Positions 1 through 64,000 of a stretch of DNA of 64,000 bases are shown here, one piece after another. The stretch is from Pseudoxanthomonas sp. PXM01 (lineage in GTDB: Bacteria > Pseudomonadota > Gammaproteobacteria > Xanthomonadales > Xanthomonadaceae). The notes beneath the pieces are model-generated. The model saw nothing but the letters and a program-made list of their open reading frames with translations. It made no database searches and was not told the DNA's origin. Position numbers and translations under genes: made by a program. How positions within the stretch are numbered: the stretch's first letter is position 1; every line of letters starts with the position of its first letter. The stretch is taken from assembly GCF_014851815.1 (NCBI RefSeq), contig NZ_JACVAJ010000003.1:62001-126000 (forward strand), in the 5' to 3' direction.

Positions 1-642
1 ATCAATCCGCTGCTGGCCGACCGCGACGGCGTGGTCGCGGTGGACGCGCGCATCGCCGTCGCGCGCGGCCGTGCGCTGCACAAGGGCCGCGGCCATCCAC
101 GCTTCGCGATCTTCCCGTATCCGACCGAATGGGAGCGCACGATCCTGCTGGCCGACGGCCAGCCCGCGCTGGTGCGGCCGGTGCGACCGGAGGATGACGC
201 GATGTTCCGCGAATTCTTCACCCACATCACCGACGAAGACCTGCGCCTGCGCTTCTTCCAGTCGGTCCGCCACTTCAGCCACGAGTTCATCGCCCGCCTC
301 ACCCAGCTCGACTACGCGCGCTCGATCGCGCTGGTGGCCGTGCATCCCGGCACGCACGAGATGCTCGGCGCGGTGCGCCTGCACGCCGATGCCAACTACG
401 AGAAGGGCGAGTACGGCATCCTCGTGCGTTCCGACCTGAAGGGCCACGGCATCGGCTGGAAGCTGATGCAGATCATGATCGAGTACGCGCAGTGGCAGGG
501 CCTGAAGATCATCGAAGGCCAGGTGCTGCGCGAGAACCGCACCATGCTGGCGATGTGCGAAAGCCTGGGCTTCGCGGTGAAACTCGACCCCGACGATCCC
601 ACGCTGATGAATGTCAGCCTGCCGGTACCGCCGGTGGCATGA
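1..642 (+). CDS. PatZ-like protein acetyltransferase, C-terminal part (5' end outside window)
   Basis: The frame is open from the first base, so the gene starts upstream. The first residues (INPLLADRDGVVAVDARIAV) match the end of the ATP-grasp region of ADP-forming acyl-CoA synthetase-like proteins. They are followed by a GNAT domain of about 170 residues, whose acetyl-CoA binding loop reads KGHGIG. This arrangement is that of Pat/PatZ (YfiQ) lysine acetyltransferases, which acetylate and control metabolic enzymes such as acetyl-CoA synthetase. The assignment rests on domain order; the N-terminal CoA-binding part cannot be seen. Its stop codon overlaps the start of the next gene (ATGA), so the two are probably translated together. 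Confidence 0.8.
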   Translation: MNPLLADRDGVVAVDARIAVARGRALHKGRGHPRFAIFPYPTEWERTILLADGQPALVRPVRPEDDAMFREFFTHITDEDLRLRFFQSVRHFSHEFIARLTQLDYARSIALVAVHPGTHEMLGAVRLHADANYEKGEYGILVRSDLKGHGIGWKLMQIMIEYAQWQGLKIIEGQVLRENRTMLAMCESLGFAVKLDPDDPTLMNVSLPVPPVA

Positions 643-1556
643 CGCGGCGTAGCTTGCTCATCGCCGCAGTCCTGGCGTCCCTGGCGCTGGTCGGCGGCAT
701 CATCGGATGGCAGCATGCGCGCCCTGCGCCTGCGCCAGTACCCGTCCCGGCACCCGCCGCGCGCATTCCCGCAACGGCCACACTGCTGCAAACGCCGCAC
801 TATCGCATCCACAGTACCGCCGCCCCGGAGCAGACTCGACAGGTGGCGGACGCGGTCGAAAGCCTCCACGCCGCGTACATGGCCTTGTTCGCCGACAAGG
901 TCCGCCCTTCTTCGCGACCGCTCACGCTGGTGCTGTATGCAGACCGCGACGAGTTCCAGCGCAACAACCGCAGCCGGCCCTGGGCGGAGGCGTACTACCT
1001 GCGACCTGCGTGCTACGCCTATTACGGCGGCGGCAAGGCGAACCCGCACCACTGGATGCTCCATGAGGCCGTGCACCAGTTGAACACCGAAGTCGCCGGC
1101 TGGCGCCTGCCTGCGTGGGCCAATGAAGGGGTCGCAGGCTATCTTGGCGCGAGCTGGCTGGAGGACGGTGTACTGACGCCGGGTCGCAGTGATCCCGACA
1201 CGTACCCGATCTGGTGGCTGTCGCGGATGAAGCTGACGGGAAGCCTGCAGGCGGACGTCGCCGCCGTCCGCTTCATCCCGTTGCGCGACCTGCTGGAGGG
1301 TCATGGGCCGGACATCAACCAGCACGTGAATCTCTACTACCTGCACTATTGGGGCCTGACGCACTTCCTGTTCCATTACGAGAACGGCAGGTATGCGAAC
1401 GCCTACAAACAACTGCTTTCGCTTGGCGCGTCGACGCCCGACTTCGAGCGCCTGGTGGGTCCCATCGAGGACGTCGAGAAAGCCTGGTACGCGTACCTGC
1501 TGGACGCCATCGCGACGATGCAGAAGTACGAAGCCGAGAACGGCATCGAGCGCTGA
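639..1556 (+). CDS. Membrane-anchored peptidase-MA-like (DUF1570-type) protein
   Basis: This protein of 305 residues starts at the ATG overlapping the stop of the acetyltransferase gene. That start gives an N-terminal hydrophobic segment (about residues 5-24) followed by a Pro/Ala-rich linker, so the rest is probably periplasmic. It carries HEAVH (residues 142-146), an HExxH zinc-protease motif, and then a NEGVAGYLG segment about 20 residues later that could supply the third ligand, as in gluzincins and the peptidase-MA family. Substrate and physiological role are unknown. The motif is seen directly; actual protease activity is inferred. Confidence 0.7.
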   Translation: MTRRSLLIAAVLASLALVGGIIGWQHARPAPAPVPVPAPAARIPATATLLQTPHYRIHSTAAPEQTRQVADAVESLHAAYMALFADKVRPSSRPLTLVLYADRDEFQRNNRSRPWAEAYYLRPACYAYYGGGKANPHHWMLHEAVHQLNTEVAGWRLPAWANEGVAGYLGASWLEDGVLTPGRSDPDTYPIWWLSRMKLTGSLQADVAAVRFIPLRDLLEGHGPDINQHVNLYYLHYWGLTHFLFHYENGRYANAYKQLLSLGASTPDFERLVGPIEDVEKAWYAYLLDAIATMQKYEAENGIER

Positions 1557-1566
1557 GTAGCGGCCT

Positions 1567-2595
1567 TCAGAGCTTCACCACCACCTTGCCGAAGTTCTCG
1601 CCGCGCAGCAGGCCGATCAGCGCGCGTGGTGCGTTCTCCAGTCCTTCGACCAGATCCTCGCGGTAGCGGATCTTTCCGTCCGCCAGCCAGCCACCCATCT
1701 CGCGCAGGAACTGCGGATACAGCGCGATGAAATCGTGCTGGATGAAACCGCGCACGGTCAGGTGGCGGGTCAGGATCTGGCTCATCAGCCACGGCATGCG
1801 GTCGGGTCCGGACGGCAGCGCCTTGTCGTTGTAGTGCGCGACCAGACCACAGACCGGGATGCGGGCGAAATCGTTGAGCAGCGGAACCACCGCGTCGAAC
1901 ACGGCGCCGCCGACGTTCTCGAAGTAGACGTCGATGCCTTCAGGACAGGCCGCGCGAAGCTGCTCGACGAAATCCGTCGCGCGATGGTCCAGCGCGACGT
2001 CGAAGCCAAGTTCGTCCTGCAAGTACGCGCGCTTGCGCTCGCCACCGGCAATGCCGACGGTGCGGGTGCCCTGCAGTTTCGCGATCTGGCCGACGGTCGC
2101 GCCGACCGGTCCGCTGGCCGCGGCGACCACCACGGTCTCGCCCGGCTTCGGCTGACCGATTTCGTGCAGGCCGGCGTAAGCGGTGAAGCCGGGCATGCCG
2201 TAGACGCCGAGCGCCGTCGTCAGCGGCGCGAGGCTGGTATCGAGCTTGCGCTTCAGCGTTCCGCCATCGGCGATGGCATGCGTCTGCCATCCGCCGTGCG
2301 CGAGCACAAGGTCACCGACCTGCAGACCGGGATGGCGCGATTCGATCACCTCCGACACCGTGCCGCCGTCCATCACCTCGCCGATCTCGACCGGCTTGGC
2401 ATACGAACGCCCTGCATTCATGCGGCCACGCATGTACGGGTCCAGCGACAGGTAGCGATTGCGCAGCAGCACCTGGCCATCGGCGGGCGTCGGCAGCGGC
2501 GCCTGCTCCCGACGGAAATCTTCCGCTTTCGGCTCGCCCTGCGGGCGCGCGGCCAGCACGATGCGGGTGTTGTGGTCTGCGTCGTGGCTGCTCAT
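1567..2595 (-). CDS. NADP-dependent oxidoreductase, CurA/YncB (MDR) family
   Basis: This 342-residue medium-chain reductase belongs to the leukotriene B4 12-hydroxydehydrogenase / CurA group, which reduces the double bond of alpha,beta-unsaturated carbonyl compounds with NADPH. The N-terminal GroES-like half has the family segment NRYLSLDPYMRGRM. The Rossmann half has AAASGPVGATVGQIAKLQG, and no zinc-binding cysteines are evident, as expected for this group. The start MSSHDADHNTR was chosen because upstream residues in the same frame look non-coding. It is monocistronic and converges on the preceding gene with only 10 bases between the stops. Confidence 0.88.
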   Translation of the reverse strand: MSSHDADHNTRIVLAARPQGEPKAEDFRREQAPLPTPADGQVLLRNRYLSLDPYMRGRMNAGRSYAKPVEIGEVMDGGTVSEVIESRHPGLQVGDLVLAHGGWQTHAIADGGTLKRKLDTSLAPLTTALGVYGMPGFTAYAGLHEIGQPKPGETVVVAAASGPVGATVGQIAKLQGTRTVGIAGGERKRAYLQDELGFDVALDHRATDFVEQLRAACPEGIDVYFENVGGAVFDAVVPLLNDFARIPVCGLVAHYNDKALPSGPDRMPWLMSQILTRHLTVRGFIQHDFIALYPQFLREMGGWLADGKIRYREDLVEGLENAPRALIGLLRGENFGKVVVKL

Positions 2596-2738
2596 GCCTG
2601 GTCTCCGATGCCGTCGATGCCTGCAGTCTAGCCACGGTACACATCCATGCGGTGAAGCGTGCAGGACCTGCGGCAGCCGCCATGCGGGGTGAACATGCCG
2701 CATGCTAGGCTCCGCGCACCTTTCTGGAGGGCTGACGC

Positions 2739-3602
2739 ATGACCCGCATTTCGCTTTCTTTGGCCATCGTGGCCGCACTCGCCGCCGCACAACCGGCGTT
2801 CGCCGCATCGCCGGTCAAGCCCGCGCCCGCCACGCAGGCCCTGCCCGCCGCCGATGCGGCGGCGCTCGACACTGCGTTGAAGGGCGAATGGCGCGATCCG
2901 AAGAATGCCGCGCGCGACATCTACCGCCATCCGAAGGAAACGCTGTCGTTCTTCGGCGTGAAGCCGACGCAGACCGTGGTCGAGATCACTCCCGGTGGCG
3001 GCTGGTACGCCGAAGTCCTCGCGCCCTACCTGAAAGCCGGCGGCACCTATGTCGCCGCCGTGGTCGATCCGGCCAGCGTCGCCGAGAAGAGCCGCAACTA
3101 CTACCAGCGCAGCGCCGACGGCCTGCAGAAGAAGTTCACGGACGGTGCCGCGCAATACGACAAGGCGACGACGGTGAAGTACGACCCCGCGGCGCCGGTG
3201 TTCGGAGCGCCGGCCTCCGCGGACGTGGTGCTGACGTTCCGCAACGTGCACAACTGGCGCAAGGCCGACCAGGCCGGCGGCATGTTCAAGGGCTTCTTCG
3301 CCGTGCTGAAGCCGGGCGGCGTGCTCGGCGTGGTCGAGCATCGTGCGAACAAGGACGTGGCGGCCGACGACGACACCGGCTATGTCAGCGAAGCGCAGGT
3401 CATCGCACTGGCTGAGGCCGCGGGTTTCCGCCTCGACGCGAAGAGCGAGGTCAACGCGAATCCGAAGGACACCAAGGACTACGCGAACGGCGTGTGGACG
3501 CTGCCACCGTCCAACAACCATCCTGAAGCCGAACGCGCGAAGTACCAGGCCATCGGCGAGAGCGACCGCATGACGCTGCGGTTCGTGAAGCCGCACCACT
3601 GA
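2739..3602 (+). CDS. Exported class I SAM-methyltransferase-fold protein (COG4798-like)
   Basis: This 287-residue protein starts with a clear cleavable signal peptide (MTRISLSLAIVAALAAAQPAFA, cut near residue 22). It continues into a Rossmann methyltransferase fold whose motif I reads VVEITPGGGWYAEVL. Later segments (VVLTFRNVHNW, LKPGGVLGVVEH) fit motifs IV and V. An AG-rich ribosome site (ctggaggg) lies 10 bases before the ATG. Related predicted methyltransferases with signal peptides are common in Proteobacteria. Their substrate is unknown, and S-adenosylmethionine is not expected in the periplasm, so the function is open. Confidence 0.75.
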   Translation: MTRISLSLAIVAALAAAQPAFAASPVKPAPATQALPAADAAALDTALKGEWRDPKNAARDIYRHPKETLSFFGVKPTQTVVEITPGGGWYAEVLAPYLKAGGTYVAAVVDPASVAEKSRNYYQRSADGLQKKFTDGAAQYDKATTVKYDPAAPVFGAPASADVVLTFRNVHNWRKADQAGGMFKGFFAVLKPGGVLGVVEHRANKDVAADDDTGYVSEAQVIALAEAAGFRLDAKSEVNANPKDTKDYANGVWTLPPSNNHPEAERAKYQAIGESDRMTLRFVKPHH

Positions 3603-3618
3603 TCATGCCGTTCGGATG

Positions 3619-3645
3619 ACGCCACACTCCACCGGGGTGTGGCGT
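3619..3645 (+). terminator. Hairpin after the exported methyltransferase gene
   Basis: ACGCCACAC and GTGTGGCGT pair perfectly (9 bp) around a 9-base loop, starting 17 bases after the stop codon. The following tgccgttt is only weakly T-rich, so an intrinsic terminator is likely but not certain. Confidence 0.5.
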
Positions 3646-3664
3646 TGCCGTTTCCCGGGCTTCC

Positions 3665-4201
3665 ATGCTGATCGCGTTCAACAAGCCATTCAACGTGCTC
3701 TGCCAGTTCACCGACCGCAGCGATCCGCCGCGGCGGACGCTGGCGGAGTTCGGCCTGCCGCGTGACGTGTATGCGGCGGGTCGACTGGACTACGACAGCG
3801 AGGGTTTGCTGCTGCTCACCGACGACGGTGCGCTGGCGAACCGGCTGACCGATCCGCGCCACAAGCAGCCCAAGACCTACTGGGTGCAGGTGGAAGGATC
3901 GCCAACGGACGAGCAGCTCGATGCGCTGTGTCGTGGCGTGATGTTGAACGATGGCCCGACACGGGCCGCGCTGGTTGAACGGCTCGAGCCTGCACCCGCT
4001 CTTTGGCCACGCGACCCGCCGGTGCGCTTCCGCAAGACGGTGCCGGACGCGTGGCTGTCGGTGACGATCACCGAAGGTCGCAACCGACAGGTCCGCCGCA
4101 TGACCGCGGCGGTCGGTTTACCGACGTTGCGACTGGTGCGCACGGCCATGGGCGAGGCGCGCCTGGGCGACCTCGTCCCCGGGGCGTGGCGCGCGCTCTG
4201 A
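3665..4201 (+). CDS. rluE: 23S rRNA pseudouridine(2457) synthase RluE
   Basis: This 178-residue enzyme of the RsuA/RluB/E/F family isomerises a uridine of 23S rRNA to pseudouridine. The catalytic motif GRLDYDSEGLLLLT is present with the nucleophilic Asp at residue 42. A later GRNRQVRRMTAAVGLPTLRLVR segment is the family's C-terminal signature. There is no N-terminal S4 domain, so the protein starts directly at the catalytic fold (LIAFNKPFNVLCQF), which is the arrangement of RluE rather than RsuA or RluB. It stands alone and converges on the next gene. Confidence 0.9.
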   Translation: MLIAFNKPFNVLCQFTDRSDPPRRTLAEFGLPRDVYAAGRLDYDSEGLLLLTDDGALANRLTDPRHKQPKTYWVQVEGSPTDEQLDALCRGVMLNDGPTRAALVERLEPAPALWPRDPPVRFRKTVPDAWLSVTITEGRNRQVRRMTAAVGLPTLRLVRTAMGEARLGDLVPGAWRAL

Positions 4202-4224
4202 CGCGCTGCGCCACCCGGATCAGA

Positions 4225-4599
4225 TCAACTTTCGGCGGAACGTGCGGTGCTGCGCGGCTTGCGCGGCGTGCCCGTCTTGCGCGCCGTGGAGGCCTTGCCG
4301 TTGACCTTGCGCGCTTCCACGCGGCGCGACTTGCCTTCGATCGGACCATTCGCCTGATCGCTCTTGCGCTTGCGGTAGGCCACCAGCGCCAGCAGGCCGA
4401 CACCGATGCCCGTGGCGACCGCGACCGCGGGATTGCGCCGGACGAAGTTCACCGCCAGCTTGCCACCGGTCTTGGCGACACCCAGCGCGGCGCCGGTCTG
4501 CAGCAGCTTGTCTGCGCTCGGCACGGCATGCTTGAGGCTGCTGCCCGCCTGGCTGGCGAGTTCGAGTGCGCGGTCGGTGATGGTGGTCAGCTTGCTCAT
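4225..4599 (-). CDS. Small membrane-associated protein with basic tail, function unknown
   Basis: This 124-residue protein has an N-terminal amphipathic helical part, one hydrophobic segment (about residues 58-76, AVAVATGIGVGLLALVAY) and a strongly basic C-terminal tail rich in Lys, Arg, Ser and Thr. The arrangement recalls DUF883/ElaB-like small membrane-anchored proteins, but I do not recognise a definite family. The basic tail could bind nucleic acid or the membrane surface. Codon use matches its neighbours, and an AGGGAAGA-like ribosome site precedes the ATG. Confidence 0.6.
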   Translation of the reverse strand: MSKLTTITDRALELASQAGSSLKHAVPSADKLLQTGAALGVAKTGGKLAVNFVRRNPAVAVATGIGVGLLALVAYRKRKSDQANGPIEGKSRRVEARKVNGKASTARKTGTPRKPRSTARSAES

Positions 4600-4712
4600 G
4601 GGGGTCTTCCCTGAAAGATGGGTAGGTAGCCAGTGTCGGGGCGGGGATGTTTACGCGGTGTTAGTTCGGTAGACCGGCGCTGGCCGTGCGCTGAACGAAG
4701 CTCGACGAGAGA

Positions 4713-7199
4713 TCAGGTACCGCGAGGTTTCGCCCGATGGGTCGCCTGGGCACTCCACGGGTCGTCCGGCCACGGATGCTTCGGGTAGCGCCCCTTCATT
4801 TCCTTCTTCACCTCGGCGTAGGTCGAGTTCCAGAAGTTGCGCAGGTCCGAGGTGACCTGCAGCGGCTTGCCGCCGGGCGACAGCAGGTGCAGCAGCACCG
4901 GCACGCGGCCGTCGGCGACGCGCGGGGTGTCGGCCAGGCCGAACAGCTCCTGCAGCTTCACCGCCAGCACCGGCGGCTGCCCGTGCGCGTACTCGATGCG
5001 CCGCTCCATGCCCGAGGGCACGGTGATTCGGGTCGGCGCAAGTTGATCGACGCGCTGGCGCAGCGCCCACTCCATACCGGATTTCAGCGCGTTCGCCAGA
5101 TCGTCTTCTCCCAGTGCGTCCAGCCGGGTCTTGCCGGCGAACGCGGGCTTGAGCCAGTCGTCCAGGGTCGCCATCAGCGCGTCGTTCGACAGGTCAGGCA
5201 GGCCGAAGTCCGGCATCCAGTCGCGCAGGCAGCGCACGCGCTCGCGCCACTGTTGAAGCGACTCCGGCCACGCGAGTGCCTCCAGGCCGAGATCGCGCAC
5301 CGCGTCGGTCAGCGCCGCGGCAGCGAGCACCGGATCCACGCGGCCCGCAGGGCGCGCGTCGAACACGATCTGGTCGAAGCGCGATTCGCGCTGGGCGGAC
5401 AATGCCCGGCGCGCCGGATCCCAGCGCACGGTGTCCTCGGTGACGAAGCGATCGGCGAACTCGCGGCGCAATCGCTGCTCATCCACCGGCGCACCGCGCT
5501 GCACCAGCGCATCGCGCGCCTCATGGCGCAGCTCGCTGACGACGATCCACGGTTCGCCGAACAGCGCGCTGTCGTCGAACAGCTTCGCGCTGCGGCCGTT
5601 TGCCAGCAGGTAACGGCGTGCGTCCTGCGGATGCTGGAAACCGATGCGGTCGGGAAACGCATGCATCAGCACGTCGCCGAGGCGATGCGCTTCGACCGTG
5701 CCGGGCGGTGTCGCGTTCTCGCGGACGCGGCGACGCCACTGCTTGGCGGCGGCATCGATGACCGCCAGTCCCGAACGATTGGCCTCACCCGGCGTACGTC
5801 CCGTGCGGAACGCCGCCAGCGCCCGCCAGCGCGCCGCCAGCGCGTCGCCACCCATGCGCAGCGGATCGCGTGCCTCGACCAGCGCCGCCAGGTCGCACGC
5901 AAGCGCGCGGTCATCGCCCTCGCCCGCCGACAGCAGCATCGCCGCCAGTCGCGGATGCGTGCCCAATGCCAGCATCCGTTTGCCGAGCGGCGTGATGGCG
6001 TTCGCCGGGGTGAGCGCACCCAGTCGGCGCAGCAGGTCGCGCGCTGCACTCATCGCGCCCGGGGGCGGTGCGTCGACGAAGCGCAACGCGTCGCTGCCCC
6101 ACGCGGCCAGTTCCAGCGCCAGCGCGCCGAGCTCGACCAGCGCGATTTCCGGCCGCCGCTGCGGATCCAGCCGCTGCGACTGCGGCCAGAGCCGGTAGGC
6201 CCAGCCGTCGGCGACGCGGCCGGCGCGACCCGCGCGCTGGTCGGCGGACGCCTGCGAGATGCTGGCCACTTCCAGCCGCGAGAATCCGCTGTTGGGATCG
6301 TACGAGGGTTCGCGTGCGAGACCGCTGTCGATCACCACGCGCACGCCAGGCAGGGTCACCGAGGATTCGGCCACGTTGGTCGCCAGCACCACGCGGCGGC
6401 GGCCTTGCGGATCGGGCTGCAGCGCTTCGGACTGCTTCTCGACCGGTAGCTCGCCGTGCAGCGCCAGCACCACCACGTCGCGCGGCAGCACGTCAGCCAG
6501 CATCGCCTCGACGCGCGCGATCTCGCGCTGACCCGGCAGGAACACCAGCACGTCGCCGGGATGCGACTGCACCGCATGTTCGATCGCGCGACGGATCTGC
6601 ACCTCAAGCGACTCGTCGCGGCGTGGCGGGAAGTGCGCGACCTGGACCGGATAGCTGCGTCCCTCGCTGCTCAACCGCGGCGCATCGAGGAAACGCGCCA
6701 GCTTCTCCCCATCCAGCGTGGCCGACATCACCACCAGGCGCAGGTCCTCGCGCAGCTGCGTCTGTACGTCCAGCGCCAGCGCCAGGCCGAGATCGCCGGC
6801 GAGGTGACGCTCATGGAATTCGTCGAACAGGATCGCGCCGACGTCCTCGAGCATCGGGTCGTCCTGGATCATCCGGGTCAGGATGCCCTCGGTGACCACT
6901 TCGATGCGGGTACCGGGACCGACCTTGTTCTCGAAGCGGATCCGGTAGCCCACCGTCCCACCGACGGCTTCGCCACGCTGCTTCGCCATGAAGCCGGCGG
7001 CGGCGCGCGCGGCCACGCGGCGCGGTTCCAGCATCACGATCTTGCGGCCCTGCAGCCACGGCTGGTCGAGCAGCGCCAGCGGCACCTGCGTGGTCTTGCC
7101 GGCGCCCGGTGGCGCCTCCAGCACCAGGCGCGGGTGCTCGGACAGGCTGCGGACGATGTCCGGCAGCAGCGGGGTGATCGGGAAGGTGGGCGACGGCAT
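4713..7199 (-). CDS. hrpB: ATP-dependent RNA helicase HrpB
   Basis: This 828-residue DEAH-box helicase has the normal length for HrpB. Walker A is GAPPGAGKTTQVPLALL-like (APPGAGKTTQVP), the DEAH-type box is DEFHERH, motif III is SATLDG, and motif VI is QRAGRAGRVADG. The C-terminal half carries the HrpB-specific region ending in the typical LLSPGGKPLQVTSDLRNFW and YPKHPWPDDPW segments. The start MPSPTFPITPLLPD was preferred over the longer open frame because the extra 127 residues run through a repeat element and into tatD. The cellular substrate of HrpB is poorly known. The gene is divergent from tatD. Confidence 0.93.
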   Translation of the reverse strand: MPSPTFPITPLLPDIVRSLSEHPRLVLEAPPGAGKTTQVPLALLDQPWLQGRKIVMLEPRRVAARAAAGFMAKQRGEAVGGTVGYRIRFENKVGPGTRIEVVTEGILTRMIQDDPMLEDVGAILFDEFHERHLAGDLGLALALDVQTQLREDLRLVVMSATLDGEKLARFLDAPRLSSEGRSYPVQVAHFPPRRDESLEVQIRRAIEHAVQSHPGDVLVFLPGQREIARVEAMLADVLPRDVVVLALHGELPVEKQSEALQPDPQGRRRVVLATNVAESSVTLPGVRVVIDSGLAREPSYDPNSGFSRLEVASISQASADQRAGRAGRVADGWAYRLWPQSQRLDPQRRPEIALVELGALALELAAWGSDALRFVDAPPPGAMSAARDLLRRLGALTPANAITPLGKRMLALGTHPRLAAMLLSAGEGDDRALACDLAALVEARDPLRMGGDALAARWRALAAFRTGRTPGEANRSGLAVIDAAAKQWRRRVRENATPPGTVEAHRLGDVLMHAFPDRIGFQHPQDARRYLLANGRSAKLFDDSALFGEPWIVVSELRHEARDALVQRGAPVDEQRLRREFADRFVTEDTVRWDPARRALSAQRESRFDQIVFDARPAGRVDPVLAAAALTDAVRDLGLEALAWPESLQQWRERVRCLRDWMPDFGLPDLSNDALMATLDDWLKPAFAGKTRLDALGEDDLANALKSGMEWALRQRVDQLAPTRITVPSGMERRIEYAHGQPPVLAVKLQELFGLADTPRVADGRVPVLLHLLSPGGKPLQVTSDLRNFWNSTYAEVKKEMKGRYPKHPWPDDPWSAQATHRAKPRGT

Positions 7200-7243
7200 G
7201 CGGAGGAAAGGATAAGGCCTGCGCGGATCGATCCATGAAAATC

Positions 7244-7314
7244 GGTGTGGGAGCGACGTCAGTCGTGATGGAGGTTTACCGGCGGTCTTTCGCGACTGAC
7301 GTCGCTCCCACACC
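7244..7314. repeat. REP-like palindromic repeat, copy 1
   Basis: An imperfect 71-base hyphenated palindrome: GGTGTGGGAGCGACGTCAGTCG on the left and CGACTGACGTCGCTCCCACACC on the right, separated by about 27 bases. The same unit recurs near 43.9, 53.3 and 63.7 kb. It lies in the divergent hrpB-tatD intergenic region. Confidence 0.85.
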
Positions 7315-7353
7315 TGACATCGCGAGCCCAACCAACGGTCCGGGGGGCTTAAA

Positions 7354-8160
7354 ATGGGCGCCATGGATCTCATCGACATCGGCGCCAACCTTACCCACGA
7401 GAGCTTCGACCACGACCGCAACGCGGTGCTCCAGCGCGCGCGCGAGGCCGGCGTGGTGCAGCAGGTGGTGACCGGCGCCAGCCGTGAGCACTCGCCGACG
7501 GCGCTGCGCTTGGCGCAGGCGCACGCGGGCGAGCTGTTCGCCACCGCCGGCGTGCATCCGCACCACGCCACCGAGTACACCGACGAATGCGACGCCGAGA
7601 TGCGTGCTTTGCATGCGCATCCCGAAGTCGTGGCTGTCGGCGAATGCGGGCTGGACTACTTCCGCGACTTCTCGCCGCGTCCGGCGCAACGCAAGGCGTT
7701 CGAGCGGCAGCTGCAGATCGCGGTCGACACCGGAAAGCCGCTGTTCCTGCACCAGCGCGACGCGCACGACGACTTCGTGGCGATGATGAAGAACTTCGAG
7801 GGCAAGCTGGGACCGGCAGTCGTGCATTGCTTCACCGGCACGAAGAGGGAACTGTTCGACTGCCTGGACCAGGACTGGCATATCGGCATCACGGGCTGGC
7901 TGTGCGACGAGCGCCGCGGCCTGCACCTGCGCGAGCTGGTGAAGAACATCCCGGCGAACCGGTTGATGATCGAGACCGATGCGCCCTACCTGCTGCCGCG
8001 TACCGTGAAGCCGCAGCCCTCGCACCGGCGCAATGAACCGATGTACCTCGCCCACATCGTCGCCGAGCTGGCGCGCGACCGTGGCGAGGACATCGAGGTC
8101 ACCGCCGCCGCGACCACGGCGACGGCGCGTGCGTTCTTCCGGCTGCCGACGCCGGCGTAA
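7354..8160 (+). CDS. tatD: TatD family metal-dependent hydrolase/DNase
   Basis: This 268-residue TIM-barrel amidohydrolase-type nuclease shows the TatD signatures: LIDIGANLTHESF at the start, TAGVHPHH, the acidic strand GECGLDYFRDFSPR, HQRDAH, HCFTGTKREL and IETDAPYLLPRT. Family members are Mg-dependent 3'-5' exonucleases linked to repair of oxidised DNA. The first ATG is used because a G-run lies about seven bases upstream; a second in-frame ATG nine bases on (MDLIDIG) would fit the family alignment equally well. It is convergent with the following membrane-protein gene. Confidence 0.9.
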   Translation: MGAMDLIDIGANLTHESFDHDRNAVLQRAREAGVVQQVVTGASREHSPTALRLAQAHAGELFATAGVHPHHATEYTDECDAEMRALHAHPEVVAVGECGLDYFRDFSPRPAQRKAFERQLQIAVDTGKPLFLHQRDAHDDFVAMMKNFEGKLGPAVVHCFTGTKRELFDCLDQDWHIGITGWLCDERRGLHLRELVKNIPANRLMIETDAPYLLPRTVKPQPSHRRNEPMYLAHIVAELARDRGEDIEVTAAATTATARAFFRLPTPA

Positions 8161-8172
8161 GACAGCGACGGC

Positions 8173-8688
8173 TCACTCGACCTTGCTGTCCTCGGACTTG
8201 GCCTGCTGCATCGCCTCGGGTTCGAGTTCTTCCGCGCTGCGGTTGAGGCGGACGAACACGCCCCACGCCACCAGCAGCAGCGCCGCCGAGCCGCCGATGG
8301 CGATGACGTACGGCAGCTGGCGCGGATCCTCATGCATCAGTTCGAACGTCGCGACCAGCGTCTCGATCGACAGCGCGATGACGATGACCACGAGGAAGCG
8401 CGACAGGTAGCGGCGCACGCGGGTCGGCCCGCTGACCTTGACGTCGCGCTGCACCTCTTCCTCGAACACCGTCTGCGCCAGTTCCAGCGCCACCAGCGCG
8501 ATGGTCAGCATGCCGATGCTCTCGAGCAGGCTGTCGAAGCGCTGGCGCAGGCCGACGTCCTGGCCCGCGGCCAGCATGCCGTGCCAGAGCTCGCCACCGG
8601 CCAGCACCACCAGCGACAGCGCGCACACGAAGAACAGCGCGACGATGACGACATGACCGACCAGGAACACCGCGCTGAGATGCTTCAT
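8173..8688 (-). CDS. Small multi-pass membrane protein, function unknown
   Basis: This 171-residue protein has about four hydrophobic segments (near residues 5-31, 58-72, 93-112 and 124-146). A charged loop with VFEEEVQRDVKVSGPTRVRRYLSRF lies between the second and third, and the tail is acidic and Glu/Lys-rich. The layout resembles PsiE-like or DUF-type inner-membrane proteins, but I do not recognise it with confidence. Stop and start positions leave 72 bases to the OmpA-type lipoprotein gene upstream on the same strand, so co-transcription is possible. Confidence 0.6.
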   Translation of the reverse strand: MKHLSAVFLVGHVVIVALFFVCALSLVVLAGGELWHGMLAAGQDVGLRQRFDSLLESIGMLTIALVALELAQTVFEEEVQRDVKVSGPTRVRRYLSRFLVVIVIALSIETLVATFELMHEDPRQLPYVIAIGGSAALLLVAWGVFVRLNRSAEELEPEAMQQAKSEDSKVE

Positions 8689-8760
8689 GGACGCCTCGGA
8701 CGGGGAAGGTGGCGCAGCATGGCGATCCTCCCCGTCGGTACCGCGTGAAGCCCGTCGGGG

Positions 8761-10293
8761 TCAGGATTTCTTGACCAGCTCCACACGCCGGTTCTTCGCA
8801 CGGCCTGCGTCGGTGCCGTTGTCGGCCACCGGCTTGTCCTGGCCGAAGCCGGCCGGCGTCAGCCGCTTCGCCTCGATGCCCTGGCCGGTCAGCGCCGAGA
8901 CGACCGACGTCGCGCGCGCCGTCGACAGCGTGCGGTTGCGCTCGACAGTCCCGGTGTTGTCGGTATGGCCTTCGACCGACAACGACAGCGACGGATCCTG
9001 CTTCAGCAGCGCGAGCACCTGGTCCAGCTGCGGCTTGGAATCCGGCAGGATGTCGGCCTTGTCGGTGGCGAAGTTCACCTGGATCGCGACACGGCCACTG
9101 GTATCGAGCTGCTTCTTCAGCGCGTCGGCCGGCAGCAGCGCGGCGGTCTGCACCAGGCCCTTGCGCTCGACGACGACCCAGCCCGCGCTGAGGTATTCCA
9201 GCCGCGCATGCACCCACACCTGGCGACCATCCGGCAGGTCGGCGCGGTAGATCAGCGAGTCGTAACCTTCCCAGCCGAAGCTGGTGCCATCGCTGTACGG
9301 GCTCTTCTGTTCGAAGGTGATGCTCTCGGCCGCCTCTTTCGGGATGCGGCCGTCGAAGACCTTGGTCGCGCCGGCCTCGGCCATCATCGCTTCCAGGTTG
9401 CGGCGCACCTCGTGCATCGAGTGCTGGCCTTCCTTCGCCTTGATCGACGCGACGTAGGTCTTGCCTTCCACGTTCTCGAACGCGGTGCCTGTCCAGAACG
9501 GATAGGCGTCGAAGTCGCGCTGCTTCGGCCGGTTGCCATCCTCGTAGTTCGTCGGCGGCACCAGGTGCGGGAACGCGTCCTGCCAGCGCGCGGTCGCGAC
9601 GAACGGTCGCTCTTCGACGATCGCCATGCCGGTGGAGTAGCCGTCCATCGCCATCTGGATCCAGACGGTACGATCCGCCTGGCGCAGCACGTAGACCAGC
9701 GTCGGCGTGTCCTCGCCCATGTTGACCGCATCGATGAAGCCGCCGCCGATCTCGTCTTCCAGCTGTTCTCCGTAGTAGAGATCACGCTTCAACGGACCTT
9801 CGAACACTTTCCTGGCACCGGCCTGTTCCAGCACCGCCTCCAGATTGCGGCGCAACTCAAGGGCCGAGTACTCCTTGTCCGGCGCCACATCGTCGTCGAT
9901 GCCGATGCGGGTGCTCCAGCTTGGGCCTTCGACCCAGTGCAGGCCGTCGCCCAGGCGGAACGGGAAGCGCGCGTACGCCCGCTTCTCCACACGATTGACC
10001 GGACCGTAACCGGTCGGCATCGAGAAGAATGGCAGCTCGCTGCCGAGCGGTTGCGTGCTGACGGGCACGCTGGCGAGATCGAACGGGACGAGCGGGATCG
10101 GATTGCCTTGCTTGTCCCGCAGCTGACCGTCGGCCGTCCCGCTGGCGGACGTCGGTGCATCGGGCGCAGGCATTGCGGGCGTTTCCGTCGGTGCGGCGTC
10201 GGTCGCCGCCGGCGGGGTTTCCGTGTCCTTGCTACCGCATGCCGACAGCACCAGCACCGTGGCGCAGGCTGTGGCCAGCATCATGCTCCGCAT
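8761..10293 (-). CDS. OmpA-family lipoprotein with duplicated N-terminal domain
   Basis: This is a 510-residue protein. A lipoprotein signal ends at LSAC (Cys19) and is followed by a Thr/Pro/Ala-rich linker. Two related units of about 130 residues follow (roughly 105-234 and 259-384). Compare RRNLEAVLEQAGARKVFEG at 148-166 with RRNLEAMMAEAGATKVFDG at 297-315. The C-terminal OmpA domain (about 400-510) contains VNFATDKADI, the peptidoglycan-binding segment VEGHTDNTG and the final NRRVEL. It should sit in the outer membrane, bound non-covalently to the cell wall. The role of the repeated domain is unknown. Confidence 0.82.
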   Translation of the reverse strand: MRSMMLATACATVLVLSACGSKDTETPPAATDAAPTETPAMPAPDAPTSASGTADGQLRDKQGNPIPLVPFDLASVPVSTQPLGSELPFFSMPTGYGPVNRVEKRAYARFPFRLGDGLHWVEGPSWSTRIGIDDDVAPDKEYSALELRRNLEAVLEQAGARKVFEGPLKRDLYYGEQLEDEIGGGFIDAVNMGEDTPTLVYVLRQADRTVWIQMAMDGYSTGMAIVEERPFVATARWQDAFPHLVPPTNYEDGNRPKQRDFDAYPFWTGTAFENVEGKTYVASIKAKEGQHSMHEVRRNLEAMMAEAGATKVFDGRIPKEAAESITFEQKSPYSDGTSFGWEGYDSLIYRADLPDGRQVWVHARLEYLSAGWVVVERKGLVQTAALLPADALKKQLDTSGRVAIQVNFATDKADILPDSKPQLDQVLALLKQDPSLSLSVEGHTDNTGTVERNRTLSTARATSVVSALTGQGIEAKRLTPAGFGQDKPVADNGTDAGRAKNRRVELVKKS

Positions 10294-10377
10294 TCGTCCT
10301 CGCTCCTGAGTTTCTGTGGGAGCGGCGAGCGTAACCGATGGATGTTCAGCGTTCGTGGAAACGCGCCAGGACGACGA

Positions 10378-11307
10378 TCAGCCGGCGCGTTGCGCTTCGT
10401 AGGCCTGCAGGTGCACCCAGGCCGCGTGCAGACGGGGAACGGCAATGCCGTGCAGGCCCGCGCGATGGACCATGTCGCCGACGATATGGGCGGCCTCGAC
10501 CCGTTGGCCGGCTTCGAGATCGCGCAGCATCGAGGCTTTCATCGGCGAGCCGGCCGCCGTCAGCGTCTCGCGCGCGGTCACCTGCGCCGCGTTGGGCACG
10601 GGCTGGCCGGACGCGGCGGCCACGGCAAGGCACTCTTCGTGCAGCGCGGCCATGTGGTCCGCACCGCCCTCGCCCGCCACGATCGTGCCGATCGGCGCGC
10701 GCATCGCGCAGGTGCCGGCCGCCAGCGCGGTGAGGAAGCTGTACTTCACCCACTGCGCCTGGGCGATGTCCGGTGTGTGCACGTGATCGATGCCCGCCTG
10801 CGCACAGGCCGCAGCCAGCGCCTGCAGCCGTGCGTCCGGCGGCTGGCCCGCGCGTTCGCCGAACGTCATCGATGCCGGCTTGCCCAGGTGCAGGATTTCA
10901 CCGTCCGCGCCCAGCGCTGCGCTGATGAAGCACAGCCCACCCAACACGTGCTGGAACCCGAAGCGCGCATCCAGCGCATCGTAGTGGCGCAGGCCGTTGA
11001 GCAGCGGCAGCACGCGGGCGCCTGTATCGACGGCGGGCGCGATGGCGTCCAGCGCGCTGTCCAGGTCGTAGGCCTTGGCGCTCAGCAGCACCAGGTCGAA
11101 CAGGGCGGCGTCGGCCAGTTCGTCCGCGGTCAGCACCTGCACCGGCACGTCGGCGTCGCCGAGCGGACTGCGGATGCGCAGCCCACGCTCGCGCAGCAGC
11201 GCCGCGCGCGCGGGACGCACCAGGAAGCTGACGTCGATACCCGCCTGCACGAGGCGTCCGCCGAAGTAACCGCCGGTGCCGCCGGCGCCGAGCACGAGCA
11301 GGCGCAT
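10378..11307 (-). CDS. panE: 2-dehydropantoate 2-reductase family protein
   Basis: This 309-residue protein belongs to the ApbA/PanE family, which reduces ketopantoate to pantoate with NADPH in pantothenate and coenzyme A synthesis. It opens with the Rossmann motif LVLGAGGTGGYFGGRL. A conserved KYSFLTALAAGTCAMRAPIG segment (with the catalytic Lys of the family) and a C-terminal helical domain follow. Its start shares a base with the stop of the upstream ABC permease gene (TGATG), indicating translational coupling. Other ketopantoate-reductase-like paralogues act on unknown 2-oxo acids, so the exact substrate is inferred. Confidence 0.82.
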   Translation of the reverse strand: MRLLVLGAGGTGGYFGGRLVQAGIDVSFLVRPARAALLRERGLRIRSPLGDADVPVQVLTADELADAALFDLVLLSAKAYDLDSALDAIAPAVDTGARVLPLLNGLRHYDALDARFGFQHVLGGLCFISAALGADGEILHLGKPASMTFGERAGQPPDARLQALAAACAQAGIDHVHTPDIAQAQWVKYSFLTALAAGTCAMRAPIGTIVAGEGGADHMAALHEECLAVAAASGQPVPNAAQVTARETLTAAGSPMKASMLRDLEAGQRVEAAHIVGDMVHRAGLHGIAVPRLHAAWVHLQAYEAQRAG

Positions 11308-12077
11308 CAGCTGCGCAGCCCCACGCCTTTCTTCAACAGCCACAGGCCGAGCGCGGCCAGGGCGACGACGAAGCCGATCATCAGTGCGTACGACACCCCG
11401 AGCGACACGTCGCTGGTACCCAGCAGGCCGTAGCGGAACGCGTTGACCATGTAGAAGATCGGGTTGGCGTGGGTCAGTGCTTCCGCCCAGGGCGGCAGCA
11501 GCGTCACCGAATAGAACACGCCGCCCAGGTAGGTCAGCGGCGTGAGGATGAAGGTCGGCACGATGGCGATATCGTCGAACTTCTTCGCATAGGCTGCGTT
11601 GACGAAGCCCGCCAGCGAGAAGATCGTCGCGCCCAGCAGCACGGTGCTGATGGTCACCAGCGGATGCGGGATGCGCACCTTGGTGAAGAACATCGCGATG
11701 ACCAGCACGATGGCGCCCACCATCAGGCCGCGCAGCACGGCGCCGGCCACGTAGCCGAGCAGGATCACCCAGTTCGGCATCGGGCTGACCAGCAGCTCCT
11801 CGACATGGCGGCCGAACTTGGCGCCGAAGAACGAGGACGAGATGTTCCCGTAACTGTTCTGGATGATGCTCATCATCACCAGGCCCGGCACGATGAACTC
11901 CATGTAGCTGTAGCCGCCCATGTTGCGGATCTGGCTGCCGATCAGGCCGCCGAAGATCAGGAAGTACAGCGTCATCGTGATCGCCGGCGGTACCAGGGTC
12001 TGGCCCCAGATGCGCAGGATGCGGGCGACTTCGCGGCGGACGATCGTGCCCAGCGCGACCATGTTCGGGTGGCTCAT
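11307..12077 (-). CDS. yadH: ABC-2 type transporter permease (YadH-like)
   Basis: This 256-residue integral membrane protein has about six transmembrane helices and the ABC-2 permease layout (LRIWGQTLVPPAITMTLYFLIFG near the start, GGVFYSVTLLPPW and a terminal LLKKGVGLRS). It begins at MSHPNM, whose ATG overlaps the stop of the ATPase gene (ATGA). Such permeases pair with the upstream ATPase in exporters; the E. coli relative is YadGH, whose substrate is not established. Together with panE it forms a tightly spaced three-gene operon reading leftwards. Confidence 0.88.
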   Translation of the reverse strand: MSHPNMVALGTIVRREVARILRIWGQTLVPPAITMTLYFLIFGGLIGSQIRNMGGYSYMEFIVPGLVMMSIIQNSYGNISSSFFGAKFGRHVEELLVSPMPNWVILLGYVAGAVLRGLMVGAIVLVIAMFFTKVRIPHPLVTISTVLLGATIFSLAGFVNAAYAKKFDDIAIVPTFILTPLTYLGGVFYSVTLLPPWAEALTHANPIFYMVNAFRYGLLGTSDVSLGVSYALMIGFVVALAALGLWLLKKGVGLRS

Positions 12078-13042
12078 GCCGCCTTCTCCTTGTTGGCGTC
12101 GCCATTGCCCGTCATGCGCACGAACAGCTCCTCCAGGCGGTTGCTCTTGGTGCGCATCGAGCGCACGCGGATGCCGGCGTCGTTGAGCGCGGCGAACACG
12201 CGGTTGAGGTCCATCGCGCGCGGCATGTCCAGGTCCAGCGTATGCGCGTCGGTAGCGACGAGGGTGGTGCCCTCGATGACCGGCAGCTGCGCCGGCAGGT
12301 CGCCGTCGATGTCGAACAGGAAGCCTTCCACGTCCAGCTTTGCGAGCAGCGCGCGCATCGGGCCCTGCTCGACGATCATGCCGTGGTCGATGATGGCGAG
12401 GTTGCGGCAGAGGCTTTCGGCCTCTTCCAGGTAGTGCGTGGTCAGGATGATGGTGGTGCCGGCCGCGTTGATCTCCTTCAGCGTCTTCCACATGCCGCGG
12501 CGGATCTCGATGTCGACGCCGGCAGTGGGTTCGTCGAGGATCAGCAGCTTCGGCCGGGTCATCATGGCGCGGGCGATCATCAGGCGGCGCTTCATGCCGC
12601 CGGACAGCGTGCGGCTCATGACGTTGGCCTTCTCCCACAGCTGCGCGCGCTTGAGTTCCTCCTCGGCGCGCACCAGTGCTTCGGCGCGCGGGATGCCGTA
12701 GAAGCCCGCGTAGTTCACGCAGATGTCGAGCGGCTTCTCGAACATGTTGAAGTTGATTTCCTGCGGGACGAGACCGAGCAGGCGCATCGCGCCGTCGCGG
12801 TCGCGGTCGATGTCCACGCCGAACACGCCGACCTGGCCACTGCTCTTGTTGACCAGCGAGCTGACGATGCCGATCAGGGTGGACTTGCCGGCGCCGTTGG
12901 GGCCGAGCAGGGCGAAGAAATCGCCGGGTTCGACCTGCAGCGACACGCCCTTGAGGGCCTGCACACCGGTGTCGTAGACCTTGCGCAGGTCGGAAATGGC
13001 CAGCGCGGGAGTTGCGGCCGATGCCGCGGAAAGAGACGCCAT
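12074..13042 (-). CDS. yadG: ABC transporter ATP-binding protein (YadG-like)
   Basis: This 322-residue ATPase has Walker A GPNGAGKST, the signature LSGGMKRRLMIARAMM, Walker B LLILDEPTAGVD and the switch His segment ILTTHYLEEAE. The C-terminal part, about 80 residues beyond the core, is typical of ABC-2 drug- or polysaccharide-export ATPases. It is the first gene of the operon with the permease and panE. The product powers export across the inner membrane; the substrate cannot be read from the sequence. Confidence 0.9.
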   Translation of the reverse strand: MASLSAASAATPALAISDLRKVYDTGVQALKGVSLQVEPGDFFALLGPNGAGKSTLIGIVSSLVNKSSGQVGVFGVDIDRDRDGAMRLLGLVPQEINFNMFEKPLDICVNYAGFYGIPRAEALVRAEEELKRAQLWEKANVMSRTLSGGMKRRLMIARAMMTRPKLLILDEPTAGVDIEIRRGMWKTLKEINAAGTTIILTTHYLEEAESLCRNLAIIDHGMIVEQGPMRALLAKLDVEGFLFDIDGDLPAQLPVIEGTTLVATDAHTLDLDMPRAMDLNRVFAALNDAGIRVRSMRTKSNRLEELFVRMTGNGDANKEKAA

Positions 13043-13141
13043 GGGAGCCTTGCGGTGCGCGCGGGGGCGCGGTGGGAGGGCGAGCGCTTATTATAGGCGT
13101 CCCGCCGGGGCCGCCCCGGGTCACACAGTGTTCCAGCCGCC

Positions 13142-13894
13142 TTGGCGATCGCGCATTTCCCCCTGAAGCTCGTTGGACGCCGCATGCTGGCTCCCAGCGT
13201 GGGCCACTACAGCTTCGTCCGCGACGACGGCCAGCCGCTGGACTTCATCCCCGGCCAGTTCATCCAGGTCCATTTCACCTACGCCGACGGCACGGCGACC
13301 AAGCGCAGCTATTCGCTGGCGACGATCCACGACCATGCGATGGGACCGGGCGAAGCGGTGGAGATCGCGGTCAGTTACGTCCCGGGTGGCGCGGCGACCG
13401 CGCTGTTCGAAGGCCTGCCCGAAGGCGGCCACGTGGAAGCCAGTGGTCCGTTCGGCCGCTTCTGCCTGATGCCCGGCGACCGCAACGCGCGCTACCTGCT
13501 GATCGCCACTGGCACCGGCGTGACGCCCTACCGCTCGATGCTGCCGCAGCTGGAAGCATTGATGGCCGAGCGTGGCGTCGAGGTCGTGTTGCTGCAGGGC
13601 GCACGCACGCCGACGGAATTGCTCTACGGCGAGGACTTCCGCGCCTTCGCCGACGCGCACCCCGGCTTCCGCTATGTGCCGTGCCTGTCGCGGGAGTTGC
13701 CTGCCGATCCCCATCCTGACGTGCGCCAGGGCTACGTGCAGCAGCACCTGGGCGAGTTCGTCCCGGACGCCGCGCGCGACATCGCGTACCTGTGCGGCAA
13801 CCCCGACATGGTGGATGCCTGCTTCGAGGCGCTGAAGGGACATGGCCTGCCGATCCCGCAGATCAGGCGGGAGAAGTACGTGTCCAGCAAATAG
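13142..13894 (+). CDS. fpr: Ferredoxin--NADP(+) reductase
   Basis: This 250-residue flavoprotein has the FAD-binding motif KRSYSLAT, the NAD(P)-binding segment YLLIATGTGVTPYRSML, and the late YLCGNPDMVDACFEALK motif of ferredoxin/flavodoxin-NADP reductases. It transfers electrons between NADPH and ferredoxin or flavodoxin. The frame opens with a TTG codon (MAIAHFPLKLVGRRML). No in-frame ATG gives a better N terminus, and the family's FPLxLVGRR opening lies directly after this TTG, so I accept the rare start. It is divergent from the YadGH-type operon. Confidence 0.87.
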   Translation: MAIAHFPLKLVGRRMLAPSVGHYSFVRDDGQPLDFIPGQFIQVHFTYADGTATKRSYSLATIHDHAMGPGEAVEIAVSYVPGGAATALFEGLPEGGHVEASGPFGRFCLMPGDRNARYLLIATGTGVTPYRSMLPQLEALMAERGVEVVLLQGARTPTELLYGEDFRAFADAHPGFRYVPCLSRELPADPHPDVRQGYVQQHLGEFVPDAARDIAYLCGNPDMVDACFEALKGHGLPIPQIRREKYVSSK

Positions 13895-13985
13895 GCCCGG
13901 ATCCATCTTCGTACAGTTCGTTGGTCACATCCGTCCCGCCGCATCGTCATGGCATGCTGGGACCCGCCTCCAACGGAACTGATAC

Positions 13986-15491
13986 ATGGCACTTCTTCAT
14001 CGATCACTTGCAATCGCGCTGGGCGCGGGGCTGCTGGCCGGCTGCAACGGCAGCGCCACCGGCCCCGACCAGCAGGCCGTGCGCCACTACGGCGACATCG
14101 CCTTCGAGCCCTGCACGCTCACCGCGCCCTACCTGACGACCACGGTGGAAGCGCAGTGCGCCACGTACGACGTCGCGGAAGATCCCGCCAAGCCGGACGG
14201 TCGCAAGGTGGCGTTGAACATCGCGTGGCTGCCGGCGACCAACGAGGGCTCCGCGACGGAAGACCCGGTGTTCTTCCTCGCCGGCGGCCCCGGCCAGTCC
14301 GCGGTGCAGGTGTGGCCTGCCATCGACGCCGCTTTCCGTGACGTGCGCAAGTCGCGGCACATCGTGCTGGTCGACCAGCGCGGCACCGGCAAGTCGAATC
14401 CGCTGTCCTGCAAGGACGGGGAAGGCCGCAATGCCTACAGCGATGCAGAGGACCTGAGCGAAACGGCGGCGATCGCGTTCGCTCGCGATTGCGCCGCTTC
14501 GCTGAAAGCGGATCCGCGCTTCTACACCACCACCGATGCCGTGCGTGATCTGGACAGCGTACGCAAGGCACTGGGTGCGGCGAAGATCAACCTGGTCGGC
14601 GGCTCCTACGGCACGCGTGTTGCCCAGCAGTACGCGATGCGCCACCCGGACAGCACACGCGCCGTGGTGATCGATGGCGTGGTGCCGAATGAACTGGTGC
14701 TGGGCAGCGAGCACGCCCGCAACCTCGATGCGGCACTGACCCTGCAGTTCCAGCGTTGCCAGGCGACGCCGAGCTGCAAGCAGCGCTTCGGCGACGACCT
14801 GCGCGGCCAGCTGCGCACGCTGATGACGCGTCTGGCGACCACGCCCGTCAGCACCGAGTATCGCGATCCATCGACAGGTGAACTCGTCACCGGCGAGGCC
14901 ACCGCCGGTGCCGTCGCCGGCATCACCCGCATGTACTCGTACTATCCGCAGGGCGCCGCCCTGCTGCCGCTGGTCTTGAACGAAGCGCAGCAGGGCCGCT
15001 ACGGCTCGCTGATGTCGCTGTCCAAGCTGTTGGAGACGCAGGTCGGCGACCAGTTCATGCACGGCATGCAGCTGTCGGTGATCTGCGCCGAAGACGCCGA
15101 CCTGCTGAAGGCAGACCCCGGCGATGCCGACACGGTGCTGGGCAGCCTGCTGGGCGATACGCTGAAGGCGCAGTGCGGTGCGTGGCCGACGGGCAAGCGG
15201 CCTGCGGATTTCCACACGGCGTGGACGTCCGACATTCCCACGCTGATCAGCTCGGGCGAGCTGGATCCGGTGACGCCGCCACGTTACGGCGACCAGGTGC
15301 TGCGCACGCTGTCCAACGGCCGACACCTCACGCTGAAGGGCCAGGGTCACGGCACGTTCGCCGTCGGCTGCATGCCCAAGCTGCTGGGACGTTTCCTGGA
15401 AACGGCGAACGCCAAGGATCTCGACGCCACGTGCCTCGACAGCCTGGACTACGTGCCGCCCTTCACCAGCTTCAACGGCTGGGAGCCGTGA
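13986..15491 (+). CDS. Secreted alpha/beta hydrolase lipoprotein (S33/TAP-like peptidase)
   Basis: This 501-residue protein has a lipoprotein signal (LLAGC, Cys20) and an alpha/beta-hydrolase fold. The oxyanion segment is FFLAGGPGQSA, the VDQRGTGKS strand is present, and the nucleophile elbow GGSYGTRVAQQYAMRHP places the catalytic Ser at 207. Near the C terminus are the TAP-type SGELDPVTPP segment (catalytic Asp) and GQGHGTFAVGC (catalytic His). Family members are tripeptidyl or prolyl aminopeptidases and related exported peptidases. The exact specificity is unknown. The following ABC genes start 42 bases downstream. Confidence 0.85.
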   Translation: MALLHRSLAIALGAGLLAGCNGSATGPDQQAVRHYGDIAFEPCTLTAPYLTTTVEAQCATYDVAEDPAKPDGRKVALNIAWLPATNEGSATEDPVFFLAGGPGQSAVQVWPAIDAAFRDVRKSRHIVLVDQRGTGKSNPLSCKDGEGRNAYSDAEDLSETAAIAFARDCAASLKADPRFYTTTDAVRDLDSVRKALGAAKINLVGGSYGTRVAQQYAMRHPDSTRAVVIDGVVPNELVLGSEHARNLDAALTLQFQRCQATPSCKQRFGDDLRGQLRTLMTRLATTPVSTEYRDPSTGELVTGEATAGAVAGITRMYSYYPQGAALLPLVLNEAQQGRYGSLMSLSKLLETQVGDQFMHGMQLSVICAEDADLLKADPGDADTVLGSLLGDTLKAQCGAWPTGKRPADFHTAWTSDIPTLISSGELDPVTPPRYGDQVLRTLSNGRHLTLKGQGHGTFAVGCMPKLLGRFLETANAKDLDATCLDSLDYVPPFTSFNGWEP

Positions 15492-15533
15492 GCCGCGCCT
15501 TGCGCGCCCGCCACTTTCAATGGACATGACCGA

Positions 15534-16276
<743 letters not shown>

Positions 16277-16280
<4 letters not shown>

Positions 16281-17458
16281 ACATGTTCCGTACCGTCTTT
16301 ACCGTGATGCGCAAGGAACTGCGCGACCTGTCGCGCGATCGGCGCACGCTGGCGCTGGCGCTGTTCCTCGGACCGCTGCTGTATCCCGCCCTGATGCTCG
16401 GCATGGGCTATCTGACCGAAAACCGCATCCGCACCCAGGTCGACAAGACGCTGGAGATTCCGATGGTGGGCGCCGAGCACGCGCCGAACCTGGTGAAGTT
16501 CCTTGCCACCAACGGCATCACCACGGCGAAGGCGCCGGCCAATCTCGACGCGGCGATCCGTTCGCAGGAGATCGATGTGGCGTTGCGCATCAGCCCCGAC
16601 TACGCCGACGACTGGCGCAACGGCCGTCCGGCGCTGGTCGAGATCATCCGCGACAGCACGCGCCGCGATGCCGACATTCCCACCCAGCGCGTCAACGCCG
16701 CGCTGTCGGCATACAGCCAGCAGGTTGGGGCGTTGCGCCTGCTCGCGCGCGGTGTGGATGCGTCGGTCGCACGGCCCGTGAACGTGGGCATGCAGGACCT
16801 GGCCACGCCCGAGGCCAAGCAGGGCATGCTGTTGTCGGTGCTGCTGCCCTACCTGCTGATCCTGACGTCCTTCATCGGCGGCGCCTACCTGATCCTCGAT
16901 GCGACGGCAGGTGAGCGCGAGCGGCAATCGCTGGAGCCGTTGCTGGCCACGCCGGCGCCTCGCAGTGCAGTGGTCAGCGGCAAGATCGCGGCCGCATGCG
17001 TGATCGGCCTGGCCACGCTGCTGCTGACGCTGCTGGCGTTCAAGTTCAGCGCGCAGTTCGCGGGCACGCTGGGTCGTCAGTTGAACGTGTCGTTCCTGTC
17101 GATGGCCAAGATGCTGCTGATCCTGCTGCCGATGCTGTTCATCGGCACGTCGCTGCTGACCTACTTGGCCGCCTCCGCCAAGAGCATGAAGGAAGCCCAG
17201 AGCCACATGACCTGGCTGATGCTGCTGCCGATGATCCCGACGTTCGCGCTGATGGCCAATCCGCTGAAGAGCCAGCCGTGGCAGTTCGCCGTGCCGTTCC
17301 TGGCGCAGAACCAGTTGCTGCTGAAGGTGATCCGCAACGAGTACATCGGGCCGCAGACGTGGGGCATCTACATCGCTGCCGCGTTCGGTGTAGCGGCGTT
17401 GCTGTGGTTCGCGGCGGTGCGGCGCTATCACCAGGAGAAGCTGGCTATCGCCGGCTGA
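16277..17458 (+). CDS. ABC transporter permease (NatB-like, ABC-2 family)
   Basis: This 393-residue membrane protein has one N-terminal helix (after KELRDLSRDRRTLALALFLGPLLY), a periplasmic domain of roughly 150 residues, and five or more helices in the C-terminal half. The segment DATAGERERQSLEPLLATPAPR is characteristic of NatB-type permeases. It is translationally coupled to the ATPase gene and followed 23 bases after the stop by a strong terminator, closing a two-gene operon. It may export Na+ or another solute. Confidence 0.85.
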
Positions 17459-17481
17459 CCGTCGCACCTCCCTGGAACGGA

Positions 17482-17508
17482 AACGGCCACCTCGCGGTGG
17501 CCGTTTTT
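17482..17508 (+). terminator. Intrinsic terminator after the NatAB-like operon
   Basis: AACGGCCACC and GGTGGCCGTT form a perfect 10-bp stem with a TCGC loop, followed by a T run. It also lies just beyond the stop of the convergent barrel-protein gene and could serve both strands. Confidence 0.9.
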
Positions 17509-17511
17509 TCT

Positions 17512-18063
17512 TCAGAAGCGGTATTCGTATCCGAGCGTCAGCGTGTGTGCGGTGACGTCTGCGTTGAACAGGTCGCCCGTGTTGTAGTCGTAGTTGAGGC
17601 TCAGGCCGTTGTGGTGATCGAAGTCGTAGCCCGCGCCCACGCCGACGTACGGCTTGGTCGAGCGCTCGCGCAGACGGTAGCCGCCCGCGCTCAGCTTGGT
17701 GTTGACGCTCTGCGCACCCGCGCGGCCGGCGATGAAGAAGCCGGTGTTGTCGGCGCCGAAGTTCTTCTTGCCCACCACGCCCAGACCAGCGACGTCCATG
17801 TCATGGGACACGCCATCGACCGAGCGGTCACCGAGGATGGAATAGAAGCCTTCCATCGCGACGTTGGGGGTGAAGTAGTGGCCGATGCGCAGGCCGTAGA
17901 CGGTGTCGGTATCGTCGGCGCTGAATCCGTCGACCTCGATCTTCAGGTCGCTGTGGCCTATTTCGAAGCGTCCATACCATTGGCCGGCCTCGGTGGCGGC
18001 GGCGGTGGACGAGAGCGTGAGGCACGCCAGCGCAACGGCGCCGGCAAGGGTGAATCGCTTCAT
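17512..18063 (-). CDS. Outer-membrane beta-barrel protein
   Basis: This 183-residue protein has a signal peptide (MKRFTLAGAVALACLTLSSTAAA, cut near residue 23). Alternating strands follow, and the last strand TLTLGYEYRF ends in Phe, the signal recognised by the Bam machinery. The size suits an eight-stranded barrel of the OmpW/OmpX/porin-like opacity family. The start is fixed by a good ribosome site (AAGGATT) seven bases before the ATG, and upstream in-frame codons are ignored. Function is unknown; it may be structural or an adhesin-like barrel. Confidence 0.8.
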   Translation of the reverse strand: MKRFTLAGAVALACLTLSSTAAATEAGQWYGRFEIGHSDLKIEVDGFSADDTDTVYGLRIGHYFTPNVAMEGFYSILGDRSVDGVSHDMDVAGLGVVGKKNFGADNTGFFIAGRAGAQSVNTKLSAGGYRLRERSTKPYVGVGAGYDFDHHNGLSLNYDYNTGDLFNADVTAHTLTLGYEYRF

Positions 18064-18178
18064 GGAATCCTTCCGTGTTGTTGTGATGTACGCCCGTCGT
18101 GCGGGCGGCGGCACAGTAAGCGTCGTCCGTGTTGTCGTCCAGTGTTGTCGCTCTAGTGTTAGGCGAGACCTTTCGCGC

Positions 18179-18207
18179 AAAAAAACGCCGGCTGCATGCC
18201 GGCGTTT
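18179..18207 (-). terminator. Intrinsic terminator of the lipoprotein-TonB gene
   Basis: Read on the minus strand, AAACGCCGGC and GCCGGCGTTT enclose a short loop and are followed by seven T residues. It lies 25 bases past the stop of the gene at 18232-19221. Confidence 0.9.
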
Positions 18208-18231
18208 CGCATCACGTTCCTGTGGGGGCGA

Positions 18232-19221
18232 TCAGCCCGGGCTGAAGCCTATGGTGCGACGGGTGGTGACCGGCGCATCCACCGGTTCGAAGCGCCAGCG
18301 ACGCACGGCGTTCAACGCTTCGCGATCGAACACGCGCGCCGGTGTCGCACGCACGACGCGGGCATTGGTGACCGAGCCATCCGTACCGACCGTGATCTCG
18401 ACGAGCACCTCGCCCTGGGTCCCCGAGCGCAGGGCTTCCGGCGGGTAGCGCGGGGCGGGCGTACTCACTGCGCGGAGGGCCTGCGACGGCGCCGCGGCAG
18501 GAGCGGCGGCGCGGGCCGCAGCCGCCTGGCGTTCGGCCGCCTCACGCTGGGCGGCGGCCTGGCGTTCGGTTTCCTGGCGGGCAGCTTCGGCGCGGGCGGC
18601 TTCCTGCTGCTGGACGAGCTGCTGGGCGGCGGCGGCTTCGTTGGCGCGCTGCTGGTCCGCCACCTGCGTCAGTCGCTGCTGTTCCCTCAGGCGCGCATCT
18701 TCGGCCGCCTTGGTCTTGGCGGCTTCGTCGGTGACCGCACGTTGGGCGACCGCCTGCTGCGCGGCGGCGATGCTCTGCTGCAGGCGCGGCAAGGCGGGCG
18801 CCTTCGGATCGGCCTTCTCGATGATCGCCGACAGGCGCTGGGCCTCGGTGAACTCCTCGCGCGCGATGCTCTGCTCGGCGGCGATCAAGGTATAGGGCAT
18901 CAGGTCGGTCAGCGCACTGGTGACGCCCGGATCGTTCGGCAGTTTGTCACGCAGGGCCAGGTAGTACTCCATGGCGTTGTCGCCGCCCGGCGCATAGATG
19001 CGGTTCTCGCGTAGCGCCTTGGTGGCGGCGTCGCGCAGGCTGTCGGCATCCATTGCCTGGACTTCGGCGGACACGGCCGGCGGCGGCGGTGCAGCCGGCG
19101 TGGTCGCGGGTGCGGTCGCCGGCGCGGCGGCCTCGTCCTGCTTGGAGCACGCCGCCATCGCAACGATCAGCAGCAGCGGCGCGGCGTAGCGCAGGCGCCC
19201 GGTGGTCTGGATCAAGGACAT
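18232..19221 (-). CDS. Lipoprotein with C-terminal TonB domain
   Basis: This 329-residue protein has a lipoprotein signal ending in MAAC (Cys25). After an Ala/Pro linker comes a helical region (about 55-150), then a long coiled-coil-prone Ala/Glu/Gln/Arg-rich segment (about 155-240). A TonB C-terminal domain (about 245-329) closes it, with PAPRYPPEALRSGTQGEVLVEI and ALNAVRRWRFEP. Classical TonB has an inner-membrane helix instead of a lipid anchor, and residues after Cys25 (Ser-Lys) do not show an Asp retention signal, so outer-membrane placement is predicted. A GGGGGAG ribosome site precedes the ATG. Similar genes are annotated 'energy transducer TonB'; its real role is uncertain. Confidence 0.8.
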   Translation of the reverse strand: MSLIQTTGRLRYAAPLLLIVAMAACSKQDEAAAPATAPATTPAAPPPPAVSAEVQAMDADSLRDAATKALRENRIYAPGGDNAMEYYLALRDKLPNDPGVTSALTDLMPYTLIAAEQSIAREEFTEAQRLSAIIEKADPKAPALPRLQQSIAAAQQAVAQRAVTDEAAKTKAAEDARLREQQRLTQVADQQRANEAAAAQQLVQQQEAARAEAARQETERQAAAQREAAERQAAAARAAAPAAAPSQALRAVSTPAPRYPPEALRSGTQGEVLVEITVGTDGSVTNARVVRATPARVFDREALNAVRRWRFEPVDAPVTTRRTIGFSPG

Positions 19222-19454
19222 CGTTTCAACTCCCCCAAGTACGTTTCTAATGTTGTCGACACGCCGTCGACCCGCGCGCAAGCGCGGTGGCGGGTGTCGC
19301 GAATCAGCACGGGCCCGCCACCTGCCAGGCCCCGTCCGGGCTGGAATGGCGCGATGCCTTCCGGGTACCCCTACCCGGACGCCAGAGTACGTCGGCGCCT
19401 CTGGGCCCACACTTGATCTCTGTCACACTTTTGGCGGACTGCGCCGCAGCACTG

Positions 19455-20795
19455 TCATTTGCCGATGCAGAACGTGGAGAAGATGTGCCCCAGCATGTCG
19501 TCCGCGCTGAGGCGACCCGTGATCTCGCCCAGCGCATCGTGGGCCAGGCGGAGTTCCTCCGCTGCCAGTTCCAGCTGTTCGTGCCGCAGCTGGTCGCCGG
19601 CCATGGACGCATGGGCGCCGGCGCGGTGCAGCGCCTCCACGTGACGGGCACGCGCCGAGAACTCGCCATCGCCGCCCTCGCTGGCCGATCCACCCGCCAG
19701 CGCACGCAGGCGCCGGTGCAGCCGATCAAGGCCGAAGCCCTGCGCGGCGGAGACGTACACACGATCATCGTCCTCCGCAGGTACGTGGGTCAGCAGATCG
19801 ACCTTGTTGTGGATCCACAGGACAGTACTCACGCCATCGATGCTGTCCGCGACCGCCGCACGGCCGGCCTCCGGATCACGCGCGTCGACGACCGCCAGTG
19901 CAACGTCGGCGCGGGCGAGCTCGGCGCGCGCGCGCCGCATGCCCTCGCGCTCGATGGCGTCGCCACCGTCGCGCAGGCCGGCGGTATCCACCAGGTGCAG
20001 TTCCAGTCCGTCCAGGCGGATCGTCTCCCGCAACGTATCGCGGGTGGTGCCGGCGACGTCGGTGACGATGGCGCGATCGCTGCCGGCTAGCGCATTGAGC
20101 AGCGAGCTCTTGCCGGCGTTCGGCGGACCGACGATCACCGCGTGCACGCCGTCACGCAGCTTGCGTCCGCGTTCGGCGTCAACGATCAGCGTGTCCAGGC
20201 GTTGCCGCGCGTCGGCCAGGCGAAGGCGCACCTGTTCACCACCCAGCGTGTCGATCGATTCGTCGGCGAAGTCGATCGCGGCCTCGACGTGCACCCGCAG
20301 GGCGAGCAACGACTGGCCGATGCCGTCGACGCGCTCGGAGAACACGCCATCGAGGGATCGCCGCGCGGCGCGGGCAGCGCGCGCATCGGCGGCGGCGATC
20401 AGGTCGGCGATTGCTTCAGCCTGGGCGAGATCGAGCTTGCGGTTGAGGAAGGCGCGTTCGGAGAATTCGCCGGGACGCGCCATCCGTGCGCCGAGTGCGC
20501 AGGCGCGCGCGACGAGCTGCTGCAGTACGACGGGACTGCCATGCGCCTGCAGTTCGACGACGTCCTCGCCGGTGAAGCTCGCGGGGCCGGGAAACGACAG
20601 CGCGATGCCATCGTCGATCGTGCCGCCCTCGGTATCGCGGAAGCGCACGTGGTGCGCATGGCGTGGTGTCAGCGGGCGGGCGCAGATCGCGTTCGTGATC
20701 GCCGCTGCGGCCGGACCCGACAGGCGCACGATGCCGACGCCACCCGCGCCGGGAGCGGTGGCGATGGCAACGATGGTGTCCTGGGCTGGCGGCAT
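19455..20795 (-). CDS. mnmE: tRNA uridine-5-carboxymethylaminomethyl GTPase MnmE
   Basis: This 446-residue MnmE works with MnmG (not in this window) to modify the wobble uridine of several tRNAs. The N-terminal folate-binding domain begins [22 protein letters not shown]. The inserted G domain has GPPNAGKS (223-230), the TTRDT switch, DTAG and NKVD. The protein ends in the family's CIGK, whose Cys is essential. It reads in the same direction as yidC, rnpA and rpmH, the usual order near the origin, but a hairpin separates it from yidC. Confidence 0.96.
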
Positions 20796-20835
20796 GGCTG
20801 CGGGTTCGCGGAAGAGTTTTCAGGGTAGCGGAAAC

Positions 20836-20863
20836 ACGAAGCCCGCCGGAGGGCGGGCTTCGT
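20836..20863 (-). terminator. Hairpin terminator between yidC and mnmE
   Basis: ACGAAGCCCGCC and GGCGGGCTTCGT form a 12-bp stem with a four-base loop. On the minus strand it is followed by gtttcc, so it probably ends or attenuates the yidC transcript before mnmE. Confidence 0.75.
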
Positions 20864-20883
20864 GGCGTTGCGGCGGGTGCGGA

Positions 20884-22590
20884 TTACTTCGCGATCGCGG
20901 TCTTCGGCGGCGTCGCCGATTCGCCGTGGCGCTTGGTCATCCACCACTGCTGCAGCAGGCCCAACGCGCCGTTGGTGACCCAGTACAGCACCAGGCCCGA
21001 CGGGAAGAAGGCCATCATCACGCCGAACACCAGCGGCATGAACTGCATCATCTTCTGCTGCATCGGGTCCATGCCCGGCGCCGGCGTCAGCTTCTGCGTC
21101 AGCCACATCACCAGCATGTTGAGCACCGGCAGGATGAAGTAAGGATCGCGCGCAGTCAGGTCCTGGATCCACGCGAACCACGGTGCCTGGCGCAGTTCGA
21201 CCGATTCCACCAGCACCCAGTACAGCGCCAGGAAGACCGGCATCTGCACGAGGATCGGCAGGCAGCCGCCCATCGGGTTGATCTTCTCCTTCTTGTACAG
21301 CTCCATCATGGCGACCTGGAACTTCTGCTTGTCGTCGCCGTAGCGCTCCTTCAGCTGCTGGATGCGCGGCTGGAACTTGCGCATCTTCGCGAAGCTCTTG
21401 TACTGCGCCGCCGACAGCGGATACAGCGCCAGCTTCACCAGGATCACCAGTCCGATGATCGCCCAGCCCCAGTTGCCGATGAAGCCGTGCAACATGTTGA
21501 GAACGAAGAACAGGCCCTGGCCCAGCAGCGCGAGGACCGAGAACTGGCTGTAGTCGACAACGCGGTCGATACCCGGCGCGTTGATCGCGTGGATCTTGTC
21601 GACCAGCTTCGGACCGACCCACAGGCGGGCGGTGGTGGTGGCCTGTTGACCGGGACCGACATTGACGCCCGGGCCCATTTCGCGGATCAGCGCACGTGTG
21701 CCGTTGTCCGGATTGTCGAGCGAGATGGTGGTTGTGTCTTCGGCCTGCGGAATCCACGCACTGAAGAAGTGGTGTTGCGGGATGGCGATCCAGCCGCCCT
21801 TGACCTGCTGGTTGACGCGACCGTCCTCCAGGTAGTCCTCGTTGAACTTGCGGCGCTGGTAACTGCCATCCCACCAGGTGGCGCCATTGAAGCTGAAGGA
21901 CTCCGGATTGGTCATGCCGCTCTTGACCAGCGGCGGCGTGCGCAGCAGCTGGCGATAGACCGTGCCCTGCCAGGTGCCGGCACCGGCATTGACCACCTGG
22001 TCGCGGACTTCGATTTCGTAGCTGGCGCGCTTGAAGGTGTAGGTGCGACGGACGGTGACGCCATCCGGGCCCTGCCAGACGAAGGGCACGATGAGGCTGT
22101 CCGCACCCTTCGCGAGTTCAACCTCGCCTGCCCCGTTCTCCGGCACGAACGCATGGTGGTCCGGCGCCTTCGAGCCTGCGCTGACCCAGCCGCTTTCGGC
22201 GGTGTAGAAATGCTGCGGATCTTCGCTGAAGAGCCGAACCGGGCCGCTGCCCGGCGTCTTGCTCTGCGGATAGTGCAGCAGGTCGGCTTCCAACACGCTG
22301 CCGCCGTCCAGCACCAGGCGCAGGACGTCAGTGTTCACGGTCACGCGTGGACCCGCGACGCCCTTGGATGCGGTGGCAGGCATCGGTGCCACGGTGGGCG
22401 CGCTGGGCACGCTGCCGGAGGTTGGGGTGCTGGGCGCCACCGCGGTCGGGACCGTGCTGCCCGGGGTCGTGGTGGTCTGCGCCGCTACCGCTGGCGCCGC
22501 AGGTGCTGCCTTGTCCCGGCTCCATTCGAACCACAACAGGGTCGCCACCATCAGCCAGGCGAAGATCAGGAATACACGGGTCTGGTTCAT
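20884..22590 (-). CDS. yidC: Membrane protein insertase YidC
   Basis: This 568-residue YidC/Oxa1 protein inserts and folds inner-membrane proteins alone or with SecYEG. The N-terminal helix ([19 protein letters not shown]) is followed by a Thr/Pro/Val-rich linker and the large periplasmic P1 domain. The conserved core has the cytoplasmic loop with [17 protein letters not shown] and [23 protein letters not shown]. The final helices run through [20 protein letters not shown], and a short basic tail closes the protein. It lies 13 bases downstream of rnpA. No yidD gene fits between them. Confidence 0.96.
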
Positions 22591-22603
22591 CAGGCAGGCA
22601 ATC

Positions 22604-23044
22604 TCAACCGGCGTCGGAAACCGGTTTGGTCGAAGAAGAAGGAGTGGGTAGCGGCGCGGGGGAATTCAAGCCCGGCGGCATTGTGCCGCCCGGTGCCGAT
22701 ACGGGCAATGCGCCGGCGCGCGCCAACACGCGTTCGAAGGTCGCGCGCAACTGGGCGGGATCGGCTTTCGCCGCGGGCGCACGGGCGACAACGACATAGT
22801 CGCCACCCCGCAGCGTGGCGCGGAGGCGACGGAAGTGTTCGCGCAACTGACGCTTGATGCGATTGCGGCCGACGGCCCGCGTATCGACCTTGCGGGACAC
22901 CGCCAGCCCAAGACGTGCAGAACCCTCGCCGGGGAGCCAGTGCAGGCTCATCAGCGGATCGGAGGTGCGGCGGGCCTGTTCGAACACGCGCGCATACTCG
23001 GCGCTTGCGCGTACCCGCGCGCTGCGCGGGAATGCCGTGCTCAT
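22604..23044 (-). CDS. rnpA: Ribonuclease P protein component
   Basis: This 146-residue basic protein joins the RNase P RNA to cut tRNA precursors. The RNA-binding signature [18 protein letters not shown] (RNR motif) and the opening [22 protein letters not shown] are typical. The C terminus has a roughly 30-residue Pro/Ser/Thr-rich extension after the core. The ATG at MSTAFPRS is used; a GC-rich hairpin lies only 10 bases upstream of it and no good Shine-Dalgarno is evident. It follows rpmH, as in most bacteria. Confidence 0.94.
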
Positions 23045-23054
23045 CTCAGCAAGA

Positions 23055-23078
23055 AGCCCGCTCGTGAACGGGCGGGCT
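23055..23078 (-). promoter_or_regulatory. Hairpin between rpmH and rnpA (attenuator or terminator)
   Basis: On the minus strand AGCCCGC and GCGGGCT form a 7-bp GC-rich stem whose inner bases (CG...CG) could extend it. It begins 52 bases after the rpmH stop and ends 10 bases before the rnpA ATG. A weak T-rich tail (TCTTGC) follows. Confidence 0.6.
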
Positions 23079-23129
23079 CCTTTTGATGCAGGGAACGCAT
23101 GGAAGCATGGCCGCGATGCGGCCAAGCCA

Positions 23130-23270
23130 TCAGGCGGTCAGGCGCTTGCGGCCCTTGGCACGGCGACGGGCCAGGATCTTGCGGCCGTCGGCGGTGGCCA
23201 TACGGGCGCGGAAGCCGTGATCGCGCTTGCGCTTGAGGTTGCTGGGTTGGTAAGTGCGCTTGGTGGCCAT
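23130..23270 (-). CDS. rpmH: 50S ribosomal protein L34
   Basis: This 46-residue protein reads [20 protein letters not shown] at the start and ends KGRKRLTA, an unmistakable L34. It is small and very basic, and sits in the large ribosomal subunit near the exit tunnel. It is the first gene of the leftward rpmH-rnpA-yidC group and is divergent from dnaA across 270 bases. Confidence 0.98.
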
Positions 23271-23401
23271 GGGGCCCTCGGGCGTGTTCGGGTGGAAAGA
23301 ACCGGAAATTCTATAGGAACCACCGGGTTAGGGTCAACTCCCTGCGTGCTTTCGAAACACATGCCGCGCAGACCGCATGTCAGGCGATGCCGTTCGTCCT
23401 G

Positions 23402-23421
23402 TCATCCACATCTTATGCACA
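23402..23421 (+). promoter_or_regulatory. Two DnaA boxes upstream of dnaA
   Basis: TCATCCACA (23402-23410) and TTATGCACA (23413-23421) each differ from the TTATCCACA consensus at one base and are two bases apart. They lie about 120 bases before the dnaA start in the rpmH-dnaA divergent region, a usual place for dnaA autoregulation. The rest of this 270-base region shows no gene. Confidence 0.65.
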
Positions 23422-23540
23422 GGATCGTTGGCGGGTCCCGGCACCGGTGGTAGTCTGGCCGACCCCAGTGATTCCGCCCCGCGCTGCCCCCGGCAATGCG
23501 GGATGGCCTGTTCTCCCCCACACGCGAGTTGTTCCACCTG

Positions 23541-24869
23541 ATGGATGCCTGGCCACGTTGCCTCGAACGCCTGGAAGCCGAATTGCCGGCCGAGGATGTA
23601 CATACCTGGCTGAAGCCCTTGCAGGCCGAGCAGCGCAGCAACGCGATGGTGCTGTACGCACCCAATGCGTTCATCGTCGAACAGGTTCGCGAACGTTACC
23701 TCGGCCGCATCCGCGAGCTGCTGGATTACTTCGCCGGCCATGACGATGTGTCGCTGGAGATCGGTTCGCGCAGCAAGCCGGTGGACAGTGCGGCGCCGGT
23801 TTCATCGCCCACGGCCGCCAGTGCGGTCGCGCCGGTCGAACCGTTTGCCGGCAACATGGATACGCACTACACCTTCGACAACTTCGTCGAGGGCCGCAGC
23901 AACCAGTTGGGTCGCGCCGCCGCCTGGCAGGCCGCCCAGAAGCCGGGCGACCGGTCGCACAACCCGCTGTTGCTGTACGGCGGCACCGGCCTGGGCAAGA
24001 CCCATCTGATGTTCGCCGCCGGTAACGAGATGCGCCGGCAGAATCCGAATGCGCGCGTGCTGTACCTGCGCAGCGAGCAGTTCTTCAGTGCCATGACCAA
24101 GGCGCTGATCGAAAAGTCGATGGACCAGTTCAAGCGCCGCTTCCAGCAGGTCGACGCGCTACTGATCGACGACATCCAGTTCTTCGCGGGCAAGGACCGC
24201 ACGCAGGAGGAGTTCTTCCACACCTTCAACGCGCTGTTCGATGGCCGCCAGCAGATCATCCTGACCTGTGATCGGTATCCGCGTGAAGTGGAAGGCCTGG
24301 AGCCACGACTGAAGTCCCGCCTGGCCTGGGGTCTGAGCGTGGCGATCGATCCGCCGGACTTCGAGACGCGTGCAGCAATCGTGCTCGCCAAGGCGCACGA
24401 GCGGGGCGCGCAGATCCCCGATGACGTGGCGTTCCTGCTGGCCAAGAAGATGCGCAGCAACGTGCGCGACCTGGAGGGTGCGCTCAACACGCTGGCGGCC
24501 CGAGCCAACTTCACCGGCCGCGCCATCACCACCGAGTTCGCGCAGGAAACCTTGCGCGACCTGCTGCGCGCGCAGCAGCAGGCCATCAGCATCCCCAATA
24601 TCCAGAAGACCGTGGCAGACTACTACGGTCTGCAAGTCAAGGACCTGCTGTCCAAGCGGCGCACGCGTTCACTCGCGCGCCCGCGGCAGGTGGCGATGGC
24701 CTTGGCCAAGGAACTGACCGAACACAGCCTGCCTGAAATCGGCGATGCGTTCGCCGGTCGCGACCATACGACCGTGCTGCACGCCTGTCGCCAGATCCGC
24801 ACTCTGATGGAGACGGACGGCAAGCTGCGCGAGGACTGGGACAAGCTGATCCGGAAACTCAGCGAGTAA
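23541..24869 (+). CDS. dnaA: Chromosomal replication initiator protein DnaA
   Basis: This 442-residue DnaA binds and melts the origin. Domain I ([20 protein letters not shown]), a short linker, then the AAA+ domain with Walker [10 protein letters not shown] (147-155) and Walker [13 protein letters not shown] are present. Domain IV has the DNA-binding signature ending [14 protein letters not shown]. The open frame extends 15 codons upstream ([15 protein letters not shown]), but the internal ATG gives the family's N terminus and length. No strong ribosome site is visible before it. Confidence 0.97.
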
Positions 24870-25133
24870 GCGTGGGCCCCACATCGGGCTGCGCTATCCG
24901 CGAGTCTTCGATCGGTGCGTTATCTGTCCAGGCAATACATGTGGCTGTGCGGTACACGGGGTTTTCGCGGACCCGGCTTTAGTGAGAGCAGGTACCGGAC
25001 CGGTAAGGCTCGCGCTGATCGCGGCGCCGTTTCACGTCGCCAGCAGGATCGTGCTACCCAACCTGGAGCGCACTGTAGGCAAGTGGTTCGGAGACGGCAA
25101 CGCATAACTTCGTGGGCAACCGGGCGCACGATC

Positions 25134-25142
25134 TGTGGATAA
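25134..25142 (-). promoter_or_regulatory. Perfect DnaA box
   Basis: TGTGGATAA on the plus strand is the exact complement of the consensus TTATCCACA, within the putative oriC. Confidence 0.85.
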
Positions 25143-25168
25143 GATGTGCGCGCTTTCAGAGGCAAAAG

Positions 25169-25177
25169 TTGTCCACA
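25169..25177 (+). promoter_or_regulatory. DnaA box, one mismatch
   Basis: TTGTCCACA differs from TTATCCACA at one position. It faces the opposite way to the perfect box 26 bases upstream, and both lie just before the AT-rich segment. Confidence 0.75.
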
Positions 25178-25342
25178 GGTTCCGACACAGCTGCAACCGA
25201 CCCTGTCCACCGGGTTGGGGGAAGAAAAAACAAAGCGAATTCATGGGGTTAGGTAGGTTTTCCCGGATTTTCAGGCCTACCATCACCACCAGCTTTTAAG
25301 CTTTTAGTCTTAAAAATCCAAAGCTAAGGGGCTCCAACACTC

Positions 25343-26443
25343 ATGCGTTTCAGTCTGCAGCGCGAAGCTTTCCTCAAGCCGTTGGCCCAGGTGGTCAACG
25401 TGGTAGAACGCCGGCAGACGCTGCCGGTCCTGGCGAATTTCCTGGTGCAGGTGCAGAACGGCCAGTTGTCGCTGACGGGCACGGACCTGGAAGTCGAGAT
25501 GATTTCCCGCAGTGCTGTCGATGACGCACAGGACGGCGAGACCACGATCCCGGCGCGCAAGTTGTTCGACATCATTCGTGCCCTGCCCGACGGCAGCAAA
25601 GTCACCGTCAGTCAGACGGGCGACAAGGTCACAGTGCAGGCCGGACGCAGCCGGTTCACGCTGGCGACGCTACCTGCCAACGATTTCCCGTCGGTCGACG
25701 AAGTGGAAGCTACCGAGCGCATCGAGGTGCCGGAAGCGACGCTTAAGGAGCTTATCGAGCGCACCTCGTTCGCAATGGCCCAGCAGGACGTTCGCTATTA
25801 CCTCAATGGCCTGCTGTTCGACCTCAGCGAGCGCACCCTGCGCTGCGTTGCGACCGATGGTCATCGCCTTGCCATGTGCGAGTCGCAGCTGGAAGGCGCG
25901 CCTGTCGGCAAGCGCCAGATCATCGTGCCGCGCAAGGGCGTGACCGAGCTGCAGCGCCTGCTGGAAGGTGGCGACCGTGCGCTGGAACTGGAAGTCGGCC
26001 GCAGCCATATCCGGGTGAAGCGCGACGACGTCACCTTTACCTCCAAGCTGATCGACGGGCGCTTCCCGGATTACGCCGCGGTGATTCCGATCGGTGCTGA
26101 CCGTGAAGTGCTGCTCGACCGCGAAGTCCTGCGCGCCGCCCTCCAGCGCGCCGCAATCCTCTCGAACGAGAAGTACCGCGGCGTCCGTGTCGAGGTTTCG
26201 CCTGGCCAGCTGAAGATCAGCGCCCACAATCCCGAACAGGAAGAGGCCCAGGAAGAAATCGAGGCGGACACCAAGGTCGACGGCCTGGCGATCGGCTTCA
26301 ACGTGAACTACCTGCTGGATGCGCTCTCGGCGCTACGCGATGAGCACATCGTCCTGCAGCTGCGCGATGCCAACTCCTCTGCCCTGGTTCGCGAAGCCAG
26401 CAGCGAGAAGTCGCGGCACGTCGTGATGCCGCTGCGTCTCTGA
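25343..26443 (+). CDS. dnaN: DNA polymerase III sliding clamp, beta subunit
   Basis: This 366-residue protein forms the dimeric ring that tethers replicative polymerase to DNA. The opening MRFSLQREAFLKPLAQVVNVVERRQ, the middle YLNGLLFDLSERTLRCVATDGHRLA and the C-terminal VNYLLDALSAL and final VVMPLRL are characteristic of DnaN. The length is normal. It is separated from dnaA by the putative origin and from recF by about 200 bases containing a parS-like site and a terminator-like hairpin. Confidence 0.97.
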   Translation: MRFSLQREAFLKPLAQVVNVVERRQTLPVLANFLVQVQNGQLSLTGTDLEVEMISRSAVDDAQDGETTIPARKLFDIIRALPDGSKVTVSQTGDKVTVQAGRSRFTLATLPANDFPSVDEVEATERIEVPEATLKELIERTSFAMAQQDVRYYLNGLLFDLSERTLRCVATDGHRLAMCESQLEGAPVGKRQIIVPRKGVTELQRLLEGGDRALELEVGRSHIRVKRDDVTFTSKLIDGRFPDYAAVIPIGADREVLLDREVLRAALQRAAILSNEKYRGVRVEVSPGQLKISAHNPEQEEAQEEIEADTKVDGLAIGFNVNYLLDALSALRDEHIVLQLRDANSSALVREASSEKSRHVVMPLRL

Positions 26444-26449
26444 CATGTC

Positions 26450-26465
26450 TGTTCCACGTGGAACA
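26450..26465. promoter_or_regulatory. parS-like site 1
   Basis: TGTTCCACGTGGAACA is a perfect 16-bp palindrome. It matches the ParB-binding consensus TGTTNCACGTGAAACA closely and equals the core of Pseudomonas parS as I remember it. It lies six bases after the dnaN stop. Confidence 0.85.
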
Positions 26466-26471
26466 CAATGC

Positions 26472-26502
26472 ATCGCCCGGCTCAGGCCGGGCGATTTCGT
26501 TT
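26472..26502 (+). terminator. Probable terminator after dnaN
   Basis: ATCGCCCGGC and GCCGGGCGAT pair as a strong stem around CTCAG-type loop bases, followed by ttcgttt. It sits between the parS-like site and recF. Confidence 0.75.
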
Positions 26503-26641
26503 GGGTTCCGCAGGATTCATGTGGGCCCGGCCCGGATACCTCACACGCTAGAATTTGATCCATGACGCTGGTGGTCTCCTGCCCTTTTTCTGCTCCGGTC
26601 CCTGACAGCCTGCGTCCATGGTCTTGCGCGAGGCGTCTCCG

Positions 26642-27748
26642 ATGCAGGTAACCCGACTGGAAGCCAGCGGGCTGCGGCGATTTCCGCAAGTCTCCCTGAC
26701 ACCGGAAGCCGGTCTCAACCTGATCACCGGTGATAACGGCGCAGGCAAGACCAGCCTGCTTGAGGCCCTGCATCTGATGGCGTATGGCCGGAGCTTCCGT
26801 GGCCGGGTGCGGGACGGGCTGGTGCGGACAGGCTCGGAGGCGGTCGAGGTTTTCGTCGAATGGCGTGAATCGAGCCAGGGCCGTCATCGACGGGCAGGCT
26901 TGCGACACACTGGGCAGGCATGGACCGGCAGGCTGGACGGCGAGAACGTCGCTCAGCTGGGAGATCTCTGCGCCGCCCTGGCTGTCGTCAGCTTTGAACC
27001 CGGCAGCCACGCGCTGGTCACTGGCGGGGGCGAACCGCGCCGCCGATTCATGGATTGGGGCTTGTTCCACGTGGAACAGGGCCGTGAAGGGGGGTTTCTC
27101 CCCTTGTGGCGCCGATACGCGCGTGCATTGAAGCAGCGGAACAGCCTGCTCAAGGCAGGCATCGGCGGTACGCAGCTGGATGCGTGGGACCACGAACTTG
27201 CGGACGTCGGCGAACCGCTGACCGGCCACCGTCAACGCTATCTGGACGCTCTCCAAGACGATCTGGCGGACGTGGTTCGTGAACTTGCCCCGTCGCTCGG
27301 CGCTGCAACGCTCCAGTTCCTGCCGGGATGGCGCCGCCATGAGCTTTCACTGTCGGATGCGTTGCTGCTGTCCCGCGAACGGGACCGTGCCGCCGGTTAC
27401 ACAACGGTGGGGCCGCACAGGGCCGACTGGCGTATCGAGTACTCCACCCTGCCCCAACGCGAAACTCTGTCACGTGGCCAGGCCAAGCTGACCGCCCTTT
27501 CATGCCTGCTGGCGCAGGCGCAGGACTTTGCCCGTCGTCGCGGCGAGTGGCCGGTCATGGCGCTGGATGATCTGGCGTCCGAACTCGACCGGCACCATCA
27601 GCGCCGAATCCTGGAACGCCTGCTCGCCAGCGGTGCACAGGTCTTCATCACGGGGACCGAGCGTCCGATGGGGCTGACCGACACTGGCATCCGTCCAACC
27701 CTGTTCCACGTGGAACAAGGGGCCGTCCAGCCTGTCCCGGGTGCCTGA
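26642..27748 (+). CDS. recF: DNA replication and repair protein RecF
   Basis: This 368-residue SMC-like ATPase helps load RecA at single-strand gaps with RecO and RecR. It opens MQVTRLEASGLRRFPQVSL with Walker A GDNGAGKT (30-37). Later come the signature TLSRGQAKLTALSCLL and Walker B PVMALDDLASELD. An in-frame ATG lies eight codons upstream, but the shorter start gives the usual N terminus. Two perfect parS-like palindromes are embedded in the coding sequence, the second close to the stop. Confidence 0.95.
   Translation: MQVTRLEASGLRRFPQVSLTPEAGLNLITGDNGAGKTSLLEALHLMAYGRSFRGRVRDGLVRTGSEAVEVFVEWRESSQGRHRRAGLRHTGQAWTGRLDGENVAQLGDLCAALAVVSFEPGSHALVTGGGEPRRRFMDWGLFHVEQGREGGFLPLWRRYARALKQRNSLLKAGIGGTQLDAWDHELADVGEPLTGHRQRYLDALQDDLADVVRELAPSLGAATLQFLPGWRRHELSLSDALLLSRERDRAAGYTTVGPHRADWRIEYSTLPQRETLSRGQAKLTALSCLLAQAQDFARRRGEWPVMALDDLASELDRHHQRRILERLLASGAQVFITGTERPMGLTDTGIRPTLFHVEQGAVQPVPGA
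27063..27078. promoter_or_regulatory. parS-like site 2 (inside recF)
   Basis: TGTTCCACGTGGAACA again, a perfect 16-bp palindrome identical to site 1. It encodes part of the residues LFHVEQG of RecF. Confidence 0.85.
27702..27717. promoter_or_regulatory. parS-like site 3 (end of recF)
   Basis: A third identical TGTTCCACGTGGAACA, 31 bases before the end of recF. It again encodes LFHVEQG, so the same short peptide occurs twice in the protein. Confidence 0.85.
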
Positions 27749-27779
27749 ACCCGGGGCTAAGTGCCCACCGGTGCTATAA

Positions 27780-30326
<2,547 letters not shown>

Positions 30327-30336
30327 CGCAGCGCGA

Positions 30337-31173
30337 ATGAGCGAGGTGCGCTCCCTGCCGCCCGACGCCGTCGGGGCGAAGCCGGCCCCCCTGCCCTTGC
30401 GCAGCGTGCTGTCGGCGTTCGCTGTCGACGTGGCGCTCGCGATCACGCTGTCGTTTTCGACGCTGATGCTGGGCCTTGTCGGATGGGCCGCGTGGCAAGG
30501 CATCCGGATTGCGCAACAGCAAGGGGGAGCGCCGGATGCGCAGGCCTTGCAGGCGCAGCTCGGTACGCCGCCCGTCCTCTTCCTGATCGTCACTACGCTG
30601 GTCAGTACGGGCGGTACGGCGCTTGTGCTGTACTTCTGGCGCCGCCGCGCGACTGCCGCGGAGCGGAGCGACTCCCTTGACCGCCTGCGTCTTCCCGCGA
30701 CCTGGAGTTGGGCGCTGGTGGCGGGCCTGGCGACGTTTCTTTTCAGCACAGTGATGAGCGCTGGTGGGCGCGCGCTGGGGTTGGATCTCGAACCCAGCAA
30801 CCTGGACCTGATCCGGGAAGGATTCGCCCGGTTCCCGGTGTTCCTGGCGCTGTTCGCCGTGGTGCTGGCGCCTTTGTACGAGGAACTGCTGTTCCGCCGC
30901 GTCCTGTTCGGACGACTCTGGCAGGGCGGCTGGCCGGTCCTCGGGCTGATCCTCAGCAGCCTGGTCTTCGCGCTGGTCCATGAGCTGCCCGGCCTCAACG
31001 GCAAGCCGGCGGACAGCACGGTGTTCCTGATCCTGGTCTACGCCGGCATGGGCGCCATCTTTGCCTGGGTGTACCGCCGGACCGGCACCCTGTGGGCACC
31101 CATCGCCGCCCACATCCTGAACAATGCGATAGCGCTGGCTGTCCTGCAGGTTTACGGCGGTGCGCCGGTCTAA
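30337..31173 (+). CDS. CPBP family intramembrane metalloprotease
   Basis: This 278-residue membrane protein has about seven hydrophobic segments and the three Abi/CAAX-protease motifs: EELLFRR (182-188), FALVHE (His215) and HILNN (His259). These side chains form the active site of Rce1-like intramembrane proteases. Bacterial members process peptides or act in self-immunity, but most have no known substrate. It starts 10 bases after the gyrB stop and may be co-transcribed with it. Confidence 0.85.
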   Translation: MSEVRSLPPDAVGAKPAPLPLRSVLSAFAVDVALAITLSFSTLMLGLVGWAAWQGIRIAQQQGGAPDAQALQAQLGTPPVLFLIVTTLVSTGGTALVLYFWRRRATAAERSDSLDRLRLPATWSWALVAGLATFLFSTVMSAGGRALGLDLEPSNLDLIREGFARFPVFLALFAVVLAPLYEELLFRRVLFGRLWQGGWPVLGLILSSLVFALVHELPGLNGKPADSTVFLILVYAGMGAIFAWVYRRTGTLWAPIAAHILNNAIALAVLQVYGGAPV

Positions 31174-31242
31174 TGTGATTGACGAAAGTTTAAGACGCGC
31201 TTGCCCAGACTCTGGTGTCACGCAATGTCGCAGGGGGCGAGC

Positions 31243-32049
31243 ATGAAACTCCGGATCCTCGGAACCGCCATGGTGCTGGGCCTGACGGCCTGCGCCACCA
31301 CCACCTCGCCCACCGGCCGCACGCAGATGGTCGGCGGTGTGTCGCAGGCGCAGCTCGACCAGTTGGGCGCACAGGCCTTCGCCGAGACCAAGGCGAAGGA
31401 AACCCTCAACCGGGACGCGAAACAGAACGCCTACGTCACCTGCGTGGTCAATGCGCTGGTACGGCAATTGCCGCCGGAACAACGCAGCGTCGCCTGGGAA
31501 ACCGCGGTCTTCACCGACAACGAGCCCAACGCGTTCGCCCTGCCCGGAGGCAAGGTGGGCGTGAACACCGGCATTTTCACCGTCGCCAAGAATCAGGACC
31601 AGCTGGCAGCTGTGCTGGGCCACGAGATCGGCCATGTGATCGCGCGCCACCACGAAGAACGCATCACCCGGCAGATGGGTGCCCAGGCCGGCCTGGGCGT
31701 ACTGGGCGCGCTGGCCGGTGCCCGTTACGGCGACGGCGCCGCCAGTACCGTCAACCAGTTGGGCGGCATGACAGCGCAGGCGGCCTTCCTGCTGCCTGGT
31801 TCGCGCACGCAGGAAAGCGAAGCCGATGTCGTTGGCCAGCGGCTGATGGCACAGGCCGGCTTCGATCCGCGCCAGGCCGTCGGACTCTGGCAGAACATGA
31901 TGGCCGCCAGCGGCGGGCGCTCGCCGCAGTGGTTGTCGACGCACCCCGATCCAGCGAACCGCATCCGGGAACTGGAGCGCGACGCACCCTCCCTCGTACC
32001 CACCTACGAGGCAGCCAGGAAGGCTGGAAACGCACCGAAATGCGGCTGA
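31243..32049 (+). CDS. M48 family metalloprotease lipoprotein
   Basis: This 268-residue protein has a lipoprotein signal ending LTAC (Cys17). Its zinc motif is HEIGH (127-131), with the third ligand Glu193 in ESEADVVG, as in M48 proteases such as LoiP/YggG. Ser-Thr-His-Pro near the C terminus (LSTHPDPANRI) is also typical. It should act at the outer membrane in envelope protein quality control. The ATG was chosen by the AGGGGG ribosome site 10 bases upstream; a longer frame lacks one. Confidence 0.9.
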   Translation: MKLRILGTAMVLGLTACATTTSPTGRTQMVGGVSQAQLDQLGAQAFAETKAKETLNRDAKQNAYVTCVVNALVRQLPPEQRSVAWETAVFTDNEPNAFALPGGKVGVNTGIFTVAKNQDQLAAVLGHEIGHVIARHHEERITRQMGAQAGLGVLGALAGARYGDGAASTVNQLGGMTAQAAFLLPGSRTQESEADVVGQRLMAQAGFDPRQAVGLWQNMMAASGGRSPQWLSTHPDPANRIRELERDAPSLVPTYEAARKAGNAPKCG

Positions 32050-32183
32050 CACACGCCACGGTATTGCTGCTAAGCAACACCTGAAACGGTATCCGCCTTC
32101 CCCAGGTTTCTGTTAGTTTTGCCGGCCCCGCACGCAGACGGGAAGAACGATCTTCCTTCTGCATGGCCCCACGAGGTTCAGAC

Positions 32184-33374
32184 ATGAAGCACCGTACGCC
32201 CAAGAAGACCCTTCTCAGCCTGATGTTGCTGGCCGCTTTCGGCGGCGCCGTCGTTGCCGACGCCGTGGCGTACGACGCCCGCTCGGCCGATCGTGGTGGC
32301 CGCAAGAACAGCAGCAAGCCCGAGGCGCGTTATCCCGATGCGACGCGCGAAGAGCCCAAGGCCAAGGGTTCCAGCAAGGCGCAGGGCAAGCTGAGCAAGC
32401 TCTTCAAGGCATACGAAAAGGAAGACAACGAGGCCGAGACCCTCACCCTGGCAAAGGAACTGCTGGCCGATTCCAACGCGAACGAGTACGACAAGGCGAT
32501 GGCGGCGCAGCTGGGCGCGCAGGCCGCCTACAACCTCGACGACATGCCGACCGCCAAGCAGTTGCTGCAGCAGGCCGTGGACCTCAACGCGCTCGACAAT
32601 AACGGTCACTATCAGTCGCTGCTGATGCTGGCGCAGCTGCAGCTGCAGGACGAGGAGTTCGAGCCGGGCATGGCCAACCTCGACCGCTACCTGGCCGAAA
32701 CGAAGTCCAGCAAGCCCGAAGACCTGATCCAGAAGGGCCAGGCCCTGTACCAGATGGAGAAGTTCAACGACGCCATTCCGGTGCTCGAGAAAGCCATCGC
32801 GGCCACGCCGGAGCCCAAGGACAGCTGGTACAGCCTGCTGCTCGCCTCGCTGATCGGTGCGGATCGTCCCGCTGACGCGGTGAAGATCGCCGAGCAGATG
32901 GCGGCCAAGGCTCCGGGCGACAAGAAGACACAGCTCAACCTGGTGGCCACCTACCAGCAGGCGGACCAGTTCGACAAGGCCGCCGCCACGCTGGAAAAGC
33001 TGCGCGCTGCCGGCCAGCTGACCGAAGAAAAGGAATACCGCCAGCTTTATGTCACGTACGCCAACATGGACGGCAAGGAGAAGGAAGTCATCTCCGTCGT
33101 CAACGAGGGCCTGCAGAAAGGGGCGCTGAAGCCGGACTACCAGACCCAACTCGCGTTGGCGCAAGCGTACTACTACTCCGAGCAGATCCCGCAGGCCATC
33201 GATGCCTGGCAGAAGGCCGCTCCGTTGGCCCCCAATGGCGACACCTACCTCAACCTGGCGCGCGTGTTCTGGCAGGAAGGCCGGATCCCCGAGGCCAAGA
33301 CCGCCGCCCGCGCGGCGCTGGAGAAGGGAATCAAGAAGCCGGAAGATGCGAAGAAGATCATCGCGCTGCCGTAA
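32184..33374 (+). CDS. Exported tetratricopeptide-repeat protein
   Basis: This 396-residue protein has an N-terminal signal-like hydrophobic segment (TLLSLMLLAAFGGAVVADA). Seven or more helical repeats of TPR type follow, for example QLGAQAAYNLDDMPTAKQLLQQAVDL-like units and QKGQALYQMEKFNDAIPVLEKA. Lys/Ser-rich residues follow the signal peptide. TPR proteins act as scaffolds; the partner is unknown. It sits directly upstream of tonB-exbB-exbD, so it may assist TonB-linked envelope processes, but this is only positional evidence. Confidence 0.78.
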   Translation: MKHRTPKKTLLSLMLLAAFGGAVVADAVAYDARSADRGGRKNSSKPEARYPDATREEPKAKGSSKAQGKLSKLFKAYEKEDNEAETLTLAKELLADSNANEYDKAMAAQLGAQAAYNLDDMPTAKQLLQQAVDLNALDNNGHYQSLLMLAQLQLQDEEFEPGMANLDRYLAETKSSKPEDLIQKGQALYQMEKFNDAIPVLEKAIAATPEPKDSWYSLLLASLIGADRPADAVKIAEQMAAKAPGDKKTQLNLVATYQQADQFDKAAATLEKLRAAGQLTEEKEYRQLYVTYANMDGKEKEVISVVNEGLQKGALKPDYQTQLALAQAYYYSEQIPQAIDAWQKAAPLAPNGDTYLNLARVFWQEGRIPEAKTAARAALEKGIKKPEDAKKIIALP

Positions 33375-33439
33375 CGGGATCCACTGACACCGAAGGCCAA
33401 AAAAGCCGTTTGGATGATGGCATCGGGGTGTCGGATTGG

Positions 33440-33475
33440 TATAAGCTGGGGGTTCCGCCGATGAAAACCATCGGC
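33440..33475 (+). promoter_or_regulatory. Possible promoter and leader hairpin before tonB
   Basis: TTGGTATAAG contains an extended -10 (TGG-TATAAG at 33440-33445), but no convincing -35 lies at normal spacing. GCCGATG and CATCGGC (33457-33475) form a hairpin in the presumed leader. No Fur-box match was found by eye. Confidence 0.4.
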
Positions 33476-33533
33476 AGGATCCAGAATCAACGAGGCGCCC
33501 CGGCGCCCGTATCAACCTTGAGTTAATTGGCGC

Positions 33534-34211
33534 ATGGCTGAACAACTGGTCATCAACAGGTACCGGGAACAGGAAGAGGACAACAGCCTCAACTGGCCCC
33601 GTATCATCGGTATTGCCTTCGTGATCGCGTTGCACGCAGCTGCGCTGCTTGCGCTGCTGATCCCGGCGGTCGCTCCGCCGGCGGAAAAGGAAAAGGAGCG
33701 CCGGACGTCGGTCGTCATCGTCGACGCACCGCCCCCGCCTCCCCCGCCGCCGCCGCCGCCGCCGCCGCAGGACACGCCGCCGCCGCCGGTCAAGAACCTG
33801 GCTCCGCCGCGCACCACGCCGCTGCCGCCGCCGCCTGAAGCGCCGCCGGTCGACGTCGCCGAACCGCGACCGACCGACATCGTGACGCCGCCGTCGCCGC
33901 CGGCCCCGCCGTCCCCGACGCCGGACATCGGCGCCAGCGTGGACATCTCGTCGAAGAACATGAACCCGCCGCGCTATCCGCCTGCTGCCATCCGCGCAGG
34001 CATCGAAGGCACGGTCATCCTGATCATCGACGTCGACGCCAACGGCAACGTGACCAACGTGTCCGTGGAGAAGTCCAGCCGCAACCGCGATCTTGATCGC
34101 GCTGCCATGGATGCCGCACGCAAGTGGCGCTTCAACGCGTCCGTCGTCAATGGCCAGAAGGCGGCAGGTCGCGTCCGCGTGCCGGTCGACTTCAACATGG
34201 GCGGTGGTTGA
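33534..34211 (+). CDS. tonB: TonB energy-transducing protein
   Basis: This 225-residue protein has a single inner-membrane helix (about residues 25-47, IIGIAFVIALHAAALLALLIPAV) containing the conserved His. A long Pro-rich periplasmic spacer with an uninterrupted Pro run follows, and then the TonB C-terminal domain (about 145-225, NPPRYPPAAIRAGIEGTVIL and AMDAARKWRFNA). It links ExbBD in the inner membrane to TonB-dependent outer-membrane receptors. exbB and two exbD genes follow in the same direction, forming the usual operon. Confidence 0.95.
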   Translation: MAEQLVINRYREQEEDNSLNWPRIIGIAFVIALHAAALLALLIPAVAPPAEKEKERRTSVVIVDAPPPPPPPPPPPPPQDTPPPPVKNLAPPRTTPLPPPPEAPPVDVAEPRPTDIVTPPSPPAPPSPTPDIGASVDISSKNMNPPRYPPAAIRAGIEGTVILIIDVDANGNVTNVSVEKSSRNRDLDRAAMDAARKWRFNASVVNGQKAAGRVRVPVDFNMGGG

Positions 34212-34284
34212 TGCCGCCAGGCATCGACCGACGCCAACGTAACCCGCAACACCCTCAATCAACACTTATATAAAGGTAAGCGTC

Positions 34285-35034
34285 ATGCTGCAGGAAACCC
34301 TTTTCGCCGCCGCCGCCGGGGGCACCAACGCCGCGAATGCCCTGTCGCAGATGGGCTTCGAGCACATGATGAGCGAGATGATCAGCAAGCCGGGCGAGTT
34401 CATCGTCTCCTGGGTCGTGCTGCTCACCCTGGTCATCATGTCGGCGATGTCCTGGTACTGGACCGTCATCAACGTGCTGCGCAGCACCCGCCTGAAGGGC
34501 CAGGCTGATCGCGTGACCAGCTCGTTCTGGGAGACCCCGAACGCGCAGGACGCCATCCGCCTGATGGAAGAGCAGCCGAAGAACGAGCCCTTCTCCAAGA
34601 TCGCGCTCGACGCCGCCCAGGCCGCCGCCCACCACCAGCGTTCGGAAGGTTCGGGCGAGACCCTGAGCCGTTCCGAGTTCGTGGACCGCGCCCTGCGCCA
34701 GGCCGTGACCCGCGAGAGCACCAACCTGCAGGGCGGCATGACGCTGCTCGCCACCGTCGGTGCGACCGCGCCGTTCGTGGGTCTGCTGGGTACGGTGTGG
34801 GGCATCTACGGCGCCCTGATCCGCATCGGTGCGACCGGCCAGGCCTCGATCGACGCCGTCGCCGGCCCGGTGGGTGAAGCGCTGATCATGACCGCCATCG
34901 GTCTGTTCGTCGCCATCCCGGCGGTGTTCGCCTACAACTTCTTCAGCAAGACGAATGCGGCCGTCATCGCCAAGTTCGACACGTTCGCGCACGACCTGCA
35001 CGACTTCTTCGCCACCGGCTCGCGCGTTCGCTGA
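34285..35034 (+). CDS. exbB: Biopolymer transport protein ExbB
   Basis: This 249-residue MotA/TolQ/ExbB-type protein has three transmembrane segments: near residues 36-57 (IVSWVVLLTLVIMSAMSWYW), then the conserved GMTLLATVGATAPFVGLLGTVWGIYGAL, and EALIMTAIGLFVAIPAVFAYN. It forms the pentameric proton-driven motor with ExbD that energises TonB. The gene sits 73 bases after tonB and 46 before the first exbD, within one transcription unit by position. Confidence 0.95.
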   Translation: MLQETLFAAAAGGTNAANALSQMGFEHMMSEMISKPGEFIVSWVVLLTLVIMSAMSWYWTVINVLRSTRLKGQADRVTSSFWETPNAQDAIRLMEEQPKNEPFSKIALDAAQAAAHHQRSEGSGETLSRSEFVDRALRQAVTRESTNLQGGMTLLATVGATAPFVGLLGTVWGIYGALIRIGATGQASIDAVAGPVGEALIMTAIGLFVAIPAVFAYNFFSKTNAAVIAKFDTFAHDLHDFFATGSRVR

Positions 35035-35080
35035 GCCGGCGGTACAAGCAGTCAACGCAACGTTCTAGACGGAGCCCGTC

Positions 35081-35506
35081 ATGGCTTTCAGTAGTGGTAA
35101 TAGCGGTGGCCCGATGGCCGAGATCAACGTCACGCCCCTGGTGGACGTGATGTTGGTGCTGCTGATCATCTTCATCATCACGGCGCCGCTGATGTCGCAC
35201 AAGGTGAAGATCGATCTGCCGGAAACGGCCCAGATCGCGAAGGAAGCGGACGACGGTCCGAAGACCCCGCCGATCACGATCTCCGTCAAGGAGAATGGTG
35301 ACCTGTACTGGGGCGACGAGCCTGTCAGCAAGGAAATCCTCGAGTCGCGCCTGTCGAGTGCAGCGCAGCTGCAGCCGCAGCCCAAGCTCAACCTGCGTGG
35401 CGACAGGACGACCAAGATGGGCGTCATCGCCGAGGTCACCAAGATCGCGCAGGGCCAGGGCATGCTGGACATCGGCTACGTAGCGACGAAAGTGAAGGGG
35501 GAGTAA
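35081..35506 (+). CDS. exbD: Biopolymer transport protein ExbD (paralogue 1)
   Basis: This 141-residue protein has one N-terminal transmembrane segment ([20 protein letters not shown]) carrying the essential Asp of the ExbD/TolR motor. A periplasmic domain of about 100 residues follows. ExbD conducts protons with ExbB to energise TonB. It is followed three bases after its stop by a second, related exbD, and the two begin with nearly the same sequence (MAFSSG...GPMA). Confidence 0.94.
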   Translation: MAFSSGNSGGPMAEINVTPLVDVMLVLLIIFIITAPLMSHKVKIDLPETAQIAKEADDGPKTPPITISVKENGDLYWGDEPVSKEILESRLSSAAQLQPQPKLNLRGDRTTKMGVIAEVTKIAQGQGMLDIGYVATKVKGE

Positions 35507-35509
35507 GCC

Positions 35510-35920
35510 ATGGCATTCAGTAGTGGTGGTAGCAAGGGTCCCATGGCCGACATCAACGTCACGCCCCTCGTGGACGTGATGCTGGTGCTCCTGATCATCT
35601 TCATCGTGACCGCCCCGATCATGACGTACCCGATCGAAGTGGCCCTGCCGCAGCGCGTGATCAACCCGCCGCCGCAGGTCAAGGAACCGCCTCCGCCGAT
35701 CGAGCTCAAGATCAACGCCGATGGCACGGTTTACTGGAACAACAGTCCGGTGAACGTGGGCGAGTTGCAGGAGCGGATGCAGAATGAAGTGCAGCGCGAT
35801 CCGACCAACCAGCCGGAATTGCGCATCGAAGCGAATTCGGAAGCGCACTACGAGGTGATGGCCAAGGTATTGGCCGCTGCCAAGAACGCGCAGATGTTGA
35901 AGATCGGTTTTGTGCAGTAA
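35510..35920 (+). CDS. exbD: Biopolymer transport protein ExbD (paralogue 2)
   Basis: This 136-residue ExbD/TolR protein starts [20 protein letters not shown] and shares the [20 protein letters not shown] membrane segment with paralogue 1. Its periplasmic part differs and is richer in Pro ([18 protein letters not shown]). Two tandem exbD genes after exbB are known in Xanthomonas, where the second one is needed for some but not all iron or plant-related functions. A terminator follows 23 bases downstream. Confidence 0.93.
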
Positions 35921-35943
35921 TCCTGACGCGTAACACACCTTTG

Positions 35944-35971
35944 AACGCCGCCCTTTCAGGGCGGCGTTTTT
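35944..35971 (+). terminator. Intrinsic terminator after exbD2
   Basis: AACGCCGCCC and GGGCGGCGTT form a 10-bp stem with a short TTTCA-type loop, followed by a T run. It closes the tonB-exbB-exbD-exbD unit. Confidence 0.92.
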
Positions 35972-36053
35972 CTTTGGCGGAGGCGGTGCGCTTGCGAAGT
36001 TCCGGGGACGGGCGTAGCGTCAGGCGCACGGTCCCGACAGAAGGAGGTGTGCC

Positions 36054-36455
36054 ATGGCGTTCTCCGCTCCCGCAAGCCGTTCCGAACTGGCCGAGATCAA
36101 CATCACGCCGCTGGTCGACGTGATGCTGGTCCTGCTGGTGATCTTCATGGTCACCGCGCCCGTGCTGTCGCGTCCGATCGAAACGCTGCTCCCGCAGCCT
36201 GTGCCCCACCCGGTGAAGCCGGTCGAGACCCTCAATGACCTGGTGCTGCGGGTCGGCCTGTCAGGTACCTACACCTTGGACGATCGTCCGCTCACGCTGG
36301 CCGAACTGCGCGCGCAGCTCGAGGACGCCCGCATCACGGACCCCCGTACCGTCCTGCACGTCGAGGCGGCCGAAGGCGCGGACTACCAGCAGCTTGTCAG
36401 CGCGCTGGCGCAGGCCGAGGCCAGCGGTATCGACAATATCGTGATGCGGTACTGA
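36054..36455 (+). CDS. ExbD/TolR-family protein (paralogue 3)
   Basis: This 133-residue protein has the same ExbD plan: [29 protein letters not shown] at the N terminus with the key Asp, then a periplasmic domain ending DNIVMRY. It is the most divergent of the three and lies after the operon terminator. A very strong ribosome site (AAGGAGGT) precedes its ATG, so it is probably expressed separately. It may pair with the same ExbB or with a TolQ-like partner elsewhere. Confidence 0.88.
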   Translation: MAFSAPASRSELAEINITPLVDVMLVLLVIFMVTAPVLSRPIETLLPQPVPHPVKPVETLNDLVLRVGLSGTYTLDDRPLTLAELRAQLEDARITDPRTVLHVEAAEGADYQQLVSALAQAEASGIDNIVMRY

Positions 36456-36485
36456 GTGGTCCCGCAGCCCGGGACGGGCGTCGGG

Positions 36486-37259
36486 TCAGTCCCGGCGCCC
36501 GGTGGCGGCCTGCCCGTCCAGGATCTCGAGGTACCGGCGAACGGTGGTGTCCAGTCCGGCATACAGGGCTTCGCCGATGAGCGCATGGCCGATCGAGACT
36601 TCCAGGACATCCGGCACGTTGGCGAGGAACTGACCCAGATTGTCCTGGCTGAGGTCGTGGCCGGCATTCACCCCAAGGCCAAACGCCCGGGCGTCCCGTG
36701 CGGTCCGCTGGCATAACGCAAGCGCTCCGGTGGCATCCCCGGCCAGCGCCGCTTCGGCAAACGGACCGGTGTAGATCTCGATCCGGTCCGCGCCGATATG
36801 CGCTGCATGCTCCAGTCCCTCGCAGCCGGCATCGACGAACAGGCTGACGCGGCAGCCCATCGCCTTGAGCTGGGCTACCAGTGGTCGCAGGCGTTCGGTA
36901 TCGCGGGAAAAATCAAAGCCATGGTCGGAGGTGATCTGGCCGTCGCCATCCGGCACCAGTGTGGCCTGTGCGGGGCGCACCTCATCGCAGAGCGCCAGGA
37001 AGCCGGGATACCCCGGCCGAGGCGGCGCGAAAGGATTCCCTTCGACATTCAGCTCGACGCCCTGAGCGTGCGTCAGCGAGGACAGCGCACGGACGTCGTC
37101 CGGCCGGATATGCCGGATATCCGGTCGCGGATGGACGGTGATGCCATGCGCGCCGGCCGCCAGGCAGGCCTGCGCCGCGCGCACCACGTCAGGCTCAGCG
37201 CCACCCCGGGAATTCCTAAGGACTGCGATCTTGTTGACGTTGACGCTGAGCAGGGTCAC
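36486..37259 (-). CDS. pdxJ: Pyridoxine 5'-phosphate synthase PdxJ
   Basis: This 257-residue TIM-barrel enzyme condenses 1-deoxyxylulose 5-phosphate with 3-amino-2-oxopropyl phosphate to form pyridoxine 5'-phosphate. The opening [18 protein letters not shown], the [13 protein letters not shown] segment and the [17 protein letters not shown] end are PdxJ signatures. The Glu and His of the active site lie in the ELNVEGNPF and TVHPRPD segments. Its start overlaps the stop of the small upstream membrane-protein gene by four bases, so the two are co-translated. Confidence 0.95.
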
Positions 37260-37519
37260 GGGGCCGGCGGCTCCGTGGGAGGCGGCGTTGCATTGCGGCG
37301 TGCTTCGGCCAGCTCGCGCAGCCTCCGCAGTTCGGTGGGGTCGATCATCATCGAGGGGTCACGGCTCGTTTCGCCCAATCGGCGCGCGTGCCGGCCCATG
37401 ATCCAGGCCACGAACAGGCCCAGCGACACCAGCAGCAACGTGACCGCCAGCAGCGGCGATGTCGTGCGCATGGCCATGAACATGCAGCCGATCGCCATCA
37501 ACAGGAAAAGCCAGTGCAT
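37256..37519 (-). CDS. Small two-helix membrane protein, function unknown
   Basis: This 87-residue protein has two hydrophobic segments ([17 protein letters not shown] and [21 protein letters not shown]) and a polar, Arg/Pro-rich tail that should face the cytoplasm. It overlaps the pdxJ start by four bases (ATGA), so it is expressed with pdxJ. I do not recognise the family. Codon use matches the region, which supports a real gene. Confidence 0.7.
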
Positions 37520-37585
37520 CGTCCACCCCCGGGGCTTGGTGGGCGCATCTTACCGCTTCCCCTCCAGCGCAAAAACGGCCGTGCT

Positions 37586-39040
37586 TCACAGCAGCGGCGA
37601 CATCAGACGCGCCAACGCCTCGGGCAGCCGGTGGCGCCAGAGCGAGCGGTGCCGCTGGAGCCGGACGGGCTCGCTGGCAGCGATCTCGCCTTCCAGCCAT
37701 TGCGCCAGCGTGCCGGCGACGCCACGGTCGCGAAACATCATGGAAATCTCGAAGTTCAGCCGGAAGCTGCGATGGTCGAAGTTGGCGCTGCCGATGATGG
37801 CCAGCGCGTCGTCGCACAGCAGCGCCTTGCTGTGCATCATCCGCGGCCCGTACTCGTACACCTTAACGCCTGCCGCCAGCAGCTCTTCGAAGTAGGAGCG
37901 CGCCGCCAGCGTGACCAGACGCGAGTCGCTGACCTTGGGCACCACCAGCCGCACGTCGAGCCCACCGAGCGCGGCGGAGGTCAGCGCCATCCGCGCGGCC
38001 TCGCCGGGCACGAAGTAGGGTGTCACCAGCCATACACGCTGCCTGGCTTCATGGATCGCGGCGACCTTCGCGCGATGGATCGGCTCCCATGCGGAATCCG
38101 GTCCCGAGACCAGCGCCTGCACGGCGATGCCGCCACGCACGTTCGCGTCGTTCGCACTCCACAGGCGCGTGCCCTGGAAGTCCTTGCGCTGCTGTCCGGT
38201 CGCGTAGACCCAATCTTCGACGAACACCTGCTGGATGCTGCGCACGATCTCGCCTTCCAGCCGCAGGTGCAGGTCGCGATAGGCATCCTCGCGCAGCGAC
38301 TCGTCCTCGTCGTCGGTGACGTTGATGCCGCCCGTGAAGGCGATGCGTCCGTCGACCACGACGATCTTGCGATGCGTACGCAGGTTGAGCCAGGGCCGGG
38401 TGAAGGGCCGGAACCGCGTCGGGTGGAACCAGGCATACTCGCCGCCCGCCGCGACCAGCGCATTCAACGCGCGCTTCTTCAGCCGGTTGGAGCCCACCGC
38501 ATCCAGCAACAACCGTACCTTCACGCCTTCGCGTGCCTTCACCGCCAACGCGTCGAGCACGCGCTGCCCGGTGCGGTCGCCGTTGAAGATGTAGTACTCC
38601 ACGTGGATGTGGTTCTCCGCGACCGCGATGGCGTCGAGGATCGCCTGGTACGTGGCACAGCCGTCCACCAGCTGCTGCACGGACGTCGCCGTGGACGGCG
38701 GCAGCCCGGTGGTCTTCTGGGCCAGCATCGGCAGCTCGGCACTGTTGCCATCCGCCGGCGCGAAGACCTCGTAACTCTCCACGCCTTCGCGCGAACGCGT
38801 GCGGCGCAGCTGGTGCCGCTTGATGCGTTGCGGACCGAGCAGGAAGTAGATCAGGTAGCCCACATAAGGCAGCAACGCCAGCGAGAGCAGCCAGCTCAAC
38901 GTGGCCACCGGCTCGCGCTTCTGCAGGATGATCCACGAGCACAGCGGCACCAGGTACAGCAGCCACGCCAGCGTCACCCACCACTGGAGGTGGGGCAGCG
39001 AAGAGAAGAAGTCGCCCAAGGCGGCAAGCATGTCGTGCAT
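37586..39040 (-). CDS. cls: Cardiolipin synthase
   Basis: This 484-residue protein of the phospholipase D superfamily joins two phosphatidylglycerol molecules to make cardiolipin. Two N-terminal helices (LQWWVTLAWLLYLVPLCSWIILQ and SWLLSLALLPYVGYLIYFLLG) anchor it in the inner membrane. Two HKD motifs follow: HRKIVVVDGRIAFTGGINVTDD and MHSKALLCDDALAIIGSANFDHRSF. The length matches ClsA/B-type enzymes. It ends 66 bases before the small membrane-protein gene on the same strand. Confidence 0.93.
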   Translation of the reverse strand: MHDMLAALGDFFSSLPHLQWWVTLAWLLYLVPLCSWIILQKREPVATLSWLLSLALLPYVGYLIYFLLGPQRIKRHQLRRTRSREGVESYEVFAPADGNSAELPMLAQKTTGLPPSTATSVQQLVDGCATYQAILDAIAVAENHIHVEYYIFNGDRTGQRVLDALAVKAREGVKVRLLLDAVGSNRLKKRALNALVAAGGEYAWFHPTRFRPFTRPWLNLRTHRKIVVVDGRIAFTGGINVTDDEDESLREDAYRDLHLRLEGEIVRSIQQVFVEDWVYATGQQRKDFQGTRLWSANDANVRGGIAVQALVSGPDSAWEPIHRAKVAAIHEARQRVWLVTPYFVPGEAARMALTSAALGGLDVRLVVPKVSDSRLVTLAARSYFEELLAAGVKVYEYGPRMMHSKALLCDDALAIIGSANFDHRSFRLNFEISMMFRDRGVAGTLAQWLEGEIAASEPVRLQRHRSLWRHRLPEALARLMSPLL

Positions 39041-39097
39041 CTGAGGATTCTATTCGGTGTCGCGGCGCCTGCGACGGGGGTAGCGTAGGCTGCCCGC

Positions 39098-40186
39098 ATG
39101 ACGACGAGGGGACGGCCGGGTATCAAGGGACGGGGTTCCACCGGCTACCTGCCGGGCCGGTTCGCCGTGACCACGCCGGAGACGGTCGACGACGGTTGGC
39201 ATGACGCCGACACCGAGGGCGACATCGCGTCCGCGCCGCAGACCCAGGTGATCGAAGAGGTCGCACGCAGCGTCATCACCCGCAACCAGTCGCCGGACAT
39301 CCCGTTCGACCAGTCGTTGAACCCGTATCGCGGCTGTGAGCATGGCTGTTCCTACTGCTTCGCCCGCCCCTCGCACGCCTACCTCGACCTATCGCCGGGG
39401 CTGGACTTCGAAACGAAGATCTTCGCCAAGACCAACGCCGCCGACGTGCTGCGGCGCGAGCTGTCGAAGCGGGGTTACGAACCGAAGCCGATCTCGCTGG
39501 GCATCAACACCGACGCCTATCAGCCGACCGAACGCAGGCTGCAGCTGACACGCCGGATCATCGAGGTGCTGGCCGAGACGAAGCATCCGTTCTCGCTGAT
39601 CACCAAGAACGCGCTGATCGAGCGCGATGTGGATCTGCTGGCGCCCATGGCGCGGGAGAACCTGGTGCACGTCTACTTCTCCATCACCACGTTGGACAAC
39701 GGCCTGTCCTCGCGACTGGAACCTCGCGCCTCGGCGCCGCACAGTCGTCTGCGGGCGGTGAAGCGCCTCGGCGAGGCCGGCATACCGGTGGGCGTGATGT
39801 TCGCGCCGGTCATTCCGTGGGTGAACGACCACGAGCTGGAAGCGGTGCTCGATGCGGCCCGGGACGCGGGCGCCACCGCGGCCGGCTACGTGCTGCTGCG
39901 GCTGCCGCATGAAGTCGCCCCGCTGTTCCGCGACTGGTTGCAGACGCACCTGCCGGATCGCGCGGCGCATGTGATGAGCACGATCCAGCAACTGCGGGGT
40001 GGCAAGGATTACGACAGCCGCTTCGGCACGCGGCTCCGTGGCGAGGGCGTGTACGCGAACCTGTTGGCGCGCCGCTTCGCGCTGGCACTGAAGCGCTCCG
40101 GCTTCGAGGGTCGGCGCCATCCGCCGTTCGATTGCACGCGTTTCGTCGCGCCACGCGAGCCGTCGCCGCAGGGCGAGCTGTTCTGA
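39098..40186 (+). CDS. PA0069-family radical SAM protein
   Basis: This 362-residue protein has the 4Fe-4S motif CEHGCSYC (Cys80, 84, 87) in the context NPYRGCEHGCSYCFARPSHAYL. That context is characteristic of the PA0069 radical-SAM family, related to spore photoproduct lyase-like enzymes. The TIM-barrel half continues through SLGINTDAYQPTERRLQLTR. The reaction of the family is not established. It is divergent from cls with 57 bases between starts, so a compact bidirectional promoter is expected. Confidence 0.85.
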   Translation: MTTRGRPGIKGRGSTGYLPGRFAVTTPETVDDGWHDADTEGDIASAPQTQVIEEVARSVITRNQSPDIPFDQSLNPYRGCEHGCSYCFARPSHAYLDLSPGLDFETKIFAKTNAADVLRRELSKRGYEPKPISLGINTDAYQPTERRLQLTRRIIEVLAETKHPFSLITKNALIERDVDLLAPMARENLVHVYFSITTLDNGLSSRLEPRASAPHSRLRAVKRLGEAGIPVGVMFAPVIPWVNDHELEAVLDAARDAGATAAGYVLLRLPHEVAPLFRDWLQTHLPDRAAHVMSTIQQLRGGKDYDSRFGTRLRGEGVYANLLARRFALALKRSGFEGRRHPPFDCTRFVAPREPSPQGELF

Positions 40187-40274
40187 GGCTTCGACGTCGC
40201 GCTGCGACGATCGGTCACATCGAAAGCGCCACGCGCCTGACGACAATGCAGGCTTCCGTTCGTGCGCGTGCCCC

Positions 40275-40823
40275 ATGATCCAGTCGCTCTACCTGGCCGG
40301 TCCCGACATCTTCCGTCCCGATGCCGTCGCGCATGGCGAACGGCTCAAGGCGTTGTGCGCGCGCTACGGTTTCGAAGGGCTGTTCCCGCTGGACGCGCAG
40401 GTCGCCGGCCACGCCACCGGTGATCCGCGCGAGACCGCACGCTGGATCTACCGTGCGGACCTCGGCCTGCTCGATGCCGCCGACGCCGTGTTGGCCAACC
40501 TCGACTTTTTTCGTGGCGCCGAGCCGGACAGCGGCACCTGTTTCGAGGTCGGCTACGCGATCGCGCGCGGCAAGCCCGTCTACGGCTACGTGCCCGAAGG
40601 TGGTGGCCTGGCCGAGCGCATACGCCAGCGGTGTCCCCAGTATCTCGGTGCGGAAGGCGGGCTCGACGCGTCTGGATGGGAGCTCGAGGAGTTCGGCCTG
40701 CCAGTCAACCTGATGCTGGCCGTGCCCAGCGTGATCGTCGTGGGCGGTGCGGAAGTCGCCCTGCAGCGCATGCGTGCCGACATGGATGCAGGCCTGATGC
40801 GCCTGTCAGCGGCTGCCGTATAG
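40275..40823 (+). CDS. Nucleoside 2-deoxyribosyltransferase
   Basis: This 182-residue enzyme of the NDT family transfers the deoxyribose of deoxynucleosides between bases or hydrolyses them. The opening YLAGPDIFRPDAVAHGERLKALCARYGF, the DAADAVLANLDFFRG segment and the SGTCFEVGYAIARGKPVYGY segment with catalytic Glu91 are diagnostic. Its 3' end runs 18 bases into the 3' end of the convergent oxygenase gene. No partner for nucleoside salvage is adjacent. Confidence 0.86.
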   Translation: MIQSLYLAGPDIFRPDAVAHGERLKALCARYGFEGLFPLDAQVAGHATGDPRETARWIYRADLGLLDAADAVLANLDFFRGAEPDSGTCFEVGYAIARGKPVYGYVPEGGGLAERIRQRCPQYLGAEGGLDASGWELEEFGLPVNLMLAVPSVIVVGGAEVALQRMRADMDAGLMRLSAAAV

Positions 40824-41513
40824 CCGCTCCGCGCGCTGGAACAGCACCCAGCTGGTCGCGATGTACTTGTCGCCGTGCAGCGGCCGGTTGCCGCGATGGG
40901 TATGGGTGAATGCGGTGGGCGCGATCAGCAGGCTGCCCGTGCGCGGCACGATCTTGCGTTGCTGGTGGAAGAACTCGGTCTCGCCGGCGCCGAAACCATC
41001 GTTGAGATAGATCGTCCACAGCACATGGCGGTGCAGGGTCTCGGCATCCACAGCTTTCGGGAACAGTTCGCAGTGCCAGTACGGATACCCGCCCTCGCCC
41101 GCGGCGTAGCGCTGCAGGTTGATCTTGCCGGGCACGAAGACCTTCATCACCAGCTTCATCAGCGCGGCATCGTCCATGCCGGCGACATCGTCGTAGCGCA
41201 GGCGGCGTAGCACGCCCTCCGCATCCGGCTGTTGCAGCATCAACGGTGCGATCAGGCTGAAGGGGTACTTGCGCAGGTACTGCTGCAGGCCGCTGAGCAC
41301 GGCCAGGTTGAGGCGCTGTTCCACGTCGCGCCAGTCGGCGACACCGCTGATGCCGATGTCGCGGCTGTGCTTCAGCTCGGGATAGTGGCCGCCGCCCACG
41401 TGTCCCGGCCGGTCCTGCCCACTGCTGTCGAAGCGGGCGACGATGGCGCGGCACGTGTCCGCGTCCAGTGCGTCCGGGTAGACCTCGATGAAGTCGGCGG
41501 CCGTGGCGTTCAT
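40806..41513 (-). CDS. 2OG-Fe(II) oxygenase (prolyl-4-hydroxylase-like)
   Basis: This 235-residue protein of the double-stranded beta-helix dioxygenase superfamily should hydroxylate a protein or small molecule with 2-oxoglutarate, iron and oxygen. Likely iron ligands are His and Glu in YWHCELFPK and the later His in a THTHRGNRPLHGDKYIATSW segment; the Arg or Lys near them would bind 2-oxoglutarate. The order is as in P4Hc/SM-20-type enzymes, but residue roles are inferred. The gene overlaps the convergent deoxyribosyltransferase by 18 bases at the 3' ends. Confidence 0.75.
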   Translation of the reverse strand: MNATAADFIEVYPDALDADTCRAIVARFDSSGQDRPGHVGGGHYPELKHSRDIGISGVADWRDVEQRLNLAVLSGLQQYLRKYPFSLIAPLMLQQPDAEGVLRRLRYDDVAGMDDAALMKLVMKVFVPGKINLQRYAAGEGGYPYWHCELFPKAVDAETLHRHVLWTIYLNDGFGAGETEFFHQQRKIVPRTGSLLIAPTAFTHTHRGNRPLHGDKYIATSWVLFQRAERLYGSR

Positions 41514-41547
41514 CGCCCGATTCTAGCCGCCAACGCGTTCGCTCCCG

Positions 41548-42579
41548 TCACGCCGCCGCGGTGTCGTGCGCCAGGTGGTAACCGACGGCCGCCTCGACTT
41601 CCTTCTTCGAGCCCAGGAACACCGGCACGCGCTGGTGCAGCTGGGTCGGGCGCAGCGACAGGATGTCCTCGCGGCCGGTGCTGGCGGCGCCGCCGGCTTG
41701 CTCGACCAACATGCCCATCGGGTTGGCCTCGTACATCAGCCGCAGCTTGCCGGCCTTGCCCGGGTCCTTGCGGTCCCACGGGTAGATGAAGATGCCGCCG
41801 CGGGTCAGGATGCGGTGCACGTCGGCGACCATGCTGGCGATCCAGCGCATGTTGAAATCCTTGCCGCGCGGGCCTTCTTTGCCGGCGAGCAGGTCGCTGA
41901 CGTAGCCCTGCATCGGCGCCTCCCAGTGGCGCTGGTTCGACATGTTGATGGCGAATTCCTTGGTCTCCTCCGGAATGCGCATGTCGCGCTGGGTCAGCAC
42001 GAAGGCGCCCTGCTCGCGGTCCAGCGTGAACGCATGGGTGCCGTTGCCGGTGGTCAGCACCAGCATCGTGCTGGGCCCGTAGATACAGTAGCCGGCGGCG
42101 ACCTGCTCGCGACCCGGCTGCAGGAAGTGCTCGTCGCCCGGCTTGGTCACGCCGTCCGGGCTGCGCAGCACCGAGAAGATGGTGCCGACCGAGACGTTGA
42201 CGTCGATGTTGGAGCTGCCGTCCAGCGGATCGAACAGCAGCAGGAAGCCGCCGCGCGGATAGGCGTCCGGGATCGGCTGGCTGTGGTCCATTTCCTCCGA
42301 GGCGCACGCGGCCAGGTGGCCGCCCCAGGCGTTGGCTTCCAGCAGGATGTCGTTGCTCAGCACGTCCAGCTTCTTCTGCGCCTCGCCCTGCACGTTGCCG
42401 GTGCCGGCGTCGCCCAGTACGCCGCCCAGGGCGCCCTTGCTGACCGCGATCGAGATGCTGGTGCAGGCGCGGGCCACCACCGCGATCAGCTGGCGCAGGT
42501 CGGCGCTGATGCGGCCGGCGCGCTGTTCTTCGATCAGGTAGCGGCTCAGCGAGACGGCGGACGGAGCGGGAGCGGGCAT
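41548..42579 (-). CDS. fbp: Fructose-1,6-bisphosphatase class I
   Basis: This 343-residue enzyme removes the 1-phosphate from fructose 1,6-bisphosphate in gluconeogenesis, with Mg. Key motifs are EEMDHSQ (metal-binding Glu), [21 protein letters not shown] (DPLDGSS loop), GDEHFLQPG, and the late [27 protein letters not shown]. The start [19 protein letters not shown] was chosen because the next upstream in-frame Met does not give a family-like N terminus. It is divergent from the MgtC-like gene with about 100 bases between them. Confidence 0.93.
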
Positions 42580-42677
42580 GATGGGGTCCACGGCGAAGGT
42601 GGCGCGCATTGTCCGGGTTAATGAGACCAATGCAAGACCAGTCGCTATGCTTGCGGACCTGAACGAGGAAGGATCGG

Positions 42678-43913
42678 ATGGACGAAGCGACCCCGCAGAC
42701 CTGGCTGGCCCTGTCCTCGGCGCTGGGGCTGGGCCTGCTGATCGGGTTGGTGCGCGAACGCAGCGGCGGGCGCGGCCACCGGATCGCCGGCCTGCGCACG
42801 CATGCGCTGGTGGCGCTGGGTGCGGCGGTCGCCGCCTCGCTGGGCCAGCCGGTGCTGCTGGTCGGCCTGGGCATCACCGGCGTCCTTGCTGCAATGGCCT
42901 ACCGGGCGACCCACCGGGACGACCCCGGCCTGACCAGCGAGGTGACGCTGGTGGTGACCTTTCTGCTCGGCGCGATGGCGATGCGCACGCCGGCGCTGGC
43001 GACCGGGCTGGCGGTCGTCGTCGCCGTGCTGCTGTACGCCAAGCAGCCGCTGCACGAACTGACCCGCGAGACCTTCAGCGAGCGCGAAGTCTTCGACGGC
43101 CTGCTGCTGCTGGCGTCGGCGCTGGTGATCCTGCCGATCCTGCCGGACCGCGCCATCGGCCCGTTCGAGGCGATCAACCTGGCGACGATCTGGAAGCTGG
43201 TCGTGCTGGTGATGGCGGTCAGCGCGCTGGGTCACATCGTGCTGCGTCTGGTCGGCAATCGCTGGGGACTGGCAGCGGCCGGCTTCTTCGCCGGCTATGT
43301 ATCGTCGACCGCGGCGACGATCGGCTTCGGCCAGCGGGCGAAGGAAACCCCGGCGCTGCTGCGTTCTGCCGTGGCAGCCGCGCTGCTGTCCAATCTCGCC
43401 TCGCTGACGCTGTGCGTGCCGATCCTGTGGGCGGTGTCGCCGCCGCTGGTGCGCGACCTGCTGCCTGAGCTGTGCGTGATCGGCGCGGTCCTGCTGGCGG
43501 GTGGCCTCGTCGGCCTGCGCGCCGGCCGCGACGAAACGGTGAAACCGCCGACCTCCGAAAGCCGCATGTTCCGCTTCGGCCAGGCACTGGGTTTCGCCCT
43601 GCTGGTCGCGGTGCTGACGTTCGTTGCGGCCGCGCTGGCGGCGTGGATCGGCCCGCGCGGCGCGATGGCGGCGGCTGCGCTGTCTGCTGCGGCGGAACTG
43701 CATGCCGCGGTGGCGACACTGGCCAACCAGTTCGCCCGTGGCGGCCTTGAAGCGGCGGAGGCACGCTGGTGGATGCTGGCGCTGCTGTCGGCCAGCCTGA
43801 TTGCCAAGTCGGTGATCGCCTGGGTCAGCGGAGGCGCGGCGTATGGCCTGCGCGTGTCGGCAGGTTTGCTGATCGCGCTCGCTGCGGGTGCGGCGATGGT
43901 GTGGGTGTTCTGA
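42678..43913 (+). CDS. MgtC/SapB-type membrane protein with DUF4010 domain
   Basis: This 411-residue integral membrane protein has about ten helices. The N-terminal MgtC-like unit has [34 protein letters not shown] and [12 protein letters not shown]. The longer C-terminal DUF4010 half begins near [20 protein letters not shown]. MgtC proteins are linked to Mg stress and survival in hosts, but full-length members of this size have no known substrate. It reads away from fbp. Confidence 0.82.
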
Positions 43914-43930
43914 GGTGCCTGTGATGCCGG

Positions 43931-43999
43931 GTGTGGGAGCGACGTCAGTCGCGATGCTTTTCCCATGGCAGTCCATCGCGACTGACGTCGCTCCCACAG
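43931..43999. repeat. REP-like palindromic repeat, copy 2
   Basis: TGTGGGAGCGACGTCAGTCGCGATG and CATCGCGACTGACGTCGCTCCCACA (each split over a short AT-rich spacer) form the same palindrome as copy 1. It lies between the convergent MgtC-like and response-regulator genes. Confidence 0.9.
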
Positions 44000-44018
44000 G
44001 AAGCAAGGTCGGCGCTCT

Positions 44019-44648
44019 TCAGATGATCCGCAGCGTGATCGCCTTCAGCACGGCGCGGGTGCGGTCGCGCGTGCCCAGCTTGTCGAGGATGGTGGAGACG
44101 TAGTTCTTCACCGTGCCCTCGGCCAGGAACAGCGTGCGCGCGATTTCCTTGTTCGAGTAGCCGCCGGCGAGCAGGCGCAGGATCGCGACCTCGCGCTCGC
44201 TGAAAGTATCGGTCGGCGGCGCTTCGTCGCGGAAACGGAAGCGTGCGCGCACGGGATCGGTGCTCACCGGCTGCAGCAGGGTCTCGCCGGCCGCGACGCG
44301 CTGGATGGCGTCGTGCAGGTCTTCGGGTGCGGCGTCCTTCAGCAGGAAGCCTTGTGCGCCGGCATCGGTGGCGCGCAGCAGCAGGTCGCTGTCGTCGAAG
44401 GTGGTGAGCAGCAGGAACGGGGTGCGATCACCGCGTTCGCGCAGCTTGATCAGCGCGTCGATGCCGTCCACGCCGGGCATGCGGATATCGCTGAGCACCA
44501 CGTCCACCGGTTGCGACTCCAGCTTCGCCAGCAGATCGGCGCCGTCATCGGCCTCGAACACCACCTCGACCTGCTGCGCCTTCAGCAGGGCGCGCAGGCC
44601 GGCGCGGACCAGCGCCTGGTCGTCGGCCAGGGCGACGCGCACGCTCAT
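44019..44648 (-). CDS. LuxR/NarL-type response regulator (DesR-like)
   Basis: This 209-residue protein has a receiver domain with the acidic DD pair, phosphorylatable Asp in VVLSDIRMPGVDG (near residue 54) and Lys in FLLKDAAPEDL. A C-terminal LuxR helix-turn-helix follows (FSEREVAILRLLAGGYSNKEIARTLFLAEGTVKNYVSTILDKLG). It overlaps the histidine-kinase gene by four bases, so the pair is co-translated. DesR is the best-known relative, controlling membrane lipid desaturation, but target genes here are unknown. Confidence 0.92.
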   Translation of the reverse strand: MSVRVALADDQALVRAGLRALLKAQQVEVVFEADDGADLLAKLESQPVDVVLSDIRMPGVDGIDALIKLRERGDRTPFLLLTTFDDSDLLLRATDAGAQGFLLKDAAPEDLHDAIQRVAAGETLLQPVSTDPVRARFRFRDEAPPTDTFSEREVAILRLLAGGYSNKEIARTLFLAEGTVKNYVSTILDKLGTRDRTRAVLKAITLRII

Positions 44649-45751
44649 GCGGGCAGCCTCACGTCTATGCGCAGGCCACCTGTGGCGCTGCTGCCCAGCT
44701 GCACGTCACCCCCCAGAGCGGCGACGCGCTCACGGATGCCCGACAGGCCGTTGCCTTCGCGCACACGCCCTTTGAGGCGGCCATCGTCTTCGATCTGCAG
44801 GTGCATGCCTGCGTCCTCCTTCTTCAATGACACGGTCAGCGTCTCCGCACTGGCATGGCGCGCGGCATTCGTCAGGCACTCCTGGACGATGCGCAGCAGC
44901 GACTCGGCAACGGCAGGATCATCGACCTTCACGCCCTCCTCGATACGCAAGTCCAGCGCCGGCCGCGGCAGCGGCGCAGCGAGCGCGCGGATCGCCGTCT
45001 GCAGGTCGAGTCCGCGCGAGTCGCGCATGGCCTGCACCACGCTGCGGATGTCGTCCAGCAATTCCGTCGAAAGTTGCTGCGCGATGCGGATCTCTTCCCG
45101 TGTCCCCAGCGCCGGATCGCTCGCCAGGGCACGCAGGTTGAGCTTCATCGCGGTCAGCTTGTGGCCGGCGACGTCATGCAGTTCGCGTGCGACGCGCAGG
45201 CGCTCGGCATCGCGCGCGCTGTCGGCCAGCAGGGCGCGTGTCGCCAGCAGATCCGCATTGACGCGCGCGAGCGTGTCGCGGGAGTCCTCGGCACGCCGTG
45301 CGTAATGCACGCACAGCCCGGCGAGCGCCTGGAAGCCGAGGTTGATCAGCACCATCGTGAACGGCGCACCGAACTCATGGTGCACCATCATCAGGTAGAA
45401 GCCGAGATTCAACAGCGCCGTTGCGCCGATCAACCAGCGCGGCGACAGGAGGTTCGTGGCGCAGGCGACCCAGACGACCAGCAACACCTGTGCGGTACCG
45501 ATGCGCGGCGTCAGCCAGCCCAGCAGCAGTGCGAGGCCGGCCATCGCGACCAAGGCCAACTGCCGGGGGCGCTCCCACGTCTCTGGCGCCAGGGCGAACA
45601 GAAGGAATCCCAGTGCATACGCGGCCAGCGCCGCTGCCGCGGCCGGCAGCACGTCGGACGGCAGGAAGCGCAGGCCCAACGCGACGGCGGCGAGCGTGAA
45701 CGCGCCCGCCAGGGTCATGGGTTCGCGGAGTCGGGTCAGGGGCGTCCACAT
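44645..45751 (-). CDS. DesK-type sensor histidine kinase
   Basis: This 368-residue protein has about six membrane helices in the first 150 residues. A coiled linker follows, then the HisKA_3 phosphoacceptor segment ARELHDVAGHKLTAMKLNLRAL. The HATPase region carries RIVQECLTNAARHASA (N box), IEDDGRLKG and GLSGIRERVAALGG. It lacks a large sensor domain, as in DesK, so it probably senses membrane or lipid state through its helices. Its partner regulator follows with a four-base overlap. Confidence 0.92.
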   Translation of the reverse strand: MWTPLTRLREPMTLAGAFTLAAVALGLRFLPSDVLPAAAAALAAYALGFLLFALAPETWERPRQLALVAMAGLALLLGWLTPRIGTAQVLLVVWVACATNLLSPRWLIGATALLNLGFYLMMVHHEFGAPFTMVLINLGFQALAGLCVHYARRAEDSRDTLARVNADLLATRALLADSARDAERLRVARELHDVAGHKLTAMKLNLRALASDPALGTREEIRIAQQLSTELLDDIRSVVQAMRDSRGLDLQTAIRALAAPLPRPALDLRIEEGVKVDDPAVAESLLRIVQECLTNAARHASAETLTVSLKKEDAGMHLQIEDDGRLKGRVREGNGLSGIRERVAALGGDVQLGSSATGGLRIDVRLPA

Positions 45752-45832
45752 GCGCCCATGCTGTCGTGCGCGCTGCGCCGAGGCAATGGTTCGGACGAAA
45801 GTGGTGACTTCCGGCAGGTCAACCGGGGATCG

Positions 45833-47026
45833 TCAGAACGCGTCGCCCGGCACGCGCACCGCGCCTTCCATCAGCACGCGCGCGCTGCGGCTCATCACCG
45901 CCTTGGTCACCGCCCACTTGCCGTCGACCTGCTTCACGTCAGCACCCACGCGCAGCGTGCCGGACGGATGCCCGAACACCAGTACTTCGCGCGTGCCACC
46001 ACCGGCGGCCGCATTCACCACGGTGCCGGGCACGGCGGCCGCGGTGGCGATGGCGACCGAGGCGGTGCCCATCATCGCGTGGTGCAGCTTGCCCATCGAC
46101 ATCGCGCGCGCGAGCAGATCGATGTCGCCGGCCTGCACCGGCTTGCCGCTGGACGACACGTAATCCTTCGGTGGCGCGACGAACGCCACCTTCGGTGTCA
46201 GCGGCCGCTTCGCTGCGGCCTCGATGCTGTCGACCAGGCCCATGCGGACCGCACCGTGCGCGCGGATCGCTTCCAGCTTCGCCAGCGCGGCCTTGTCTTC
46301 GTTGATCGCACCCTGCAGCTCGGTGCCGTCGTAGCCCAGCGCCGCGGCCTCGACGAACACCACCGGCACGCCGGCATTGATCATCGTGGCCTTGAACACG
46401 CCTACGCTCGGCACGTTGAGATCGTCGACCAGATGGCCCGTCGGGAACATCGCACCGCCACCCTCGCCTTCGCCCTCGTCGGCCGGATCGATGAATTCGA
46501 GTTGCACTTCCGCGGCCGGGAACGTCACGCCGTCGAGTTCGAAGTCGCCGGTTTCCTGCACTTCGCCATTCGTCACCTGCACGTGGGCGACGATGGTCTT
46601 GTGGATGTTGGCCTGCCAGATGCGTACCGTGACCGTGCCGTTGGCGGGAATGCGGTCCGCGTCGATGAAGCCGTTGGCGATGGCGAACGGACCCACCGCC
46701 GACGACAGGTTTCCGCAGTTGCCGCTCCAGTCGATGAAGGACTCGTTGATCGGCACCTGGCCATACAGGTAGTCCACGTCATGCCCGGGCTGCGAGCTCG
46801 CCGCGATGATCACCACCTTGCTGGTGCTCGATGTCGCCCCGCCCATGCCGTCGGTGTGCTTGCCGTAGGGATCGGGCGAGCCGATTACGCGGCCCAGCAG
46901 CGCATCACGCACGGGGCCGGGCGCCTGTGCGCGCGCCGGAAGATCCTGCAGGCGGAAGAACACGCCTTTCGAGGTGCCGCCGCGCATGTAGGTGGCGGGG
47001 ATGCGGATCTGGGGGGCGTGGGACAT
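45833..47026 (-). CDS. prpF: 2-methylaconitate cis-trans isomerase PrpF
   Basis: This 397-residue protein of the PrpF/diaminopimelate-epimerase-like fold turns 2-methyl-trans-aconitate, made by AcnD, into the cis form that aconitase can hydrate. The opening IRIPATYMRGGTSKGVFFRLQDLP, the GMGGATSSTSKVVII segment and NCGNLSSAVGPFAI are family signatures. acnD lies upstream on the same strand, separated by two unrelated genes. prpB and prpC are not in the window next to it. Confidence 0.93.
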   Translation of the reverse strand: MSHAPQIRIPATYMRGGTSKGVFFRLQDLPARAQAPGPVRDALLGRVIGSPDPYGKHTDGMGGATSSTSKVVIIAASSQPGHDVDYLYGQVPINESFIDWSGNCGNLSSAVGPFAIANGFIDADRIPANGTVTVRIWQANIHKTIVAHVQVTNGEVQETGDFELDGVTFPAAEVQLEFIDPADEGEGEGGGAMFPTGHLVDDLNVPSVGVFKATMINAGVPVVFVEAAALGYDGTELQGAINEDKAALAKLEAIRAHGAVRMGLVDSIEAAAKRPLTPKVAFVAPPKDYVSSSGKPVQAGDIDLLARAMSMGKLHHAMMGTASVAIATAAAVPGTVVNAAAGGGTREVLVFGHPSGTLRVGADVKQVDGKWAVTKAVMSRSARVLMEGAVRVPGDAF

Positions 47027-47061
47027 GGAATTCTCAGACTCTTGAACGGATGACAGGGGGC

Positions 47062-47607
47062 CTACAGAAGCGATCGCTGCGCCGGTGGCTGCAGTGTCCG
47101 CGTTGCTACCGTCGCATAACCGTAAGGGTCAGCAATGGCAGTTACCAGTTCGATGGCATCAACTCGCCACAGAATCGGCTCGATACTCAAAGAACCTGTG
47201 AACGAACTTGGCGCGCGATAGCACAGTGTGATGTGGGGCTCGTGTCCAATGCTGTCGTCGATGGACTCATCTCGCATGGCCTGGCGCACCGCTCTCAATG
47301 CAAGATCGAAGCCGGGAGGATGACCTTTAGCGCGCAACGTCCAATGGATATTTCTGCCTGTGCCGCTACTCGTGATCCGATTGAACACTAAGTCGAACGA
47401 AGGGATGCGCACGCGATCCAGTGCACGAACGAGCGCGTCACGACGATCCGACGGATGGTTGACGGACAACGACTGGTGATAGCTCTCCATGGGCCAGACT
47501 GAGCCCTCAGGTGCCTCGCTTAGTCCCACCGAGTGCATCGCCGCCCGTGCGTCGCTAGCGATCTCTATGGGTAGCCGAGCCATGATCATGAGCTCACCTG
47601 GACGCAT
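47062..47607 (-). CDS. 2H phosphoesterase-like protein (2'-5' RNA ligase / ThpR family)
   Basis: This 181-residue protein has two short His-x-Thr/Ser motifs of the 2H superfamily, YHQSLSV and HITLCY, about 100 residues apart. Such enzymes open or hydrolyse 2',3'-cyclic nucleotides and related RNA ends. Codon third positions are much less G/C-rich than in the neighbouring genes (for example many AAT-, GAT- and TCT-like codons), suggesting recent acquisition. It lies between acnD and prpF on the same strand, three bases after the SRPBCC-gene stop. Annotation as 2H is by motif only. Confidence 0.65.
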   Translation of the reverse strand: MRPGELMIMARLPIEIASDARAAMHSVGLSEAPEGSVWPMESYHQSLSVNHPSDRRDALVRALDRVRIPSFDLVFNRITSSGTGRNIHWTLRAKGHPPGFDLALRAVRQAMRDESIDDSIGHEPHITLCYRAPSSFTGSLSIEPILWRVDAIELVTAIADPYGYATVATRTLQPPAQRSLL

Positions 47608-47610
47608 GTG

Positions 47611-48075
47611 TCATGCCCCGTCGGGGATCTCCGGCTCCACCAGCTTCGCCAGCAGCTCCAGCGATTCCTGCCAGCCCTGGTAGCAGAAGTCGACCGGGAT
47701 CGCGGCGGGGATGCCCTCCTGCACGACGTTCAGTTCGGTGCCGGCGATGCTCTGCTTCAGCGAGACCGTGACCTGCATCTGGCCCGGCAGGCCGGGGTTG
47801 TCGAACTGGTCCGTGTAGCGCAGCAGTTCGTTCTCCACCAGCTCCACGTAGGTGCCGCCGAAGGAATGGCTGGAACCGGTGCCGAAGTTGGTGAACGACA
47901 TCGTATAACCGCCGCCCACGCGCGCATCCATCGAATGGATCTTGCCGGTGAAGCCGTGCGGCGGCAGCCACTTCACCATCGCGTCCGGATCGAGGAAGGC
48001 CCGGTAGACGCGGGACGGCGGCGCGCGCAGCACGCGGTGCAGGCGGACGGTACCGGGGGCGTTGTTGTCGGACAT
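47611..48075 (-). CDS. SRPBCC (AHSA1/START-like) domain protein
   Basis: This 154-residue protein has a complete START/AHSA1 helix-grip fold. It opens TVRLHRVLRAPPSRVYRAFLDPDAMVKWLPPHGFTG and closes FCYQGWQESLELLAKLVEP, with a hydrophobic ligand pocket expected in between. Such proteins bind lipids or other hydrophobic molecules, or serve as Hsp90 co-activators; the role here is unknown. It starts 43 bases after acnD on the same strand and is three bases ahead of the 2H-like gene. Confidence 0.85.
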   Translation of the reverse strand: MSDNNAPGTVRLHRVLRAPPSRVYRAFLDPDAMVKWLPPHGFTGKIHSMDARVGGGYTMSFTNFGTGSSHSFGGTYVELVENELLRYTDQFDNPGLPGQMQVTVSLKQSIAGTELNVVQEGIPAAIPVDFCYQGWQESLELLAKLVEPEIPDGA

Positions 48076-48118
48076 GATCGGATTCCTGTGCGGTGGGTGT
48101 ACCGAGACGACGAACGGG

Positions 48119-50734
48119 TCAGGCCGCTTTCGACGCGTCGAGGAAATCCTGCGCGAACCGCTGCAGTACCCCGCCCGCCTCGTAGATCGACACTTCCTCG
48201 TCCGAGTCGAGGCGGCAGATCACCGGCACCTGCACCGTCTCGCCGTTGGCGCGATGGATCACCAGCGTCAGCCCGGCGCGCGGCCGGCGCTCACCGACCA
48301 CGTCGAAGGTCTCGGTGCCATCGATGCCGTAGGTCTTGCGCGTCTCGCCCGGCTTGAACTCCAGCGGCAGTACGCCCATGCCGATCAGGTTGGTGCGGTG
48401 GATGCGCTCGAAGCCTTCCGCCACGATCGCCTCCACGCCGGCCAGCCGCACGCCCTTCGCCGCCCAGTCGCGCGAACTGCCCTGCCCGTAGTCGGCGCCG
48501 GCGATGATCACCAGCGGCTGCTTGCGGTCCATGTAGGTCTCGATGGCTTCCCACATGCGCACGACCTGCCCGTCCGGCTCGATGCGCGCCAGCGAACCCT
48601 TCTTCACGTCGCCACCGACCACCGCCATCTCGTTGAGCAGCTGCGGATTGGCGAACGTCGCGCGCTGCGCGGTCAGGTGGTCGCCGCGGTGCGTGGCGTA
48701 AGAATTGAAGTCCTCTTCCGGCAGGCCCATCTTCGCCAGGTACTCGCCGGCCGCGCTCGAGGCGAGGATCGCGTTCGACGGCGACAGGTGGTCGGTGGTG
48801 ATGTTGTCACCGAGCACCGCCAGCGGCCGCATGCCGCGCAGCGTGCGCTCGCCGGCCAGCACGCCTTCCCAGTACGGCGGACGGCGGATGTAGGTGCTCT
48901 GCGGGCGCCAGGCATACAGCGGATCGACCTTGCCGCCGTGCTCCACGCGCACGTTGAACATCGGCTCATAGACCTTGCGGAACTGCGCCGGCTTCACGCT
49001 GGCCTTGACGATGGCGTCGATCTCCTCGTCGCTCGGCCAGATGTCCTTCAGCGTAATCGGGTTGCCATCGGCATCGACGCCCAGCGCGTCCTTTTCGATA
49101 TCGAAGCGCACGGTGCCGGCGATGGCGTAGGCGATCACCAGGGGCGGCGACGCAAGGAACGCCTGCTTCGCATAGGGATGGATGCGGCCGTCGAAGTTGC
49201 GGTTGCCCGACAGAACCGCAGTCGCATACAGGTCGCGGTCGATGATCTCCTGCTGGATCTTAGGATCCAGCGCGCCGCTCATGCCGTTGCAGGTGGTGCA
49301 GGCGAACGCGACGATGCCGAAGCCGAGTTGCTCCAGGTCGGGCAGCAGGCCGGACTCTTCCAGGTACAGCTGTACCGCTTTCGAGCCCGGCGCCAGGGAC
49401 GACTTCACCCACGGCTTGCGCACCAGCCCCTTCGCATTGGCGTTGCGCGCGAGCAGCGCGGCGGCGATGACGTTGCGTGGATTCGAGGTGTTGGTGCACG
49501 AGGTGATGGCGGCGATGATCACTGCGCCGTCCGGCATCAGGCCCTGCGCTTCCTCTCCCCTGCCCGCCTGCAGCTTGGCCTCGTCGGCGATGCCGCGCTC
49601 GGCCAGCGCGCTGGTCGGCAGGCGCTTGTGCGGGTTCGACGGGCCGGCCATGTTGCGCACGACGGTGGACAGGTCGAACTGCAGCGTACGCTCGTACTGC
49701 GCGGTCTTCAGGTCGTCGGCCCACAGGCCGGCGGTCTTTGCGTAGGTTTCGACCAGGGCGACCTGCTCGTCGCTGCGGCCGGTCAGGCGCAGGTAGTCCA
49801 GCGTGTTGTCGTCGATGAAGAACATCGCCGCGGTCGCGCCGTACTCGGGCGCCATGTTGGAAATCGTCGCGCGGTCGCCGATGGTCAGCGCCGCCGCGCC
49901 CTCGCCACGGAACTCCAGGTAGGCGCCGACGACCTTCGACTGGCGCAGGAATTCGGTCAGCGCCAGCACCACGTCGGTCGCAGTGATGCCGGGCTGCGGC
50001 TTGCCGCTCAGCTCTACGCCGACGATGTCCGGCGCGCGCATCCACGACGCGCGACCGAGCATGACGTTCTCCGCTTCCAGCCCGCCGACGCCGATCGCGA
50101 TGACGCCGAGCGCATCGACGTGCGGCGTGTGGCTGTCGGTGCCGACGCAGGTGTCGGGGAACGCGACGCCGTCCTGGGTGTAGATCACCGGCGACATCTT
50201 CTCCAGATTGATCTGATGCATGATCCCGTTACCCGGCGGGATCACGTCGACGTTCTTGAACGCGAGCTTGGTCCAGTCGATGAAGTGGAAGCGGTCTTCG
50301 TTGCGGCGGTCCTCGATGGCGCGGTTCTTCGCGAATGCATCCGGGTCATAGCCACCACATTCCACCGCCAGCGAATGGTCGACGATCAACTGCACAGGCA
50401 CCACCGGGTTCACCTGCGCCGGATCGCCGCCCATGTCTGCGATCGCGTCGCGCAGGCCAGCCAGGTCGACCAGCGCCGTCTGGCCGAGGATGTCGTGGCA
50501 GACCACGCGCACCGGGAACCACGGGAAATCCAGGTCGCGGCGACGCTCGACCAGTTGCCGCAGGAAGTCGTCGCGACGGGCGGGGTCGGCGCGGCGCACG
50601 ATGTTCTCGGCGTGGACGCGCGCCGTGTACGGCAGCGTGGCCCAGGCGCCGGGTTGCAGGGCATCGACCGCGGCGCGCGCGTCGTAGTAATCGAGCTTGG
50701 TGCCCGGGAGCGAGATACGGTAGTCGGTATTCAT
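48119..50734 (-). CDS. acnD: Fe-S-dependent 2-methylisocitrate dehydratase AcnD
   Basis: This 871-residue aconitase-superfamily enzyme dehydrates 2-methylcitrate to 2-methyl-trans-aconitate in the methylcitrate cycle for propionate. The cluster cysteines are in ITSCTNTSNPRNVIAA and FACTTCNGMSGALD. The swivel domain has DYGQGSSRDWAAKG. The opening TDYRISLPGTKLDYYDARAAVDAL fits AcnD rather than AcnA. PrpF is encoded downstream on the same strand after two other genes. Functional pairing with PrpF is known for the family and inferred here. Confidence 0.93.
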   Translation of the reverse strand: MNTDYRISLPGTKLDYYDARAAVDALQPGAWATLPYTARVHAENIVRRADPARRDDFLRQLVERRRDLDFPWFPVRVVCHDILGQTALVDLAGLRDAIADMGGDPAQVNPVVPVQLIVDHSLAVECGGYDPDAFAKNRAIEDRRNEDRFHFIDWTKLAFKNVDVIPPGNGIMHQINLEKMSPVIYTQDGVAFPDTCVGTDSHTPHVDALGVIAIGVGGLEAENVMLGRASWMRAPDIVGVELSGKPQPGITATDVVLALTEFLRQSKVVGAYLEFRGEGAAALTIGDRATISNMAPEYGATAAMFFIDDNTLDYLRLTGRSDEQVALVETYAKTAGLWADDLKTAQYERTLQFDLSTVVRNMAGPSNPHKRLPTSALAERGIADEAKLQAGRGEEAQGLMPDGAVIIAAITSCTNTSNPRNVIAAALLARNANAKGLVRKPWVKSSLAPGSKAVQLYLEESGLLPDLEQLGFGIVAFACTTCNGMSGALDPKIQQEIIDRDLYATAVLSGNRNFDGRIHPYAKQAFLASPPLVIAYAIAGTVRFDIEKDALGVDADGNPITLKDIWPSDEEIDAIVKASVKPAQFRKVYEPMFNVRVEHGGKVDPLYAWRPQSTYIRRPPYWEGVLAGERTLRGMRPLAVLGDNITTDHLSPSNAILASSAAGEYLAKMGLPEEDFNSYATHRGDHLTAQRATFANPQLLNEMAVVGGDVKKGSLARIEPDGQVVRMWEAIETYMDRKQPLVIIAGADYGQGSSRDWAAKGVRLAGVEAIVAEGFERIHRTNLIGMGVLPLEFKPGETRKTYGIDGTETFDVVGERRPRAGLTLVIHRANGETVQVPVICRLDSDEEVSIYEAGGVLQRFAQDFLDASKAA

Positions 50735-50886
50735 GGCGTGCCGTCAGCTGTGAACGAGGCGCGCGCGGCGCAAGCCCGGCGCGTGATCACTATGCTACCG
50801 GACCCCCTGCCCGCCCTAGCGGAACGGCAACCCACCGTCGGAAAGAAATCGTCGATGCGTTGATGGAGATCATCAACGTGGGACGG

Positions 50887-51342
50887 TCATTCGAAGACCA
50901 GCGCGCCTTTCATCATGTTCCAGTGGCCGGGGAACGAGCAGAAGAAGGTGTAGTCGCCGCCCTTGCGCAGGCGCGCTGTCGGGAACACGACTTCGGTCGT
51001 CTGTCCGCCGCCGATCACCGGCGTATGCGCGATCACGCGTGCATCGCTGCGCGGCACGTAGGCGTCGGCCAGCTTCATGCGCCCGCCGGCCAGCCCGACC
51101 TCGCGGTGGTGCCGTGTCTCCGTCAGCACCCAGTTGTGCCCCATCGCCTGCGCCGGCATGCGGCCGACATGCTTCAGCACCACCCGCAGCTGCGCACAGT
51201 CGCCCGGCACGCGGATGGTCTTCAGGTTGAAGGTCATCATGTCCGTCGCCTCGATCGTTACCGCGCAGTTGCGGGCGAACGCGGCGCTGGAAAGGGAGAA
51301 CAGCGCGCAAAGCGCGATCAGCGGCAACAGGCGTCGGAGCAT
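50887..51342 (-). CDS. Azurin (periplasmic copper protein)
   Basis: This 151-residue cupredoxin has a signal peptide (MLRRLLPLIALCALFSLSSAAFA). All copper ligands are in their azurin places: His69 (GHNW), Cys135, His140 and Met144 (FFCSFPGHWNMM). The spacing between them (66, 5, 4 residues) equals that of Pseudomonas azurin. Cys26 and Cys49 would form the usual disulphide. It carries electrons in the periplasm to respiratory or stress enzymes. A CGTTGATG/CATCAACG hairpin (50858-50878) follows the stop. Confidence 0.93.
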   Translation of the reverse strand: MLRRLLPLIALCALFSLSSAAFARNCAVTIEATDMMTFNLKTIRVPGDCAQLRVVLKHVGRMPAQAMGHNWVLTETRHHREVGLAGGRMKLADAYVPRSDARVIAHTPVIGGGQTTEVVFPTARLRKGGDYTFFCSFPGHWNMMKGALVFE

Positions 51343-51387
51343 CGGGCATCCACGGAGGCGAGGGATGCTGCGATTGTAAGCGTTGCG

Positions 51388-52272
51388 TCAGACGTCGCCG
51401 CCGTCCGCCCAGCCTTCACCGGTGCCGCGCGTGTAGACCGTGTCGCCGTCGCGCACGTCACCGGCCGGGATCGCGTCCTGCTTTTCCAGTCGCGCGTAGA
51501 TCGGAGTGAAGTCCGGCGCGGTCGCGTTCATCAGCTGCTCGAAGCTGTCGATGACGAAGTAGGTCTTCTGGAACGTGTCGATGCGGTAGCGCGTGCGCAT
51601 GATCCGCTCCAGGTCGAAACCGATGCGATTGGGCGCGTCAGATTCCAGCGAATACAGCGACTCGCCCTTCGACGATACGATGCCGGCGCCGTAGATGCGC
51701 AGGCCGTCCTTCGTGTTGATCAGGCCGAATTCCACCGTGTACCAGTACAACCGCGTCAGGTGCTGCAGCGCGTCCGTGCCGATGCCATGCGCCTTCACGC
51801 CGCCCTTGCCGTAAGCCTCCATGTAGTCGGCGAACACCGGATTCATCAGCAGCGGCACATGGCCGAACAGGTCGTGGAACAGGTCCGGCTCGGCGATGTA
51901 GTCGATCTGGTCCGGCCGGCGGATCCACCAGGTCACCGGGAAGCGGCGGTTGGCCAGGTGGTCGAAGAACTCCAGCTCCGGCAGCAGGCCTTCCACGCCG
52001 ACCAGCGTCCAGCCCGTGGCGGCGCGCAGTACGTCGTTCAGTTCGTCGAAGCGGGGGATACGGTCCGGGGTCATGCCCATCGCGTCCTGCGCCTGCAGGA
52101 ACTCGTCGCAGGCGCGCCCGACCAGCAGCGCCCGCTGGCGCTCATACAGCGTGCCCCAGGTGGCGTGGTCGTCGGTCGGGTAGTCGGCGGGCTGATCCAC
52201 GAGGGCGGTCGTGTACACCGGCACGTAGCCCTTGTCGGTCTGCTGGTGCTCGACGCGGCGCGGCTCGTTCAT
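51388..52272 (-). CDS. phhA: Phenylalanine-4-hydroxylase
   Basis: This 294-residue iron- and tetrahydropterin-dependent enzyme converts phenylalanine to tyrosine. The iron-binding segment DLFHDLFGHVPLLMNP supplies His133 and His138, and Glu181 lies in YTVEFGLI. Conserved WWIRRPDQIDYI precedes them. The length is that of bacterial single-domain enzymes. It is divergent from an Lrp/AsnC-type regulator, a pairing often seen for amino-acid catabolic genes, so that regulator is a plausible controller. No pterin carbinolamine dehydratase gene is adjacent. Confidence 0.95.
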   Translation of the reverse strand: MNEPRRVEHQQTDKGYVPVYTTALVDQPADYPTDDHATWGTLYERQRALLVGRACDEFLQAQDAMGMTPDRIPRFDELNDVLRAATGWTLVGVEGLLPELEFFDHLANRRFPVTWWIRRPDQIDYIAEPDLFHDLFGHVPLLMNPVFADYMEAYGKGGVKAHGIGTDALQHLTRLYWYTVEFGLINTKDGLRIYGAGIVSSKGESLYSLESDAPNRIGFDLERIMRTRYRIDTFQKTYFVIDSFEQLMNATAPDFTPIYARLEKQDAIPAGDVRDGDTVYTRGTGEGWADGGDV

Positions 52273-52399
52273 GGGGTCCCCCGGAAACTTGGTCAGAGGA
52301 CGATGCTAGCCGTAGATCCACGCAACAGGCTTGCAAAGTTGCGCGAATACCGACAGGTGGCGCAATGATCGTGCATGAATAGGCTATCCTGTGCAGCAT

Positions 52400-52879
52400 A
52401 TGACCGAATCGGCCACCCTCGACCGGACCGACCTGCGCCTGCTGGCCCTGCTTCAGCGGGATGGCCGGGCGACCAATGCCGACATCGCCGCTCAGGTGAA
52501 CCTGTCGCCGTCGGCGTGTCTCCGTCGCATCCAGCGGCTGGAGGTGACAGGCGTGATCGCCGGGTACGGCGCGCGCGTCGATCCCAAGGCGGTGGGCCTC
52601 GGCCTCCAGGCGTTCGTGCGCGTCCAGCTCGAGCGGCACGACCCCGCCAGCGTCCAGTTGTTCGGCGACGGCGTACGGGCGAGGGACGAAGTGGTGGCCT
52701 GCTATGCGTTGACCGGCGACATGGACTACCTGTTGCACGTGGTGGTGCAGGACCTGGAGCACTTCTCGCGTTTCCTGCTCGACGGGCTGCTCAACGCCAG
52801 CGGCGTCGCCGACGTGAACTCCAGCTTCGTGCTGCGCGCGGTGAAGACCGACGCCGGCCTGCCGTTGCCGAAGGTCTGA
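52400..52879 (+). CDS. Lrp/AsnC family transcriptional regulator
   Basis: This 159-residue regulator has the Lrp helix-turn-helix (LDRTDLRLLALLQRDGRATNADIAAQVNLSPSACLRRIQRLEVTGVI) and a C-terminal RAM amino-acid-sensing domain. It is divergent from phhA and probably controls it in response to an aromatic amino acid; this is inferred from position. The ATG at MTESATL is used, although a GTG lies nine bases upstream. A TATCCT -10-like hexamer at 52385-52390 would place the transcript start within a few bases of this ATG, so the mRNA may be leaderless. Confidence 0.9.
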   Translation: MTESATLDRTDLRLLALLQRDGRATNADIAAQVNLSPSACLRRIQRLEVTGVIAGYGARVDPKAVGLGLQAFVRVQLERHDPASVQLFGDGVRARDEVVACYALTGDMDYLLHVVVQDLEHFSRFLLDGLLNASGVADVNSSFVLRAVKTDAGLPLPKV

Positions 52880-52942
52880 TCGAGGACATCGCCTGTCCGC
52901 GTCGCGTGCTACAACGCGCTCGCCACTTTCGGAGGAACCGCC

Positions 52943-53245
52943 ATGTACGGACTGATCGGCAAGATGCGCGCCACGCCCGGGCAGCGCGACGCAGTGCTCG
53001 CGATCCTGCTGGAGGGCACCGAGGCCATGCCGGGCTGCCTGAGCTATGTCATCGCGCAGGATCCGGCCGATGCGGACGCGATCTGGATCACCGAAGTCTG
53101 GACCGATGCCGCCAGCCACAAGGCTTCGTTGTCGCTGCCCGTCGTGCAGCAGGCCATCGCGAAGGCGCGCCCACTGATCGCCGGCTTCGACAGCCATGTC
53201 GAAACGGTGCCGGTGGGCGGGCAGGGATTGCCGTCCTCACGGTAA
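52943..53245 (+). CDS. Antibiotic-biosynthesis monooxygenase (ABM) family protein
   Basis: This 100-residue ferredoxin-like-fold protein is of the ABM/YgiN type (MYGLIGKMRATPGQRDAVLAILLEGTEAMPGCLSYVIAQDPADADAIWITEVW). Members act as small monooxygenases, often on quinols, or as dimeric binding proteins. A strong GGAGGA ribosome site stands eight bases before the ATG. It follows the Lrp-type gene by 63 bases and may share its transcript. Confidence 0.85.
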   Translation: MYGLIGKMRATPGQRDAVLAILLEGTEAMPGCLSYVIAQDPADADAIWITEVWTDAASHKASLSLPVVQQAIAKARPLIAGFDSHVETVPVGGQGLPSSR

Positions 53246-53259
53246 ACGCACGGAACACT

Positions 53260-53330
53260 GATGTGGGAGCGACGTAAGTCGCGATGAACCGCTGCGGTGC
53301 CGTCATCGCGACTTACGTCGCTCCCACATC
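53260..53330. repeat. REP-like palindromic repeat, copy 3
   Basis: GATGTGGGAGCGACGTAAGTCG and CGACTTACGTCGCTCCCACATC. The unit has GTAAGTCG where copies 1 and 2 have GTCAGTCG. It lies between two genes reading in the same direction. Confidence 0.9.
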
Positions 53331-53369
53331 AACGTCGGCGTACCCGCGGATTTCGTCCTAGACTGCGTC

Positions 53370-53981
53370 ATGGATCTCTTCCTCGCCTCCTGGCAGCGCG
53401 CATGGACCGGCATCGGCGCGGCGGGCGAGGGCAGTGCGCTGTTCGAGCAGCTGAAAACCGCGTACGCGGAACCGCAGCGCCATTACCACACGCTCCAGCA
53501 CCTCGGTGAATGCCTGGCGGCCTTCGATGGAGCGCAAGGGTCGGCCGAGCATCCGCATGCGGTCGAGATGGCGCTGTGGTTCCACGACGCCATCTACGAC
53601 GTCAAAGGCCATGACAACGAACAGCGCAGTGCCGACTGGGCGCGCGATGCGCTACTCGCGGCCGGCGTCGGCAGCGAATCGGCGCAGCATGTCCACGATC
53701 TGGTGATGGCGACGCGGCATACCGCCGTGCCGCAGGGCAGGGACGAACAACTGCTGGTCGACATCGACCTGTCGATCCTCGGCGCTGAACGCACCCGCTT
53801 CGACGAATACGAGCAGCAGATCCGCAAGGAATACAGCTACGTGCCGGGCTTCCTGTTCCGGCGGAAGCGCAAGGAGATCCTGCTCGGCTTCATGGAGCGT
53901 CCGGCGATCTACAGCACGCCGCATTTCCACGCTGCGCTGGAGGCGAGGGCGCGCGACAACCTGCGTCGCGTGACCTCCTGA
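53370..53981 (+). CDS. HD-domain metal-dependent phosphohydrolase-like protein
   Basis: This 203-residue protein has metal-binding motifs RHYHTLQHL (His38, His40), ALWFHDAIYD (HD, residues 72-73), and LVMATRHTAV. They fit a compact HD fold seen in predicted metal-dependent hydrolases of COG4339. Substrate is unknown; some relatives act on nucleotides. It is convergent with the patatin gene, with only four bases between the stops. Confidence 0.8.
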   Translation: MDLFLASWQRAWTGIGAAGEGSALFEQLKTAYAEPQRHYHTLQHLGECLAAFDGAQGSAEHPHAVEMALWFHDAIYDVKGHDNEQRSADWARDALLAAGVGSESAQHVHDLVMATRHTAVPQGRDEQLLVDIDLSILGAERTRFDEYEQQIRKEYSYVPGFLFRRKRKEILLGFMERPAIYSTPHFHAALEARARDNLRRVTS

Positions 53982-53985
53982 TCGC

Positions 53986-55020
53986 TTACGGTTTCACCGG
54001 CTGGCCGGTGGCATCGCACTTCACGTCGCGGCCGAAAAGCTTGCCCAGTCGCGAAGGTTCTTCCAGGCAACGCGGGTCCGGTTTCGGCGGCGCATGCTTC
54101 GCAGCGTGTGCTGCCGTGCGGGTACGCTGAAGTTCGGCGAGCTTCGCCTTGATCTGCGGCATCGCCGCCAGCGCGGCGCGCTCGCCTTCGAGGATGGCGT
54201 TGTTCTTCTGCTCGAAGTCGGCCGGGCCGATGTCGTTGACCTTCGGGCGGATGACGATGTCCGCGCGGGCCAGTTCCTGCTCGCCCAGGCGTTGGCCCAT
54301 GATGCCGATCGACTGGTTGACGATGCCCAGCATGCTGCCGGGCTTGGTGCCGGGCGCCTTGGTGGAGATGTCCACCGCGATGACGAAGTCCGCGCCCAGC
54401 TGGCGCGCGGCGTCCACGGGGACCGGGCTGACCACGCCGCCGTCCACGTAGCTGGCCTTGCCGATCACCACCGGCTCGAACACGCCGGGGATGCTGCTGG
54501 ACGCGCGCACGGCCTGGCCGGTGTTGCCGCGCACGAACACCGTGCGCTCGCCGGTCTCCAGTTGGGTGGACACGGCGGCGAACGGCTTCTTCAATTGCTG
54601 GATCGTGCGCTTGCCGACCAGATCGTTGACGTAGTCCTGCAGCTTCTGGCCCTGCACAAGCCCGCCGGAGAACAGGCGCACGTCGCGGATCTTCGCCTCG
54701 TCCAGTGCGAACGCCTGCTTCTGCATCTGGAACGGGTCCATGCCGCTGGCGTACAGCGCGCCGACCACGCTGCCGGCGCTGGTGCCCGAGACGATCTGCG
54801 GTTCGATGCCGTTGGCTTCCAGCATCTTGATCACGCCGATGTGCGCGAAGCCCTTGGCCGCACCGCCACCCAGCGCGATGCCGACCTTCGGCTTCGGTGC
54901 GGGCGGTACCGTCGCGACGGGGACGGGCGGGGGTGTCGGCTTGACGTTGTCGCCGCCGCATGCGGCCAGCACGAGCAGTGCGGCGAGGGACAGCACGCGG
55001 GCAGGAAGGGAGTGCGTCAT
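53986..55020 (-). CDS. Patatin-like phospholipase lipoprotein (RssA-like)
   Basis: This 344-residue protein has a lipoprotein signal ending LAAC (Cys21), a Pro/Val-rich linker, and the patatin catalytic set: the oxyanion loop ALGGGAAKGFAHIG, the nucleophile Ser81 in GTSAG, and Asp193 in VDGG. The catalytic dyad should be active on membrane lipids. The start MTHSLPARV was chosen since the extra upstream residues do not look like signal sequence. Lipoprotein patatins are less common than soluble RssA. It converges with the HD-domain gene. Confidence 0.87.
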   Translation of the reverse strand: MTHSLPARVLSLAALLVLAACGGDNVKPTPPPVPVATVPPAPKPKVGIALGGGAAKGFAHIGVIKMLEANGIEPQIVSGTSAGSVVGALYASGMDPFQMQKQAFALDEAKIRDVRLFSGGLVQGQKLQDYVNDLVGKRTIQQLKKPFAAVSTQLETGERTVFVRGNTGQAVRASSSIPGVFEPVVIGKASYVDGGVVSPVPVDAARQLGADFVIAVDISTKAPGTKPGSMLGIVNQSIGIMGQRLGEQELARADIVIRPKVNDIGPADFEQKNNAILEGERAALAAMPQIKAKLAELQRTRTAAHAAKHAPPKPDPRCLEEPSRLGKLFGRDVKCDATGQPVKP

Positions 55021-55092
55021 GGCAGGCAGGGCAGGGGAGAGGCGGGAAGGATACGTAGGTTTACCCAAATGGCGCTGGACTGGCGCAGCGGA

Positions 55093-55905
55093 TCAGGTTT
55101 CCGGGCAAGTGGCCGTCGTCGCCGTGTCGGTGATCGGATGCGGCCTGAGCAGCCGCGCCTGCACCAGGGACAACGCCGGCCGCATGTCGTTGAAGAGCTG
55201 CTCCCAACCGAAGCCCTCGATGTCGCACTGGTGGGACTCGATGCGCCGAAGCCGCAGCAGGGTCAGGTCTCCGGCTGCCTGGATCTCGAAACGCGCCCAC
55301 GCTTGTCCACAACTTTCCATCTCGAAGAAGAGCATCAGTTCCCCATTGCTGGCATCGGCATCGCCCTCCTGGGCAAGCACCGTGGCGACCAGAGCGTCGG
55401 CGGGAACGGGCGACAGATAGGTCAGGTCGACGTCGCGCCGCGACACGCGGCTGGTGGCGGTGAACGCCAGCAGGGCGACCAGCGCCACCGTCCATCGCAC
55501 CCAGGCTCGACGGGCTGCGGTGCCCATCCGCCAGGCCCGCCGCAGGAGGGTCAGTGAGGCCGGCAATACGAGCAGTGCCAGCAGATCGGTCGGATCCACC
55601 ACACGCGTGATGTCGAACCAGGGGCCGGTGTTCCATGCGTCGATGAAAGGCTGCGAGGCCGGTGATTTCCACCATGCGAATGCCAGCGCGACGGCCAGAT
55701 GGACGAGGACCAGCCGTCGGCCCGCCAGCACGCCGAGAAAGTAGGCGAAGGTGAACACGCCTGCAAAATCCGACAGCTTGCCTGTCACCGCGTTGTGGAA
55801 TGCCGCCTTGAGCAGGTGGTCGTTGACGACCAACACCACCAGGGCCGATACGAAAGCCGGGTGCAGCAGGGCGTTCAGGCGTGCGTGCAGTGTGGAAGGC
55901 GGCAT
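55093..55905 (-). CDS. Membrane protein of unknown function
   Basis: This 270-residue protein has about four hydrophobic segments in the first 150 residues: ALVVLVVNDHLLKAAFHNAV, FTYFLGVLAGRRLVLVHLAVALAFAWW-like, DLLALLVLPASLTLL and WTVALVALLAFTATS. A soluble C-terminal part with FFEMESCGQAW and a Cys-containing end (CDIEGFGWEQLF) follows. I do not recognise the family. The start MPPSTLHARL is used; the longer frame upstream is only the complement of the receptor gene. It lies 72 bases upstream of the patatin gene, in the same direction. Confidence 0.7.
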   Translation of the reverse strand: MPPSTLHARLNALLHPAFVSALVVLVVNDHLLKAAFHNAVTGKLSDFAGVFTFAYFLGVLAGRRLVLVHLAVALAFAWWKSPASQPFIDAWNTGPWFDITRVVDPTDLLALLVLPASLTLLRRAWRMGTAARRAWVRWTVALVALLAFTATSRVSRRDVDLTYLSPVPADALVATVLAQEGDADASNGELMLFFEMESCGQAWARFEIQAAGDLTLLRLRRIESHQCDIEGFGWEQLFNDMRPALSLVQARLLRPHPITDTATTATCPET

Positions 55906-56211
55906 GCGGATCCCCCGGGGTCGACCGGGCGGAGGATAGCGTCCCCTCCGGTCCGCGTCAGACGACGGTGCTGCGCCCGGGGTGCCGCAGGATGGCGCTC
56001 GGTCCCCGGACCTGCCGGCGCTCGTGCCGACGTGCCTGAACGTACCCGAGCGGCGGCCTGCGTACGGAGAGCCGACCCCCGATGGGCAACCGCCGTTACC
56101 TTCGTCGGAAGCGGGACTTCCGGCCATTGCCCCCCTTGTTGCTGTAATGCAACATTCGCGTGCTAGCGCCCTCGAGCGCCCCGAACCCCACCCACTCGGA
56201 AAGCCACCGCC
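55906..56211. other. Intergenic region before the TonB-dependent receptor gene
   Basis: This divergent gap of 306 bases has no gene I can support. Its one clear feature is the 18-base dyad TGTTGC-TGTAAT-GCAACA at 56137-56154, which lies 58 bases before the receptor ATG and could be an operator. No Fur-box match was found by eye. Confidence 0.6.
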
Positions 56212-58515
56212 ATGTCCCCAGTCCGCCCGGCCGCCCTCCGGCCGCAACGCCTCGCCTTTGCCATCGCCGCGCTGCTGCCCTTCGGCACCGCGTTCGCCCA
56301 GGAAGCATCTCCCGCCGCGCCGGCGCCGCAGAGTGCGACGACCCTCGACGCCATCGAAGTGACTGCACAGCGCAAGGTCGAGAACATCCAGGACGTGCCG
56401 GTCTCCATCAGCACCGTCAACGCCGAGCAGCTTGGCGTGCTGGCCTCCGGCGGCACCGACCTCCGCTTCCTGTCGGGCCGCGTGCCCAGCCTCAACATCG
56501 AGTCTTCGTTCGGTCGTGCGTTCCCGCGCTTCTACATCCGCGGCTACGGCAACACCGACTTCCGTCTCAACACCTCGCAGCCGGTCTCGCTGGTGTACGA
56601 CGATGTGGTGCAGGAAAACCCGATCCTGAAGGGCTTCCCGCTGTTCGACCTGGAGCAGGTGGAAGTGCTGCGTGGTCCGCAGGGTTCGCTGTTCGGGCGC
56701 AACAGCCCCGCCGGTGTGGTGAAGTTCGCTTCGGTCCGGCCGTCGCAGGAAACCAGTGGTTACGGCAAGGTCGGCTACGGTACCGACGACATGTGGAACC
56801 TCGAAGGCGCCATCGGGGGTGCCCTGAGCCCGAACTGGTCGGCACGCGCCTCGGTGCTGTTCCAGCGCCGCGACGATTCGGTGAAGAACACCTACCCGGG
56901 TCCGAGCGACGGCTACGAGGGGTACGACGAGTCCGCCGGCCGCGTGCAGTTCCTGTACGAAGGCGAGGGCTTCGAGGCGCTGCTCAATGCGCACGCGCGC
57001 AAGCTCAACGGCACCGCGCGCCTGTTCCGCGCCAACATCATCCAGCCGGGCACCAACAACCTGGTACCGGGCTTCGACCGCGACGAGGTCACCCAGGATG
57101 GCCTGAACTATTCCGAGCTGGAATCGCAGGGCGCCAGCGCACGCCTGAGCTGGGACATCGGCGAGTACAAGCTGTACTCGATCACCGGCTACGAAAGCGT
57201 CGAGACCATGAACCGCGGCGACATCGACGGCGGCTTCGGTGCGCCGTATGCGCCGGATGGCCAGTACGGCCCGGGCTTCATTCCGTTCTCGTCGGAAACC
57301 GCCGACGGCATTCCCAAGCACGCGCAGTGGACGCAGGAGTTCCGCATCGAGTCGGCCTACGCGGGTCCGTGGAACTGGCAGGCGGGCCTGTTCTACTTCG
57401 ACGAGGACTATCGCGTCGAAAGCTTCAGCTACGACTCCATCTTCAGCAACGGCGCGCAGAGCGGTTACCAGCGCGTCCGCCAGACGAACGATTCCTGGGC
57501 CGCGTTCGGTGCCGCCACCTGGCAGGCCACCGACAAGCTCGAGCTGCGTGGCGGCCTTCGCTATACCGTGGACAAGAAGGAGCTGAGCGTCGAAGCCTAC
57601 AACGGCACCAAGGGCGACCTGACCGGCCTGTTGGCCGCGCAGCAGGCGGCCTTCGCTGCCGGCGACGCTGCCGATCCGTTCCTGACGGCCTCGCCGGAAG
57701 ACAAGAAGCTGAGCTGGGACCTGTCCGCGGTCTACAAGCTCAACGACGACACCAACCTGTTCGCGCGCGTCGCCACCGGCTACCGGGGCAGCAGCATCCA
57801 GTCCGCTGGCGACTTCAACGACAAGACCGTGGCCGGTCCGGAAACGTCCACTGCGTTCGAGGCCGGCATCAAGACCGACTTCTGGGACAAGCGCGCGCGC
57901 CTGAGCGCCAACGTCTTCTATTACGAAGTGAAGGACCAGCAGCTGACCGCGGTCGGCGGCGCCAACAACTCCAACATCCTGCTCAATGCCGAGAAAAGCA
58001 CGGGCCAGGGTTTCGAGCTGGACTTCCAGGCGTACGTGCTGGACAACCTGCTGCTGACGCTGGGCAGCAGCTACAACGACACCGAGATCAAGGACCGCGA
58101 CCTGGCCGTGTCGGTGTGCGCGCAGTGCACCGTGACCGATCCGCTGGATGCCAGCGGCAAGGCGCTGATCAACGGCAACCGTCTGCCGCAGGCGCCGGAA
58201 TGGGTGCACAACCTGACCGCGCGCTACAGCATCGGCCTGGGCGACGGCAGCGAACTGTACGTCTACACCGACTGGGCCTACCGCAGCGAAGTGAACTTCT
58301 TCCTGTACGAGTCGCGGGAGTTCACCGGCAAGTCGTCGCTGGAAGGCGGCCTGCGCGTCGGCTATGGCTGGGACTACGGCAACTACGAAGTGGCGCTGTA
58401 CGGCCGCAACATCACCGACCAGACGCGCATCGTCGGCGGCATCGACTTCAACAACCTGACCGGCTTCCTCAACGAGCCGCGCACGGTGGGCGTGGAGTTC
58501 AGCGCGAAGTTCTGA
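56212..58515 (+). CDS. TonB-dependent outer-membrane receptor
   Basis: This 767-residue receptor has a signal peptide (through AFAQ at residue 30), a probable TonB box around residues 44-51 (TLDAIEVTA), and a plug domain with VEVLRGPQGSLFGRNSPAGVVKF. A 22-strand barrel follows, ending in GVEFSAKF with the terminal Phe. Such proteins import siderophores, vitamin B12 or oligosaccharides with energy from TonB-ExbBD (encoded at 33.5-36 kb). The ligand cannot be told. A chitinase lies convergent downstream, so chito-oligosaccharide is one possibility among several. Confidence 0.93.
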   Translation: MSPVRPAALRPQRLAFAIAALLPFGTAFAQEASPAAPAPQSATTLDAIEVTAQRKVENIQDVPVSISTVNAEQLGVLASGGTDLRFLSGRVPSLNIESSFGRAFPRFYIRGYGNTDFRLNTSQPVSLVYDDVVQENPILKGFPLFDLEQVEVLRGPQGSLFGRNSPAGVVKFASVRPSQETSGYGKVGYGTDDMWNLEGAIGGALSPNWSARASVLFQRRDDSVKNTYPGPSDGYEGYDESAGRVQFLYEGEGFEALLNAHARKLNGTARLFRANIIQPGTNNLVPGFDRDEVTQDGLNYSELESQGASARLSWDIGEYKLYSITGYESVETMNRGDIDGGFGAPYAPDGQYGPGFIPFSSETADGIPKHAQWTQEFRIESAYAGPWNWQAGLFYFDEDYRVESFSYDSIFSNGAQSGYQRVRQTNDSWAAFGAATWQATDKLELRGGLRYTVDKKELSVEAYNGTKGDLTGLLAAQQAAFAAGDAADPFLTASPEDKKLSWDLSAVYKLNDDTNLFARVATGYRGSSIQSAGDFNDKTVAGPETSTAFEAGIKTDFWDKRARLSANVFYYEVKDQQLTAVGGANNSNILLNAEKSTGQGFELDFQAYVLDNLLLTLGSSYNDTEIKDRDLAVSVCAQCTVTDPLDASGKALINGNRLPQAPEWVHNLTARYSIGLGDGSELYVYTDWAYRSEVNFFLYESREFTGKSSLEGGLRVGYGWDYGNYEVALYGRNITDQTRIVGGIDFNNLTGFLNEPRTVGVEFSAKF

Positions 58516-58552
58516 TCCAGCGGCTCCCGTCCACGGAAGCCAGGCAACGACG

Positions 58553-58585
58553 AAAGGCGCCATCCTCGCGGGTGGCGCCTTTTTT
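58553..58585 (+). terminator. Bidirectional terminator between receptor and chitinase genes
   Basis: AAAGGCGCCA and TGGCGCCTTT form a 10-bp stem around a 10-base loop, followed by a run of T. It serves the receptor gene; on the other strand the stem also follows the chitinase stop. Confidence 0.85.
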
Positions 58586-58587
58586 CG

Positions 58588-59706
<1,119 letters not shown>

Positions 59707-59753
59707 TCCACGGTCGTCGCCACGCGGGCGGGGCCGTCACTATAGCCGCGCGT

Positions 59754-60557
59754 TCACTCCGTCTTGCGCGGCGGACCTTCTTCCGGCGGGCGACGGGTGA
59801 AGTGCAGCACCACGCCGCGCTGCTCTTCTTCCGGATGCTCCGGGCGCACCCACAGCAACGGGACTTCGCGCGGCGCAGGCAGTTCGAGTTCGTCATCGCC
59901 TCGCGCGGCGGCTTCCTCTTCCTCGATTTCCCAGCTGTACTTCTTGCGTGGCAGTTCGGGGTCGAGGCGGCGGAACAGGAACGCGGCGATCAGTCCCGCC
60001 ACCGCGCCGCCCAGGTGCGCCTGCCACGACACGCCTGCCTCGCGCGGCAGGATGGTCAGCACCATGCCGCCGTAGAACAGGAACGCGATCATGCCGGCCG
60101 CGATCGCCGCGCGGTCGCGGCGCAGCAGGCCCAGCATGAAGATCATGAACATCAGGCCGTGGGTCAGGCCGCTGGCGCCCAGCGTATGCGTGCCCGGATC
60201 GGCCAACAGCCACGGGCCCAGGCCGGAACCCAGCCACACCAGCGGGATCGCCCACAGGGTCGCGCGTGGATAGACCGCACCCGCCAGCGTGCCGAGGATC
60301 AACAGCGCCGACGCGTTCGCGGCGATGTGCTCCAGCGATCCGTGCAGCAATGGTGCGGTCAGGATGCCCAGCAGCCCCTCGACGGACAGGGGCTGGATGG
60401 TGAACGCGCGCACGTCGAAGCTGTTCTGCGCCGAGTACACCATCGCCAGCACCAGTACGAAGGCCAGGCTCAGGTTGAGCGCACGCAGGAGGCGCTTGCG
60501 GTCGTAGCGCTGCTGGGATTCCGGATCGAACGCCGGGTCGTCGGGATGCAGGTCCAT
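59754..60557 (-). CDS. Rhomboid family intramembrane serine protease
   Basis: This 267-residue protein has six or so helices with the rhomboid motifs: HGSLEHIAANA (His72, His77, Asn81), GASGLTHG (catalytic Ser129) and WQAHLGGAVAG (catalytic His181). A soluble, Glu-rich C-terminal extension of about 65 residues follows the last helix. Rhomboids cut membrane proteins within the lipid bilayer; the substrate here is unknown. It is transcribed leftwards, between chitinase and the TerC-family gene. Confidence 0.9.
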   Translation of the reverse strand: MDLHPDDPAFDPESQQRYDRKRLLRALNLSLAFVLVLAMVYSAQNSFDVRAFTIQPLSVEGLLGILTAPLLHGSLEHIAANASALLILGTLAGAVYPRATLWAIPLVWLGSGLGPWLLADPGTHTLGASGLTHGLMFMIFMLGLLRRDRAAIAAGMIAFLFYGGMVLTILPREAGVSWQAHLGGAVAGLIAAFLFRRLDPELPRKKYSWEIEEEEAAARGDDELELPAPREVPLLWVRPEHPEEEQRGVVLHFTRRPPEEGPPRKTE

Positions 60558-60647
60558 GGTCCAGTTCTGGCGGCGGCCCCGGCGATTGCAAGGCCGGGCC
60601 AGGATGGACAGACCATCCCGCGGGCGGGATGGTCTGCCGGTGCCGCG

Positions 60648-61607
60648 TCAGGCCGTCGGTTCGGCCTTCTGCGGCCGCGCCAGGCTCAGCGCCACGGTCA
60701 CCGCCAGGATCGCCGCCACCGTACCCAGTGCCCACGGGACCGGGATCTTGTAGATGTCGATCAGCAGCATCTTGGTGCCGATGAAGCCCAGCACCACCGC
60801 CAAGCCATAGGGCAGCAGATGGAAGCGGTCAGCCATGCCGGCCAGCAGGAAGAACATCGCCCGCAGGCCCAGCACCGCGAACACGTTCGAGGTCAGCACG
60901 ATGAACGGGTCCGAGGTGATCGCGAAGATCGCCGGGATGCTGTCCACCGCGAAGATCACGTCGGTCACGCCGATCAGCACCAGCACCACGAACAGCGGGG
61001 TGAACCAGCGCACGCCGTTCTCGCGCACGCTGAGCGCCGCACCGCGATAGCCATCGGTCAGCTTCAGGTGGCCGCGCATCCAGCGCAGTGCGGGGTTCTT
61101 CTCCAGGTCCGGTTCCTTGCCGGCGGCGAACCACATCTTGATGCCGGTCAACAGCAGGAACGCACCGAAGAGGTAGAGCAGCCAGTGGAACTTCGCCAGC
61201 AGCGCCGCGCCGGCGAAGATCAGGATGCTGCGCAGGACGATCGCGCCCAGGATGCCGATCACCAGCACGCGCTGGCGCTGCTCATCGGGCACGGCGAAGT
61301 AGGTCATCACCATCAGGAACACGAAGATGTTGTCGACCGCCAGCGCCTTCTCGACCAGGTAGCCGGTCAGGAACTCCAGACCCACGCGGTTGGCCTCGAC
61401 CAGGCCGGCGGTTTCATTGACGTACCACCACAGGCCGCCGTTGAAGGCCATCGCCAGCGCGACCCAGCCCAGGCTCCACCACATCGCTTCCTTGAACGTG
61501 ACCTTGTGCGGCCCGCCGTGGCGCATCAGCACCAGGTCGACCAGCAGCGCGACCACGACCAGACCGCCGAAGCCGGCCCACAACCAGGGGTTACCAATCG
61601 TTTCCAT
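60648..61607 (-). CDS. TerC/Alx-family membrane protein (probable manganese exporter)
   Basis: This 319-residue protein has about nine hydrophobic segments, and acidic motifs EKALAVDNIFVFLMVM and TDVIFAVDSIPAIFAI, the TerC family metal sites. Relatives export Mn(II), for example Alx in E. coli, and load it into secreted enzymes in Gram-positives. The start METIGNPW is used. A yybP-ykoY-type manganese riboswitch lies directly upstream on the same strand, which supports the metal role and gives a clear means of control. Confidence 0.92.
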   Translation of the reverse strand: METIGNPWLWAGFGGLVVVALLVDLVLMRHGGPHKVTFKEAMWWSLGWVALAMAFNGGLWWYVNETAGLVEANRVGLEFLTGYLVEKALAVDNIFVFLMVMTYFAVPDEQRQRVLVIGILGAIVLRSILIFAGAALLAKFHWLLYLFGAFLLLTGIKMWFAAGKEPDLEKNPALRWMRGHLKLTDGYRGAALSVRENGVRWFTPLFVVLVLIGVTDVIFAVDSIPAIFAITSDPFIVLTSNVFAVLGLRAMFFLLAGMADRFHLLPYGLAVVLGFIGTKMLLIDIYKIPVPWALGTVAAILAVTVALSLARPQKAEPTA

Positions 61608-61683
61608 GAGATTCCCGAAAAAAGTGGAGGACGGCCGCGGGCGCGGACATCTCGGGAACCGGGAAACGGGGATCCAGGGTATG

Positions 61684-61796
61684 CCTTCGCCATCGCGGCG
61701 AAGGTCTCGCTCACAGCCCGGTGGGCTGCCGTGGGACCGGAGCATTGCTGCTCGAAATGACGGCCGGCACGTTGGGAGCTACTCCCCTTCTGCGGT
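61684..61796 (-). ncRNA. yybP-ykoY (Mn2+) riboswitch upstream of the TerC-family gene
   Basis: On the minus strand the leader carries AAGGGGAGTAGC (loop L1, about 61776-61789) and, about 70 bases later, GAGCGAGACC (loop L3, 61703-61712). These are the two conserved loops of the yybP-ykoY manganese riboswitch. A strong stem CCTTCGCC/GGCGAAGG (61684-61704) overlaps the second loop and could be part of the expression platform. E. coli alx and mntP leaders have the same motifs. Boundaries are approximate, since I could not fold it by program. Confidence 0.85.
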
Positions 61797-61848
61797 GAAT
61801 TGTCCGGATGGCGCCCGGCACGGTCAACCGCGCGGGTAAAATGCGTTC

Positions 61849-63018
61849 ATGAACACGCCCAACCCGACCGTACGCCTGAAGAACGCCTGGCGTTCCAGCC
61901 ACCCGTGGATCTTCCAGAAACTGGTCGAGAAGCCCGCCCAGAAGCCCAAGCCCGGCAGCCTCGTCGAGGTGGTCGGGGTGGACGGGGAGTGGATCGGCCG
62001 CGGCTTCTACAACGGCCATTCGCGCATTGCCGTGCGCATCCTGGAGACGCATCCCGACATCCCGGTCGACGCCGGCTGGTTCTCGCGCAAGATCGCCGAC
62101 GCCGTGTCGCTGCGCCGCGACGTGCTGAAGTTGGACGCGATCACCGATGCTTGGCGCGTGGTGCATGCCGAGGGTGACGGCCTGTCCGGCCTGGTCGTGG
62201 ACCGCTACGGCGACCTGATCGTGGTCGAGTTCTTCGCCGCCGGCATGTTCCGCCACCGCGAATGGATCTACGAGGCACTGCGCGAGCAGTTCCCCGGCTG
62301 CCGTTTCCACAGCTTCGCCGACGAACACGTGCAGAAGCAGGAAAGCTTCGAGTTCCACGGCAACACCACCACTGAAGCGGCGGTCATCACCGAGTACGGC
62401 GTGAAGTTCCGCGCCGACCCGGCTGGCGCGCACAAGACCGGCTTCTTCGCCGACCAGCGCGAGAACCGCGAATGGCTCAGCCAGCAGGTCGAGGGCAAGA
62501 CCGTGCTCGACCTGTGCTGCAACACCGGCGGCTTTGCGGTGTACGCGGCGGCGCGCGGCGCGTCCGAGGTCATCGGCGTGGATATCGACCAGGACGTCAT
62601 CCAGATCGCCAAGGGCAACGCCAAGCTCAACAATGCGCGACCGAAGTTCGTGCAGGCGGACATCTTCCCGTACCTGCGCGACGCGGCGAACCGCGGCGAG
62701 CAGTACGACGTGGTGATCCTCGACCCCGCCAAGATGACGCGCGACCGTGAGCAGGTGATCGCCGCGCTGAAGAAGTACCTCGACATGAACAAGCTGGCGC
62801 TGGGCGTGGTGAAGCCGGGCGGCCTGTTCGCGACATTCTCGTGCACCGGCCTGGTCAGCGAGGAGCAGTTCCTCGACATGCTGCGCCGCGCCGCCTACTT
62901 CTCCGGTCGCACCATCCAGATCCTCAAGGTCGCCGGTGCCGGTCCGGACCATCCGTTCATGGCGCACGTGCAGGAATCGCGCTACCTGAAGGCGGTGTTC
63001 TGCCGCGTGGTCGACTGA
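61849..63018 (+). CDS. rlmI: 23S rRNA (cytosine(1962)-C5)-methyltransferase RlmI
   Basis: This 389-residue protein has an N-terminal PUA-like domain (VRLKNAWRSSHPWIFQKLVEKP, SLVEVVGVDGEWIGRGFYNG). A class I SAM methyltransferase follows, with the motifs VLDLCCNTGGFAVYAA, VIGVDIDQ, LDPAKMTR and FSCTGLVSEEQF. This is the RlmI/YccW arrangement; the Cys in FSCTG is a typical catalytic residue of cytosine-C5 methylases. The enzyme modifies 23S rRNA. The lipoprotein gene follows after two bases, so they are probably translated together. Confidence 0.92.
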   Translation: MNTPNPTVRLKNAWRSSHPWIFQKLVEKPAQKPKPGSLVEVVGVDGEWIGRGFYNGHSRIAVRILETHPDIPVDAGWFSRKIADAVSLRRDVLKLDAITDAWRVVHAEGDGLSGLVVDRYGDLIVVEFFAAGMFRHREWIYEALREQFPGCRFHSFADEHVQKQESFEFHGNTTTEAAVITEYGVKFRADPAGAHKTGFFADQRENREWLSQQVEGKTVLDLCCNTGGFAVYAAARGASEVIGVDIDQDVIQIAKGNAKLNNARPKFVQADIFPYLRDAANRGEQYDVVILDPAKMTRDREQVIAALKKYLDMNKLALGVVKPGGLFATFSCTGLVSEEQFLDMLRRAAYFSGRTIQILKVAGAGPDHPFMAHVQESRYLKAVFCRVVD

Positions 63019-63020
63019 CG

Positions 63021-63698
63021 ATGCAGCATGCGCGCGGCCTGCGGATCGTTCCGGTCCTGCTTGCCGCGCTGCTGGCCGGTTGTGCATCCACACCGGCCAC
63101 GCCCTGGCAATCGCTCGTCGACGCATCCCAATGGCGCAGTGTCGGCGGAGTCGCGCTGGATCCGCGCTGGCAAGTCCGCGACGGCGAACTCGCGCTGACC
63201 GAAGCCGGTGGCGGCGACATCCTCAGCGTCGGCACGTACGGCGATTTCGAGCTGGAACTGGAATGGCGGCTGCCGGCCGGTGGCAACAGCGGCCTGTTGT
63301 ATCGCGCGGTCGATGCCTCGCCCATCTGGGCGCGTGCGGTGGAATACCAGCTGCTCGACGACCGCGAGGCCGAAGACCGTATCGTGCCGAGCCACCGTGC
63401 CGGTGCCGTGTACGATCTCATCGCACCTGCACGCGATGTGCTGCGTCCCATCGGCGAGTACAACCAGGCGCGCATCGTCGCCTGCGGCCCGCGCGTGGAG
63501 CACTGGCTCAATGGCGTCCGCATCGCTGCGTACGACACGGAGAGCGATGACTGGCGTCGGCGCGTGGCCGCCAGCAAGTTCGCCGGGCAGACGGAGTTCG
63601 CCAAGGCGCGTCGCGGGCATCTCGGCTTGCAGGACCATGGCAACGCGGCGCACGTACGCAACATGCGTATCCGCGCGCTGGACCCGAACTGCTCGTAG
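63021..63698 (+). CDS. DUF1080 (3-keto-disaccharide hydrolase-like) lipoprotein
   Basis: This 225-residue protein has a lipoprotein signal (LLAGC) and a single concanavalin-like beta-sandwich of the DUF1080 family. The family segments FELELEWRLPAGGNSGLLYRA and GHLGLQDHGNAAHVRNMRIRAL are clear. Some DUF1080 proteins hydrolyse 3-keto-disaccharides or related glycosides. It should be attached to the outer membrane and face the periplasm or outside. It starts two bases after rlmI. Confidence 0.88.
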   Translation: MQHARGLRIVPVLLAALLAGCASTPATPWQSLVDASQWRSVGGVALDPRWQVRDGELALTEAGGGDILSVGTYGDFELELEWRLPAGGNSGLLYRAVDASPIWARAVEYQLLDDREAEDRIVPSHRAGAVYDLIAPARDVLRPIGEYNQARIVACGPRVEHWLNGVRIAAYDTESDDWRRRVAASKFAGQTEFAKARRGHLGLQDHGNAAHVRNMRIRALDPNCS

Positions 63699-63704
63699 GT
63701 TCTG

Positions 63705-63775
63705 CTGTGGGAGCGACGTAAGTCGCGATGACCCTGTGCAGCGATCTGCCATCGCGACTTGCGTCGCTCCCACAG
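63705..63775. repeat. REP-like palindromic repeat, copy 4
   Basis: CTGTGGGAGCGACGTAAGTCGCGATG and the reverse complement arm CATCGCGACTTGCGTCGCTCCCACAG, with one difference between arms (TAAG/TTGC). It is the GTAAG subtype, like copy 3. Confidence 0.9.
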
Positions 63776-63787
63776 GAAAGACCCACG

Positions 63788-63815
63788 AAAAAGGCGGGCC
63801 GAGGCCCGCCTTTTT
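63788..63815. terminator. Bidirectional terminator between the DUF1080 gene and fabV
   Basis: AAAAAGGCGGGCC and GGCCCGCCTTTTT enclose a two-base GA loop, with T runs at both ends. It lies directly beyond copy 4 of the repeat and serves both convergent genes. Confidence 0.93.
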
Positions 63816-63834
63816 CACTTACGACGCGAGGCGC

Positions 63835-64000
63835 TTAGCCTTCCGGCGACAGCTCGATGCAGTCGAACTGCACGTCGGGGTTCACGTCGGCGTCGTAGTC
63901 CACATCGCTGCGCTCGAAGCCGAACAGCTTCAGGAACTCGTGCTTGTAGTTGGCGTAGTCGGTCAACTGGAACAGGTTCTCGCTGGTGACCTGGGGCCAC
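63835..64000 (-). CDS. fabV: Trans-2-enoyl reductase FabV, C-terminal end (rest outside window)
   Basis: The last 54 codons of a leftward gene are visible before its stop. The segment [20 protein letters not shown], then [24 protein letters not shown], matches the C-terminal end of FabV, the NADH-dependent enoyl-ACP (or enoyl-CoA) reductase of the triclosan-resistant type. FabV completes each round of fatty-acid elongation and is common in Xanthomonas and relatives. Only the C terminus can be judged, so confidence is moderate. Confidence 0.7.

Follow-up and report, generated by a model that had tools for sequence, protein, structure and literature searches.

The question raised by this locus is whether the leader of a terC/alx gene of Pseudoxanthomonas carries a manganese riboswitch and by which steps such an element could control the gene. 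The DNA analysed was one stretch of 64 kb (the window), and the features discussed lie on its minus strand unless stated otherwise. The initial annotation had assigned positions 61684-61796 to a yybP-ykoY manganese riboswitch. This interval spans the aptamer as delimited here (61790..61700) together with the hairpin that follows it (61704..61684), and the assignment gained support from the loops, from covarying helices, from a full-length match to the Escherichia coli alx leader and from a constant TerC-family context. Our reading is that a cis-acting yybP-ykoY Mn2+ riboswitch very probably controls terC/alx, with helix P1.1 and hairpin H1 forming the switch, Mn2+ turning the gene on and translation or Rho as the more likely output step.

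The gene concerned (60648..61607) encodes a membrane protein of 319 aa belonging to the TerC/Alx family. Its TerC-family identity, as proposed in the initial annotation, was borne out by matches to PF03741 (TerC, 2e-51) and to TIGR03718 ('R_switched_Alx', 403.9 bits, cut-off 246.4); NCBI describes the latter as 'TerC/Alx family metal homeostasis membrane protein'. Among the best 80 of 192 relatives, the nearest named ones were Pseudoxanthomonas, with a TerC 96 % identical to that of the window, and a Lysobacteraceae MAG encoded a TerC that was 97 % identical. E. coli Alx is annotated as a Mn exporter. For the TerC proteins of Bacillus subtilis, the accessible part of one report describes metalation of secreted enzymes as well as minor efflux activity (PMC10550928), and TerC proteins may on this account supply metal to secreted enzymes besides exporting it.

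Several other features were seen in the surrounding DNA. Separating terC from the rhomboid gene that follows it is an inverted repeat (60609-60636) whose 13-nt arms match perfectly around a loop of 2 nt; it would be either terminator-like or a boundary element. The divergent gene encodes an RlmI-like methyltransferase (below the equivalog cut-off); as a -10-like TAAAAT ends 7 nt before its ATG (61837-61849, plus strand), its mRNA may be leaderless. Farther away, a 26-nt inverted repeat that is 96 % complementary (CTGTGGGAGCGACGTAAGTCGCGATG, 63705-63775) resembles a dispersed REP-type palindrome, and it is followed by a further inverted repeat with a T-rich end (63787-63816).

Both loops quoted in the initial annotation were located on the minus strand, which is also the strand of the TerC gene. 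The first, GAAGGGGAGTAGC (61790..61778), comprises the P1.1 5' arm GAAGG, L1 GGAGUA and the beginning of P1.2, and the second, GAGCGAGACCTTC (61712..61700), comprises the P1.2 3' arm GAGC, the L1 3' side GAGA and the P1.1 3' arm CCUUC. The core motifs GGGGAGTAGC and GAGC[AG]AGACC each occurred once in the 64 kb window when both strands were considered, and the combined pattern GGGGAGTAGC-N10..40-GTCA-N30..60-GAGCRAGACC was found once in the window and in none of 100 dinucleotide shuffles. A spacer of 92 nt separates the aptamer from the ATG (61607) of the Alx-type TerC gene. On the 5' side of the aptamer, at a distance of 8 nt, lies a putative sigma-70-type promoter, TTGACC-17-GACAAT (61827..61799), the one promoter-like site in a scan of 61550..61900 (shuffle mean 0.0); in five aligned close relatives TTGACC was kept in all five and GACAAT in four. 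Given this position, the transcript would begin almost at the aptamer.

Conservation was assessed in 60 genomes of the family, which held 36 TerC places in 35 genomes; 30 of these loci, the window's own included, were fetched. The element was present in 29 of the 30 orthologues, with GAAGGGGAGTA and a downstream AGACCTTC in the same number of leaders; the remaining leader (L025) had neither core motif and lacked the element. The alignment A1 was composed of the 29 leaders without L025, and its rows were picked by the L1/P1.1 motifs, a choice that accounts in part for the invariance of GAAGGGGAGTA in A1. A structure of 27 pairs (P1.1, P1.2, P3.1, P3.2 and P4) left 95.3 % of the cells of this alignment paired, compared with 31-49 % in a slid-partner control, and at 15 of the 27 pairs both partners varied. 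The covariation score was 0.353 against 0.166 in shuffles (0/500 as high), and of five pairing measures compared with 500 shuffles, four were never equalled and the fifth was reached once. P1.1 was invariant throughout the 29 rows and, because the rows were chosen by its two strands, is untouched by the covariation test. P1.2 (GCUC/GAGC) showed paired double changes in two rows only (L013 and L028), and RNAalifold on A1 drew a GGAG/CUCC hairpin in its place.

For the exact stretch 61790..61700 the minimum free energy fold was identical to the comparative structure (-37.2 kcal/mol), that is, a yybP-ykoY-type (Mn2+) aptamer made up of P1.1/L1/P1.2, P3.1/L3/P3.2 and P4 and lacking P2; its folding energy was only mildly low (z -1.86, with 9/200 shuffles as good). 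The L1 strand of the GGGGAGUAGC type and the 3' GAGCNAGACC strand, which close P1.1/P1.2, were present, as was the second leg, P3.1-L3-P3.2. The latter carries an adenosine at 61758 (context GUCAUUUC) that was invariant in 29/29 leaders and is the candidate Mn2+-sensing adenosine of L3.

The initial annotation had named RF00080 as the covariance model with which its reading should be checked, and a missing hit as grounds for rejecting it. No such hit was obtained: with Rfam 15 there was no match in the window at the curated cut-offs and none in 61550..61900 up to E 10, and the aptamer at 61790..61700 thus stays short of the RF00080 gathering score. The E. coli alx leader likewise gave no match, and the E. 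coli mntP leader scored 41.6 bits, below the cut-off of 45. (The outcomes of the 'Manganese' model for these two leaders are also listed under L063 377-499.) Since RF00080 also misses alx, for which a Mn response has been published, its negative result is uninformative and does not serve as a refutation; with alx missed and mntP scoring under the cut-off, we attribute the failure to the limited reach of the model and do not count an RF00080 match among the features that define the class. The printed RF00080 alignments cover 177 positions, with the L1 strands unpaired, a P2-like hairpin and a long unpaired 3' part.

The same behaviour was seen across the family. When the RF00080 places in the 60 genomes, obtained with stricter search filters, were compared by eye with the TerC leaders, a TerC leader was touched in a single genome (G031), by a partial match of 25.1 bits. 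Under laxer filters two of eight TerC leaders were matched (L026 with 25.1 and L033 with 17.5 bits), none of them above 45 bits. Other leaders in the 60 genomes are detected by RF00080, for example that of a GDT1-family gene (41.2 bits). A negative RF00080 search must therefore not be taken to mean that a Mn riboswitch is absent, and annotation based on this model would mostly show none before terC in this lineage.

A covariance model (R1) was built from the 29 aligned leaders, with E. coli left out. Its score for the window, 96.0 bits, is high by construction, the window being a training sequence. The E. coli alx leader was matched over the full length of the model (positions 1-96) with 54.4 bits and E 1.1e-10, which was the best match outside the model's own order among the loci searched and links the element by homology to a leader whose Mn response has been published. 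E. coli mntP and L037 gave nothing at E<=1. Other RF00080-type leaders reached 23.6 (L001), 22.6 (L044) and 21.8 bits (L034) and so barely exceeded the 17.5 bits of a probable coincidental match at 22654-22746 of the window, which places the alx type far from these leaders. All 80 named relatives (the best 80 of 192) carried the element according to R1, each with both exact core motifs on the 5' side of the gene. One locus labelled Bacillus subtilis SK7B5 (L100) had a TerC 80 % identical to that of the window and a matching leader; it probably represents a contaminated assembly.

These results bear on the idea that a GC-rich leader with two short motifs resembles a riboswitch by chance. The missing RF00080 match at the thresholds tried would fit such a coincidence, but the pattern recurred in none of the 100 shuffles, the element is conserved and covaries, and R1 matches alx over its full length; a chance resemblance, already contradicted by these counts, is accordingly extremely improbable.

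The likeness to alx also raises the nature of the signal. In the accessible text of PMC9603457, E. coli alx reporters rise with Mn, and they rise 3.5-fold at pH 8.5 without added Mn, the two signals being additive. An element of the yybP-ykoY fold might then respond mainly to alkaline pH, with or without a contribution of Mn2+, instead of to Mn2+ overload, a possibility to which the position of alx as the best R1 match outside the order (among the loci searched) lends some weight. The conservation of the L3 adenosine in 29/29 leaders speaks against it, as does the account in the same partial source that the pH effect on mntP operates via tighter Mn binding. Alkaline pH as the main signal is thus quite unlikely, and we retain Mn2+ as the signal, with pH as a possible second one in view of the alx reporters.

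Within the order, R1 was searched against 121 genomes at E<=0.001 with stricter filters, settings under which weak members may be missed, and matched 39 places in 38 genomes, eight of which had contributed rows to the model. All 39 places lay upstream of a TerC-family gene, and 27 of them were 93-137 nt before a TIGR03718 match. The alx-type aptamer was also observed in front of other genes in these related genomes, namely three short TerC proteins and nine YjbE-type TerC-family genes. The short proteins were recognized as TerC by Pfam and begin 286 nt (L069) and 438 nt (L074) downstream of the R1 place, the third being L075. The nine YjbE-type genes (L076-L084) lie 58-76 nt downstream; two (L076 and L079) were identified by TIGR03717 and Pfam, and the others (L077, L078 and L080-L084) were assigned because their products are 69-78 % identical to the protein of L079. 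Of the 38 TIGR03718 genes found in the 121 genomes, 11 had no R1 match in front of them.

The 3' arm of P1.1 and the 5' part of H1 (61704..61684, CCUUCGCC-GCGAU-GGCGAAGG) have CCUUC in common, and the two helices are mutually exclusive through this sequence. When 34 nt were folded alone, an H1-type hairpin took three to five of the five shared bases in all 29 leaders; in folds of whole leaders H1 was not clean in at least L008, L015, L029 and L031. For the window, the aptamer alone formed P1.1, and with the downstream RNA included H1 replaced P1.1. The window leader folded freely to -88.6 kcal/mol and with the aptamer forced to -81.7 kcal/mol, a cost of 6.9 kcal/mol. In these folding models H1 thus wins over P1.1 when downstream RNA is present, as a ligand-dependent switch would need, and the overlap of P1.1 with H1 is likely to be the switch.

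The output step is less firmly indicated. Two scans of the window between the aptamer and the start codon found no intrinsic terminator (a GC-rich hairpin followed by a U-tract), and H1 itself has no U-tract. A long hairpin predicted at 61600..61667 encloses an SD-like GGGAA and the ATG and is a candidate translational platform. It was the same when the aptamer was forced, and the openness of the SD (0.22) and of the AUG (0.67) in the window leader was likewise unchanged; across the 29 leaders, the openness of both with a forced and with a free aptamer followed no consistent direction, as judged by eye. Because no terminator was found, translation or Rho is by exclusion the more likely output step, a preference held with modest confidence.

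It could also be argued that the element works through an intrinsic terminator in the style of Lactococcus lactis and Xanthomonas oryzae, and that the window has one which the scans missed. Termination control is described in the available portions of the reports on X. oryzae (PMC6754395) and L. lactis (PMC11087558), and a crude scan of the region from H1 to the start (a hairpin of <=-18 kcal/mol followed by at least four T in 9 nt) picked out 8 of the 29 leaders (L007, L010, L016, L018, L019, L023, L026 and L030). The window gave no terminator in either scan, and the corresponding stretch in its five closest aligned relatives is similar to its own, which makes a missed terminator rather unlikely.

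In the reading that we prefer, a rise in cytosolic Mn2+ would cause L1 and L3 to dock around the ion, with participation of the adenosine at 61758, and the docked loops would stabilize the closing helix P1.1 (GAAGG/CCUUC). Without Mn2+, H1 (CCUUCGCC/GGCGAAGG) would capture the 3' arm of P1.1. The alternation of P1.1 and H1 would then be the switch by which Mn2+ turns the gene on, and the output in this species would be translation or Rho rather than an intrinsic terminator. In published members, as described in excerpts of PMC6754395, Mn2+ is held between L1 and L3 by contacts with phosphates and with N7 of a single invariant adenosine, and its binding stabilizes P1.1; judged by position, 61758 is the counterpart of this adenosine, which is A41 in L. 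lactis (UCA-AUUC) and A48 in X. oryzae (the same excerpts). We infer Mn2+ binding, the direction of control and the output step, as well as the induction of this TerC gene by Mn that the initial annotation had suggested; the literature searched contained neither a Mn experiment on this gene nor work on this leader in Pseudoxanthomonas.

The element is real and well conserved, and as both its Mn riboswitch class and its gene context are known, it is an ordinary member of that class. The new points are small: the P2-less form that it has in common with alx, the inability of RF00080 to recognize this form and the uncertain expression platform. Somewhat short of an even chance is given to the wider proposal that the alx/TerC Mn riboswitches form a separate P2-less branch which is largely unseen by Rfam (as tested on E. 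coli alx and Lysobacteraceae TerC leaders) and hence under-annotated, and that Pseudoxanthomonas, without the terminator of some relatives, uses H1 together with translation or Rho. With this locus the lineage gains a terC/alx gene that is probably under Mn control. The P1.1/H1 pair makes the switch easy to test, and since some relatives have a terminator and others do not, the output step could be compared on a nearly identical aptamer.

Among known systems, E. coli alx (ygjT) is like the window's element in that it aligns with R1 positions 1-96 in all five helices, has no room for a P2 hairpin, carries GUCAUUAC in L3 and ends with GAGACCUU; the downstream genes belong to the same TerC/Alx family. 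It differs in having a non-standard outer P1.1 pair and one non-standard P4 pair, longer P3.2 and P4 arms and a GC content of 0.46, compared with 0.66 in the window's element.

The X. oryzae yebN (6N2V) and L. lactis (4Y1I) riboswitches have, according to the accessible part of PMC6754395, the same L1 and L3 legs with a Mn-sensing A in L3, and P1.1 acts as their switch helix (PMC6754395 and PMC11087558, both in part). The available text of PMC6754395 describes a four-way junction for these RNAs, whereas the RNA of the window, lacking the P2 hairpin, would have a three-way junction. The targets also differ, being yebN in X. oryzae (PMC6754395) and yoaB in L. lactis (PMC9190785) in the portions of these sources available, and TerC/Alx in the window. 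In L. lactis the 3' segment of P1.1 lies within the terminator stem (excerpt of PMC11087558); the overlap of P1.1 with H1 in the window is similar, but H1, unlike that stem, lacks a U-tract. Two YybP-ykoY clones from an X. oryzae library are mentioned in the accessible part of PMC3039613, where the source leader is unspecified.

The genome of the window holds a second Mn riboswitch before a GDT1/UPF0016-family gene (G000:C4:1515329-1515477, corresponding to L001 1501-1649). It is like the window's element in its L1 GGGGAGUAGC, its GGGCAAGACC end and its L3 GUCAACA, and unlike it in its scores (41.2 bits with RF00080, whose cut-off is 45, and 23.6 bits with R1) and in the P2-type hairpin present in its alignment. 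In Vibrio parahaemolyticus, yybP-ykoY elements precede both terC and mneA, a gene of the TMEM165 family, Mn induces the two genes, and the RNA-seq data gave no sign of termination, in each case as reported in the accessible text of PMC13274385; the same pair of targets occurs in the genome of the window.
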